Below are positions 1-64,000 of a stretch of DNA of 64,000 nt, one piece after another (the stretch's first letter is position 1; the number at the start of each line of letters is the position of its first letter). The translations under genes were made by a program, and so were the position numbers. Under the pieces are notes generated by a model. It saw only the letters and a program-made list of their open reading frames with translations. It did not search any database and was not told where the DNA came from. Origin of the DNA: Lineus longissimus (taxonomy: Eukaryota > Nemertea > Pilidiophora > Heteronemertea > Lineidae); assembly GCF_910592395.1 (NCBI RefSeq), contig NC_088325.1, forward strand, positions 8,250,109-8,314,108, written 5' to 3'.

Positions 1-165
1 TCCAGACCTACAACACATTCCTTTCACAAGCACTTTTAAGGTGAGCACACTATCTAAACTGTTTCACCACATCACCCTTCATAAAACCTTCAACAACTAC
101 AACCATTAATCGGCCAAAAACATCCCAACCACAATTGAAAACATCATCCCCCCCAAAAAACATCA

Positions 166-286
166 CTCACCCTTTGTAACCATAATCACGTACATTACTC
201 ACCCTTTGTAACCATCATCATGTACATTACTCACCCTTTGTAACCATAATCATGTACATTACTCACCCTCTGTAACCATAATCATG
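166..286. repeat. 32-bp tandem repeat, about 3.8 copies
   Basis: The unit CTCACCCTTTGTAACCATAA followed by TCATGTACATTA recurs back to back with only a few substitutions (cgt/tgt, ttt/tct, ataa/atca). The neighbouring 160 bases are A/C-rich without structure. No spacers separate the units, so this is a minisatellite and not a CRISPR-like array. Confidence 0.9.
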
Positions 287-433
287 TCAGATTTGTTCAA
301 TTATTGCATCTCACAATTCTCACACTTTACCTTCCAGATGACTGCACCATAAATCCCTCCGCACACAATTGCGGCAAACTTAGAAGACGACGTCAAAGCC
401 CTCAAAACCCAATTACAGAAAGACCTCGCCCTC

Positions 434-1015
434 TTGCAGGTAAACCTCTTAGAAGGCGATATTGTCAATGCCAAGAACGATATCCCACAGATACGAAAAG
501 ACACCAACAAAAAAGTCAAAAGGTTGTACTCCACACTTGGCAAAGTCCAAGTTTGCAAGAGGGAATTGATCTTCCAAGACAAAGCCAGGCAAAAGGCACT
601 GCAGAGAAGAGAATCCTCAAGCCCCTCCTGCAAAACCCCTCTCCGCTACCTCTCGCCACCACCAATGTCACCTGCAAAATATTCACCACAACAACCATCC
701 CCTTATAAGCAAGCACCAATGACACCATCGCCAACTTCGTTCAGGCCTGTCACACGCCATCTAAACGCTCCTCGCCCCAAAATACCAAAACTCAGCTTAG
801 AACTCTTCCAAGACGACGACATGGACGACGCCACCCTATCCGAAGCCACTGAGCCTGAAGGACCGGCAAACAAAGTTGCCACCCCTACCCTAACCAAAGC
901 CACTGACCCTGAAGTACCACCAAACAAAGTTGCCGCTGACGCAAAGAGGCCACCACTACCACAGTTGCCACCACCACCACTTCCAGTCACAACAAAGAAA
1001 CCACTCAACCTATAG
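434..1015 (+). CDS. hypothetical proline-rich protein
   Basis: I do not recognise this 193-codon frame. The first ~65 residues are charged and could be helical (K/R/Q/D rich). The rest is low complexity, rich in Pro, Ser, Thr and Lys, with a PPPPLP-like stretch near the end and two related acidic segments of the type ATEPEGPANKVA and ATDPEVPPNKVA, an internal duplication. No Kozak context or splice evidence fixes the start. AATAAA-like signals at ~1250 and ~1272 lie downstream and could end a transcript. It may be the basic or disordered part of a mobile-element protein, because a Helitron-type fragment follows at 1.33 kb, or it may be chance open sequence. Confidence 0.3.
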   Translation: MQVNLLEGDIVNAKNDIPQIRKDTNKKVKRLYSTLGKVQVCKRELIFQDKARQKALQRRESSSPSCKTPLRYLSPPPMSPAKYSPQQPSPYKQAPMTPSPTSFRPVTRHLNAPRPKIPKLSLELFQDDDMDDATLSEATEPEGPANKVATPTLTKATDPEVPPNKVAADAKRPPLPQLPPPPLPVTTKKPLNL

Positions 1016-1327
1016 TGACAGAGGAACCACCCAAGAAAATGCAATAAACATGACGTCACACTTGAACTTTAACTCAAGTCACACTCCTCAACTCATACTG
1101 CTGAATTCCCAAACTCTACATTATTTCATACTGCTGACTTACGGCAATAGGCAGCATCAGCTGACATGCTCAAGACTTATGCTGCTTATTCTGCTGACAT
1201 CCAAAGTTACTGCTGAATTCTCAAACCACACCATTATGTACAATCAAAGTTAAATAAATTTTATTTTCCAGAAATAAAGTCTTCTTTCCTTCACTCGCGC
1301 ACATCACATCAGGCACAAGCACCAACC

Positions 1328-1833
1328 ATGCCATTGCCTGCTGGCCAAAAAAGGAAAAGCATCGAAACCCAAAGAAGATTAAAACGTCAAAGAGCTACAC
1401 AAGCCAATCGAACTCAACACCTCGCTCTTGGTAACATTGATGACTATAATGTCCAATGTGGCCGCCATCTACCTACACCCCATGACCTCGGCACAATGTC
1501 CAACAAGTGCACAATGTCCAACAAGTGCTCTCATGTGGAAAAACGAAACCCATTCTGGCAAATTAGGGCAAAACGCAAAGTTTTCTCTCTGCTGCAATCA
1601 AGGTCAAATTTCCCTTCCACAAATCAATGACCCACCAAATTAACTCCAAGCACTTCTCACCTCTAACACTAATGAAGCAAAACAATTTCGTACAAATATA
1701 CGTGCTTACAACTCCAGTCTTGCATTTACATCGCCCGGTGTACATGAGGAAAAACTCCCAAACAGAGGACCATACACTTTCCGTATTCAAGGCAACATGT
1801 ACCATCGCATCGGCCATCTTCTACCAGAAGACT
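1328..1833 (+). pseudogene. Helitron RepHel N-terminal region, decayed fragment
   Basis: Two frames must be combined. The first (from ATG 1328) is basic and contains an HDLGTMSNKC segment. The second (frame of 1428) has ALMWKNE, then a CCNQG.ISLP block, PPN, a stop at 1641-1643, LQALL, FRTNIRAYNSSLAFTSPG, GPYTFRIQG and MYHRIGHLLP. This order matches the Cys-rich N-terminal part of Helitron replicase-helicase proteins of animals and fungi, in which the same blocks precede the Rep nuclease and the Pif1-like helicase. Rep and helicase domains are absent here, so this is a remnant. A 15-bp tandem duplication (ACAATGTCCAACAAG, at 1494-1525) lies just before the frame change and may have caused the break. 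Stops follow at 1829 and 1838. Confidence 0.75.
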
Positions 1834-1839
1834 GAGAAG

Positions 1840-2364
1840 AATAAAATATGCTTATGGATCATCATGGCCTTATAAGTTCCACTACATGTAGTATCCTGCA
1901 GAGTGTGCCATGTGCTCACAGTTGTAGCTGACGACAAATTAGTTTAAAAATCCGCGTCCCCAAATTACTAATATAGGGAGCCAAACATATACATATGCAC
2001 ATTACATTTAAACTAGAGAGGAGGTCGGCATGCTAGTCTTACGCATATCAGGCTTCTTGGATTCATGACTAACTGTGATGGAATGATGTTTGACTTGCGC
2101 AAGGATGTGTTTTCCAGGAAATCTCTACCAGGAACTATAATGTAATTATGTAAACATGCCCGTGTACAGTAAGTTCGTCGGCCGATCAAGTGGGAAATGA
2201 TAAAAAATCCTGCTTTATTTTCAACTTTTGGCATGATTTTTTCATTTTATAACACTTTATTGTATATGTAGGCCCTACAGTTCAGTGTCTGTTCAGCTGA
2301 GCGTATTTTGGTCGCAGGGGCCTATTTTTGGCGGATTTTTAAAGGGTCTTTATAGACATTGTGA
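1840..2364. other. no gene recognised
   Basis: I see only AT-rich sequence with short chance ORFs on both strands. No repeat boundary was identified apart from the 5' truncation point of the LINE that follows. Confidence 0.5.
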
Positions 2365-4636
2365 TAGCCAACGAACTCTGTGTCAGACTCGGAGCTGCTC
2401 CCACCTGGGTATCAGTCCATCAGAGACCCTAAGGGGAATAGAAAACATGGAGTCATGATCATCCACAAGTCGAATTTGATAGTCACGGAGGTGCCCATAG
2501 CCGACAGGGACTGTGAACTCACAGTAGCCAGGATACATAACCCAGGCAAGCCGAGCCTTTACGTGGCCTAATTCTATCGACACACGAACAGCGATACTTC
2601 GAGCATGATATCAGTACAGAAGAACATCCTCAAAATAACATCCAGAGAGAACCTGCCAAACATCATCTTAGCAGGCGACTTCAATCTACCTGACATCGAT
2701 TGGGAGAAAGGTACGAGCAACCCCAACCCCCAGTATGGTCAGGAGGTAAACCAGACAGCTATTGAAGTGATGGAGAGCCTCTACCTGCAACAAGTGGTAA
2801 GGGAGCCTACCCGATACGACAACATCCTCGATCTTGTCTTCACCACCAGCCCAGACCTAGTGACAGATGTCAAAGTCATCCCCGGGATCAGCGACCACTC
2901 CGCAGTCTCAGCCAGTATCGCATTTCAAGCCTGTACCAACAAGAAGAAACCGCGAACGGTAAACCTATACAGGAAGATGGACAGGACGGCCATAACCAGT
3001 GAACTGACCAGCTTCAAGGAGAAGTTCCTGGAGACATTCCACCTGAAAGACGCCACCGAAAACTGAAACGACTTCCGCGACCAAGTAGCAGAAATCGTCA
3101 AGAGACATGTACCTCAAAAGGAGATAAGTGAAAGAGCAGCTTACCCTGTGTAAACCACTCGATCAGGAAGAGCATTAGAAGAAAGAACAAGCTGCACAAG
3201 AAAGCAAAGAAAAAGAACAATCCGCGAGTCTGGGAGAGGTATAAGAAGGTACAGAAGAACTGCCAAGCAGCTATCAGACAAGCCCATGACGACTACCTCC
3301 TTAGCCTCTTTGAAGAAGATGGTAAACCATCTAAGAATTTCTGGAAGATGATCAAAGCGAGGAAGAAAGACAACACCGGCATACCAGCACTCAAGGACAG
3401 CAGAACAGGGTCTATACTGACAGCAGCGAAAGACAAAGCTGAAGCCCTAAGCAGACAATACAAGAAGGTCTTCACCTGGGAAAACAAGATCAACCCGAAG
3501 ATTAACCAGGCAGAACGATTCCCAAGCATGCCAGACATCCAAGTCACCACTGAAGGGGTGAAAAAGCTACTAACGAGCCTAAACCCCAAGAAAGCAATTG
3601 GGCCTGACATGATCCCGACAGTAATACTGAAGGAATTTGCGGACATCATCTCGCCAATCCTCCGAGGGATATTCCAGCAATCACTCGACACTGGGAAAGT
3701 ACCACCCGACTGGACGAAGGCCAACATCACCGCGATATACAAGAAGGGCAACAAACAAGAGCCAGCCAACTATCGCCTCGTGTCGCGTAAGCTGAAAGTA
3801 CTTGAGCACATCGTGTGCTCAAGCATAATGAAGCACCTAGACCAACATCAGATCCTAGTCGACTACCAACATGGCTTCAGGCAGAAAAGAAGCACAGAGA
3901 CACAACTGGTACTAACTATCGAGGACATCGCCAAAGACCTAGACACTCAAGGCCAAGTAGACATCCTAATACTCGACATTTCGAAAGCGTTTGACACCGT
4001 GGCCCACCGAAGATTGATGAAGAAGTTGCATCACTATGGAGTGACAGGAAGCGCCAACAATGGATCAGAAAGTGGCTCACGGAAAGGAAACAGAGAGTAG
4101 TCGTGGACGGGGAAACATCTGCCAATGAAGACGTGATATCTGGCGTACCACAAGGAACCGTCCTAGGCCCTCTGATGTTCCTTGTGTACATCAATGACAT
4201 AGGAGCAGACATCAGCAGCTACATCCGCCTCTTCGCAGATGACTGCCTACTCTACCGCAGGATCAATTCGCCAGAGGACGCCGAAAAGCTCCAAGAAGAT
4301 CTAGACAAATTCATAAGCTGGGCCAACAAATGGCAGATGAGTTTTAATCCAACAAAATGTAACATCTTAAGAATATCTAGGAAAAAGAAAGTAACGAAGA
4401 ACAGCTACACCATGCTAGGCCACACACTAAAGCTAATTGACAGGGGGAAATACCTGGGCGTACAGCTTGATAGTGACCTCAGCTGGGGCCCCCACATCGC
4501 CCAAGTTACGCAAAAGGCAACAAGATCTATCAACTTCCTCCGGAGAAACATAGGGAATGGCTCCAGAACAACTAAAGATAAAGCATACACATCAATGGTC
4601 TGGCCACACCTCGGGACCCTGGTTAAAATTCTTTAG
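2365..4636 (+). pseudogene. LINE with APE-type endonuclease and reverse transcriptase (CR1/Jockey-like), 5'-truncated
   Basis: The endonuclease is read from ~2365 (SELLPPGYQ), with a stop at 2570, then AGDFNLPDIDW at ~2660 and the C-terminal SDHSAV at ~2890. A connector with frame changes (3061-3330) leads to the reverse transcriptase: KAIGPDMIP (~3590), the AFDTVAH active-site block (~3985), a frameshift at ~4050, SGVPQGTVLGPL (~4140), FADDCLLY (~4232, the catalytic pair) and the thumb (KYLGVQLDSDLSW, ~4450). Motif spelling is that of the CR1/Jockey group. At least one stop and three frameshifts make it inactive. Reading fails after 4640, so the C-terminus and 3' UTR are missing or too diverged to see. 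Confidence 0.85.
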
Positions 4637-4639
4637 CCC

Positions 4640-6855
4640 AAACCAGTACAAGATCGATGTAGATGTAGGTCTAATTTGGGCGTTTTGCTCTTTCAATACG
4701 ACGTTTACCGGCGTGGGGAACATGCAATTGAGAGGCCTGGCTGCATCCTTGAGACACTGGATGGAGACGCCAGAAGGACAAGGGCAGTTAGGTTGAAAAC
4801 GTCAAGAGTCTTTACAGCCGGTGGCGAGAGTAGCAGTTCTCGAGGAGACGGTTGCTGAGGACTAGTTGTGAACAAACTATGAGATTCGATATGCGTTGAA
4901 CCAGGACATGTTCAGTGGCAGAGTTAGTGCTTTATAACAATCGTTTTCACCGGGTGATGTTCTGGAACCTCTCACCCTCTCATCCTGTGTTGGAGTCTCA
5001 TCTTGGTAAATTCTGTCTTGGTGCTCGGACCCTGTCCTACTGGAGTAGCCACTGGGGGGAGGATGTCGGCACCTCACTTCAGATTTATTTAGTGACCAGT
5101 GTTTCAAATCTAGCGTCTTAACTTGGGGGAATGATGACGTCATTCGAACTTGTGCGCCGCTGGGATTGAAGTTTGGACTTTTCGCGAGAAAGCAGGTGAT
5201 GATAAAATTACGAGAAAAACCGAACTTATAGACTAATTTCCAAATCTTTCTGATATTGTTTCCAATAAACACGGACGGTAGGGACAATTTTTTTATAAGG
5301 TATTCAAGGGGACAAATGATGTAAGGACAGTTGAAAGTTGTCAGAAATCGTTGTAATATTGGCAGTGCCAAGTTACTCTGGACGCCACTTTCTTTTCCGC
5401 CATGGCCAGAATTTTGCATTCTACTCTCGTAATACATCCCTTTATGGTTTTTTAACATCAGTATATTGGTCTGATCGTGTACCAGAACGCTGGTTCTGGT
5501 TTTTAATGTCACAGGAAAATCTGCCACGGGTCATGCTCGGCCAGTGTCCGAAAATGGATCCACATCTGACTAATGGTATAATGTACATTTCCTGTACTTA
5601 GCAATGGGGCAAGAATCTGCCTATCCATCCTGGGTTGATTACCCTCATCATTGCAAGGGACACACTTTGTGTATTATAACGTTTAATATTCCATTTGTAT
5701 AAATGTGACAATTATCTCATGCTACTATTTTCTTGTATCTTTACAGTAAAACCATGTCTGACATACCTGTTTTTGAAGAGCTAATAAAAGTCACATTATT
5801 CTTAACATTTGTCTTTGGTTAAAGGAACCCCGTCTCCAACATGGTCAATCAATAGTGTTTTATTTCTATTCGTGATTGAAATGTGTCTAATTTTGAGCAC
5901 TTTTAGAGTGTTTAGTTAGCCATGTGGGTCTTGTTTACACCCGTCCTCCTGCTAATCTGAGCTTTCTATTGGTTACTTTTCCTGTCAATCATTGAATGAA
6001 ACTTTTGAAAAGTTCCTGACTTTCTAAATGTTCTAAATGATATTTCAACACTTTCACAAATTACATCTGCTGTTATGCAGTAATATGTAACCCGTTAACT
6101 TGGCATCGGCAACCCCCGTTATGAGCCTCCTTACATGAGGTAAGAGGTCAAAGTCAGGGGGAGGATACGGAGTCGCGGGATGAGAGGAAACGCATAGAGT
6201 CATGCCGTAAATTGCTGCCACAATAAATCATTTGTAAATAGAGTTTAGGACGAAATAAACGTTATCAAAGTTAACACGAGGATTCATTATTGTTAGCGGA
6301 GTCGCTAAGGAGGAAACATAACACGCTCAACGTGGAAAAACCACTTTTATTCGCCCTTCAGACTGCTGATTTTTCATCCTCACGTGGGTTGCAGAACGCC
6401 GTTGGACATTGTTGTAAACTACAGTGACGGTATCCAGTTTTACTTCTACTTGCAGAACGCTATAGTACATCATGTACATGCACACAAGCCCGGTGTACAG
6501 GACAGCGTACATCGCTGTATACACAGTGAGTAATAGTGTACATGCGTAGACTTGTACAGATTCATTTCGTTGTTGATTGCGTCGGGTTTTCACCAAGCTG
6601 ACTCTCATGAACTAGGCTATGCAAACTATGATGATTCAAGAATGAGGTCATAGGATCAGGGATAGGCATGATAGGCTAATCTCCAGACAAAATACTAGAA
6701 GTCAGAACATTTTTTTCGGTGGCCCTCTTTGTCCTACTGAGTAGCCTGTTAGTGAATTGTGCTACTGAAAATTGAATTGTGCCTAGTGGATTGTGTATTG
6801 TGCCTAGTGAATACTGTCCACCCTGACTCAGCCCGCCACCAGCTGCCACATCACA
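4640..6855. other. no gene recognised
   Basis: Only short ORFs on both strands without recognisable motifs (for example 4877-5527 minus, 5338-5601 plus and 6327-6608 minus). An AATAAAA motif at ~5780 could be a polyadenylation signal but no gene can be attached to it. No terminal repeats were found. Confidence 0.5.
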
Positions 6856-7084
6856 CTTGACGATCAACCAACTCCAAATACTTCACGATCAACCATCTCC
6901 AAATACTTCACGATCAACCATCTCCAAATACTTGACGATCAACCTTCTCCAAATACTATACTTGATGATCAACCATCTCCAAATACTTGACGATCAACCA
7001 TCTCCAAATACTTGACGATCAACCATCTCAACATACTTGACGATCAACCATCTCAAAAGACTAGACGATCAACATCATCTCTAG
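6856..7084. repeat. 25-bp tandem repeat, about nine copies
   Basis: The unit CTTGACGATCAACCATCTCC plus AAATA is repeated about nine times with scattered substitutions and one 5-base insertion (CTATA, near 6955). The array directly precedes the LINE tail at 7.09 kb. There are no spacers. Confidence 0.9.
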
Positions 7085-7710
7085 ACTATGCTATTTTGGA
7101 ACAGACTCTTAACTCCAGTAAACTCTCGAAACTCTTTCAAATATCACTTAAGACTATTCCTAGGCAGGAATCAAATGTCCATGGCTACGCCCAAACTAAA
7201 CCTACCCCGTCAAGCTGAAATCGTTTTGAATAGGACCAGATGTGACCTTATATTCAAAAACCACCTGTTTTCTCATAACTTTGTAAATGTTAACGACCCT
7301 TAATGTAAATGCGGACACAAGGTGCAAACCACACGCCACCTCTTCTTCAATTGCCCTCTTGCCGACATGCTTAGGGTTGATCTTCTTGATGACCTGAATA
7401 CGCTGACATCATTCACCTTTATATTCTACAACCTTTGTCAAGAAGACAGGCTGCAGGTGTTATTGAATGGCCATTACAGATTGTCTATTGTAGACAATAT
7501 CTTTATCGTTACTAGAGTCAGCACCTTTATTGCTGAACTCGCCATTCTTTAACTTATGAAGCCTGTTTTCAATTATCATATCCTTGTTTGTTTAATTCTT
7601 CTCTGCCATCTTTCACTTTTCTCTATGTAATAATAACCAGGGCTAATAATGCTTGATAGCCTAGCCCTGGGATTCATCTGTATGTTACAATATTATTGAA
7701 AGTAATAAAA
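7085..7710 (+). pseudogene. LINE C-terminal zinc-finger tail and 3' UTR fragment
   Basis: Two frames joined by a stop (TAA at ~7301) carry SFKYHLRLFLGRNQ, EIVLNRTRCDL and then CKCGHKVQTTRHLFFNCP. The last is the Cys-X-Cys-X-His-Cys finger found at the C-terminus of many non-LTR retrotransposon ORF2 proteins. The frame ends at 7552. An AT-rich 3' UTR with AATAAAAATT near 7700 follows. The reverse transcriptase itself is absent, as expected for a 5'-truncated insertion. Confidence 0.65.
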
Positions 7711-7838
7711 ATTATTTCAAACAAACTCCAGTAAACTATACATTTACACCATCAACATTTCACTTACCACCTAGATGACATTACATCAATGAACATTACC
7801 TGCTTGCCGCCATATCATTATATCAATTCTTAATCATC

Positions 7839-8982
7839 ATGGCTGCCGTCCGTCAAATAGATTTTTTGCCTCCACCTTACAGCGGCGAAGTCATCAACCA
7901 TAACAAATGTCGGGCACATTTTTTTAATCTTTTCTTGATTACTTGATTAGGCTCAAGACCTCGCTGCCCCAGCCGACGCAGTGGAGATGGCTCATATCAT
8001 CGACCTCTTCCGCCTAACCCTGGTCGATGAAGCCCGACTATGGATCCAAGGCAAAGTCTTTGCAACCATTGACGAAATGCAAAACAGATTCATACATAGA
8101 TTCAGTTTCACGCACTCTGTATTTGCCAATGTAAAACTATTTGACAATTTAGCCTATAAGTCTGGCGATAGCGCCGAACAACGTCTTCGTAAGATCCGTA
8201 TTGCGGCCCAGCGCATCAACTACGGGGAACAACAGGTCAGAAATAAGTTTCTCCAATCACTGCCGCAGAAATGTCAGGCAGCTGTTGTCATATCAGCCCC
8301 TGCTGACGCCAATGCTTACGCCTTGGCAGAGCATGCACAGCAATACCTCGATGTCATTGATTCTTCTCCTTCCTCTGTGTCCTTCCAAGTCCCTCCTGAA
8401 GCTGCTCACGTTGCATTATTCAGCACAGATGCCCTACAACAGATCAAAGACCTTAGTGAGGAGGTTTGCCTACTGAAACTGGCCAGTCAGCAGCACGTCC
8501 ATCACACGTCAGACAGCCGCCGCAGATCAACAGATCGTGATAGGAACAGCAACGCCCACCGGTCCCCGTCCCTGTTTTGCCAGAGTGCCCGCTCAGACAC
8601 TCATGGTCGACAGCAGTCCCAGAGCCCCCGGAGGGATGTTCGAAAGCCCCCTTGTCACTTCGGTGGCCGTCCTGGTCATTACTGGCGTCGATGCAATGCC
8701 ATGCAGCGACAAATTGATAGTGGTCGGCCTCCCCCCCCCGACTTCCAGCCTGCGCCACCATCCCACGGTCATATGACGGGCAGAGACAGCCCCCATCTCC
8801 TTACAGTAGTTCACAGCATTATGGAGGCCACTCCTTCCAACAGTACGGTGGTCCACCACCCCACAAGCAGAATCATCAGTATGGCGGGTACCCCCAACAG
8901 TCTCCTCAGCAGAGTTTTTAGGTGCGGGTCAGACAGAACGCCAGACTGTCCTGACCCCTCCTGGATCTATTCATACTGCTGA
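7839..8982 (+). pseudogene. Gag of the Ty3/Gypsy-type element
   Basis: The likely start is ATG 7839 (MAAVRQIDFLPPPYSGE), giving a short frame that breaks at ~7945. The main frame opens at 7981 and runs 333 codons. It has a capsid-like region (EARLWIQGKV, AEQRLRKIRIAAQRI, KFLQSLP), a basic Ser/Arg-rich stretch, then a knuckle at 8653-8694 in which the second Cys of the CX2CX4HX4C pattern is Gly (CHFGGRPGHYWRRC). Gag packages element RNA into cytoplasmic particles. The frame break and the lost Cys argue that it is non-functional. Confidence 0.8.
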
Positions 8983-9006
8983 GAATCATTTTTCAGAATA
9001 TTTAGG

Positions 9007-9418
9007 GGATGAAGAGGAAGTCGCCCTCCAACTTAACCCTCGTAACTATGCCAAGGGGCATCTCCCTACTGGAGAGGGACTCATCGTTTTATTTGATAGT
9101 GGGCCTACCCAAACCTTAGTCAGCCAGTCTTGTATGTCTCGCTCACGTTTTCTTTCCTCTCTCCCAAGGAGTAAGATTGATCCCATTAAGTTTCGCATTG
9201 GTAATGGAGAGTTCTTACATGCCAATTGTATTGTATTATTGCAGAGCATCTCTCCGACCCGGATATCTTGTTAGGGAACAGCACCTTGACCGAGCTGAAG
9301 GGGTCGCTCGACTTCACCACTGGTCGCTTCACCGTTCACCCTCGGAAGATAAGATTTACTACGCAGCACACATTTCAGGTAAAGCCAAACGAGACAAACA
9401 AGATGACATTGTAAATGT
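9007..9418 (+). pseudogene. retropepsin-type aspartic protease of the Ty3/Gypsy-type element
   Basis: Two frames are needed. The first carries GLIVLFDSGPTQTLVS with the catalytic Asp-Ser-Gly at 9095-9103. The second carries DILLGNSTLTEL, the conserved LLG-x-x-x-L block of retropepsins (~9265). The frame stays open to the insertion point at 9418 and continues in the same phase at 11,198, beyond the inserted element. The enzyme would process Gag-Pol. The frameshift near 9240 inactivates this copy. Confidence 0.75.
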
Positions 9419-11192
9419 CTGATGGTTCCCGATGTGCTGAATGTTGAAATAAAGTTCTGTTGACACTAGTTTTAATTCGAATTGAATTTAAACCTTAATT
9501 CGTATTAAGTGTTCACACTGAAAACGGTGTGGCACGATGCGGAACCGTTTTATCGACATCAGTTTTTGATTCGAATAGACCATATCAGGGTAACAGGTGG
9601 CACCACATGACGGCAGAAAAGACGTCTCCAAATTGTTTTCAACGTTATTCCTCTAATGACGTGGCATACTGATCGCATTGTCCGCAGCTGCTTTACTACA
9701 GTCAGGTGATGCCACCTTTTACCCTGATAAAGTCTAATAGAATAGTCTATATCACTCCGCTAGAGGCCGTGGACGTATGCTACTAGATGGCGACACATGA
9801 CAGGACAAAAAGGAGAATCTGGCGGGCTTCTAATGGTTTTAACGAAGGATTACAGGTTGCAGATAAGACTTGTTATGGTCATGAACCATGAAAAAAACAC
9901 TCGTGGAAATGCATGAAAAGAGAGATTAAGTTTTCTTCCGATATTATTGACGACTTGCGGTTCTGGCTCCATGTTATGCTGATGTCAGGTCGACCTTGCG
10001 ACGGGCACAGATCAGGCGCCGACGGACATTTTTGGATCACTCTGCGTCTGACCCACGAAGTCGTGGAAGAAATCAGTCGGCGATTCGGTTAGACATGACA
10101 AGACTTGCGCCTCACTATGGCACAGATCAGTTACCGATGGAAAAGATCACGAATCGCAAGAGTTCATCATGTTTTGCGCCCCGACGGATCATGTTTCCGA
10201 CGGGGCTTACGAAATCTTGCAATTGTGCTGAAGGTGTTCCATTGTAGTCAACCAATGAACCAGGAGCATAGGCCGATCCATGCCACTGGCCAAATAGCTT
10301 AATCTAAACTGCCACCTATCATAGGCATAGGTTAAGGCTCCACAACTCAACCCCTTCGACAGACCGAGATAGGAGAGGATGCCTGCTTCATAACTTTCGA
10401 CCTTGCCCTTGACGTTTGACCTTCAAAGCATCACAGAAGATATAGATTGGCATGTTGTTCCCGTGTCATAGACTAAACAGTTGAAATATCAGTGGTTTCA
10501 TTGGCAGGTGATTTGACCTTGACCTTGACCTCTGACCTTCAAGGTCATTGCATAACCTGAATGGGCAACCTCAATAACCTGGGCATAGGTGAAGGTTCCA
10601 TGACTCTACTCCTCCCACAGACCGAGATAGTTCAAATTATCAAAATTGATATATGAAAATCTCATGATATCTTAATGATCCAAATGCCTGACACTGTACA
10701 TTTTCATGTCATTTAACTCTTTGGTAACTACACATTACCTAGACTTGGTTGCACATTGCTAACTTACTCAGATGTCAAGATATCTCAAAATATCAAATTC
10801 GATATATCAATATCACCATGACCCTGATAACTGAGATTGAATTTGATGCACTCATTGAAATCAGGCACATCAATAACCTAGGGTAGACCTTGTTTCCAAA
10901 CTTCTAACTTGAATAGGGACAGAGATATTCGCATCTGAAAAGTGTGACAGACAAAATCTCACATCTCAAAATGTCAATTTCACCATGATCCCCGTGTCGT
11001 AAGTTGACAATGATGGGCTCATTAGATTGCTAGTGTCCACAAACCTAGGGGTAGGAACTGTTTCTAGACCTCTAACCCTCATTTTAACTGAGCTGTGACA
11101 GTCATAAGACTGGACAGACGCACACACACACAGACAGACACCATGACCAAACACAATATGGTTCCTGTTCTGAAAGAACCAGGAACCATAAA
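9419..11192 (+). mobile_element. hairpin-ended non-autonomous element (Helentron-like) inserted in gag-pol
   Basis: The boundaries come from the host frame. AATGT at 9414-9418 is repeated at 11,193-11,197, and reading across the two flanks is continuous. The right end is a strong hairpin in which ATGGTTCCTG pairs with CAGGAACCAT (11,158-11,189), preceded by a CA/CAGA microsatellite (11,116-11,140). The left end begins CTGATGGTTCC, reusing the hairpin stem sequence. Inside are AT-rich DNA, a small inverted-repeat element and blocks rich in GACCTTGACC. No ORF is convincing. A subterminal hairpin, a nearby microsatellite and an A-run tail suggest a Helentron-derived element, although Helitrons normally leave no target duplication, so the 5-bp match may be chance. 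Confidence 0.6.
9569..9743. mobile_element. small MITE-like inverted repeat, 175 bp
   Basis: ATTCGAATAGACCATATCAG at the left mirrors ATTCTATTAGACTTTATCAG read inward from the right. The similarity continues through GGGTAACAGGTGGCACCACA against GGGTAAAAGGTGGCATCACC. Arms are ~45-50 bp with several mismatches and a unique ~75-bp centre. No target duplication could be set. It lies within the larger hairpin-ended element. Confidence 0.55.
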
Positions 11193-12944
11193 AATGTGTC
11201 ACTCCGTGGTCATATTCTATCAGCCTTGAAAAATTCTGAGATTGTCCTTCAATCCACACCTCATTTATCAAAGTTTTGTCCTAGTCATATGCTCGTCAAG
11301 CTGCAGAAAGGCGTTGCTTGCATTCAAGTAAAGAACACCACACAGAAGCCTGTCTGTTTCAAACAGGGACAACCCCTTGCATATACCGACCTTGAAGATT
11401 TCATTCATGCGTGTGAGCCCATTCCTCGTCATTCTCTTCATGTCGCACAACAGGCCCCTGTTCATCAGTCAAACATGGACAAGTATCCCTTCTTGTGTCC
11501 TGAAAGTGAGCTGTCAAACCTGACAGAGGCACAGGTCTTTCGTAAGTACATTTCATTGGATGATACCTTGTTGGATACAGGTGAATATGAGGAGGTTTTT
11601 CAGCTGCTAAAGAAACACAGGGAAGCGTTCAGTCTCTGTGGTGAGTTGGGCAAGTGCCCTAACTTCTCTGTCGATTTTCAACTCACGGACACCACTCCAT
11701 TTCACATCCGGCCTTAACCCATCTCGGAAGACAATAAGAAGATTGTTGATGAAGAGTTACACAAATTAGTTCTTCTTGGTGTTCTGGGTAAAGGACAGAC
11801 TGCGTATACCAGTCCGGTTATGTTGTTGAAAAAGAAAGGCACAACAGAGAGGCGTGTCGTGTCGGATTTTCGTTTTCTTAACAGCAGGGTGCAGGTTGCT
11901 AATCAGACATACACGTCCTTACAGACTGCATTGCAGCGTATTGGTCACTCGGAGTGCAGAGTTATGAGTGTCATTGACCTGAAAAGCGCTTTCCACAGTC
12001 TGCAACTCTCTGAGTCTTCGCAGGCTGCCACAGGCATATCTGCATATGAAGGTGGCCCTCATTACTATTAAAAACGTCTTCCACAAGGGCTTCATCTCAG
12101 TCCTGCTGTCTATTAACAAAAGATTGATCAAGTTTTGGCCACAATTCCAGGCTCGTATGACTTTGCTATTGCCATTCATGATGACATTATTATTTTCAGC
12201 AAGGACAAACCACACCACAAGCGTCATCTCGCCGCCGTCTTTTCTGCTCTGAGTCGACATGGTTTGAAGATCTCCCCCACAAAGTGTCACCTCTTCCGTG
12301 ATCGCGTCACTTACATGGGCCACACCTTGTCTGTTTCTCCGGCTGGCATAGTCCACATCCAAGCTATGGATGACAAGTGCGCTGCCATTTGTAATATGCC
12401 AACCCCTCGTACTCCACGGCAGGTCAAAAGGTTTGTAGGTGCTGTCACATATTTGAGCATGTACCTCCCAAAGTTGCAGGCACTTCTCAAGGCACTTCAC
12501 GAGTTAACCCGGAAGGCAAGCCATTTCAGTGGACGGCTGCTCACGACAAGGCATATTCGGAGGTCAAGGCTCTCTTAGTCACGCCACCTGTTTTATGTGC
12601 CCCAAATGGCAAAGGGCTTTACCGCCTCTATTCTGACACATCACGGGTCGCCACAGGCTCCTATCTCACACAGGAGCTGGATGGCTGTGAACACGTTATA
12701 GCATACTACTCAAAGCCCCTGCCACCAGCGTCAAGTCATATTCTGTTAGTGAGCTTGAATTGTTTAGGTTGTTTGTCAATATAACTGCTTTTCAGCATAT
12801 TCTAAAGTCGAAGGTCTTTTCAGCGTACGTCGATCACTCCTCCCTTGTACAAATTGTGAATTCAAAGAAGCAGCCTGCGACGACCTGTCTCAAGAAGCTG
12901 ATTGAACGCCTGTCTGACTATACATTCGATTTGTCTTACCGGAA
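11193..12944 (+). pseudogene. reverse transcriptase and RNase H of the Ty3/Gypsy-type element (first part)
   Basis: The pre-RT linker is open from 11,196 to a stop at 11,715 (after TPFHIRP). RT follows: YTSPVMLLKKKG (~11,810), RRVVSDFRFLN, the first catalytic Asp in VIDLKSAFHSL (~11,974), PQGL after a stop at 12,069, and the AIHDDIIIFSKD block (~12,174), where the usual Tyr of YxDD is Ile. Thumb and connection follow (HKRHLAAVFSAL, TPRQVKRFVG). After a frameshift near 12,525, RNase H shows LYRLYSDTS, IAYYSKPL, VSELEL and AYVDHSSL. The frame then meets the MITE at 12,945. Several stops and a changed RT motif indicate a dead copy. Confidence 0.85.
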
Positions 12945-13557
12945 GGCTGGGTTCACATAGAACTATACTATTCGGGTATTCGGGGCACGTTTTGCCAGGG
13001 CACGCGGTTACCTGAAATCGAACAAGGAAATTTCACAATACCGGGTCACATAAGGCACTATTCGAAAAGGTCGTATACCTGCGTATAGTATAGTATAGTG
13101 GGAATCGTGCGCGTTCGATTTTCGTGCCGCGTATACCACCCTGTTCAGAAGTGACCAGAGGAATTGGTAAGAACATGCATTTTAATGTTATCTATCACAA
13201 TTATTAAACGATTTATTGCATACTATAGGATAAGTTAGAAACAATAGTACTCATTTTTACTAATTCTATTGCAATTTCTAAGTACAGGCCTTCATTACAT
13301 GTTTTATTACTTATCAACTAAATGATTCTTTTAATTAACATATAGCGAACTTGTTTCTTTCTTTGGTCTTTGTGCCTGGTCAGCTTCATCCTCGGCTGAG
13401 AGCCAAATCTTCTTCGTCTGAACTGTCCATCTGATCGGCGTCAAAAGACGGAATACCGCACGCATGCTACCCTATGTGACTCGCCGTGCCCGTATAGCGT
13501 ATAGCGAATACCGAATAGCGTATACCGAATACCGTATAGTTCTATGTGAACCCAGCC
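12945..13557. mobile_element. 613-bp MITE with 24-bp perfect terminal inverted repeats and 3-bp GAA duplication
   Basis: Left end GGCTGGGTTCACATAGAACT and right end AGTTCTATGTGAACCCAGCC are perfect inverted repeats that extend to 24 bp. GAA flanks both sides (12,942-12,944 and 13,558-13,560). Removing the element and one GAA makes the retrotransposon frame continuous into its ADFLSRAP motif, an independent proof of the boundaries. Inside the ends are reiterations of TAGCGTATAGCGAATACCGA. No ORF of note. A 3-bp duplication fits PIF/Harbinger-type elements, though the target is not the usual TWA. Confidence 0.9.
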
Positions 13558-14470
13558 GAATGGGCCAGATCTCGTTGTGGCTGATTTCTTATCTCGAGCT
13601 CCCGTGATGATGACAGGGACTTTGATAGGATCCAACCAATCGCCTTTTCCTCCCAGCTTCATGAGACTGCTCTTGAGTTGGAGTCCTTGGTTGATACTGG
13701 TGTTGATGATGATTTTGCATTCCCCGCTGAGAGGTTGTTACCAGGTCCTATGCGAAGCAACGCAACCTTGCTATACCCCCAGTCGGAGCAAAGCGTGTGC
13801 GCCGTCGGCCCCCGGCCACATCTCCACCGGCAGCGCCCCCTCAAAAATAACAACCACAGCGGAAACCTGCCCTCCCTGTTGCTAGAGCTCCAGCCCCTCG
13901 AGCTTCTTCATCGGCGGCGCCACCTGACACTCGTGTTGTCCCGCCACCGCCACCACCAGATTGTATCAGGTCTCAGGCCCTTGCCGAGCCATTGATGGTG
14001 CCCGTTGAACCACCTGTGGCTGTCCATGAACCTACGCTTGCTCAGGCAGCTCCAATCATGCCTCCGGCCATCCCAAGCACGGTAACCCCGCCAGCCCGCC
14101 CCAAGTTGTCTCTGAGACTCATACACTTGACCCTGAGGCTTACATGGATCTCTTCTCTGAACCGAAACCCCTGCTACGCAACTTGTTTCTAGCCACATCC
14201 CTCATCAAACGGATTTAAATCGCGTCTTGTCAGTGATCAAGCGAAAATTTTTGCGTGACTATAATTTGCCATTTGATGCAAATCAATTTTGGATCGAACA
14301 GCGTTCTTGTCCTCAGTTGAAGCCACTCTATGATTTTCTTGAGAACAACATTTTGCCATCTGATAAACGTGCGGCGAGGGCATGTTACAATACACTCTGA
14401 GTGACACACACGTCAAAGAGTGGTGTAGGGATTTCCCGAATTTCAGACAGAATTTTGCGTGCCATACAAC
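13558..14470 (+). pseudogene. RNase H end and proline-rich connector of the Ty3/Gypsy-type element
   Basis: Downstream of the MITE the frame shows LVVADFLSRAP, the conserved block at the end of RNase H. A Pro/Ala-rich tract (~13,780-14,140) follows, readable only by switching frames. The segment YMDLFSEPKPLLRN to KRKFLRDYNLPFDANQFW, EQRSCPQLKPLYDFL (14,140-14,395) resembles the stretch before integrase. A stop at ~14,398 and loss of similarity end the element. No zinc-binding HHCC or DDE integrase motifs are seen. Confidence 0.65.
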
Positions 14471-14647
14471 GTCAGGCAGCGCACCATTGGTCAATCAGAT
14501 CTCCGGGGCAACAAGGGCATCATGAATGACGTGATGTGTGGCTACACACCGCGTCTCCACCAATGAACTTCGAGACCCTCTGTCAATCATTCATAGACAG
14601 TTGGTCGCTCATTGGTCACTAATCAGCTGAATTTCTAACATCGAATC

Positions 14648-14671
14648 GGGGGGGGGGGGGGGGGGGGGGGG
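14648..14671. repeat. run of 24 G
   Basis: Uninterrupted guanines. The true length is uncertain because such runs are often mis-sized in assemblies. Confidence 0.9.
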
Positions 14672-14994
14672 AAATCGGCCTGTTTAGAGGCCTGTAACCG
14701 CAGAAAACTTTTTATAAATGTAATAATGAGGCATATTGTTGGAATCTAGGAAGCTTTAGGGATCAAGTGATAAAAATCATTATGCATGCGCAGTGCTTTG
14801 GCAGGTGCAGCAACCGGGAGAACTCACTTCAAAACTTTAGCAGCGTATCATTCAAAAACGGAAAAATAGCATCGCAAAGCGAGCATAACTCCTCAGCCTA
14901 TTAAGGTTGAAGGTGAGATAATGGTGAAGTTGGCTTAGTGGAGTGGCTAGTTTGCATATGGAAATTAAAATTGTGGAAATCTATTTTGAGGATG

Positions 14995-15650
14995 TGAGCG
15001 TGGCGGCCATATTGAATTTCGAATCGCGCTGATTTTCGAAAGGAACCTTCCCCTTACAAAACTGCATTAGACCTACACCCACTAAAAATTTATTCCATCC
15101 TCCAAGCCGTTCGAAATTGACCGAAACCGTTGCCCTGGTGACCATATTGAGAATTAGAACAAGCTGGTTTTCGAAAGGAACCTTCCTCTAGTCACCCCCA
15201 ACGTACATACCAAAAATGAATTTGATCGGACGAACGGTTCTCCTCGAAATTGATGGATACCGATTTTAAGCACACCGCCCTAGTGGCCATATTGATAATC
15301 GGAACGAGCCCGTTTTCGAAAGGAACCTTCCTCTAGTCACCCTCAACGTACATACCAAAAATGAATTTGATCGGACGATAGTTCTCCTCGAAATTGACGG
15401 AAACCGATTTCAAGCACGTTGCCCTGGTGACCATATTGAGAATCAGAACAAGCCGGTTTTCGAAAGGAACCTTCCTCTAGTCACCCTCAACGTACATACC
15501 AAAAATGAATTTAATCGGACGAACGGTTTTCCTCGAAATTGACGGAAGCCGATTTTCAAGCACGCCGCCCTGGTGACCATATTGAGAATCAGAACGAGCC
15601 GGTTTTCGAAAGGAATCTTCCTCTAGTCACCCCCAACATACATACAATAC
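14995..15650. repeat. about 145-bp tandem monomers, 4-5 copies
   Basis: The marker CGAAAGGAACCTTCC occurs at 15,037, 15,173, 15,318, 15,459 and, as CGAAAGGAATCTTCC, at 15,607, giving periods of 136-148 bp. Each unit also carries AATGAATTTGATCGGACGAA, CTCCTCGAAATTGACGGA and CGCCCTGGTGACCATATTGA. The same monomer family recurs at 37.6 kb and, more diverged, at 45.0-46.1 kb. In the 37.6-kb copy it is followed by a hairpin end, so it is probably the core repeat of a hairpin-ended element. Confidence 0.85.
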
Positions 15651-16807
15651 ACACAGACGATTAAAGATGGCCGACCGGGCCGGATGACCGGCGTATCTAG
15701 CAGAGCCAAAGTGACCGATTTGTCGGTTCCAACCCCTACTTGGACCGTATAGTTCGATTCATAAGTTGTAGGAAACAACTAAGTATAGGAAGATCGTACC
15801 CAGGACCCATTTAGCATACCCAGCAAGCCACCAAGAAAGTTTTATTCTTTCGCTTAGCCGGTCCCTGGCTGTAGACAAGCCAGGACATTCCATAGGACAC
15901 TTTTTTACATGCATACCATACTGGACGGCTCATGCCCAAAAATCCGTCACGGTTGATCACGCTTACGAACTAGTAAGCGTAAACCATAATAACACGAACA
16001 ATGGAAGCAGGAAACGAGTTCGAATCGTTCGTCAGGACAATGTTAGAATCACTTCAATCCGAAATAAAGGGCGTCCGAGAAGACCAATTGTGACAGGCTC
16101 TGGCTATTTGAGATGCATGACGCTGACCCCAATTCTACAGAACAGCTGATTGCAGTCAAAAATCTATATTTTTGTGATTTTCGGGTTGGTGCGGCAAAGT
16201 CAAGCTTAGAGCTTATATTTTTGTCTCCCAAAGTTATTTTTGTGAATTCAATCGTTAGATAGGTTTTTAATGAACATTTTGGCAAGGTATCACCTTAGAC
16301 AGTAGACAAGAGAAAGCAAAAACCATCCAAAAGTTGCATTTTTTCCCAAGGATTTCGAAATCCGTACCGGGACGGCCATGTTGACTATTGCATTGGACTT
16401 GGTCTTAAAATAAAGCTTGGAGCTTCGTCTCTGACGTCATTACTGTGATTCCGTGCTTTGATTCAATTGTAAACAAATAAAACAGCTTGAAAGATGGTTA
16501 GGAGGTTGGTCTTGTTGCTATGCAAGATGGCTGTTGATTGGTCAAATTGTATACAATACAATACAATACAATAAAAACTTGTAAGGCGCTCAAATCCAGC
16601 AATTAAACTGTTCGAGTGCACCCCCTAGCGAGCAAAGTACTTCTGAAATTGTATCACGTGATACAACATCATATGCCTTGTGGGTAATTTACATGGCTGT
16701 GCCGACAATCTTCTCCATGTGTCCCGGATGAAAGTGATGCATTATAGGTAATATCAGAATGCATTGTTGTTAATAAAAATGGCTGCGCCTACGATCTTGT
16801 CCATGAG
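15651..16807. other. unassigned region with a minus-strand CR1/L2-like 3' end at 16,553-16,620
   Basis: Read on the minus strand, 16,620-16,553 gives GGATTTGAGCGCCTTACAAG, then TTTTTATTGTATTGTATTGT. This is the usual layout of CR1/L2 LINE 3' ends: a GCGC-containing stem and a short simple-repeat tail. No coding part remains. Elsewhere only short chance ORFs occur. A 33-bp word at 16,081-16,113 recurs inverted at 30,661-30,693. Confidence 0.45.
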
Positions 16808-18945
16808 GAGACAAGACCACTAATGAATATTCATAGGTTGGAGGGTCGAGGCCTATCAATTAGACGAGTGCATGTTTTTAACTCTCAAGTACATATTTGG
16901 AGAGGGATTGAAAAAATATTTGCTGTGGCAAGTCTACAGATATAAAGAAATTATTTGATGAAAAAATTAATTTCGAATTTTGCTAATTGGGTAATAGGGG
17001 GCGTGTTTTGAGTTTTTTCTGCCAGTTGGCTGAAAAGAGTGGAAATATCAAAGTCTGTCTAATTTGTCGATTATCAAAAATTTCCGTCTTCAATCACCAA
17101 TTTAAATCGCACCAGTTACTCGCAAGACTAACCCGTATATCATATCCGAATTTCAGTTTCACAACTCAACGCATTCTTTGATGCGTCGCGGTCAAACATT
17201 GACAATTTAACTGCTAAAGGCTTAAACAAGAGGCCCAAGGGCCTGACGCTCAGCTGAGTTAATGTCATTAATATCTTCCCGGTGTTTAGTTCATTATCAT
17301 GCATGAAAATGGCATGCTCCATGGTATTTGATATCCTTTTGCGTTCACTACGGTACCAATGTTTTTGGTTGACATAATTATGCCACTGTTCATTCCTCAA
17401 TCCTGACCATAATTCGGGTGAAATCATCGTATGAAAATATTTACCGAAACATGAAGTTTATGCCATGAATGAGCATACTCATTGTCATAGCCTCGTTTAC
17501 AAGTACGAAGTATTTTCCCGCGAATATTCAAAACTGCTTGGCTCCTTGCCAGTTAAATAACATGTGACTATACACAAAATAGAAAACTTTGATGGAAATT
17601 GTAAATCATTTTTTTATCTATCAGGGGAAACAAGCTGATGATGATCAAATAAATCATTCATGAGAAATCGTTTTGTTGCTGAAGCTTGCATGACAAAGTT
17701 AATGCTAAACCTTTTCTTGTGCTCTACTGCGCCACCGTAGTTTTCTATTTAGACCAGCGATGACGTCATTTCTGGTGATTCCCTACGTTGTCCAATGAGC
17801 GCTTTTTAAAATGTGCCATTTGGTATTGTACAGTATGCAATGTATTTTTTCAGCGCTGCCAGTTGCCGAACAGAATGCCGTAGTTCCCTCAATTTCCAAT
17901 CAATTTTTATGGGAGTGACATTATTGTATTGCTGAGAATGTCTACTTTTTACTCATGAAAGAATCGTAGAACTAAAACTTAATAGGCGAACAGAATCATG
18001 CCGATTCACTGCACATACTGTGGGAATTCTCCACTTCAAAATACATCGGCGATGTTATCGCGAACAGAGCATGCACTTCCGATATCGTTTTCACAGAAAT
18101 GTGGCCAAATTTTCAAGAACTAATTTCTGAAAGTAGTCCCTAAAGACCTTATGACTACCACTGAAACAAACTGGTGATAATATCGCCTACCAGACTACTT
18201 TTTATGCAGAAAATTGGGTACTTGAGTGTCATTGAGCTCCAAGATTATTGCACATGACGTAAACAACATGCCGCCATTTTGTCTCCGCTTCGGTATTTCG
18301 TACGCCGCTTATAATGCACCTTCTCAATTAAAACCAACATAATAAGGCCTTACATCGTTGATTGAATAGGAACACCACACAAAACACAATAAAGTGGGGG
18401 TACAATCGATTACGAAGCTGAAGTGAACAGTGATTATTCCTGGAGCTACTGCTTTTGTTGTGTAGCTGCCATGTTTTGAGAACTGGCAAATAGGAGACTT
18501 CATTGATGGCTGACGTCATCGGGCGGGAATTTGAATCGGCAGAAATAATTAAAAGGCAGGTAGCGCCCTCTCCTGTTAAAATTTTGAACTTTTTCTCAAT
18601 AAAATAGATTTTCAAGAATTTTATCTTAATATTAGAGCATATTTCGACTAATTCTGCTGCTCCTAGGCCGATATAGGCCAGTTTCCTTCATGCACTCTCG
18701 CTCGCAGGAAGTATGTCGAATGGCGACAAATTTTGTTTTGAAAGTAGAGTTTGACCAGAAGTATCCAAAAATGCAAAATTGAAGTCTCTAGGTCTTACGG
18801 TTACAAAATGTGCACCATGGGTTTAACGGATGGACGGACGGATGGATGGATGGATGGATGGACAGACGGATGCCACTGAACAACTTATTTGACAAGCTCG
18901 GCTGACTTAGTCAGCTGAGCTAAAAATCAATTGTGGTCTTGTCTC
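16808..18945 (+). mobile_element. MITE copy 1 (GAGACAAGACC family), split by a 1.7-kb element
   Basis: It starts GAGACAAGACCACTAATGAA and ends TTGTGGTCTTGTCTC. Compared with uninterrupted copy 2, it is collinear to TTTAACTGCTAAAGGCTTAA and resumes at AAATCAATTGTGGTC after the inserted element. Its own length without the insert is ~440 bp. No coding capacity. The direct flanks give no clear duplication. Confidence 0.85.
17226..18923 (+). mobile_element. 1.7-kb hairpin-ended non-autonomous element, copy 1 (Helentron-like)
   Basis: The left end is ACAAGAGGCCCAAGGGCCTG followed by a CTCAGCTGAG palindrome. The right end is the hairpin GCTCGGCTGACT/AGTCAGCTGAGC followed by TAAAAA, with a GGAT/GGAC microsatellite (18,830-18,872) about 40 bp inside. 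It interrupts MITE copy 1. A near-identical inverted copy lies at 24,016-25,705. Subterminal short inverted repeats, a 3' hairpin, an internal tetranucleotide microsatellite and insertion into an A/T run without clear duplication resemble Helentron-associated (pearl/HINE-type) elements. It has only short, meaningless ORFs. Confidence 0.75.
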
Positions 18946-19494
18946 CATTTACACTACATTTTGGGTCAATTTAGTGAAAAATTTGAATGTGCTCAAATCA
19001 CTCTAACTCATTTAGAATATTGTATTGCTGATGATTTAAGGTCAAAACAAGCTAAAATAATGAGAAAAAAACTTAATTTGACCCCAATATGAGCCAACCT
19101 AGCCCCGGTCTAAGTTCGGTTTCATTTTTACAAGTCTTGTTGTGTTGCCATTCATTTTGTAATTTCTTTGAAACTTCTTAGGCCTTGATTCTGAAAGCTG
19201 TCTCCTAAGCAGCAAAGATATTCGTAAATCACATCCTAAATTTTCAGCTCCATAGCTTGCTTATTCTGGCCAGGGCTGGTCTTTGAATTTGGTGCTGTTG
19301 GCTGCAAAATCATGACTTTTTGTCAATTTTGTCCTCTTTCGTCGCTTTGGCACAGTTGTACCACTCTTTGAAATGTCTCTCATTTCTCCCAAAATGTCCA
19401 GATATGACTTTCCTTTGTTGGAGAGTTGTGGGATGTCATGTACATTGGTTTGAAAAAATTCTCAAAATGTTAACCCCTGAAATGTACCTTCATT
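18946..19494. other. no gene recognised
   Basis: AT-rich spacer between MITE copies 1 and 2 without a recognisable ORF or terminal repeat. Confidence 0.5.
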
Positions 19495-19940
19495 GAGACA
19501 AGACCACTAATGAATATTCATAGGTTGGAGGGTCGAGGCCTATCAATTAGATGAGTGCATATTTTTAACTCTCAAGTACATATTTGGAGAGGTATTGGAA
19601 AAATATTTGCTGTGGCAAGTCTACAGATATAAAGAAATTATTATTTGATGAAAAAATTAATTTCGAATTTTGCTAATTGGGTAATAGGGGGCGTGTTTTG
19701 AGTTTTTTCTGCCAGTTGGCTGAAAACAGTGGAAATATCAAAGTCTGTCTAATTTGTCGATTATAAAAAAATTTCTGTGGTCAATCACCAATTTCCATCG
19801 CACCAGTTACTCGCAAGACTAACCCGTATATCATATCCGAATTTCAGTTTCACTACTTGACGCGTTCTTTGATGCGTCGCGGTCAAACATTGACAATTTA
19901 ACTGCTAAAAGGCTTAAAAAATCAATTGTGGTCTTGTCTC
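19495..19940 (+). mobile_element. MITE copy 2 (GAGACAAGACC family), uninterrupted, 446 bp
   Basis: It begins GAGACAAGACCACTAATGAA and ends CAATTGTGGTCTTGTCTC, so 12-13 bp at the ends are inverted repeats. It serves as the reference copy showing the empty site for the 1.7-kb element (at GGCTTAAAAAATCAATTG). Only TGAA separates it from inverted copy 3, forming a long near-palindrome. Confidence 0.85.
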
Positions 19941-19944
19941 TGAA

Positions 19945-20974
19945 GAGACAAGACCACAATTAATTTTCCAAGCCATTTCCAGTTATTTCAAATGCCCGCC
20001 ATCAAAGAATGCGTGGAGCTGTGAAACTGAAATTCGGATATGATATACGGGTTAGTCTTGCGAGTACCGTATTATGCTGCGTATAAGGCGCAGCTTTTTG
20101 ACCCAAGAAAGCCCTAAAATCGGGGGGTGCGCGTTATACGAAGGTGCGTGTTATCTATGGCCTAGCCCTAGGAAGCCACCGAATGATCACAAGATTTTTT
20201 CCATCAACTCATTTCTTTTGACGGCTTTTTTGGCTCGCAACCAAGTCGGCGCATTTTATATTTTTGCACGAAAGAAAAATCGGGAATATCGATGCACTTT
20301 GCATAATTCACCGATGCTAACTCGCCTGTTCTGTACGCAATACATATTAGTATCCTCATTATCATTTCAGTTACTTCTATAAATGTTTTTGAGGGTCCTT
20401 AGCGGCAATATTCAGAGCGTAGATGCGAGATAAATCCAAATCGATAAATCAGCTGATCGTGTGCCGCCATGATTTAACATCAAAGCGAGGCTTCTACGAA
20501 GGAAAGATAGGCAGGGGGCATCTCAGAAGTTACATTGTGCATACCTGTAGTATGTAAAATGTACTGCGTGTTATACGTAGGTGCGCCTTATGTCTGGATT
20601 TTGTCTACGGACTCAATGGGTGCGCTTTATACCCGGTGCGTTTTATACGCAGCAAAATACGGTAACTGGTGCGATTTAAATTGGTGATTGACCACGGAAT
20701 TTTTTTAAAAATTGACAAGTTTGACACAAGTGGACATTTTTACCCATTTCGGCCATTTTCACTCCAAATTTGAACCACCCCCCCTATGGCCAGGTTGTCA
20801 AAATTCAAAATTATTTTTTTTAACCAAACAATTTATTTATATCTGTAGACTTGCCACAGCAAATATTTTTTCAATACCTCTCCAAATATGTACTTGAGAG
20901 TAAAAAACATGCACTCGTCTAATAGATAGGCCTGGACCCTCCAACCTATGAATATTCATTAGTGGTCTTGTCTC
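19945..20974 (-). mobile_element. MITE copy 3 (GAGACAAGACC family), inverted, split by a pogo-like MITE
   Basis: It is the reverse complement of copy 2 in outline: GAGACAAGACCACAATTAAT at the left and ATTCATTAGTGGTCTTGTCT at the right. After subtracting the 596-bp insertion at 20,067-20,662 plus one TA it is ~432 bp. Together with copy 2 it makes a foldback whose outer ends read CTTCATTGAGACAAG and CTTGTCTCAATGAAG, perfectly complementary. Confidence 0.85.
20067..20662. mobile_element. pogo/Tc1-like MITE, 596 bp, TA duplication
   Basis: The ends are CCGTATTATGCTGCGTATAA and the inverted TTATACGCAGCAAAATACGG, flanked by TA on both sides. The empty site (GCGAGTAACTGG) is preserved in MITE copy 4 near 26,525, which proves the boundaries. 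Subterminal GCGCGTTATACG/GTGCGTTATACGT repeats are internal. CCGTATTTT-type ends with a TA target are typical of pogo-related MITEs in animals. The 102-codon ORF inside (20,074-20,382) is terminal-repeat sequence and not a gene. Confidence 0.9.
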
Positions 20975-21702
20975 AATGAAGAGGGATAATCTTGAGATAT
21001 CAATGAAATATGCCTTTTCCCAAGCATTTGAGATGTCTTGACTAACATAACCAAGTTTCATCAAAAATGAACTTGATTTGAGCGAGCTATTAACGTTTTA
21101 AAATTTTGTCCGATACGGACAACCTACCTTATATTTCGTCTTCAAATTGTTTACAGACTGTCTTCAAGTTAAGCTCATTAACTCGTAGAATTCTTAATCG
21201 AATGGTACCGAATCTTCAACAAATCACCAGTGGTCTACAGTCAATCTGAAATAGGAATTTGAAACAATTTTAATTCATGAGAAATATTCAAAAATTTCAA
21301 TTTTTTGGAAAAAAGTTGTCTTTTTAAAGGATGTTCCAAGGTTGTGACAGTGGTATCATGCTGAAAATGTCAAAATTTCAAATCGAACAATATTAACTTT
21401 GTCTGAAATTTGAAAAACAACAAATATATGATGTATTATAAGCATGGAAAGCTTGTTAGTAAGGTGTGAAATGACAAAAAGATTAACCCATATGTTATCT
21501 CCCTGTCTGTCACATCCAAGTCTGACACTTCCACAACAGCAACCATTGTCATCGCTATTGTCCTATCAACATCCACCCTTTTGTAATCTCTTGTCCTTTC
21601 TTGTGTATTTTCAGTCTGTTGAAGGAAGCATCCCGAAATAGACATCTCCTAGGAGTATGATTTTAAGCAAAGAAAGACAAGTTACGAAAAGACAAGACAA
21701 GA
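20975..21702. other. 5' region of the Mutator-like transposase gene, no motif recognised
   Basis: AT-rich DNA with no ORF of note. I looked here for a terminal inverted repeat matching 26.0-26.4 kb and did not find a convincing one. Confidence 0.4.
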
Positions 21703-23891
21703 TGAGGACAAAGGCGAGGAGATTTGATAGGAAAACGGGGTTGTCCGAGGCGCGCTAGGTCATCGAATGCAGCAATGAGAACAATGTTCAAGAGCGGACA
21801 CGTGCAGAGTGGAGGTGTTGAGGTGGTGAGCGACGACGAACGAGAAGTAGGCCTACAACCCGCATGGAGACGACTCACGCCCCAGGAGTACGGACAGGTC
21901 ACAACGATGGGACACGACGGCAAAAGACACATACCGGATATTAATAACCGTACTGCCAAGAATGTCAACTTACTACGGGTCAACATGACAGAAGACACTG
22001 ATGATGAGATGAGATACCAGATGAGACTATGGAGCATGATCACGAGAGTTTCGTTGTTCAGACAACCAAACTGATGGATGTGCTCAACGACGTTAACAGG
22101 GCCCATAGCGAGTATCACGTGAACTGTCAGCCGATATTCAAATATGGAGAGGTACGTAAGCTGGGGGTATGTTGTTCAGTCACTGTGGTGTGTAAAAACT
22201 GTGGTTTTGATTCGAAATTGTATAAACTTTTTGAGGACATAGACACTGGCAAGCGCGGACGAAAAGCCGCTCTTCCAAATGTTGCATTACAGATTGCGTT
22301 GCAGGACACAATGATTGGCAACGAGAGTATGAGTTACATACTGAGCATGATGGGAATCCCGCCCCCCTGTAGGAGTATCATGCAAAAGCAGGCAAATAAA
22401 GTTGGTGAAGAAACAGTTAAAATGAATGTGGCCGATATGGCAGACATACGCGAGAACTTGAAAAGGATACTGCGCCTAAGAAATCAGGACGACACAGGAA
22501 TCAATGTCCAAGCTGATGGACGCTATAATAATTTACACCTCACTTCGAGGAACAAGTGCACAATGACTGGATTATGTGTTGAAAATGTGACAGATGAACA
22601 CAAAATCATTGACATTGAGGTTAAAACAAAACTCTGCTGGATAGGGGCTGCAATGCGGGCGAAAGGTTTTGAAGTTAAATGTGGTGCCACTGGCACAAAC
22701 GTTGACGAACGACACTCGAAGTGCACGGCTAACTTTCCTGAGGCAGATGCATTCAGAGAATATGATCTTGGGGTTGCATTTGCTGAGACTTTTGAGAAAC
22801 AGGGTCTACATGTAGAACATTTGACTGCAGATGGTGATTCCAGTTCATTCAAAGGGTTAACTGATGCAACAAAAAAGCTCTTCGGCGGCTTGTTCACGGT
22901 GAAGCATCAACTTGACTCTATACATTTGCATCAAGCCCAGACGCGTGCAGGACATAGAGCTGAATTCAGTAAAGGTATGTTCCCGGGACGTACTGCAGAG
23001 GAGAGAACACTGTTAAAAACAACGTTTCTGAATGATCTTAGGGTAAGGTCATCCAAGATTTTGCAATCTCTATTCAAGCGCTGCAACGGTGATCTCGACA
23101 GGATCATGGGATACCTGTATGACACTGTTGCCTGTGTTGTGAACTGTTATGGTGGTGACTGCACTGGTTGTCCACAGAACGAATTCTCACTGTGCTCAGG
23201 CACAACTGGTTCTTGGTGGCACAAATCAACACGATGGTCATCTTACGGTGAGATTCCCAAGTTTAAAATGACAGTGATTGACAAGAACTTGGTACATCTC
23301 GTTTTGGAGGTATGCCTTAGTAAAGGAGCATTGCGACAGCTGAGTCTTGGCGTGACAACCCAGGGGGTTGAGTCCAAGAATCGAGGTCTGTCGGCCAGCG
23401 ATCCTAAGATTGTGACCAGGAGCAGGAACTCAACCCCTCGTATCCATTCAGCAGCCCACAGAATGAACCATAACATAGCCGAGAGCGGGCGACGGAAACT
23501 AAAATGGTTCAACATCGAAGTCGATACTTGTTGCTGCCCAATGAAAGCACTGGACAGAATTGCAATGAACAGGCAGTTCACAGTCAGGTACCAACGGAGT
23601 GCTGGACACCAGAAGTTATCTGGTGGTTTGAAAAACATCAGGGCAACAGATTACTTCACGAAGAAGAAAAACAAAACCAGGGGTGGTGACTACAAGAAAC
23701 ATGTGATGATAACAATGCCGGACTTGCGAAGGAAGGCTGTCAAGAAGGCTGTTGCACGACGAGACAGACCGCCTGTACCAGAGTGGAAATGTCTCGACCC
23801 AAACAGCAGAAACTATGACCACTCCTACTTTCGGCGATCCTTCAAGATCCAACCAGGCACCAAGACAGCCAAGAGGTTGCCATCGCGGTAA
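21703..23891 (+). pseudogene. Mutator-like (MULE) DDE transposase, one apparent frameshift
   Basis: The protein resembles the large metazoan Mutator-like transposase family. The main frame (22,029-23,891, 620 codons) carries a CC..VVC.NC finger, then the candidate DDE triad: Asp in NVQADGRYN (residue ~163), Asp in LTADGDSSSF (~268) and Glu in TTQGVESKN (~448). A Cys-rich cluster (CVVNCYGGDCTGCP) and HSAAHRMNH lie between or after them. The C-terminal ~100 residues are basic. The N-terminal part continues upstream in another frame (21,724-22,045: PAWRRLTPQEYGQV, DDEMRYQMRLWSM), so a one-base change near 22,040 separates them, or an unseen intron does. It would cut and paste its element in the nucleus. 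The stop at 23,889 overlaps the 3' end of the opposing nuclease gene. Confidence 0.85.
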
Positions 23892-26016
23892 GAAAACTTT
23901 CAAATGTCAATTCAATATAATGATATTTTCTTTCAACTTCAACATATAGCTTACCAGGAAAAATGCATTTAGGGCGGTTGCCATGGCCTGCACAGACTTT
24001 CTTGGCATTGCACCTTTTTAGCTCAGCTGACTAAGTCAGCCGAGCTTGTCAAATAAGTTGTTCAGTGGCGTCCGTCTGTCCATCCATCCATCCATCCATC
24101 CGTCCGTTAAACCCATGGTGCACATTTTGTAACCGTAAGACCTAGAGACTTCAATTTTGCATTTCTGGATACTTCTGGTCAAACTCTACTTTCAAAACAA
24201 AATTTGTCGCCATTCGACCTACTTCCTGCGAGCGAGAGTGCATGAAGGAAACTGGCCTATATCGGCCTAGGAGCAGCAGAATTAGTCGAAATATGCTCTA
24301 ATATTAAGATAAAATTCTTGAAAATCTATTTTATTGAGAAAAAGTTCAAAATTTTAACAGGAGAGGGCGCTACCTGCCTTTTAATTATTTCTGCCGATTC
24401 AAATTCCCGCCCGATGACGTCAGCCATCAATGAAGTCTCCTATTTGCCAGTTCTCAAAACATGGCAGCTACACAACAAAAGCAGTAGCTCCAGGAATAAA
24501 TCACTGTTCACTTCAGCTTCGTAATCGATTGTACCTCCACTTTATTGTGTTTTGTGTGGTGTTCCTATTCAATCAACGATGTAAGGCCTTATTATGTTGG
24601 TTTTAATTGAGAAGGTGCATTATAAGCGGCGTACGAAATACCGAAGCGGAGACAAAATGGCGGCATGTTGTTTACGTCATGTGCAATAATCTTGGAGCTC
24701 AATGACACTCAAGTACCCAATTTTCTGCATAAAAAGTAGTCTGGTAGGCGATATTATCACCAGTTTGTTTCAGTGGTAGTCATAAGGTCTTTAGGGACTA
24801 CTTTCAGAAATTAGTTCTTGAAAATTTGGCCACATTTCTGTGAAAACGATATCGGAAGTGCATGCTCTGTTCGCGATGACATTGCCGATGTATTTTGAAG
24901 TGGAGAATTCCCACAGTATGTGCAGTGAATCGGCATGATTCTGTTCGCCTATTAAGTTTTAGTTCTACGATTCTTTCATGAGTAAAAAGTAGACATTCTC
25001 AGCAATACAATAATGTCACTCCCATAAAAATTGATTGGAAATTGAGGGAACTACGGCATTCTGTTCGGCAACTGGCAGCGCTGAAAAAATACATTGCATA
25101 CTGTACAATACCAAATGGCACATTTTAAAAAGCGCTCATTGGACAACGTAGGGAATCAACAGAAATGACGTCATCGCTGGTCTAAATAGAAAACTACGGT
25201 GGCGCAGTAGAGCACAAGAAAAGGTTTAGCATTAACTTTGTCATGCAAGCTTCAACAACAAAACGATTACTCATGAATGATTTATTTGATCATCATCAGC
25301 TTGTTTCCCCTGATAGATAAAAAAATGATTTACAATTTCCATCAAAGTTTTCTATTTTGTGTATAGTCACATGTTATTTAACTGGCAAGGAGCCAAGCAG
25401 TTTTGAATATTCGCGGGAAAATACTTCGTACTTGTAAACGAGGCTATGACAATGAGTATGCTCATTCATGGCATAAACTTCATGTTTCGGTAAATATTTT
25501 CATACGATGATTTCACCCGAATTATGGTCAGGATTGAGGAATGAACAGTGGCATAATTATGTCAACCAAAAACATTGGTACCGTAGTGAACGCAAAAGGA
25601 TATCAAATACCATGGAGCATGCCATTTTCATGCATAATGAACTAAACACTGGGAAGATATTAATGATATTAACTCAGCTGAGCGCCAGGCCCTTGGGCCT
25701 CTTGTTCTACTTTGATTGACCCTTCCTCTTTCTATTGTTAAGTGCTCGACTTTCACGCACAGAGGATTCTGACAAAGATGACTCATATGATAACCTGCGC
25801 CAGTTTTGAATTTCAATTCATCATGGTCACATAAAAACATCGCACGGTGTGCTGTCATTGTGACCGGCTTATCCAAAAAACTTACTTTAACAAACGCATA
25901 TGTTACCCCCCTCTTTTTTTGTTTAGCCCCCTCCCAATTCAAACAAAAACCGTCACTTTTAGTCTTTGCTAACATTCTCGCTCGTAATTCAGATACTTTT
26001 CTCTTGAATTCACCTG
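23842..26016 (-). pseudogene. I-PpoI-like His-Me finger endonuclease, split by a 1.7-kb element
   Basis: Read on the minus strand from a putative splice acceptor (TTTTTATTTCAG, ending ~26,017), the frame runs through CLNWEGAK, MTAHRAMFLC, then GYHMSHLCQNPLCVKVEHL and ERGRVNQSR to 25,706, where the hairpin-ended element begins. On its far side (24,015 downward) the frame continues RCNAKKVCAGHGNRPKC to a stop at 23,842. SHLC-x3-LC-x4-HL, an Asn seven residues after the Glu-Arg pair, then C-x5-C-x-G-H-x4-C match the two zinc sites, the general-base His (25,778-25,780) and the metal-binding Asn (25,715-25,717) of His-Me finger homing endonucleases. A first exon upstream was not found. It converges tail to tail with the MULE transposase, overlapping ~50 bp, so the two may belong to one element. 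A DNA-nicking role is inferred. Confidence 0.75.
24016..25705 (-). mobile_element. 1.7-kb hairpin-ended non-autonomous element, copy 2 (inverted)
   Basis: This is the reverse complement of 17,226-18,923 with ~97-98% visual identity. It reads GCTCAGCTGACTAAGTCAGC at the left, a CATC/CGTC microsatellite near 24,080, and AGGCCCTTGGGCCTCTTGT at the right. Its insertion point lies inside the His-Me endonuclease frame between adjacent Arg codons. The two copies bracket the transposase gene but are independent insertions and not its terminal repeats. Confidence 0.85.
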
Positions 26017-26040
26017 CTGAAATAAAAAATTAGTGAAAGC

Positions 26041-26408
26041 TTGGTACCCTGCCACCCAGCGTGCTCTGTGCCCGACACCTCCCAAAATGAAAATAACATG
26101 CAAAACAATCAACACTCTCATTAATATTCACAATTGATGATTGTTATGAAACATATCTAGCCCAAAAAAGTAGAAAAATTTGAAATTATTTGAAATTTTT
26201 TGAAAATTTCAATTTTTGGCATTTTCACTTAACAGCCCTGTAGGACGGGGGGGGGGGTTAAATTTGAGAATTTTCTTTTTTTCCTCATTTTCCAATTTCC
26301 ATGATATGTCCACACATTCTCAACACATTTCAGCCAATTCAAATGCTTTTTTGTGGATTTCAGAGCTCATTTACTATTTTTGACCTGTAACCCAAAACCC
26401 TCTAAATA
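26041..26408. other. no gene recognised
   Basis: AT-rich, with a G10 run near 26,250. It lies between the 5' exon of the endonuclease and MITE copy 4, and could contain a promoter or terminal end of the transposase/nuclease element, but nothing specific is visible. Confidence 0.4.
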
Positions 26409-26837
26409 GAGACAAGACCAAAATTGATTTTCCAAGCCATTTCCAGTTATTTCAAATGCCCGCCATCAAAGAATGCGTGGAGCTGTGAAACTGAAATTCG
26501 GATATGATATACGGGTTAGTCTTGCGAGTAACTGGTGCGATTTAAATTGGTGATTGACCACGGAATTTTTTTTTAAATTGACAAGTTTGACACAAGTGGA
26601 CATTTTTACCCATTTCGGCCATTTTCACTCCAAATTTGAACCACCCCCTATGGCCAGGTTGTCAAAATTCAAAATTATTTTTTTTACCAAACAATTTATT
26701 TATATCTGTAGACTTGCCACAGCAAATATTTTTTCAATACGTCTCCAAATATGTACTTGAGAGTAAAAAACATGCACTCGTCTAATAGATAGGCCTGGAC
26801 CCTCCAACCTATGAATATTCATTAGTAGTCTTGTCTC
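26409..26837 (-). mobile_element. MITE copy 4 (GAGACAAGACC family), 429 bp
   Basis: It starts GAGACAAGACCAAAATTGAT and ends ATTCATTAGTAGTCTTGTCT, collinear with inverted copy 3 but lacking the pogo-like insert. It therefore documents the empty TA site. It ends ~105 bp before the start codon of the gene at 26.9 kb. Confidence 0.85.
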
Positions 26838-26943
26838 TGAAGTGAGAGATTTCTCATTTTAGATGTAAATATTGATACAAAACAGCATTGTTACCTGGTT
26901 TATTCCTTCACAGCATGTTGCCAACAATATCGACGTGGTAATT

Positions 26944-29479
26944 ATGAGCTCAAAACGAACTGGAGCAGCAGGTAATGTTGCAAATGCCCTGAATTTGTTG
27001 CATGATGCAAATATGCACACTGCATCTGGGGAAAGGCCTATGAACGAACTCATAACGGATTATTTCTTGGATGATGATGGAGTTGACTTCATTGAATCAG
27101 ACAGCGATGACGACTCTGTCTCTGATGAGGTTATACCAGCCATTCTTGATGCATCTACTGACCTAAATGAACCAGAGTCTGGGCTTGACTTGCATGATGA
27201 CAATGTACAGGACAATGCATTAGTCCATGATGATATCAGTAGTAGTGAAGTGAACAACAATGACACTGTCACAGAGCTTGAACCTGAATTTGGCTTAGAT
27301 GATATTCCTGAGGATGAGGTTGAGGCTGCTATGGCTTTGGTAGACATTGTGAGTGATGACAATATTAAAGAATGTGAGAAAATTCAGAACTTTAAATGTG
27401 AGTGCACGCGAAGAGGCAAGAACCTAGAAAATAAAGTGTCGTGTCATACGAAATTGTCCCAGGAATTTATTGCAAAGGTACGGATGGATATGGCCGCACT
27501 ATCGGATGACGAACGGGACTTGGTGTTAGTTGGCATGATAAGCAGCTTATCCACCTTCAGTGAAGAAACGCAAAGGCCAAGACAAAAGGTGAACACGAAA
27601 AGAAAACACCAATGGACAAGGTACATGCTACAAGGAGTTCGAGTATGCCGTTCCACGTTTATATTTGTGCACAAGTAAGTATAGTTAATGATTTGAAAGG
27701 TCTGAAACTGAATTAAATAAAACCGGTGCCTTTAGTTTTATTTCAGGAAAATTGTCCAAAAAAAGTGTCCAAGAAATTTACATTGGATTTTAGTTCAACA
27801 TTTCAACAAAATTTTTAATTCAACAATTGCCACGGCTCCAGATATGTTACCTCTACATAGATTTTAGAATCACATGGTATTTTATAGCTATATTTTGGCC
27901 TTCCTCTTTTAAATGAGATGACTATAGAAAAGGCCTTTGACTGATTCTAATCTTTGCAGTGAATAACTTTTATGACACTGTGACCTTTAAATTTGGAATA
28001 TTCAGACAAACAGGTGTACATGTAGTCCTTTTCTTTTCAGCAGAAGCTTGAATACACTCGATTCCAATATCAAGTGGTATAAAGAAAATGGAATTTCAAT
28101 TCGCAAGAAGAAGAGGGGCGGTAGGCACAAGACGAACAAGCGTTACCTGACTTATGATGACATCCAAAAGGTTGTGCAATTCCTATCAAATTTTGCTGAG
28201 GCAAATAACATAATACTTCCAGGCCGTCATCCCTGCCAAAAGAACCTCTTCGAAGTTAAGCTGCTGCCATCCCATGTGACGAAAGCTGAGGTATATCGGT
28301 TGTACAGGACAGCTATGAGAGAGACTGGCTTGCGCAGTGTGAAACTTAGCACATTCCGCAAGCTTTGGAAGGAACTGCTACCTAAGATTATTCGGACAAA
28401 ACCCATGACTGATTTGTGTGCAGTGTGTCAAAGTAATAACTATGCTGTTTTCCGCAGTGCCAACCTTAGTGAGGCAGACAAGTCAGATAGGCTCCGGCAG
28501 CAAGAAGTACATCTAGTTACTGTTTCAAAAGCCAGGGAGTACTACAAGGGCATGGTTAGTAATGCAAAACTAATCTGTAATGAGCTTGGCGTTGTGAAAC
28601 TACAAAAGTCTCCACCAGTGTCACGTGCAATCAACATGCATTACAGTTTTGATTATGTGCAACAAGTTATGTTTCCCAATGACCCCCTACAACCTGGCCC
28701 TATGTATTTTCTCGTGCCGAGAAAATGTTGTGTATTTGGGATATGTTGCGAAGCACTGCCACAACAGATTAACTACCTTGTTGACAAGGGTATGAATATT
28801 TCAAAGGGGTCCCAGTCTGTCATAAATTACTTGGACTATTTTTTCCTCAATTATGGGCTTGGGGAATACTATGCTGACCTCCACTGTGACAACTGTTGTA
28901 GCCAGAATAAAAATCGTCATGTTCTGAACTACCTCGCCTGGAGGACCATTCATAAACTCCACTTTAAGATCTCCCTAATTTTTTTAATAACAGGCCACAC
29001 TAAATTTGCCCCAGACTGGTGCTTTGGCTTGTTCAAACAACGTTTCAGGAGGACCCGAGTCAACACTTTGGATGACATAGCCAATGTTGTCAGCCAAAGC
29101 ACTGTGTCTGGAGTGAATATCCCTCAACTAGCAGGAAAAGAGGATGGTTCAATCATTGTGCCCTGCAAGGTTGCAAAATTTTCTTGATCCATACTTCCGA
29201 TCATTCCCTAAGATCAAGTCTTACCAACATTTTGAATTAAATTCAAACCATCCTGGTGTTGTTGTAGCTCGGGTTGAGCATGATTCCGTAGAATCGGTTT
29301 CTTTCCAGCTATTGAGAGATCCAGAAAATGTTCCTCCTGCAATATGCTCCTTGACAATTAAGCCTCCTGGGTTGGATCTTACTAGGCAAGCTTATCTGTT
29401 TGATAGCATAAGACCATACGTTGATGACTTCGCTCAATATGTTGTTTGTCCACAGCCTAAGAAAAATCGTAAAACCTAG
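26944..29479 (+). pseudogene. transposase-like protein with DNxxxQNKN motif (copy A), one frameshift
   Basis: Exon 1 (ATG 26,944 to 27,674) encodes a short head, a long Asp/Glu-rich acidic region and a domain with ALSDDERDLVLVGMI and RVCRSTFIFVHK. An intron 27,675-28,043 (GTAAGT...TTTTCAGCAG) leads to exon 2: KKKRGGRHKTNKR, LPGRHP, FRKLWKELLP, the C-x2-C pair LCAVCQSNNYAV, FDYVQQV, then LHCDNCCSQNKNRH and GHTKFAPDWCFGLFKQ. Asp residues in FDYVQQ, CDNC and PDWCFG are candidate catalytic acids of an RNase H-like fold. A one-base break in a T-run near 29,181 shifts the last ~100 residues. I recall this as a widespread invertebrate family of unknown function (DUF7869-like); the assignment needs a search. 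Its paralogue is at 49.9-56.3 kb. No terminal repeats were found for this copy. Confidence 0.75.
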
Positions 29480-29699
29480 GTACTACCTTGTCCACAGGTG
29501 TGAATTTTTGAGTACACTGCAGGTGTGGAACTAAACGCAAGCAGTTTTTGCTATTGTTTCAAGTGAAGAATCTATTCATGCTTGAACAGTTTTTATCTAA
29601 CTCTTGATGATAATGGTACTGCTGGGCAATACTGTCAGCGTTATTTTGTATAAGGTTTGTTAATGTTAATGTTTTGTAATACCAAAATACCTCCATGTA

Positions 29700-30180
29700 A
29701 TAAGGAATTCATGCTAGTAACCCCCTCCCTTTCCCAATATCACTGAATATGCCATCCCCCCTGGTGTAGTAGAACACAGGGAGGGGGGGGCATTGGGAAG
29801 GCTGGGGCCCCCTGTCAATGACCCCCCCTCCCCGTGTAGTAGAACACAAGGAGGATATTGGTAAGGGGAGAGTGTTGGTAGCTTGCATTCATCTACTCAT
29901 TTCGGAGTTCCTGTTGATAACCACCTCCCCCTCCAAATATGATACCCCCCCCCGCCGATAGTAAACACAGGTGGAGGGGGCATTATAATGGAAGGGGGAG
30001 AGGGTTATAAGCAGGAATTCCTCAATAGGGAGCGGTTCTTTTTATGATGTTAATTATTCATCTACTCATTTAGGAATTCCTGCTGAGAACCATCTCCCCC
30101 TTCCCAATAGTGCAAAATGATACCTGTCAAACCCTCCACCCCCACCCCCGTAGTAAACACGGGGGGGGGGGGGCATTATG
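29700..30180. repeat. alternating C-rich/G-rich foldback units
   Basis: Three to four loose units of ~150 bp each combine AATTCATGCTAGTAACCCCC or AATTCCTGCTGAGAACCATC with a C-rich block, GTAGTA(G)AACACA, and a G-rich block such as GGAGGGGGGGGCATT, so that C-rich and G-rich halves can pair. The ends repeat AGGAATTC. No coding meaning. Confidence 0.6.
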
Positions 30181-30662
30181 ATGTTAACTGTTGTCCTCTG
30201 TTGAAATATGTTTTAGCTAGTTTGAACATGAATATTGTTGTATCCTCAAGATGCGGTAACAGTGATGCAGGCCGCAAAATGATGGATTTCTTCAATAGGG
30301 AGAAGAAATGAACTTACAAACTCTTTCAAATTTTAGTGGTTAATATTGTGGCAAATAACAAGAAAACAATCAGTACATGTAACTGTAATGTATTTACAGC
30401 ATTAACAAAAAGGCTAGGTGTTTTATTGTCAGTGTGGAGGTTTGGTTGCTATAGTGCTTATACGAGCATACTTTTCTGAACTTTTGCCTACTTTTAACAC
30501 GTTTTTTCTTAAAAGAAGGGTTTCACGCCACCGAACATTAAAATTGTCATATCTTGGGTATTTTTCAAGATAAATGGACATGCTATATGTCATTTTAAAG
30601 CTGAATAAATGCTGATTCTAAATATATGCATATCTCATATTTGATTTTTTTGTTTATGTGTC

Positions 30663-31361
30663 TCAAATAGCCAGAGCCAGTCACAATTGGTCTACCTCGG
30701 ACAGCTCAAGGACGTTTCGGAAAAGGTAAAATCGCATGGTGCCATTGGCGCTCTCAACGTCGAAATCGACGAAATCAAGACATCCAATGCAGATCTTGTC
30801 AAAGATCTAGAAGCCGAAAAACTACGTAATAAAACGCTACAAACGGACCTAAAATGTACTCAAAAAAGTATGAAAGAACTAGAAACCCTTTGTCTTGACC
30901 TACAGAGGGAGGTTCGAGAGGCTAAATCGGTTGACAGCGAACCAAAGGACCCGCTAGATAACATTGACTGCTGTGTAATAGTTGCTAATCTAGCGGTGGT
31001 GCCTGAGAAGGATCTGGCTGCTGAGTGCAGGAACCTGCTAGCAGCGCTAGAGCTCGACCCAACACCGAATATTCTCAAATGCTTTTGCTACAACCCGCGC
31101 AAAGTCGGTCGATCAGGTGTTGTCAAAATAATATTTGAGAACGAAGCCACAAGGAAAAGTGTGATCAAAGTGAAAAAGAGTCTCAAAGACAAGAAAGGTT
31201 ACGAGAAAGTTTGGATACATAGCTGCAAAACGTTCGCCGAGCGCCAATATGAGAGAAACCTACGGATGATGTTCGAAAAGGTACCAGGAGGGGAAAACCT
31301 ACGGATATCGGACTCCGGTCAAATTTACGAAGTTGCAATCACGGCAAATGGTCGTAAGTGA
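30663..31361 (+). CDS. LINE ORF1 protein (coiled coil plus RRM-like domain)
   Basis: The open frame extends upstream of the first ATG, so the start is unsettled (ATG at 30,871 or an upstream codon). Residues early in the frame form heptads typical of a coiled coil (DEIKTSNADLVKDLEAEKL). A second part (DCCVIVANL, LKCFCYNP, VVKIIFENEATRKSVIK, ERQYERNLRMMF) is laid out like the RNA-binding and C-terminal domains of L1-type ORF1 proteins. Such proteins coat element RNA and act as nucleic-acid chaperones. The frame ends at 31,361, ~150 bp before ORF2. No internal stop is seen. Confidence 0.65.
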   Translation, partial: SNSQSQSQLVYLGQLKDVSEKVKSHGAIGALNVEIDEIKTSNADLVKDLEAEKLRNKTLQTDLKCTQKSMKELETLCLDLQREVREAKSVDSEPKDPLDNIDCCVIVANLAVVPEKDLAAECRNLLAALELDPTPNILKCFCYNPRKVGRSGVVKIIFENEATRKSVIKVKKSLKDKKGYEKVWIHSCKTFAERQYERNLRMMFEKVPGGENLRISDSGQIYEVAITANGRK

Positions 31362-31507
31362 AAACGATTCATCTCGGGCAAAAATACCCATATGTGGTTT
31401 CAATCGGGGAGGACGCTGATTCAAGGTCTAGTGGTTCAGAGGAGGAGATGGATGATGCACCCCCAGATACGAATACGCAAACACATGACACTGCATAGGC
31501 CAGCCGG

Positions 31508-32885
31508 TTGAAAACAGGCCTTCCGGATTACCTAACAATTGGACAATGGAACGTTAGAGGATGGTCAGAAACTGTGAACCACCCAGCTGGTGCATTGCGC
31601 CAGTGGGTGATTCAAAATCAATCAGTGGACATTGTCGTTATATGTGAAACGCATCTTAAAAAGAATGAGAATATAACTGTCTCTGGGTATGATTGGTTCG
31701 GAAATAATAGGACTGATCTAAATCCACGCGCCATTAGTGGCTCAGGAGGTGTTGGTATACTGGTACGAAATAAAATCACAGACCTGTTTTCCGTCAACGT
31801 CAAAGACAAAACATTTGAAGGCATAATTTGGCTGAATCTGACTGCTAAATGTGATCCACTGTTATCCATAAGTGTGTGTGGAAACTATCTTCCACCAGAA
31901 AGATCATCTAGAGGAAACACGGCGCAGGAACTTTACGATAAGCTGCTGGACATCACGTATTCAAATTGGGACAACCAGCCACTTGTATTCGCAGGTGATT
32001 TTAACGGTAGAATAGGGAGAAAACAGGACAATGCTAGCTGCCCGGAGAGGACAGTCATTGACGAGACAGCAAACAAATTTGGAGATCACCTGCTCGAATT
32101 CCTGGGAGATGTGAATGCGTGTGTGCTAAACGGTCGAAACTCAATCACAGACAATTTCACCTATGTCTCTGCGCTTGGCCGCTCAGTGGTAGACTATATT
32201 GTCGTCCCCGGTTACCAGCTGCCGAATATGTCCGACTTCAAGGTCTTGTTAATGAGTGATTTAGTCAACCCAGCGAACTTTGGGGCTAGATGTAGGGTAC
32301 CAGATTACTCCTTTCTCCAGGTAAAGTGGTCCATATCCGGATTTATGCAGACATCTGAAAAGGTCGTTGGAGATCGTCTTAATCAGGGAAAGGAACGAGA
32401 AAAGGATAAACTGGAAACCAAGAGGAAGTACAATACCACTAACGTCCCGGAAGACATGTTCCGGAACATGATCATCGAAAGGATTTTAATCCTGGATGTC
32501 ATTAAAATGACATCCAGACCCAGAGTGACGTGGACAATGCTTATGCGACATTCATTAAGAATTGTCACAGCGAAATGGACAAATTGTTACCGTTCACTGA
32601 CAGAAAGGTGTACTTTGGCAAAAGACCGCGGATACATAAGCAAAAGCCACGGTGGAATAACGATCTGCAGGAAAAGTGGAAGGCAAGTAAGAACGCGGAG
32701 AGGGTTTATCTGAAATGCAAACGGAATAGGACTACCAAGCGTCAACTGTGCGCGAGATTTCGAGACTGTAAACTGCATTCGACAGACAATTTCGCGCGGC
32801 GGAACGGCGTTATCTGAAGGAGCGTCTCATGAACATTCAACAGATGAACACGAACAATCCAAGAGAGTTCTGGGACGCAATTAAA
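31508..32885 (+). pseudogene. LINE ORF2 endonuclease domain and start of connector
   Basis: The 401-codon frame has the APE-type endonuclease blocks in order: TIGQWNVRGWSE, VICETHLKKNE, SGSGGVGILVRN, FAGDFNGRIG, SVVDYIVVPG and finally CRVPDYSFLQV. The last should carry the catalytic His (usually DH), which here reads Tyr. A frameshift near 32,500 moves the connector into the frame of 32,530 (KPRWNNDLQEKW). Stops near 32,815 precede the hairpin-ended insertion at 32,886. The endonuclease would nick target DNA to prime reverse transcription. Confidence 0.8.
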
Positions 32886-35167
32886 TGAAACGGCCAGGGG
32901 CCATTGTGCTCACCGTATACATCTTTTAGTAGGCAGGATCATGCTTAGTTCAGAGGTGAATATGGTGAACACAATCAGGCATGAAGACTTTTTTTAGATG
33001 TGTATTGATTTTTAGATGTGTATTGATGTCAAGTAATAAGACAGGGCAGTATATATAAGTTTATGATCCAACCAATAATTGTCTATGACATCAACAAGAT
33101 CAATATCGTGTGATTGCTAAGAGTCCCTGCAATAAAAAATTCATCGAAAAAAAGTCATTAATAAGCAAGATATTGCACGTCCTACTTTTTCAGTTTTGAC
33201 CCCCTGGTGGCCAAATCAAGAATCAGATGAGGCCAAAATTCGGTGTCAGAGATTATCTGATGTAGGGGGTTACATGTACCAACTTTCAAGTTCATAGCTT
33301 CAGCAGTTAAGAAACGTGCCATAGTTACACTCTAATGGCCAATTTACGCCATTTGACCTCTGTGACCTAGAAAAGGAGGTCAAATCCAAAAATCGTAGGA
33401 CATGTGGTGTATCCTTGCTAGAAGTCACTGCCATAAAAATTTTATCGAAAACAATTCACTCAAATAAGCAAGATATTGCACTTCTTACTTTTTCCATTAT
33501 GGCCCCCTGGTGGCCGAATAAAGAATCAAATCAGGCCAAAATTCGGCATCAAAGGTTATCTGATGTAGGGGGTTATATGCACCAAGTTTCAAGTTCATAG
33601 CTTTACTGGTTAAGAAACGTGCCATAGTTTACACTCCAACGGCCAATTTACGCCATATGACCTCTGTGACCTTGAAAAGTAGGTCAAATTGAAAACCCGT
33701 AAGACATGTGATGTATTCTTCCTAAGAGTACCTACCATAAAAATTTTATCGAAAACAAGTCACCTAATATAAGCGAGATATCACACTTTTTAGATATCCA
33801 CTTTTGGCCCCCAGGTGGCAAAGTTGAGAATCAGATCAAACTGAAATTCAGCACCAGAGGCTATGTGATATAGGGGGTTATATGTACCAAGTTTCAAGTT
33901 CATATCTTTAGTGGTTAAGAAACGTGCCATAGTTTACACTCTAACGGCCAATTTAAGCCATATGACCTCTGTGAACTTGAAAAGTAGGTCAAATTAAAAA
34001 CCCGTATGATATAAGATGTATATTTGCTATGAATAACCTACAACACAAGTTTCATCGAAAACAAGTCACTAATAAGCGAGATATCACACTTTTTAGATAT
34101 CGACATTTGGCCCCCTGGTGGCCAAGTTGAGAATCAGATCGGACCGAAATTCAGTGTCAGAGGTCACCTGACCTAGGGGGTGCTGTGTACAAAGTTTTAA
34201 GTTCATAGCCCTAGCGGTTAAGAAACGTGCCACTGTTTTTTAAATAGGATACGACGACGGACGACGGACGACGGACACTGCGGTATTACATAAGACTCCC
34301 CTACGGTGAGCCAAAAATCAAGAAAATGTAAGATACAAGTCAGAAAAGACAAAAGGGAAAAGATAAAAAATAATAAAATAAAAAAATATTTTTGGCCGTC
34401 CCCGACCGGGGTTTGAACTCACGACCTTTGGATTGCCACAACACGAAAAACACAAAACATGCAATTTCGGCCATATCTGTGTCTGCGTTGTGACCTCTGT
34501 GACCTCGACAAGTAGGTCAAATTAAAAACCCATATGATATATGATGTATCCTTGCTATGAGTACCTACCACAAAAGTTTTATCGAAAACAAGTCATCAAT
34601 AAGCGAATTATCACACTTTTTAGATATCCACATTCGGCCCCCTGGTGGCCAAGTTGAGAATCAGATCAGACCGAAATTCAGCACCAGAGGTTATCTGGTA
34701 TAGGGGGTTATATGTACTAAGTTTCAAGTTCATAGCTGTGGAGGTTGAAAAACGTGCCATAGTTACACTTAAACAGCCAATTTACGCCATTTGACCTCTG
34801 TGACCTTGAAAAGTAGGTCAAATTTATAACCCGTATGATATATGATGTATCCTTGCTATGAGTACCTACCACAAAAATTTCATTCCAAACAAGTCATTAA
34901 TAAGCGAGATATCACACTTTTTAGATATCTACATTCAGCCCCCTGGTGGCCAAATTAAGAATCAGATCAGACCGAAATTTAGTGTCACAGGTCATCTGAC
35001 CAAGGGAGTCCTGTGTACAAAGTTACAAGTTCATAGGCTTAGCGGTTAAGAAACGTGCCACTGTTTTTGAAACAGGATACGACGACGACGACGGACGACG
35101 ACGACGACAGACGACGACGGACGACGGACACTGCGGTATTGTAAAGACTCCCCTACGGTGAGCCAAA
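32886..35167 (+). mobile_element. 2.3-kb hairpin-ended, tandem-monomer element inserted in LINE ORF2
   Basis: It starts TGAAACGGCCAGGGGCCATT followed by GTGCTCACC and ends in GACGAC-rich microsatellite, CTCCCCTACGGTGAGCC and an A run. The interior is built from ~300-bp monomers marked by GGCCCCCTGGTGGCC (33,200, 33,501, 33,805, 34,109, 34,637, 34,939) and TTAAGAAACGTGCCA. A second, internal copy of the right end lies at 34,240-34,318, so the element is composite. A related element is at 51.35-54.36 kb. The GTGCTCACC near the start and GGTGAGC at the end are complementary, as in Helentron-like elements. Confidence 0.75.
34316..34470 (-). repeat. tRNA-like SINE fragment
   Basis: On the minus strand, GGTCGTGAGTTCAAACCCCG contains a pol III B-box-like GAGTTCAAACC within a T-arm-like stem, preceded by a segment resembling an anticodon 3' half and followed by an AT-rich tail. 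No A box or acceptor stem is visible, so it is a SINE or tRNA-derived scrap between the two right ends of the composite repeat and not a tRNA gene. Confidence 0.4.
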
Positions 35168-37190
35168 AATTGGGCCCGGGGAAAGAACCGGATAGAATCG
35201 AAACTATACGAATGAAGGACAGTTCGCTCTCACGCGAGAAAGGTGATATAATGGACAGATGGACAGAGGAGTATAGTCGGCTATCAAAGCCAACCACCAA
35301 CCGATCGAGAAGAACGTTACACGGATATCCAGTGGACAATAGAATCGAACCCTAACTTCAATGACGGAAGTATTCTAAACGGCCCTATCACGCGAAGGGA
35401 AGTTTGGAAAGCGATCGCGAATTTAAAATCACGGAAAGCAGTTGGTGTGGACGAGATACCAAACGAAATTATCAAATGCCGTAATCTCACGGAGGTCCTC
35501 CGAGAATTATTCGATAGAGTGTTCCCGACCAGTAAATTACCCAGTCAATGGAACATCAGCATCATCCACCCGATTCTTAAAAAAGGGAAATCACCCGAGG
35601 AGCCGCTTAGTTACCGTGGCATCAGTCTTAATTCAACCGTGGGCAAACTATACAGCGCAGTACTGAACAATAGGCTAAAAATATTCAGTGAAGGAAACGG
35701 CCTGATATGCGACGAGCAAAATGGATTTCGCGCCGGGCGAAGTTGCTTAGATCATACATACAGTCTGACGTCGGTTATCAGAAACAGAAAAGGGCTTAAA
35801 AAGGATACATTCATGTGTTATGTAGACTTCTCTAAGGCCTTTGACGTAATGAACCGCAAACTTTTGAAGCATAAACTGCACACGCTTGGTATCCGAGGGC
35901 ATTTCCTAAACAGTCTGAAAGCAATGTATAGTTAAACTACAGCGCGAGTCAGAATAAACAGACACTTCACGTCAGGGTTCGACACAACAGGCGGTGTGAG
36001 GCAGGGAGATTGCATGTCTCCCACACTGTTTGCGCTGTATATAAATGATCTCGCGGAAGATATCAAATCACTACAAAAAGGAGTCGACGTTGATGGGGAA
36101 ATGTTGTCTCTGTTATTATATGCAGATGACATTGTGCTCATTGCTGACTCTGAGGAAGCTCTAAAGGAAATGATAAACACGTTAGAGAGATGGTGCGACA
36201 GGTGGGAAATGCACGTAAATACCGACAAAACTAAAGTCACTCACTTTCGGAATAAGACCAAACAGCAGACACCATTCAGCTTCTCATTCAGAGGAGAGTG
36301 TATTCAGCAGGTCGATAGCTACAGATATTTCGGATTGGACATTTTGTACTCGCTAGACTTCACCCACGGAGCTAATACACTCGCGTCGTCAGCAAGCAAG
36401 GTGTTAGGAGGTCTTGCGGCGAAACACTTCGCGGCTGGGGGATTTACATTCGATATATACACAAAACTGTACGAGAACACTGTAGTTCTCATTTTGGATT
36501 ATGTAGGGGGCGTCTGGGGTTTTAAAAGTTACCCAAAAATTGAGTCCGTGCATTTCCGGGCTATGAGAACATTTCTTGGTGTAGGGAGGTTTTCCGCACT
36601 ACCCACTATCGAGGGTGACATGGGGTGGACACCAGTCAACATTCGTCACCATATAGAGATGTTAAGATTATGGTTTCGGCTAGTCACTATGGCGGATGAT
36701 AGACTGGTCAAACGCATTTTCATGTGGGACTATAAACTGAGCAGGTGAGGGAAGCCGAGCTGGTGTAGTAATATCAAAGCTATTCTTGATAGTGTGAACA
36801 AATTGGACTATTTCACTGATCTAGGTAATAGTGTGATGACAAAACCCATGATAAACAATATGCTTCGGGAGTGTAAGACTACACTTTTATCAAATTATAA
36901 CGAACAATGGAATGCATCAGTTCAGAACATGCCGAAATTGCGAACATACAGGACTTTGCACAAGGACTTTAGTACAGCCACATATGTGCGCGAGTATTTA
37001 GCCATGAGGGACAGATCAACAACAGCGAAATTGCGCAACGGGACATTTAAAATTAATGTGGAGTGAGGCCGGTATCGTGGCCTACCCCATTGAGGACAGG
37101 ACGTGCCCTTATAAGAATTGTCAATCAATAGAAACGGAAGAACACTTTCTATGTGACTGCCCAGCCTACTTGGCTGAGCGGGAACGTTAT
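35168..37190 (+). pseudogene. LINE ORF2 reverse transcriptase and C-terminal region
   Basis: Directly after the insertion the connector resumes (LGPGKEPDRIETI). RT blocks follow: SRKAVGVDEIPNEI (~35,435), YRGISLNSTVGKLYS, EQNGFRAGRSCLDHTY, CYVDFSKAFDVMNRK (first catalytic Asp), a stop at 35,934, GVRQGDCMSPTLFALYINDL (~35,995), then LLLYADDIVLIADS (catalytic YADD, ~36,115). The thumb and a long C-terminal domain run to stops at 36,748 and 37,066. A finger of the form CPYKNCQSIETEEHFLCDCP is in another frame near 37,100. Three or so stops or shifts disable it, but the catalytic residues remain. Confidence 0.85.
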
Positions 37191-37602
37191 TTGGGTCCTG
37201 GGGTCCTGCCCCTACGGACTCTGCTCACCAGTGGCGGGTCGGGTGGCCCCGTATTGTTGCAGTGCTCTGGCTATCCGGAATGACTCTGGATAGACGGGGG
37301 CACTGGGGCCGTGCGGGGTGGCCTGCTCCCCACTCCACTCTCACACTGGGGGTCCTCCCGGGGCTGCCGGTGCGTCCTCGGTGGCGACGCTTCGTGCAGA
37401 CTCCCCACGCACTGGGTTGACTGGGTGGAGCGTCGCTGCTGGGGGCGCTGCGTCTCCCCGGACGGACCTACCAGACCGTTGTCATGGCCTGTAGGCCATC
37501 GTATATAATACATAAGTTTTTGATGTGACTTGTAGGCCTGTAAAGGCTGGCTGTATATATACATGCAGATGTCACTTTAATAAACAATAAATAAATAAAT
37601 AA

Positions 37603-37885
37603 TACATACCAAAAATGAATTTGATCGGACGAACGGTTCTCCTCGAAATTGACAGAAACCAATTTCAAACACGCCGCCCCGGTGGCCATATTGCTAATGG
37701 GAACAAGCCCGTTTTCGAAAGGAACCTTCCTCTAGTCACCCCCAATGTACATACCAAAAATTGAATTGATTGTCAAAGCCGTTCTCCTAAAAATCGACGG
37801 AAACCCAGTAGAAGACGCCCGCCCGGACGGACGGCGCACGTGACGACAATACCCCTCTAGCCCATTCGGGCTGAGGGGTAAAAAG
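37603..37885. mobile_element. fragment of a hairpin-ended element with ~145-bp monomers
   Basis: One and a half monomers matching the 15-kb array (AATGAATTTGATCGGACGAA, CGAAAGGAACCTTCC) are followed by a GGACGGACGG stretch and a terminal hairpin ACCCCTCTAGCCC/GGGCTGAGGGGT plus TAAAAAG (37,851-37,885). It directly abuts the LINE tail. This copy links the 145-bp monomers to the hairpin-ended class. Confidence 0.7.
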
Positions 37886-38375
37886 CAAGGAAAACACAGA
37901 GCATTGGGGGCTGATTGGTGATCTCTTCTGATTGGTTGAAAAAAATCCAAAAAATCGACGCGTCGTCTGCTCGCAACAAAGTTTCCCGCAAAAATGACCA
38001 CAGTAACCACAGTAAAAATTTCAAGATTTTAGCTATCATAATTAATGGGATATAGCCAAAAGTAGTTTTTCACATGAAGCGCCCCCTGGGGCCAAGTGTA
38101 GTTTAAAAATATTCAAAACTGGCAAGAGGCACAATGGCACCATAAGGCCTTCAAACACCCAGAGATGAAATGGCTGGCATTTATGGTTACGGAGTTCGTC
38201 AAATCAAAAACCCAGGTATTATGTTATGTAGTCTCATGAGCAGTGTCCACAGTAAAAATTTAATGATTTTAATTGGCAGAATTCATGAGATATAGCCAAA
38301 AGATATGACAAGTTTGTCTTTTTCACCTTCCAATCATGGTCAAATTTTTGTGAAACTATCGGCAATGAGAAACAA
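37886..38375. other. no gene recognised
   Basis: AT-rich sequence with fragments resembling the ~300-bp monomers (GCGCCCCCTGGGGCCAAGTG at ~38,080 and two GAGATATAGCCAAAAG words). It is probably decayed repeat. Confidence 0.4.
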
Positions 38376-38770
38376 GAGCATTGCGAATTCAATACAAGTT
38401 TCTCATGTTTGCTTTTAAAGCAATCTATGGACTGGTTCCATCTTATATTTCCGAGCTCATTGTCGCGCAGTCTCACTCGTTTGACCTGCGATCGCGGGGG
38501 TGTGTCAGGCTGCGGGTGAGTCCAAAGCCGGTTGTACCATCATACAGTGACCGGGCTTTCTCTCTCGCAGCCCCACAGCTCTGGAATGCTCTACCCGAGC
38601 GACTGAGATTGTGCGACAACCTTAGCTCATTCAAAGTCCTTCTGAAAACCCACCTCTTTCGGGAGGCCTTTGGATGAGTTGGGGTTTCCATTGTAAAGCG
38701 CATTGAGCGGACAATTGTCTGGATACTGCGCTATATAAGCATCATTTATATATATATATATATATATATT
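38376..38770 (+). pseudogene. CR1/L2-type LINE 3' end
   Basis: The frame 38,381-38,677 encodes VPSYISELI, AFSLAAPQLWNALPERLR and SSFKVLLKTHLF, the conserved C-terminus of CR1/L2 reverse transcriptase proteins. The 3' UTR has GCGCTATATAAGC and ends in an (AT)n tail (38,750-38,769). It is 5'-truncated upstream of the C-terminal domain. Confidence 0.8.
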
Positions 38771-38873
38771 GCAAGCGTGGCATATGCCCCCACCCGTGTG
38801 TTGGATCCAATGATGGCTACCATGGCAGGTATGTAAATTGAATTATAACAATGTGTTGTGACAGATGAAGTAT

Positions 38874-39242
38874 TTACAGAGAGGCATCAGAGGTTAATTC
38901 AATGCCAGGGGCCTTCCTACTTATAGGTGCAGAAGTAGAGCCTATGTTCTCTATCCACCACTGGATATCTGACCTGCAATTCTCAGGGAGTTTGACACCT
39001 GCATTAAAGTTCCCATGTGCCTCTTTTAGGCTCTTCATTTTGAAGTTATCACAATTTCTGTAATAGAGCAGGCCGTACTCCACCGCAGGAAAGCTGGCCA
39101 CCATCAGACCTACAAGTTCAGCCAGCTTCCTGATGCTAATCTTAGTGTTCTCAAGTACAAAAATTGCTACACCTTTGATCTTTTCCACTCTTTCATCAGT
39201 TAGGAACACAAGCATATCATTACGAGAAAAGCATAAACTCAA
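38874..39242 (-). pseudogene. DIRS RT/RNase H connection fragment
   Basis: A 122-codon frame carries LVFLTDERVEKIKGV, RKLAELVGLMVASFPAVEYG, CRSDIQWWIENI and ends ELTSDASL, where SDAS holds the first RNase H acidic residue. It is the direct continuation of FLGFKIDS at ~40,330 once the intervening DNA is subtracted. The remainder of RNase H is missing. Confidence 0.8.
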
Positions 39243-40310
39243 CCCCGCGCATGTGCAGACGTGACCCGATCTGACCTAATTGGCAGACCAGTCGGTCAAT
39301 AGAAAATACATTGAGCACGTAGGTATTGCCATCTCACGGCTTCCAAGGGAACTGGGGGCAAGTTGCCGATAGCGGACATGAAGGATATAATATATATCTA
39401 TCCCCTGGCCAAATTTCAAGTAATTTGAAGAAAATTTTAAGTTGAACACGTCGACGGTGAAATTTGCCCGATTTTCCAAGCCTAAATGCATTAGAATTGC
39501 TTTGAAAAATGGCAAAATTAGAGAATGTAGTGACTTTGAAGGCTTGTAACTTCGCGCGCGTTGCATGGATTTTAGTTGCCAATAGCAAGTGCAGATGGCG
39601 ATACCGTATAGAGCACCTCCACCGAGTCCAAATCAAGAAAAACCCATTGATTCTTCTTCCTTAAAATGCAACAGGAGCACACTTTACATTACCTTGAGGA
39701 TGTTTCGGTTGTGTATGGGTGTGGTGTGGACCTGGCCTGATTATTCCAATGTGTGGTCCTGTTAGCAGGGCGTGGGCCGGGTGTGGCCTGGCCGGGGGGG
39801 GTCGTTACTCCTTGGAAGACCATTTTCAGAATGTTGTAATTTCGTGAAGATGATTCGGTGGTGCATGGATGTGGTGTGACCCTGGCCTGATTACTCAAAT
39901 GTGGTACTGTTAGCAGGGTGTGGGGTGTGGCCTGGCCGGGGGGGGGTCGTTACTCCTTGGAGGTCCATTTTCAGAATGTTGTAATTTCGTCAGAGTCCAA
40001 ATCGAGCAAAAACCCACTGAATCTATACATTACTTGAAGATGATTTGGTTGTGCATGGATGTGGTGTGGTCCTGTTAGCAGGGTGTGGCCCAGCTGGGGG
40101 GAGAGGGGGCGGGTCGTTACACTTTGGAGAGGAATCCTGATAACAGAGAACACGGTTGACAATAATCGGGATTAACACCGCGAGTGAGTGACAATTCAAA
40201 ACTTGTTGTTGCGGGATCCATGGTAGCGATTGCGGGCCTCAGATTGGCTGGCGATGTGAACGGTGCTGTCACCTTACGGATAGCGGACTTGCTCCATTTC
40301 TCCTAATGTG
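39243..40310. mobile_element. ~1-kb insertion with GC-rich tandem units inside the DIRS reverse transcriptase
   Basis: It separates two halves of the DIRS frame. It contains three loosely repeated units of ~150-185 bp (39,690, 39,846, 40,033) marked by TGCATGGATGTGGTGTG, CTGTTAGCAGGGTGTGG and GGGGGGTCGTTACTCCTTGG. The word GATAGCGGACTTGCTCC at the 40.28-kb side has a partial inverted partner (GCAAGTTGCCGATAGCGGAC) at 39,359. Exact ends and any target duplication were not resolved. Confidence 0.6.
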
Positions 40311-41122
40311 TACAGAGTCAATTTTAAAACCAAGAAAAACCGGTCTTTGTGCTGGCCTCAAGAAAGACTTTACAGGGTGTGCTGCATAACCACAATCATC
40401 TGAAAGGTTAAATGTATCTATGAAATTCGTTCTGAAACCCGACAGGTCACCTATCAAAATTGAAACATCAATGAAGGAGGAGTTTAAGTGCCCTTGCTTC
40501 CTAAGCTGAGCAAAGAACACTTTGGCAATTTTTGTGAATAATCAGGGCGCGGAGCTGAGACCATTTGGAAGTGCATTGAATTGGAAAATAGTCCCCTCCC
40601 AGAGGAATTTTAGATATTTTCTGTCACATTTCCTTACTGGGACTGAAAAGTATGCGTCCTTCCAATCAATGGTAGCCATGTAGCAATTTGGGAAAACAAG
40701 GTCCAAGGCATGCTGGAAAGTATCCATTTTATAATGGTGGTATTCAATAAACATATTAAGTTCAGAAAGGTCAAGGATCATCCTGATGCCCCCATTTTAT
40801 TATCCCTGGTGAAAATGTTGGAAATAAATTCCCCCTCCTCATGCACAGTCTTTTCTACAATGCCTTTTTGTTCCATTTTTTCAATTTGCTCGTTAATAAG
40901 AGCAGCCTTGGCCGCATCAAATTTGTAAGGCCTGGGCACATTGGATTGCATTGGCATTATTTTAAACTCCAAAGCTACACCCTGAATATGCTGCAAAATA
41001 TTACAATCTGTTGTCAATGTTTTCCAAACATCAACATGCTCTCTAAGCTCTCTCAACAGCTGTTTCAGCCCTACCCTGAGCTTGCTGCAAAAAACACTCA
41101 AACTCCTCCTCATTGACCTCAT
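40310..41122 (-). pseudogene. DIRS reverse transcriptase
   Basis: Frames joined across stops give PMQSNVPRPYKFDAAKAAL and KGIVEKTVHEEGEFISNIF, then ILDLSELN, IDWKDAYFSVPV (first catalytic Asp), YLKFLWEG and LPNGLSSAP. The YxDD box reads FIDVS: the second Asp is Val (40,464-40,466), so the polymerase would be dead. FLGFKIDS follows and then the insertion. Unlike LTR elements, DIRS RTs work with a tyrosine recombinase, which is not in this window. Confidence 0.8.
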
Positions 41123-41136
41123 GCTTACTTACTTCC

Positions 41137-42376
41137 TTAGTCTTTACTTGGACTTGGGGAACTCTGGCTTTCCCTGAGCGTAGGGCTTCCCTTGATGCTG
41201 CCTCCGACGGAAGCTGTTTTGACTTTGGGGGCACGTCTGGCCGTATTGCCTGGGCGTGCCCCACCGCCAATCCCCCGACTGTTGACGGCCATGTTGTGCT
41301 CGGTTATAATTCTGTGCTCTGTATGTCCCAGGAGGGGGAACCGTGGTCCCTTGTGTGCCCCCTGACTAAATTTAGGGGGGGCAGCAGGCCGTTGCGCTTT
41401 CTTCACCAGGGCTAACTTCTCGCCCTCAGCTGCCTCTTTCAAACTTTGTTGGAGGTCTTCCCCATAGAGCAAAGCAGATTCATCTTTCAATTTGCTGGCA
41501 ATTTTGATCACCTTCGGTGGCAAATCCTTCTTCAGTAATGACCGTCTTTGTGCACTAAGCTCATGCATAGCAGCACCTTGTAGGGCCAAGGCATCCATAG
41601 CCAACCTAATCGCTTCACCGATTTCGGGCACCTTCACTTTTGGTTTGAGTTTTTTAAGTCTGTTCTTAGCCTTAAAAAAGGAGTTCAGCCGTCCTAACCA
41701 CTGGAATTTCGCCCTTTGCAACCTTCAATCCAACACGAGCAATGTTCATGTCAGTAATACGCGACGCTGTTGGCAAGATATCCGAGATGTCCTAGTTGAC
41801 CCTCGGGTTTACCATATTTGGACAATTTTTGGGTCGTAGGTACTCCTCATTGAGGGTTTTTGCCCGATCATCCGCAAGATGTTTGGCAAACATGTCATTG
41901 ACCAACACAGTAAGGCCCAACTTATCATCAATTGGAGGGCCGACCTCCTCAACCGAGGCTGCAAATGCCTTTTTTAACTCATTTAACAGTTCGTCATCTG
42001 ACTCCTCAGAGTCCTCAACTTCTTCGTCTGACGATTGGAGTTATTTATTCAACTTGTTTTTCTGTTTTCCTTGGCAAACAACAACCTCCATGACCTTGGC
42101 CTCATCCTCAGCAGGGACGGCAGGCAGCCCTGCATCAACACTACCTGCCTCACAATCAGACTCGTCCAAAAGTCTGTCATCATCAGAAATTGCTACCTTC
42201 TCATTGGATTTTCTGGCCGATCTAGTTTTCGAACCAGAAGAAGTAGACGCATAGACGGAGAAGCCCCTCTTTTTTGCCGAAGACTTGTCAGCGGATTTTC
42301 GGTCCGCTTTGCCAGCTTTATCTACCGTACATTTCTCCTGCTTTTCTTTTGAGGGCGGCGAGGAGTCTTTAAACAC
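41137..42376 (-). pseudogene. DIRS Gag-like protein
   Basis: The upstream part (42,376-42,041) is Lys/Ser/Asp-rich and ends at a stop. The middle (frame 42,035 down to ~41,740) shows acidic SSDEEVEDSEESDDELLNEL, then DMFAKHLADDRAK and NEEYLRPKNCPNMVNPRVN, the best conserved block of DIRS gag proteins. The C-terminal part (41,721-41,137) has AIRLAMDALALQGAAMHEL and a Gly/Arg/Lys-rich tail. Three stops or shifts break it. It would bind element RNA. Confidence 0.7.
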
Positions 42377-43394
42377 CGCCGCAGCCAGGTTAAACTCCCG
42401 ACATACTGGGCGAAAAGTGGAAAGAATTGAGCAAAAACTTCGTTTATGACATTCGTATTTAGTCTGTCCACGCTGTTTTACCGATTGCCCAGGCTACTGC
42501 GCAGGCTACCAAGATGGCCGGCCCAGTCCCACGGACTCGCCAAAAACGCCAACAAGTTTCGCCCTGCCAGAAACAAGGACGATAACAAGGGTATCTCGAT
42601 CCGCCACAGCCGATCCCCTATACAAAACTTATCACAAAAGATCGTTTCCAGCTTCACCACCGTGGCCGTGACAACCACAATAAGTAGATCAACATTTTTC
42701 CCTTCTTCAGTAAATTTGATCTGGCGCCGAATTGCATAATTAATTGATCTGCACGCGCATCTCATGTAATATGGTAATGAAGTCAGCTGTATGGTAGAAT
42801 GGATGTTGGTTAATTTCAATAGTGAAACACTGATGCCTTCATGGAAAGAACAGTGCACTCCTACCAAGGGAAATATGGTGAATATTCTATAAGAATGAAA
42901 TCCACACAGCTTTCTTATAGAAGTTATAACTCACTGCTGTAACAGTCTGAAATTTTCCTTGTTTGCAATTTGTGAATATTTGATCTATTTTTGTCACTCC
43001 ATCAGTGGTCGGACCACCTCATGGATAAACAGAGAACAAAAGGTCTTGTAAGAAGTCCAGTAAGTGTGTAGCAAACGGAGAAATTTTGATGAGGCAACAT
43101 TGAAATCTCCAAGTATCACCGTGGGAACACGAAGGTTAATCTGTGCAGTATTGTCTGAAATAGCACGAATTATCTTCCTTGTAGAGGTACAGTACCGGTA
43201 CCGACAGATTTCATGCTAATTTCTTGCAAATTTCATAGCATATTCTTGAACTATCCGTGTGCGCAATACCATTCATTTCGTAGGCGAATAATTTCTGAAC
43301 AATCCTATATAGTGCAAATATTCTTGTGCGAAAAAGCGCCACAAATTTTAGGAACCTTACTATTTGAAAAAATTCGTCTGCGAATTTTCTTTTA
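42377..43394. other. no gene recognised
   Basis: This holds the expected 5' region of the DIRS element on the minus strand but no terminal repeat could be verified. The minus-strand ORF 42,867-42,478 has no recognisable motif. AT-rich after 42.9 kb. Confidence 0.4.
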
Positions 43395-44990
43395 GCAAGT
43401 TCAGGCCTCTCCATAACAAAGAATACACGACAGATAACACCGTGTGCGCCCAAATTAAGGCAAGACGCCAATAATAGTGTGTTGAAAATAATATTCTTTT
43501 TTCATATATAACCAATAAAGCGTGTAAACTTGTTATATTTTATTCGCATATCCCTTTTTTGGGGGGACGAATCACCAGATCATTGCCAGGAAATTTCTAA
43601 CAATGCCTCATCGGGGCCGCCCTTCGACAACTACTCTTTGACATATTCACAAAGACATCAGCTATACGCAGTTAAATGAAAAGCTGAGGGACAACCGGCA
43701 GAAGCTGCACATACCACAGAGGATTTTTTTGGCACAAAGCGTGAGTTTTTTCACTTTGAAGAGCATTGACGTTTGTTACCTAGAATTTATTGACGGTTAC
43801 GCGAATTGATCGGATGAGAGGTGCTATGTCATCGACCAGCTGATTCTGTTTGTAAACAATACACCAATCGTGAAACTGATGTCGTTCCTTATAACGACTC
43901 CAGAACTAGTAAGTTACCACCATCTTGAAAAGCATTACCGTGGATGTAGTTCAGGAAAGCATCTTTCTTATTGCTGAGAGTCTATCGCATCACCACAAAG
44001 CCCGCGAAAATGATTGCTGCCCTATGCTGCGTAGGTAGTTCTCAATACAATCATCTTAAAACCCACCAGTAAGTGTCAAATTCAATTTATAAAGATCATA
44101 TTTTGTTATTTGTTAATAAAATATAATGTTTTATGAGAGAAAGTAGCACTAATTCGGCCTCAATAATATTTACAGTCTGAACTGGCCACACAGTTAATGA
44201 CATAGGATTGTCTAAACCCTGAATCTCAGGAGGCTGGCATCCAAGATGGCGGCAATTGATCAAATCCAGTGTCTGAAATTTTTTATTTCGGCACTGGACA
44301 AAGTTTGACATTACACCACATGCACAGTGTAAATTGGGTCATCATAAATTATGCAAAGCAGCATGTTACCATGAAATCTGCATAAGAATATTGCTTTATA
44401 AGGAAATGTTTGGAGGTTTCCGACAGCAACAATCGGGTTGCTGAAGAAGAACAGACTTCTAGGAACAAAGTGGTGGTCGTCTTTTTGACATCAGTGTTAC
44501 GAATACAGAGTATTTTGATGGAGTTTACGGCCAATTATGGCAGTCTAAAGGCAAAGCAGGAAAGTTTCGAAATTTTACCCAAACTATCTAGACAGGGTTG
44601 AATAAAAACACTATTTTTTGATTGAAATCATATCTAATGGGGAAATCAATGCGATTGCCAGTTAGAAAAGTGTGTGCACTGTCCAAAGAGTTCGCAAATC
44701 TGATAGCCGTGAATGTTGCCATGTCGGCTTGGCTCTACAATGTTTCAACAACATTGTAATATTTCATTATTATTCGTCAGCAGCCAAGCGGCAAGTTGCT
44801 CTGCTTGTATCATTTTTCGCTAGCAAATTATGCCACTGTTAAAATAACGTGGATGAATTTCTGTTTCAGAAAACATGGTCGATTTTTTCGCGTAGGAAAA
44901 TTCGCCAGGCTTTCTTGCGAAATTTGTAAGAATAATATGCAAAAAGGGTGAGGAATCCAGGTGAATTTCGAGTGAATTTCGTGCAGCCAT
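43395..44990 (+). repeat. dispersed repeat, copy R1
   Basis: It shares long stretches with 47,598-48,786 in the same orientation and order: CAGGCCTCTC, CAATAATAGTGTG, GCCAGGAAATTTCTAA, TTTCACTTTGAAGAGCATTG, GTAAATTGGGTCATCATAAA, CGCCAGGCTTTCTTGCGAAA (GC in R2 differs slightly). R1 has ~450 bp extra near 43,860-44,330. No ORF. It may be a non-autonomous DNA element; the ends are unresolved. Confidence 0.65.
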
Positions 44991-46140
44991 CTTGGATAGT
45001 TGATTCCCCCACTATCAAAACGAACCTTCATCTAACCATTGGCAATTCCCACAGTGAAAATCATTCCATTCCATGAAAGAGTTCTTCTTTAAATGCCCAG
45101 AAACGGATTTCAAGATGGCTGCCCTAGTGGCCATCTTGGATAGTTGATGGTGCACATTACTTGAAAGGAACCTTTGCCTGACCATTTGCAATTCCCACAG
45201 TGAAAATCATTGCATTCCATGAAAGAATTCTCCTTTAAGTGGCCGGAAACGGATTTCAAGATGGCTGCCCTGGTGGAATCGTGGATAGTTGACGATGCCC
45301 ATTCAATTTCCACTCAAAGTCAGCCGGCCCTCCTCACGGACTTTCCTTACTGACTTTCCCCCTAAGCGCCGAGATAATCTATTCCAGGTATAGGAGATAC
45401 CACTCATCATGTAACCAAATTGATTCAGTAAAACTCAAAATTGTGTGTATGTATCAGTAAATTGTCTTTTTGAAATGATTATGAAGTTCATATAAGTTGC
45501 CTGTTTATGCCAAAAAACTGCACCAATTGCCTCTACTTAGACTACTCTTATTGTGTACTAATGAAACCACCCTCCAAGGCTACATGCTGATAGGTTCGTC
45601 TGATTCGACTGGTTTGACCGGTTATTTCAAAATGTGAGACGAAAATAGCCGGAATAGCGAACATGAAGTTACAGGGTTTCCGCCAGAGGAAGATGGGGGG
45701 GATTCATCCCCCCCTAAAATATTTCAAGGGGGGATATCCCCCCGTTAATTTTGAGCACCACAGTTTGTTTTACTGTCAAATGAGTAATTTTCATGATTTG
45801 ATATGAAAAAAAAAAACAGCATTTGGGAGCCAAATGTAGCGGATTTAGGGCCAAAAAACGTCTCAGGATGGGTCATATACCCTTTTTAAGAAAAAAAAAA
45901 TTTTAGAAAAAAATATGTTTTTTAGAAAAAATTTCTTTTTTTCCACCCCCTCAAATTCAATCCTGGCGGAAACCCTGAGTTAAATGGGATAGCAGCGAAC
46001 AGATAGTTGATGACGCCTATTATCAAACGGAACCTTCGTCTAACCATTGGCAAATCCCAAATTGAAAATCATTGCATTCCATGAAAGCGTTCTCCTTTAA
46101 AAGCCTGAAACAGATTTCAAGATGGCTGCCCTGTTAGTCT
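44991..46140. repeat. ~147-bp monomers, diverged relatives of the 15-kb array
   Basis: Units at 44,993, 45,127 and 45,275 and a separate one at 46,005 share GGAACCTTTGCCTGACCAT, TGAAAATCATTGCATTCCAT, TTCTCCTTTAA and GGATTTCAAGATGGCTGCCC. The alignment to the 14,995-15,650 and 37,603 monomers is clear around GAAAGGAACCTT, TTCTCCT and GGAAACnGATTTCAAG. A 306-bp MITE sits within this stretch. Confidence 0.7.
45672..45977. mobile_element. 306-bp hAT-like MITE, 15-bp terminal inverted repeats, 5-bp AGTTA duplication
   Basis: The ends CAGGGTTTCCGCCAG and CTGGCGGAAACCCTG are perfect inverted repeats, flanked by AGTTA at 45,667-45,671 and 45,978-45,982. The interior has a GGGGGG/CCCCCC foldback and A/T runs and no ORF. 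CAGGG ends are common in hAT MITEs; a 5-bp duplication fits only some hAT subgroups, so the class is tentative. Confidence 0.8.
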
Positions 46141-46889
46141 GATATCTAAAGTATCCGACCCAACTGTTTCCTTCTTTGATGGTGTACTATTCATCAAAAG
46201 TACAAATTTACAAGTTATCATTTCTCATAATGTTTAAGGTGAATATTTGACATATCGAACATGTCAAAACACAAAACTAGTTAGCTAATTCTGAAAACAA
46301 TGCTACTGAGGGTTTAACTCTTTCACTATAAGGTCATTTTTTTATTAATCAAGTATGTTCAGACAAGTTGGAGACGCTTGATTGGCAAGTGTAATTAGTA
46401 TAAGTTTTTTAATCAGAAACATGTTTGATTTGTCAAAGTTTGTAATATGTCTCCTTGGTGATTTTGTGTTGTTATAGTTTTCATGGTAAATCAAAGATTG
46501 TATATGGTCATTCAGGTCTTGGACTCCAGCCTGTAAACACCAGATTTGGACTCGCCAATCTGTGACTGTAACTGTCCATTACATAAATGCTGTATTTTGA
46601 AGAATGTGGAATATACATATATAACTATTAGAAGAAAGGATCTCCATCTTCAAGTTATTTTGTCAGAAGCTAGTAGTCCTCCATAATACTTCACTTTATC
46701 GCCAATATTCCCTCTTTTGGTGCCAGTCCGCCCAACAGCTTTTGCCAGGTGTCCCGATACACAAAAACACATCACAGTAACTCCACTTGAAAACTGACTT
46801 GCACCGTTTTGGCAGGTCTTTGTCATTTGCCTGACAGTTTCCTGTAATTCATACTGCACACAACACAACGATAGTCTCTGCTACCATCC
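46141..46889. other. no gene recognised
   Basis: AT-rich DNA between the monomer repeats and the BEL gag remnant. Only a short minus-strand ORF (46,868-46,650) with no recognisable motif. Confidence 0.4.
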
Positions 46890-47597
46890 GATCGCTTTTC
46901 AACGTCAAGGTGAGTGCCTCATCTGAGAATTCTACGGCAGTTTGGCTCATACCCTCTCCGCAACATACTCAGAGAGTCGGGAATCGGCAAGGATCAGACC
47001 AGAACCCACTAGAAGCAAGTAGCTTGTGCTCACTCATTCCCAGCATCAGCCAGTCCAGAATACCGAGACACCGGCCGGTAATTATGGTAACCAGCCGTAT
47101 GCTCAGTCACATCCAAGGCGCAGTCAAAGTTCAGTGATGAGCCTAGTCGGAACAGAGGAACAGACAGTTGATGGATGGATCGATCAGCAGACTCCGGGAG
47201 TGGAGACAGAATTACCTGGTGAAATGCCTGGAATGCAGGACCAAGACAAATTGATAGCCTACCTTGTGAGGGGGGAAAGCGAGAAAGGCCTACCAGCCAT
47301 GGAACTTCACATATTCAGCGGTTCGGCCAAAGTTCATTTAGAGATTCCACGAACAGGTGCATCAAAAACCATGGACTAACTGTTAAGACGCACGTCGCAT
47401 GAACATTTTGTAGTCGCATCTTGCTAGTACAGGGGATAGGTTTTTCTGGAAAGTGCAACACTGAAGCTCTCCTTGACCTAAAATGCACGTTCGGCCTTGC
47501 AATAAGGTAGCCTGGGCCTATTATGCAGTCACTTCTGGTCCAGTGATACCGGCCCACAACATTTCAATACTTAGGGAATTTCCAAGAACATCAGAGT
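46890..47597 (+). pseudogene. BEL/Pao Gag fragment
   Basis: Read in several frames: QDQDKLIAYLVRGESEKGLP then AMELHIFSGS (the Leu-Pro-x-x-Glu-Leu-x-x-Phe-x-Gly hallmark of BEL gag), KFI/RFHEQVHQK, and later LDLKCTFGLAI and VAWAYYAVTSGP, equivalent to the FG...AY...L..GP block. Frames shift at ~47,325 and ~47,500. The middle of gag after 47,597 is replaced by repeat R2. Confidence 0.65.
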
Positions 47598-48786
47598 TCA
47601 GTTCAGGCCTCTCAATACACAAGATAAACGACAGACAACATCGCATCCAAATTAAGGCAATACACCAATAATAGTGTGCTGAAAATAGTATTCTTTTTGA
47701 TATATAAGCAATAAAGCATGTAAACTTGTTATACTTTATTTGCAAATCCCATTTCTTGTTCGCGATCGACACCACACACTTCAATACATTATGCATGTTA
47801 TGTTAATGACACAAGTCTTCCTGGTCTCGAGCATGAACAAACACATCTGTAACTACGATCTGGGATGTATGAATATCCTGACGTGCGCGAGACTTGCAGA
47901 AGCGGGACGAATTACTAGATCTTTGCCAGGAAATTTCTAAATTAAAACAATTCCTCATCGAGGCGGCTCTTTGACAACTAATCATACACATAATCGCAAA
48001 GCCAGCAGTCATAAGTCTAAACGAAAAACTGAGGGACAACCGAGGTAGTAGCTGCACATACAATAGAGGATCTTTTTGGCAAAAAGCGTGGGTTTTTTCA
48101 CTTTGAAGAGCATTGACGTTTGTGACCAATTTGACCTGACTCAATTGACGGGACGCACACGGTTACAGGAATTGATAGGATGAGAGGTGCTACGTCATCG
48201 ACTGGCTGATTCTGTTGGTAATCATACACGAAGAGGTTGGCGTTGCGCATGCTCCATGGGCCAGTGCGCTTGCGCAGTGTAAATTGGGTCATCATAAATT
48301 ATGCAATGCGGCATGAAATCTGCATTAGAATATTGTTTTATTATAAGGAAATGTTGATCATAACAAACTAGACAGGGTTGAATAATAAACTCTTTTTTGA
48401 TTGAAATCATATTTAAGTGGGGAAATCAAAGTGATTGGCAGGAAGAAATGTGTGTGCACCATCCAAAAAATTTCACAAGACTGACAAAAAAATTAATTTC
48501 TCTTAATTACAACACCTGAAGACTCGACTATGTTGCCACGTCAGTTTGGCTATAATTTTTCAACAACAATGAAATGTTTCATCATTATTCGTCACCAGCC
48601 AAGCTGTGAAATGCGCTGGTGGGTATAATTTTTCGCTGGCGAATAATGCCTCGGTGGACAAATTTCCATTCAGAAAACTTGGCCAATTGTGTACGAAATT
48701 TGCCAGGCTTTCTTGTGAATTTTGTACAAATAAAATGCGAAAAGGGTAAGGAATCCAGGCGAATTTCGTACGAATTTCGCAGTGGG
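47598..48786 (+). repeat. dispersed repeat, copy R2, inserted in BEL gag
   Basis: Collinear with R1 (43.4-45.0 kb). It begins GGCCTCTCAATACAC and ends near CGAATTTCGCAGTGGG. Its placement between two recognisable gag segments shows it is an insertion, though some gag sequence is also lost, so boundaries are approximate. Confidence 0.6.
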
Positions 48787-49302
48787 AAGTAGCGAATGAC
48801 CAGTACTGTAGATGCAGCCAATTCATAGCAAAGAATCTAACAGCTAGACGCGAATTGGTGAAGACACTGCAGCTGTGCTATAATTGCCTCAAGCCGCACC
48901 AAGTTAAAATGTGCCCATCTACTGTCAGATGCAAACAGGATGCATGAGGGAGGAAACACCACAGTCTGCTGCATGAGATCAAACCCCAGGTCCACGAAAA
49001 CAGAACTTCTAAAGCTATGTATCACAAGCAGGTCAATCAGGGAACCTTCTTTCAATTGGTCAAGATATACGCCATGGAGAACAATGGGAGAATCATACGC
49101 ACAGTAGCAGTTTTGGACCTCTCGGAGTCAGATAATGCTTATCCACAAGAGCTAGCTGAAGATCTAGGATTGAAAGGAGAAATAAGACAATTCACTGTGA
49201 AGACAATGACGTCTGAGGCCACCATAGATTCGTACATTGTAAATCTGAGGATTTGTGCTAAGGACTCAAATTGGGGAGAAACTCTTCACACTTGTGAGGC
49301 AC
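48787..49302 (+). pseudogene. BEL/Pao gag zinc knuckles and protease N-terminal half
   Basis: The first frame carries CQYCRCSQFIAK, RRELVKTLQLCYNCLKPHQV and CPSTVRC, with a stop at ~48,943 before KHHSLLHE. These are the paired knuckles that close BEL gag. From 49,017 the protease follows: AMENNGRIIRTVAVLDLSES, where the active-site DSGSD is degraded to DLSES, then LAEDLGLKGEIRQFTVKTM. The frame is open to the GCAC target site at 49,299-49,302 and continues in phase at 57,739. Confidence 0.75.
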
Positions 49303-49604
49303 TCCCACAAAATCAGTCGCTTGTCGCATGGCCCTGTTTCAAGAAACAGGAATCCCGAACTGGGTCAAATTTTCATCAAACTTTTTTATCACATAAATTG
49401 ATAGAAAAAGGTCTAAATTTCGCTATAAACTGTGTAATATTATGAGATAATTAAAAAGTTGTCTTCAACGTGATTTTTGATGAGGTACCTTCAAAAAAAG
49501 CCTAAAACTATGTCTCAAACTGGGCAAAAAACATCGATTTTCAACCCGGCAGTTTTGTTATTGTCACGTGCCATACATGATGAAGCAGTACCTTGAAATG
49601 AAGC

Positions 49605-49775
49605 TTGTGACGTCAATTTTCCATATATGGCACAGGAAATAAATTATATTAATCTACTAACCAATGGGAGCGAGTTTAATAATGTAAACATTCCTCTTCT
49701 TGTTGCCGTGACCCAGCCTAAACTGTTCCGTTACGCGAGCTCTTATTGGCTCAAAGTTTTAACGCATGCGCAGTA
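49605..49775 (+). promoter_or_regulatory. candidate promoter of the transposon gene
   Basis: Within 310 bp of the start codon are a CRE (TGACGTCA, 49,608-49,615), a CArG box (CCATATATGG, 49,621-49,630), a CCAAT box (ACCAATGGGA, ~49,660), an inverted CCAAT (TTATTGGCTC, ~49,743) and an NRF-1-like GCATGCGCA (49,763-49,771). The clustering just upstream of the ATG suggests a real pol II promoter. No TATA box is at the expected place. Confidence 0.4.
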
Positions 49776-51909
49776 CTGTCTTCGCGCCTGCGCTGTGATT
49801 AACATACGGGACTTTATGAATGCAACAAGATTCGAAAGTTTGAGTGTTTCTGTGAACTTTTCTCAATCAAATTTGCCTTTACAGCGTAACTGTATAAGAA
49901 TAAGTTGACCAAAATGTCCCGGGGACGTGGCGGGACCGTTGACGTGGCTCGACTTCTTAATTCTGTGAGAGAAATTGGTATAGAAGACGATGGGATGGCC
50001 GATTTCATACAAGACTTTTTTGGTGGTGAGCAATCATTGAATCAATGCACTGTGACTCTGCTGTAGCTATCATTATGTAGGCCCCTGTCATGCTTGTGTC
50101 ATTTCTGGCTGATATGTAGGCCCAGCTTCATGGTGTATTGGGCATGGGCTTTCTGGCTAGCCATCACCTGATCACCACATTCACAGATTCACAGCCACAA
50201 CTCACAAGAGTCAAGACAGTCTAACTTAGTAACTAGGCCTAAGCCTACTACTGGGTATTGATGTTGACCTGTCAAATAAACATGAACAAAATAATGCCAA
50301 GTCTTAGCTCAAGCTAGGTCAAGGCTCAGACATTGATGCTTCAGTGTATTCTAGGCCTCGTTGAGCTTTGGTTTTTCGTATGACAGGCCCACATGTACAC
50401 ATGTACCCTGTGCCAGCATTGCACTCTGATTCCTCATCCTCCCTCCCATTCAGTGAAATGTAAACCCTTCCAATTATTTCTAGCGTTCTTCTTATTTCAG
50501 GACCTGATGGCGATAGTGATGATGGATCTGATTCGGAGATAATGTCTGACAAGAGTGAAGATGAAGATGATATCATTGGGCTTGTTGGCGGTGTTGATGA
50601 CGGCACTCAGGAACCAGATGGCCAAGATCAGCTTGGCATACATGTAATCTTTGATGAAATGGAAGGTGCGGAGGTTCTGCCGATCCAGGAATATCACCCT
50701 GAGGTTGACGGTGATGAAGAGGCAGCCGTCAAGTTAGCAGGCGCTCTCTTTGAGTTTAATAATCCAAGAGAAAAGACAAACCACTGCCACTGTTCGCTTT
50801 ATCAAGGAAAACCGTGTATGGAGCAGTTTACCCAAGGGAAAATTGATCAGATAAGGTATGGAAAATACTAGTAGTTATTCTTAACTTATGAGATTATCAT
50901 TTCAGGTTTTTCGAAGATCAATGACGTGGTTACTCTTGAACTGTAATTTTTTAGATATCAGTCATGTCGATGCTGAATGCAATAATGACATACATCGTAA
51001 GGTTTCATAATCTTTCATTGCAGGATGAATGTGCAGGACCTGACCCCGTATGAGAAGGACTTGTTTCTACTCGGTGTTATATGCTGTTCAATCAACAACT
51101 CAGAAAAAACTGCAAAGTCTAAAAGGAAGCACCAGGCGGACAGAAAGGAAACTAGACTTCGATTCTTCTATGTGGGCCAGAAAAGGATCTGTCGCGACTC
51201 CTTCTTCTTCTTAATGAATATTTCGTGTTATAAACTCACACAACTGAAGAAACACTTTCAGGAGGATGGGATCATGCCGTACACTAAAAAGAGTGGTGAG
51301 CATCTTGATAGATTTTTTGATGTTATTCACTTCTCACTGATTTGGTATAGAATGAAATGGCCAGGGCCATTGTGCTCACCTCATGTGGAGGACAGATGGA
51401 TAAAGAGCATGGTATTGTGTCATGTAGTGTTAGGTTTGATGTAGGTCCAAGCAATTACAATTTCCCCAAAATGGCCAATTTACAGTACATTCGACCTCTG
51501 TGACCTTGAAAAGTAGGTCAAATCAAAGAAGACCCGGGTGACACATTGAATGGTAGTTAGAATTAGATGTACCTATGATATAAAATTGGTGCCAATCGGG
51601 CAAGTCATTACTAGGAATAATGGCATTTTGAAGAATTTAGGATTTGGCCCCCTCCCTGGAGGCCAAACGGCAAATCAGATCGCACCAAACTTCGGTACCT
51701 GAGATCACCTGACCAAGGGGTACATGTGTACTTAATTTGTGATCAATAGTCATTGCAGTTAAGAAACGTGCCATAGTTACGGCCTGACGGCGAATTTATG
51801 CCATTTGACCTCTGTGACCTTGACAAGAAGGTCAAATTAAAAACCTGTGTGACATATACTGTATGGTGGTTAGGTGTACCCATGATATCAAATTAGTGGC
51901 AATCGGGCA

Positions 51910-53786
51910 AGAAGTTAAGGAAGATTGAATCTAGCAACTGTAAAGACCTATTTTCCGCAGTAAATGAGCTCCTGGGTAAGAGGAAAACATCTCCCTTACC
52001 AGACCACGATGACCCAAAGGAGTTGGCTGAGAAGTTCTGTAGTTTTTTCACAAGTAAGATCAGTAAGATACGGGAAAAACTCGTTTCGAGCAATGCTGTG
52101 TCGACACCAATTTCAGAGGACTCTGTTGAAGGCTGTGTTCCAGGCCTGTCCAGTTTCACCCATGCAACTGAGGATGAAATAAGGAAGCTGGTGTTGTCAA
52201 TACCCGCCAAGAGTTGCACTCTGGATCCGATCTCGACTGTCCTACTGAAAAAATGTGTCACTCCCCTTGTGCCAGTGCTCACATCTATAGTCAACAAATC
52301 AATGCAGCAAGGGCATGTACCTAAAGACCTCAAATTTGCCTTAGTGAAGCCTTTGTTGAAAAAGCCAACCTTGGACTGTGATGAACTTGCCAACTATAGG
52401 CCAGTTTCAAACCTGACCTATTTATCCAAGCTAATCGAAAGGGTTGTAGCTGTTCGTCTACGAGAGCATATGACAGTGAACGAGTTGTATGACCCGAATC
52501 AGTCGGCCTATCGAAAAGGCCACAGCACCGAGACTACACTTCTTAAAGTTACCAATGACATACTCACATCCTTGGATGTAGGACATGAGGGTCTCTTGGT
52601 GTTACTCGATCTTTCTGCGGCCTTTGATACGGTTGACCACACCATTCTGCTTGGCAGACTCCAGGAGAGGATAGGACTCTCGGACACTGCCCTGCACTGG
52701 TTCAGCTCATATCTCGAGGACAGACAACTTTCTGTGTGTATACAGGGTTTTACGTCAGCTGCTGTGTCACTGGAGTATGGAGTGCCGCAAGGGTCTGTGT
52801 TGGGCCCAGTACTTTTCACGATATATACAATTCCATTGGGAGACGTCATGAATAGAGCATGCATTCCATATCAATTGTACGCTGATGATAATCAGTTGTT
52901 GACTTCTGCTCGATGTGGTGACAACGCCCAGTGTAGCGCCATGGTTGCCTCCACGGAGGGTGGAATAGGCCATATCCAGTCTTGGCTGTCAACAAATTGG
53001 CTCTGTCTTAATGCCCCAAAAACGGACATGGTCAATTTTGTGTCAACGCGTCGACAGGGATCCATTCCCAGTATCAGTATCAGCGGAGTTCAGATTCCAA
53101 AATCTGAATGCGTTAAGGACCTGGGAGTGTGGCTCGATGAGGGAATGACTATGCAGACTCAAGTGAAAATGACATGCAAAGCTGCCTATGCCAGCCTCTA
53201 CAAAATTGGGAGGATAAGGAAATACCTAGATCGTCACTCAGTAGTAAGGCTTGTGCACGCATTGGTTGTCTCCCGACTAGACACTAACAATGCCATACTC
53301 TATGGTCTACCAGATAAGACCCTGGCTCCTTTGCAACGTGTGCTAAATTCCGCTGCTAGGCTTGTTTGTCGCCGCAGGAAATTTGACAGCATCACCCCAC
53401 TGCTCCGCGAGCTCCATTGGCTTCCTGTCAAGGCAAGAGTCGTTTACAAAATTCTGACTCTTGTACACAAGACAGTAGTGAGCAGTGGGGGTCCGATGTA
53501 CCTGTCAGATTTGCTGTTGGCGACAAGCGGCTGTACGAGGTCCACCACGTTCAAGGCGCTTAAAATCAAAAGAAGTAAGTCCAGGTATGGTGACCGCAGC
53601 TTCTCATGCTGTGGCCCATACCTGTGGAACAAACTTCCTGTTTCCGTCAGGGCTCTACCAGAAACATCATTTAAGAGGCAACTCAAAACTACCTTGTTTG
53701 AGGACTATTTAGGGGGGGTGGCGCCTTGAGCGTGGTGGACCACGGAAAGGCGCCCAATATAAGTTTTTCAATTCATTCATTCATAA
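51910..53786 (+). mobile_element. CR1/L2-type LINE, 5'-truncated, intact reverse transcriptase ORF
   Basis: The insertion begins inside the coding frame and ends in a 3' UTR with GGAAAGGCGCCCAATATAAG and an ATTCATTCATTC tail (53,770-53,784). It splits a repeat monomer of the hairpin-ended element (CAATCGGGCAAG on the left, GGATTTTGCCCCCTGGTGG on the right). It is the youngest recognisable layer in the nest. Confidence 0.85.
51912..53729 (+). CDS. LINE ORF2 reverse transcriptase (CR1/L2 clade), N-truncated, no internal stop
   Basis: A single frame of ~605 codons is open from the 5' truncation to TGA at 53,727. RT blocks: NYRPVSNLTYLSKLIERV, QSAYRKGHSTETTLLKV, LLDLSAAFDTVDHTIL (first catalytic Asp), YGVPQGSVLGPVLFTIYT, LYADDNQLL (catalytic pair) and KDLGVWLDEGM. 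The C-terminal domain includes LHWLPVKARVVYKIL and YLWNKLPVSVRA, typical of CR1/L2. The endonuclease was never inserted, so this copy cannot move by itself, but the absence of stops suggests a recent event. Confidence 0.9.
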   Translation, partial: KLRKIESSNCKDLFSAVNELLGKRKTSPLPDHDDPKELAEKFCSFFTSKISKIREKLVSSNAVSTPISEDSVEGCVPGLSSFTHATEDEIRKLVLSIPAKSCTLDPISTVLLKKCVTPLVPVLTSIVNKSMQQGHVPKDLKFALVKPLLKKPTLDCDELANYRPVSNLTYLSKLIERVVAVRLREHMTVNELYDPNQSAYRKGHSTETTLLKVTNDILTSLDVGHEGLLVLLDLSAAFDTVDHTILLGRLQERIGLSDTALHWFSSYLEDRQLSVCIQGFTSAAVSLEYGVPQGSVLGPVLFTIYTIPLGDVMNRACIPYQLYADDNQLLTSARCGDNAQCSAMVASTEGGIGHIQSWLSTNWLCLNAPKTDMVNFVSTRRQGSIPSISISGVQIPKSECVKDLGVWLDEGMTMQTQVKMTCKAAYASLYKIGRIRKYLDRHSVVRLVHALVVSRLDTNNAILYGLPDKTLAPLQRVLNSAARLVCRRRKFDSITPLLRELHWLPVKARVVYKILTLVHKTVVSSGGPMYLSDLLLATSGCTRSTTFKALKIKRSKSRYGDRSFSCCGPYLWNKLPVSVRALPETSFKRQLKTTLFEDYLGGVAP

Positions 53787-54251
53787 TCACATTTTTAAGG
53801 TTTTTGGATTTTGCCCCCTGGTGGTCAAGTGGTAAATCATATTGGACCAAACTTCGATCCCTGAGATCACCTGACTAAGGGGTAAATGTGTACAAAATTT
53901 GGTATCAATAGTCATTGCAGTTTAGAAACGTGCCATCGTTACATCCTAACGGCCAATTTACACCATTTGACCTCTGTGACCTTGAAAAGGAGGTCAAATC
54001 AAAAACCCGGAGGATATATGATGCACCTTTGCTAGAAGTACCTACCATATTTTTTTCAAAATTTCCCGACTACTATTAAGGGAGATATTGCATATTTTCA
54101 CTTTTAACGTTTGGCCCCCTGGTGGCCAAACCATGAAACGAATCTGACCGAAACTTGGTCTCCAAGGTGTCATTTCATAAGGGTACATGTGTACCAAGTT
54201 TCAACTCAATAGCTCTAACAGTTACGAAACGTGCCCTGCTAACGGACGACG

Positions 54252-54306
<55 letters not shown>

Positions 54307-56417
54307 GACGACGGACGCCACGGTATGGGATAAGCTCACCTCTGCTAAGAGGTGAGCTAAAAAGGTGTCACATTAATCTAAGCCTTACAGTTACACTTCC
54401 ACTAGTTCTTTTCTAGGGACTCAAATGGTGTTTTGTGAGTATTGCATGTGACCAGTTTATAAGCCTACCATCTACATGTTGCTTTTTGTACTGCCGTCCT
54501 GTACTGCTTGTAGCTTACCTGTCTTCAATGTCCACCTTAACCCTTGCTTTAGCATAGTATGTGTTCGTGGTGTTTGCTTTGTCTACATTGCACAAACCCC
54601 AGAAAGAAGTTACTTCTTATTGGGAGACACATAGCACATCTGTAGCGCCCATAATGTGAGAATCTTTTGGGAATTACAGGTTGAATTTCACTTGATCATT
54701 CCTCTCATGGCTTGTACTTGATTTACTTCAGGTGGAAGAAAGAGCAATAAGAAAGCCCTAAATCTCGAGGATGTTCAACAGATGGTGCATTTTGTCCTGA
54801 ACTTTGTTGAAGAACAAGCCATTTCACTGCCAGGCCGCATACCAGGGATATCGAGGGGTGACGTCAAGGTTATTCCCAGCAATTTCACAAAAGCAGACAT
54901 CTGGCGCAGGTACAGAGACTCCGCAGAAGAGGGACAAAAAGTTATGGGCCAGTCAACCTTCAGGAAACTATGGAAGAAAGTCCTCTCGTATGTTGTTGTC
55001 GCTAAGCCAGCAAGTGATCTCTGCCAAACTTGCCAAGATAACAACTACCTGATTGTGAGAAATGTAATTTGAAAATAATCAAATTATTTACTACAGAATC
55101 CTTGCAAAAACTTGTTGAATATGCGACACATCACACTGCCTAAGGATTTTGCAAGTCAGCACACCTGTTTCCATACTCTGAAACAAAAAGAGAAGAATGA
55201 GGTTACAAAATTATTTACTTTGTATGATTCTTAAACTCATCCAACCTTTTTTTCTCCTTTTATTTCAAGGTCAACGTTGATGAAGAGAGTAAAACAGAAA
55301 CACTACGAAAGCAGGAGCTTCACCTGATGCGGGCCACCATGGAACGTTCATTCTATAGGAACTGGTGCAACGAGGCCAAGGATGTTAAAAAACATTTGAA
55401 CTTGGAAAATCTTGGGATGAATGAACCTTGTTCGCGTGAGGTAGCATTCCACTATAGCTTCGACTACGCCCAGCAAGTGCATTACCCGTCAAACCCTTTT
55501 CAGCCTGGACCTATATACTTTAAGAAAGTGTCAGATTTTTGGTGTCAATACTGAGGGATTCCCTGCTCAGATAAATTACTTGATAGATGAGGCGGTGGCA
55601 TGTGGCAAAGGTGCGAATGCTGTTGTGAGCATGGTGCATCACTTTCTGGAGAACTATGGCATTTGTGAATGTCACCTGCGCATCAACGCCGATAACTGTT
55701 CGGGGCAAAACAAGAATAACACCATGCTCCAATACCTGTGCTGGCGCACCCTTGTAGGCTTGCATAAGTCAGTCTACATTCACTTCTTGATGGCCCGGCA
55801 CACCAACTTTTCACCGGACTGGTGCTTCGGACTTTTTAAGCAGAAATTCCATCACTAGATGCAGGAGGTTGCTGCTATTGTCAATGCCTCTACCCTTAAA
55901 GGTATCAAGAGGCCACAGCTCGTAGGTTCTCAGCATGAAGAAGTTATTGTTAAGATGTTCGGTTGGGATCAATTTCTTGGAAAGTATTTCAAGAAATTTG
56001 TGGGACTTAAGAAGATTCAGCACTTTTGATTCGATTTTGAGGAACCCGGTGTACTGTTCTCCCGAAAACTGTCAGACAGTGATGAGGGATCTTTCAAAAT
56101 TCTGAAAGTGGCTGTGGATGTCGAGGATCGACCAGAGGAGATAATTCCAAACGGACTGAGTGATGCCAGGAAGGCATACCTTTTCAATGAGATCAGGGAA
56201 TTTTGTAAGGAGGAGACACGGGATCTTGTGTGTCCCAATCCACATGATGTAATGGACATAGCACAAGAATAGCAGAGACTGATACAGACTACTCATGTTG
56301 GTGGTGGTGGTGGTGGTTGGGGGGGAGGGGCAAGGAGTTGATTTGCTAGGCGTGCAGGTCCAGTGATCATGAGTTAGCATTTCCTATGCTTATCAGTGTC
56401 ACAGTAGAGTCTTTTAA

Positions 56418-57097
56418 CCCTTTTAGTGTAACTCTCGACCTCAGGTCGAGATGGAAAAGCTACCCCGTTAGTGTCACTCTCGACCTGAGTTCAACAGGGG
56501 ATATAACGTTAGAAAACAGCATGTACATCGTTTCAGCATTGTCCAGTCCGTGTTTTATTTCTACCTTTCGAAAGAGCCAATCAAATCTGATCGTTTGGTA
56601 CCGAATACTCATATGCTTTCTACAGTGATATTTCCCGCAATTTCGCTCTGAAAATCAAACCAGCGGAAACACCGAATTCTGACGATAGTTCAAAATCACA
56701 TTTTCACCCCAAAAAATAACCAATTCATGTTGAAATTTCTTTAGCTTCATCCAGGATAGTGTACTAAACAATTATCAGAAGAGATCTGCTACAATTACAA
56801 ACAATTACTAAAGTACATTTTAGAAAATTATTTCAAAGAAATCGTCAGAATTTGCGCGTTTTACACACTTTTTCATGGTTTTTACCCAAAAATGAAATGA
56901 CATATACGCATTCAACTGGTACCATCCTTTGCTCCAGGCAATTGCCTACAAACTTTTTAATTACTGTAAAGTGATAGAAGTGAACACTTCTGAGCTACAA
57001 GGCTTCATAAAAGAGTTACCTTAAAGCTGCTAAAACCCAAAAACATGCTGGACATTCTGGGGTAGGAAAATGTAAAACATGGTTGACACTAAAAGGG
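56418..57097. mobile_element. piggyBac-type MITE, 680 bp, TTAA duplication
   Basis: The ends CCCTTTTAGTGTAAC and GTTGACACTAAAAGGG are inverted repeats with one to two mismatches, each flanked by TTAA (56,414-56,417 and 57,098-57,101). CCC ends at a TTAA target define piggyBac-like elements. A short tandem repeat of CTCTCGACCT lies inside the left end. No transposase ORF. Confidence 0.85.
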
Positions 57098-57734
57098 TTA
57101 AGTGATCGAAATAGTGACTTTCATGCAAAACGCTGAAGTTGGGATTTATCAAGATGGCCGCATGTTGCTAATGGCAACCAAATTTTGAGGCCTTATAAAG
57201 CCTGCAAATGTTCCTGACAAGTACTTTTTTTCAGTATCAACCTTGTATTATGTTTCTTTTCAAATAAAGTTCCATAAGAAACTGTTTAAATTCAAGTCAT
57301 ACTTTATACTTTTTTTATAGATTTTCTCCATTTCTGTTTAAAAACTCAAAATTTCGAAACATGAAAAAAGTGAAAAAAGTGAAATTTTGCCCAACTAGAG
57401 ATTGGGAGTGACCTGGAACACCTTCTCCTGGATAGTCTTTAACCCATACTACCCCTACCAAGAAAAACATTGATTCCTCCCTCGGATTTGATGGTTGCCG
57501 AGGACAAATGCAGGAGAAACTGTGAAAAGTGTACTCCAACTTCAAAGGCCTTTTTCTCATTTTCGGCGGTTCCTGAAACCATGACAAACCTCCAAATTCA
57601 TTTGGCCATAACTTTTTTATTTATGGTCCGATTTCCAAAAGGTGTGGTGTTTTGTGTAGCTCTTGATGCCAACTAGTCATATATAAGGCTAACTCAATTT
57701 GAAAAAAAATGCCCAAGTGACTGATTTTGTGGGA

Positions 57735-59720
57735 GCACCTCACATTTGTAAAGCCTGGACAGTGGAATCTGATACGTTCAAGTGTTCGTCGCAGAGACTT
57801 AGCCACAGTTGGGGTCATTGTCGGGATCTTGAAATACCGGATTACATAGACACGTCAGAGGTCAAGATGTTAATTGGTATCGACTGCCAAGAGATACACC
57901 TACAGCATGAGGTTTGCAGAGGGGGAGAGGATCAACCCATAGCTGTACGGATCAAACTGGAATGGACCATTATGGGAGTAGGCGCAAAGACAGAAGCGGA
58001 AAATGAAGCTATCGAGGCCAGGGTTAACTTCATCAAGACAGAAGACCAGGCACTCCAGGACCAACTGAAAATGTTCTTGGAAACTGAGTCATTTGGTATC
58101 ACCAACGACACCAAGGATCCAACTTCATCTGAGGACAGGCGTGCCCTTGAGATACTGCAGAACAGCACCAAGTTAGTAAACAGACACTGTCAGGTTCCAA
58201 TATTATGAAAGAATGACTATAGAATGACTATTATAAAAGCAGTGACATGGCAAAAAAACGCTACCGTGGTCTTATTAATTGATTTCAGAAAGACACAGAT
58301 TTCAAAGATCTGTACTGCAAGACAATGAACACACACATTACTAGCGGATTTGCTCGACAGCTTACAGAGGTCGAAGCAGCATCTATTTTCCCTAAAACAT
58401 GGTACTTGCCACACTTTGGAGTGACAAATCCGCACAAACCGGGAAAGGTCAGGATAGTTTTTGATGCTGCAGTGAAATCGAGAGGAACCTGCCTAAATGA
58501 CAACCTTATGACGGGACCAGACTTGCTGAATACAGAATAGTCTGTTTGGGATTCTGCAAAGGTTTCGTCTGTACAAAGTCAACTATTGGGCAGAGGTGGA
58601 AGCAATGTTCCACCAGGTGAAAGTAGATAGAGAAGATGCAGATGCCTTACGCTTTCTATGGAAGAGAGATATTGAAGCCCCTGGACCATCCAAGGTTTAG
58701 CAATGGACTCTCCTGCATGCGCAAACTATGTACTGAGGAGGACAGGAATTGACAACAAGGATTAGTTCAGCCAGGAAGTCGTTGATGCCATGTCCACAGA
58801 TTTCTACATGGATGACCTGCATAAATCGATTGACTGTACACCTACAAGCATTACCTTTGCCACAGATGTCATAAAGCTGGCGAGAAAGGGGGATGGCGGC
58901 TCCAACAAATGCACGCAATACAGGAGGTCGATTTTGACAAAGAGGAGGCTCCATTACAGAAAACCCTGGGAGTAAGGTTGAATGTTTGAGAAGATATTTC
59001 CTGTTCATCTGTCAGCCAAAACAGATTGTCATGGCCAAGAGAGGAATTGTCAGCCTTCTGCCGTCGATCAACGACCCATATGGATACATCACACCTTTCA
59101 CAATCAGGGCAAAGTTCCTTATCCAGGAAGTTTGGAGAAGCAGTTCAGATTGGGATGAACCTTTGACCAGGGAATTGGAAGAAAGGGGATTACGTGGTTG
59201 GATGAGCTGAAGGACCTCGTCTTTTTCAAGTTACCTCGACATCATGAACACTTCACAACACAAGTAGCAGAAACAGAGACGCACATCTTCTGCGATGCGT
59301 CAAAACTGGGATTTGGAGCTGTTGGATACCTGAGATCTCTCCTAGCTTCAAAAAAACATTTTGCCCCACTGAAAACGATCTCAATCCCCAGACTCGAACT
59401 ACAAGGAGCTGTTCTAGCTGTGAGACTTGGGAAGCTGCTAGAAGAGGAACTACACTTGAAGCGTATCAAGATTGTCTATTGGACAGTCTCCATGATTGTA
59501 CTCCAGTATCTGAGAAACAAGACGCAGAGATTCACACCTTTCCTAGCGAATCGGGTGACAGAAATTTTGAAACAGTCAAAAGTTGCAGATTGGTATCATG
59601 TTGCGACCAAGTTCAATCCAGTCGACCACTGCACGAGGGGACTGAAGGCTGCATAACTCCAGTCAGAACACATCTGGGCGAATCCAAGCTAAAGGGGTAC
59701 AAGTGGTTTGTTCCGATTAC
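57735..59720 (+). pseudogene. BEL/Pao protease C-half, reverse transcriptase and RNase H
   Basis: From the right copy of GCAC the frame gives APHICKAWTVES, EIPDYIDTSEVKMLIGIDC (end of BEL protease), VRIKLEWTIMGVG, and stops at ~58,208. RT follows: YLPHFGVTNPHKPGKVRIVF, then shifts and stops to STDFYMDDLHKS (YMDD catalytic box, ~58,805), KRGIVSLLPSINDPYGYITP and FLIQEVWRSSSDWD. The Pao-type RNase H frame (59,198-59,656) has IFCDASKLGFGAV, ISIPRLELQGAVLAVRL and PVDHCTRGLKAA. Several stops. Integrase is not recognisable after 59,720. Confidence 0.85.
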
Positions 59721-61290
59721 ATTGCAGATGATTTTGTAAAAGGTCAACAATTTCCACCAAAACCCATATTGTCTTCTAGGGGGTGCGGTAGAGAAACTGT
59801 CAACACAGTGGCATCAAAGGAAAATGCTCCTGTGAAAAATAATTGAGGTTATGTTGAAGTGTCCACACAGATTTTTTCCCACCAAAATGTGACATAATTG
59901 GCAACCTCCACTTCGGGCTCTAATATTTATCATTGTGGGGTACTTTAAAAGACATTTGTTGTGATTTTCTATGAAACAGGTATCAAACTATGTGTCACAT
60001 ACGTTTCATGCAATTTCGTCAACGCAATCATTGATAAAATGACTTTTATAAAAAAAATTATGGGCGTAACGATCGTCGGTCACGGGAGTTATGCACATTA
60101 GTTCGGCATACACCACTAAGAGGTTGTATTCTAAGCTTGGTTTTAGATCAGAATATTCCAAATAAAGTGGGTATACTATATTGCACAGTGTTCTGTCTTC
60201 CTTTTTTAAATGTCGTTTGATCCTTTGGCTTTTAAAATCACGGCCGGCGAAGTCTGTCCCAATTTTTCTACATGCGTGACCTCCACTAAAATCCCCGCTA
60301 CATAATGAGGGGGCGGCGCAGTGATTGCTCTTTTGTTGAATAAACGCGTATGCGTTGTATTGAGATGTCTATCAAACTTGGTAAACAACATGGCGATAGT
60401 GCCAAAGTTTCTGATTTTTTTCGCCTGGTCTGTCCTCAATATTACGCATGTAGAGATCATCGTAAACCCCATCAATTCAGATGAGGTTTGTTGCCTCGCT
60501 GTCGGCGATCGATGCATGGTGTGACCGATCATGCTGGAATCAGCGGCTTTACATGTGTAACCTGGACCGAGAAAATTCACATTATTGTGCCAGATTTCCC
60601 TCAAAGCATGTTCACTTTCATTTTATTGATTTTTACCGTGATTTTAATCGGTAATTCCCGGCTGAAAACCGTGAAATCCAGTGTCTGCTTCGTCGTCTAT
60701 GGTGTGCACTGTACATTTTCTATACATACGTAATGTTTCCACGGTGTGACAGACACTGTCTGTTCGGTCCTGTGTTACGCATGTATAGAGCATGCCTGAG
60801 GCAAGCTTCAAACACCGGTTTCTGTGAGGGATATGCCTAGTATCATGAGTCTATCAGGTTTCTATGCATTCTGCAGGGTGTTTCAAGAAAAAAATCTTTC
60901 GATTCATATGACATATAGGCCTAGGCCGATATAGGCGTATGTTCTGGCTGGCTACCATACCGCCACCGTCCAAATTTTTGCTCATGTTATAGAGGATGTG
61001 CAGCGAGACTATGTCATCACCGTGATGACGAGTAGCCGCCATGTTGGACGGCAACTCCATCGTGTTCGATCATCGTACTGTTAGATGACGTCCAACATGG
61101 CTGACACGCAAATCATGACATCACTGATGACGTGACGTGCACATCCTCTATTGTGATTGTGTAGGCCTAGTGCATAGTTTTGGCTTGAAGGCATGGTTTT
61201 AAATCCGAGTTTATATTTTCTTTAGGCACGATGCTGAAGGTTAAACTCCGTTCTTGGAAGAGAAAAGCGCAGGACTTAGGAGGAAGATGA
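59721..61290. other. no gene recognised
   Basis: AT-rich DNA with chance ORFs on both strands (60,604-60,206 minus, 60,321-60,524 plus). Around 61,020-61,140 there are TGATGACG and TGACGTGACGTG words and inverted CCGCCATGTTGGACG/CGTCCAACATGGC, which could be a promoter or a small foldback upstream of the gene at 61.3 kb. Confidence 0.4.
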
Positions 61291-61294
61291 GACA

Positions 61295-61972
61295 GTGTCA
61301 AAAGGTGTGTCGACAGTGGTGTCAAGTCATGCAAGAATTATCGAGAAAAAAATGCAGAAAGAAAGACCAGACGAATACAGAGTTTACTGTGAAAACGAAA
61401 ATGACAGATCGCGGAATTTCAGGAAAAAAATGAGTGAGGAGAAGAAGAAGGCCTATAATGAAAAAACAAGAATTCGTATGGCAAGGATGAGAGAACGCAA
61501 AAAGTTAGAACTGCAAAATGCGACAAGCACTGTCAACATGCTTGGGGTGAACACTCCCCACACAAGATCAACGGAGGAGCAGCTTAAAGGAAAGAGAGAG
61601 AAAGATAAATTGAGGAAAAGAGCATGGCGGGACAAGCTGAAGCCTCAAAAAAAATAGAGGATAAAGAAGATAGATGCTCTATATCATAGAGAAAAGAGGG
61701 AAAAACTGAAAAAGACAGTGAAAGCTGCTGCTAGTGCTGATCCAGGGGTAGACCATCTGTTTGACGACACACCATTTGCTACCAGGAATGCATGTAGGAA
61801 AGCTACATCAAGGGCTCGACAACAAATCCCGAAGTCTTCTTCAAAAGGAGCAGAAGTTTTGAAAGGACTTGTCATGACGGCATCACCCAAGGAAGATACC
61901 GCGGTGACGTCATATCACGTGATCACATCCCATATTAGTGATCGCTATGGCCAATCAGATTCAGTCTACTGA
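61295..61972 (+). pseudogene. N-terminal exon of a second transposase-like gene (candidate)
   Basis: A very basic frame rich in Lys, Arg and Glu (NFRKKMSEEKKKAYNEKTRI, RKRAWRDKLKPQKK) is interrupted by one TAG at 61,655. It continues in the same frame with PFATRNACRKATSRARQQIP and KSSSKGAEVLKGL. From memory this matches the head of large uncharacterised invertebrate proteins whose later part looks like the 63.25-64.0 kb exon. The exon 3' end was not fixed, perhaps near 61,890. The stop suggests decay. Confidence 0.5.
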
Positions 61973-62790
61973 CAGCACCAGCACTGAACATATCTTCACG
62001 TCCCACTGTCTGGTGCGCTCCTGTACACAAAAACACCAATAGACATGAAATATTGCAATACCTAGTATGGATTCTTCCTGTGTAAAATAAAATTTACAGA
62101 GCAGATTAACTTCCACGAATAAAAAAGACGTTTAGCGTGGCCAAAGTGCGGAAATAATGTCTCCGCTAAAATACACTACAAAATACACTAGGCAATGCAC
62201 TACGCGATACACGGTAGAGATGCAGTTGAGTTTGTTATTGTTTTGACTTAGAAGCCCGCCCATATCATAATATATTCATGTATTCAAGAAGTATGAACTC
62301 ATTTCTGTCCCATACAACTCTAAGAACAGTCAATTTCTCCTTTAATCATCACCGAAACCGCGATATCCGCAGGAAGATTTCGTTCTAGTGTCCGAAAATG
62401 CATGATCTTACAGGGGCGCTAACTCGACAAATAGATGGGATCTATGGGGATCTATGCGAGTTTTAGGTCCTACATGTCTCGAACTGGTAAAATCTGTAAA
62501 CATGCCTCCAAATCCCATTATGATAATGAAGAGATTGCCCCATATCTGGGAGACTGTTTTGAAACCATCGCTAATTTTGGAAGATCGGTGCCCGGCTATT
62601 TGGCTTTAAAAACCCTATTTTTCCCCATCAAAACAGCACTTTTCATTATTCAAATGATAACTTGTTGTCTGAAGACTTATTTCATAGCAGAAAAGTACTT
62701 ATAACTCTGATTTGATGCGAAAAATCTAACTTTGTTTGATGACTTGATTTTCCCTTGGCCGTGGATCGAGTTTGTTTACAATATGCAGCG
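61973..62790. other. probable intron, no motif recognised
   Basis: AT-rich sequence between the two candidate exons, with short chance ORFs only (for example 62,435-62,704). Confidence 0.35.
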
Positions 62791-62998
62791 CCATCTTGGA
62801 AAAGCCGTGACGTCACCGCGGTATCCTCCTTGGGCATCACCTAAAAAAAAGTTGCGTTTGGAAAAGGATGGGATTTTGGCGAGACACGCTGAACAAAGTT
62901 GTGATGGTGACCTGGTGTCTGCTGTCAGCATGGCGTGTGAGGAGATTGGTAGAGAGAAACGGAAACTGTTCATCCATGGACTGTCTGGTCAGCTTGAT
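62791..62998 (+). pseudogene. middle exon of the second transposase-like gene (candidate)
   Basis: An open stretch with ASPKKKLRLEKDGILARHAE and ACEEIGREKRKLFIHGL lies between the N-terminal basic exon and the 63.25-kb exon, at a position compatible with the linker of that family. It is cut on the right by a LINE 3' end at ~62,999. The splice sites are not determined, so the assignment rests mainly on position and composition. Confidence 0.35.
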
Positions 62999-63182
62999 AA
63001 AGTGTATGGAACAAACTTCCCAAGCGCATACAAGATTGCCAAAACACTGACACTTTCAAGGCACAACTAAAAACGCACTTATTTACAAGATCACACGGAG
63101 AGGGAGCGCCTTGAGCATGGACCAAATCCATGGAAAAGCGCTATACAAAAACTTCATTATTATTATTATTATTATTATTATG
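62999..63182 (+). mobile_element. CR1/L2-type LINE 3' end
   Basis: One frame encodes VWNKLPKRIQDC, NTDTFKAQLKTHLFTRSHGE and a stop at ~63,110, the extreme C-terminus of CR1/L2 proteins. The 3' UTR has GGAAAAGCGCTATACAAAAA and an (ATT)n tail (63,154-63,181). Strongly 5'-truncated. Confidence 0.8.
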
Positions 63183-63250
63183 ATTTGAAGTCAAGGGCAT
63201 GCCGCTCAATGGGTTTCTGATGGAAGTACCTAAGTTGATGTAACACACAG

Positions 63251-64000
63251 GAAAAACCCTCCGATGCTGTGCAAGGTGACGTTCAGCAGAAAGTTAAAGA
63301 CCATTACCTGAGACCTGATATTTCAACAGAGATGCCGAATAAGAAGGGCCTTGCTGCAAATGCAGTGACTGTGAAGCATGTCCTACAGCGGTCAGTCAAC
63401 TCGACATACGAGTCGTTGAAAGAAGAGAATCCTGCAGTTAAAGTTGGTCGTTCTACATTTGCCTCCCTGCGTCTAAAGGAAGTCCTCACCCAGAAACATG
63501 CACAACTGTATCAATGTTTGTGTGAATATTGTGCAAATGTGGAGTTGAAGATAGATGCCATACGAAATGAATTGACACGTCGCAAAGAGTTTAAGCTGCT
63601 GAATGATCTCCTTGGGGACAAGTATGATGTTTGTGCAAAAACTGTTTTCAGCCATGATGATCAGTATCCCAAGCTTATTTGTATTGAGAGGCGCTGTCCA
63701 GAATGTGGTGTGGATAACCTGAAATCAGCCTTAGCGGATATCTTGGGGCCTAACCCAGTATCATGGCGGAGGTGGGAGCAGATGGAATACCCAGACGGCA
63801 AAAAGAGAATAGGAAGGAAGCTCTGTGAAGGTACCGGCACAGAATTAGCTGCAGAGCTGGCGAAAGAGTTGATTCCCTTCGCCCAACATCTGCTTGATGC
63901 TCGCTGGCAACAGGTGCAGTTTTATAACGCGATCACCAATCCTCCCCCAGACTCTGTAGTAGGGGTCATGGACTTTGCAGAGAATTTGTCCTGCATCACT
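63251..64000 (+). CDS. second transposase-like gene, C-terminal exon running off the window
   Basis: After a splice-acceptor-like AACACACAG the frame is open for 250 codons to the window edge. Blocks are KDHYLRPDISTEMPNKKG, TYESLKEENPAVKVGRSTF, ASLRLKEV, LCEYCANVELK, CIERRCPECGVDNL (Cys pairs, probably zinc-binding), VSWRRWEQM and VVGVMDFAENLSC. I recall this order from a widespread, uncharacterised invertebrate protein family in which MDFAEN starts an RNase H-like domain and a later DGxxxQFKN motif supplies a second Asp; that part lies beyond the window. It was missed by simple ORF calling because it has neither start nor stop here. Function as a transposase is inferred. Confidence 0.65.

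Follow-up and report, generated by a model that had tools for sequence, protein, structure and literature searches.

Sola transposons have been described as elements of several kilobases with short terminal inverted repeats, a transposase with a DDD triad and 4-bp target duplications, occurring in bacteria as well as in animals (PMC10741241, PMC3627910), and for the Sola2 type an AT-rich AWWT target has been given (PMC3627910). Zator and ISAzo13 elements also have a DDE/D transposase and occur in bacteria and eukaryotes, with duplications described as 3 bp in length, and mariner elements duplicate a 2-bp TA (PMC10045372). Here we analyse a stretch of 64,000 nucleotides from the nemertean Lineus longissimus (referred to as the window), in which a gene with a match to DUF7869 (Pfam PF25273) lies between inverted repeats inside a BEL retroelement. 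We consider it highly probable that this locus is a decayed DDD/E DNA transposon, the transposase of which was encoded by its five-exon DUF7869 gene. Pfam lists DUF7869 as a family without stated function, and a literature search of limited coverage found no mention of it by name.

Ends of the element and target duplication

The initial annotation had placed the ends of the element at 49303 and 57734, i.e. at 16-bp perfect inverted termini flanked by a 4-bp GCAC duplication. The 16-mer, TCCCACAAAATCAGTC, is indeed present without mismatch at 49303–49318 (+ strand) and 57719–57734 (− strand); when up to 3 mismatches were allowed, 1.01 matches were expected and three were found, the third having 3 mismatches. 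A genome-wide search for this terminus yielded 13 perfect copies, but 12 of these, including the two in the window, continue outward as GTGAG(G/C)NNC (L014 being the sole exception), and both tips therefore have to be moved outward by 9 bp. The full terminal repeat, GTGAGG(TG/CA)CTCCCACAAAATCAGTC, thus has the 16-mer as its inner portion. The corrected element and its surroundings are as follows.

49294–57743, + strand: transposon with corrected ends, 8450 bp (from terminal repeats and BEL junction comparison)
49290–49293, no strand: left target duplication, ACTT
57744–57747, no strand: right target duplication, ATTT
49294–49323, + strand: left terminal inverted repeat, 27 of 30 bases identical to the right one
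57714–57743, − strand: right terminal inverted repeat
48948–49293, + strand: left BEL flank (protease region), with weak Pfam matches of its own
57744–59656, + strand: right BEL flank, extending to the Peptidase_A17 matches

The GCAC motif lies inside the terminal repeat. In the other two-ended copies the left end has GTGC here and the right end GCAC, so that the repeat is inverted rather than direct. The true duplication is ATTT, the left copy of which now reads ACTT and matches the right one in three of four bases; a copy of the window insertion on chromosome C12 has ATTT at this position.

The BEL sequences around the element bear on the same question. Peptidase_A17 matches (BEL/Pao; E 1e-17 at 59159–59653 and E 1.9e-11 at 58938–59207) identify the interrupted retroelement, and the flanking frame is open, as had been claimed, but it is so under both junctions. 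When both junctions were compared, on both strands, with 27 uninterrupted BEL loci spanning the insertion site, 23 scored better with the corrected junction and four with the GCAC junction; in 19 of the 27 the alignment is free of gaps within 22 residues of the junction. When up to 3 mismatches to the window's own flanks were allowed, the search for an empty BEL site gave no result, so this empty-site evidence rests on diverged BEL loci. Ends at TCCCAC...GTGGGA with a GCAC duplication would agree with GCAC flanking both 16-mers, with the open joined frame and with the minority of BEL loci, but in view of the outward inverted repeat, the majority of BEL loci and the duplications at L017 and L021, which are perfect at the outer tips only, they have practically no chance of being correct.

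The gene and nested insertions

The DNxxxQNKN-family gene noted earlier between the termini is a DUF7869 gene (PF25273, E 8.4e-10, 39 bits, cut-off 26). The interior of the element can be read as follows.

49914–50025, + strand: exon 1 of the putative transposase gene, starting at ATG, donor GTGAGC
50501–50855, + strand: exon 2
51024–51295, + strand: exon 3
51353–54358, + strand: later insertion block (3.0 kb) in intron 3, missing in the C12 copy and holding a reverse transcriptase ORF
54732–55063, + strand: exon 4
55270–56272, + strand: exon 5, where the DUF7869 match and the three Asp are located
56414–57101, no strand: probable nested small element, 688 bp, with 16-bp perfect inverted ends starting TTAACCC

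The element is decayed, its five-exon gene being broken in exon 5 by one frameshift (about 55500–55555) and two in-frame stops (55856–55858 and 56027–56029). It had been described as containing no other gene, which does not hold: the LINE-bearing block in intron 3 includes a reverse transcriptase ORF of 610 codons (51897–53729; RVT_1, E 4.1e-26), and the 688-bp unit, judged by its ends, is probably a TTAA element. With these two nested inside, the stretch cannot be regarded as an element with a single gene, and since the C12 copy does not have the block with the reverse transcriptase, this block is a later insertion. For a second DUF7869 gene in the window, ends were not found, the best scores being equal to those of control segments. 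Shuffles in the terminal-repeat tests moved two-base blocks and were only roughly dinucleotide-preserving. An Rfam search gave no match.

Related elements in the same genome

The initial annotation had named other gene copies with different flanking repeats as a refuting case; what was found supports the association of gene and element, with corrected ends. In the same genome, two other DUF7869 lineages are present as near-identical copies, with ends that are not identical to the window terminus but related to it (GTGA...), and an exact 4-bp duplication of the AWWT type was found in four of five copies fetched from these lineages (ATAT, ATAT, ATTT, ATTT). Recently copied DUF7869 elements are 99.7–99.9% alike. 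Altogether, six of nine two-ended genome copies have exact 4-bp duplications (AATT, ATAT, ATAT, ATAT, ATTT, ATTT), the others being the window element, L022 (the window insertion in a duplicated segment, two of four bases) and L073, where there is none. The flank of a single end on C20, CCTT, is off the AWWT pattern.

Some copies have clearly been multiplied along with their surroundings: an inverted copy of the window region (97–99%) lies about 350 kb away on C19 and a partial one (96–98%) on C12, both with the insertion, and ends on C5, C10 and C15 have one flank in common. That the repeated ends and genes spread by segmental duplication only is nevertheless extremely unlikely, as in L070–L072 and L074 the flanks end precisely at the tips and target duplications are present.

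Bacterial DUF7869 elements

DUF7869 records from bacteria come from Desulfobacterota, Thiomargarita, Nitrospirales and Legionellales. Terminal repeats were found at eight of 13 bacterial loci, in most of which an AAAA block is as far from the tip as in the worm elements. The flanks have the form A..T; they are identical in three of the eight (AAAT, AATT, ATTT) and consist of two differing ANNT words in the remaining five. Since the bacterial tips were placed visually where A..T gives way to G, the score of 16 of 16 for these tips is partly a choice, and a two-base shift gave a tip likeness of 12.69 versus 12.31 for the true register. No terminal repeat was found at five of the 13 loci; in two of these (L005, L013) the DUF7869 match is near a contig end, in two (L010, L011) it is restricted to a part of the protein, and at L002 the repeat is missing although the open frame is long. 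In bacterial elements of about 2.0–2.1 kb, the DUF7869 ORF takes up nearly all the space between the ends.

DUF7869 as the probable transposase

The cut-off of PF25273, a model that spans only part of the catalytic domain, is exceeded by the window gene, seven bacterial proteins and two animal proteins. D434 and D513 are invariant and D555 is at least 90% conserved, with spacings of 78 and 41 residues, and structure prediction places these three Asp on an integrase/mariner-like RNase H fold, the fold for which the initial annotation had proposed to look. Mos1 mariner and retroviral integrases have an RNase H-like catalytic core as in the predicted DUF7869 model, but their identity to DUF7869 is 7–13% among the matches listed, and a common fold is not membership. 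The two Foldseek matches with E ≤0.001 are both TnsB transposases, with a TM-score of 0.16 to the query. By sequence, no solved structure was matched up to E 1, and nothing in NCBIfam exceeded its cut-off; among eight pattern matches for relatives in IMG/VR none was confirmed, and plasmids and phages searched with one bacterial DUF7869 protein gave no match.

Given this predicted catalytic fold, and given that relatives are mobile both in this worm and in bacteria, DUF7869 is very probably a transposase, as had been suspected from its position between defined ends. DUF7869 might instead be a passenger or regulator in an element moved by another, unseen transposase; a reverse transcriptase, for one, is also encoded inside. 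Given that the reverse transcriptase block arrived later, that DUF7869 nearly fills the shorter bacterial elements and that the Asp triad is conserved on an integrase-like predicted fold, such a passenger role seems very unlikely.

If DUF7869 is the transposase, the protein would bind the terminal repeats of about 25–30 bp (GTGA..., with the AAAA block 16 bp from the tip), and its RNase H domain with the three Asp would free the ends and join them to a target in which the two strands are cut four bases apart, AWWT being preferred, upon which gap repair would generate the 4-bp duplication. We infer that DUF7869 performs the catalysis itself, by cut-and-paste rather than copy-paste; the bacterial relatives may act likewise as insertion sequences of 2.0–3.5 kb.

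Relationship to known superfamilies

Among described transposons, Sola elements, which had been suggested earlier, are the best match by features, and we regard the element as probably a Sola of the Sola2 type, a likeness drawn from published features. All testable Sola features were found: 4-bp duplications (exact in six of nine worm copies and three of eight bacterial elements), AWWT targets (in the six exact worm copies and as AAAT, AATT and ATTT in bacteria), a DDD transposase, terminal inverted repeats of at least 11 bp, a size of several kilobases and an occurrence of DUF7869 in bacteria and metazoans; no tested feature differs. Membership in Zator/ISAzo13 was rejected, since duplications of DUF7869 elements are 4 bp and not 3 bp long, and PF07592 matched a single one of nine proteins scanned (P0001; E 0.0013, 18.3 bits), below its curated cut-off of 26.9.

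A less probable alternative is that DUF7869 represents an unnamed superfamily of its own in bacteria and eukaryotes, in which bacterial insertion sequences and animal transposons keep the tip layout (AAAA at 16–19), the Asp spacing and the AWWT target, and which has AWWT and DDD in common with Sola by chance or mechanism. The comparison with Sola by features would allow for this; curated libraries gave no transposase name over cut-off, and a passage on prokaryotic–eukaryotic transposon links in a 2023 review names other pairs, with Sola absent from that passage (PMC10045372). The complete agreement with the testable features of Sola argues against a separate superfamily.

Significance

Our data propose a function for DUF7869, whose members are labelled uncharacterised or hypothetical in named records from several animal phyla and bacteria, and which are at risk of being taken for host genes in gene counts. 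Bacterial insertion sequences and animal transposons are tied together here by protein, target and tip layout, and the presence of nearly identical elements in a single worm genome makes a functional test practical. If membership in Sola were confirmed, a Pfam family would gain a name; if not, DUF7869 would define a new superfamily.

Ends and target site of the element

The perfect 16-base inverted sequence described in the initial annotation is present, exactly, at both places (49303-49318, + strand; 57719-57734, - strand), but it does not form the tip of the element. Of 13 perfect copies in the 391-Mb worm genome (30 contigs), 12, both window copies counted, are followed on their outer side by GTGAG(G/C)NNC (the sole exception being the locus L014), and the inverted repeat thus extends by a further 9 bases at either end, giving an element of 8450 bp (49294-57743). 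The GCAC previously read as a 4-bp target duplication is only apparent: it looked like a direct repeat because the left end in the window is GTGAGGCAC in place of the usual GTGAGGTGC. At the corrected tips, two short relatives of 428 bp each (L017 and L021) show perfect 4-bp duplications, AATT and ATAT. In the window element, the left flank is ACTT and the right one ATTT; since the copy of this insertion on chromosome C12 has ATTT on its left, the original duplication was probably ATTT.

The surrounding DNA is a BEL/Pao element (Peptidase_A17), whose continuous protease frame was noted in the initial annotation. This frame is indeed open, but under both junction models, and therefore cannot decide between them. 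With the right-flank protein as query, 154 matches were listed. From these, 30 BEL loci were cut out, two of them being the window and its duplicate; the remaining 28 were each scored against the two junction models. Among the 27 that span the site, the corrected junction scores better in 23 and the GCAC junction in 4, with 19 of the 27 free of gaps within 22 residues of the corrected junction.

The insertion has also been copied along with its surroundings. Window positions 39052-64000 recur elsewhere on this chromosome as an inverted copy, at a distance of about 350 kb (C19:7941200-7962770, 97-99% identity), and in part on C12 (96-98%). The insertion is present in each of the two copies; these are duplicates of the window insertion and not independent ones. 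In the C19 duplicate, the transposon (L022) has shrunk to 1197 bp.

Gene content and nested insertions

Candidate transposase gene (gene model with GT-AG introns) and later insertions in the window element
49914-50025, exon 1
50501-50855, exon 2
51024-51295, exon 3
51353-54358, later 3.0-kb block in intron 3 with reverse transcriptase ORF, missing from the C12 copy
54732-55063, exon 4
55270-56272, exon 5
56414-57101, probably nested 688-bp unit bounded by perfect 16-bp inverted ends starting TTAACCC

Exons 1-4, when joined, form a single open frame; exon 5 carries one frameshift and two stops, so that the window copy cannot encode the full protein. Its read-through is 51% identical to a sea urchin protein over 98% of the searched part. 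That this is the only gene inside, as initially stated, can apply solely to the element before the intron 3 block and the 688-bp unit had entered it. The intron 3 block also contains GGTCAAA repeats and a stretch of (GAC)n, and the 688-bp unit resembles a piggyBac-type small element.

A second DUF7869 gene in the window (26944-29479, + strand) is 46% identical in the piece compared and keeps the DNCxxQNKN and PDWCFG motifs; a search for terminal repeats around it found none above control segments.

ORFs of the second DUF7869 gene
26869-27678, + strand
27991-29187, + strand
29132-29479, + strand

Other copies in the worm genome

A 137-residue piece of the protein has 45 matches in the genome, the two window genes counted and some being pieces of one locus; the further gene copies examined were five only (L070-L074). 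Three matches (L070-L072) share one common score and lie in DNA that is 99.7-99.9% identical up to GTGACCCAACACCAC(G/A)AAATGAGTC, beyond which the flanks are unrelated. These elements, 5179, 3820 and 5173 bp long, are bounded by exact duplications (ATAT, ATAT and ATTT, respectively). A third lineage comprises L073 and L074 (99.2% alike), whose copies stop at GTGACCCTCCAGTACAAAAC. L074 is bordered by ATTT at either end; L073, flanked by GACT and CAAC, has no target duplication. A motif built on the first two tip types matches the genome at 22 places, versus 0 when reversed as a control. ATTT lies outside the single ends on C5, C10 and C15 (sharing one common flank), C12 and C6, and one single end on C20 has CCTT. 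The sequence of the Lineus longissimus protein P0056 is present in copies from this genome.

Further loci with 4-bp duplications, a check proposed in the initial annotation, do exist: the duplication is exact in six of nine two-ended worm copies, and inexact in the window (3 of 4 bases), L022 (2 of 4) and L073 (none).

Bacterial relatives

Scanning prokaryote genomes with the animal alignment yielded 32 pattern matches, of which 13 were confirmed as loci, with 30-40% identity in the best segment. Terminal repeats flank the gene in 8 of the 13, seven being exact over 21-43 bp (no match exceeded 14 bp when each of these loci was roughly shuffled 100 times) and that of L008 matching at 22 of 24 bases. 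All 16 tips start with G (GGGG in 11), and 14 have AAAA at positions 16-19, as do the window element and L074. The outer flanks read ANNT in all 16 (background 6-11%), which is partly a choice, since each tip was set by visual inspection where A..T gives way to G. Exact duplications occur in three of the eight elements (AAAT, AATT, ATTT); the other five (L001, L004, L006, L008, L009) are flanked by two unlike ANNT words, even in long contigs (L001, L004), which may reflect recombination, assembly or a genuine feature of insertion.

A likeness as high as that between worm and bacterial tips was reached by interior 25-mers of the worm elements in 30, 191 and 23 of 20000 (window, L070 and L074) and by shuffled tips in 38 of 20000; yet a two-base shift scored slightly above the true register. 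The L074 tip, ACAAAACCGTAC, is strikingly near those of the bacterial L001, L004 and L009 (ACAAAACCTACC, ACAAAACGTATC and CAAAACGTACC). In a tree of 40 proteins, 14 animal and seven metagenomic proteins group apart from the bacterial ones with support of 94/93, which is not decisive; that of the window clusters with echinoderm sequences instead of with the other Lineus protein.

When seven bacterial proteins serve as a profile, 731 relatives are found. About 90 of the 120 listed lie on contigs of 2-3 kb, which would fit assemblies broken by multi-copy elements, and where names are given, all but one are ‘hypothetical’. The DUF7869 gene at L010 comes from a sponge-associated Cycloclasticus MAG and may be bacterial or host DNA.

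Mechanism and class

Taken together, the ends, the duplications, the predicted fold and the Asp triad are best explained if the DUF7869 protein is a DDD/E transposase that joins the element ends to a target cut with a 4-base stagger. The predicted mariner-like core would favour cut-and-paste rather than copy-paste transposition, and the gene-less L017 and L021 suggest that ends can be mobilized in trans.

As to class, a weak match to the ISAzo13 group is outweighed by the 3-bp duplications reported for that group (PMC10045372), as against 4 bp here. A plant annotation guide describes Sola elements as having a DDD transposase, 4-bp duplications, a range from bacteria to metazoans, sizes of mostly 2-9 kb and repeats from 11 bp (PMC10741241), and the Sola2 duplications described by Bao and Jurka are AT-rich AWWT words, ATAT, AAAT and ATTT among them (PMC3627910). 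DUF7869 elements share each of these published points. The fit to Sola-like elements suggested initially from a 4-bp duplication and an Asp-rich triad agrees with these features, but with a duplication of the AWWT type instead of GCAC. Compared by published features rather than by transposase sequence, the DUF7869 element is rather likely to be a Sola element.
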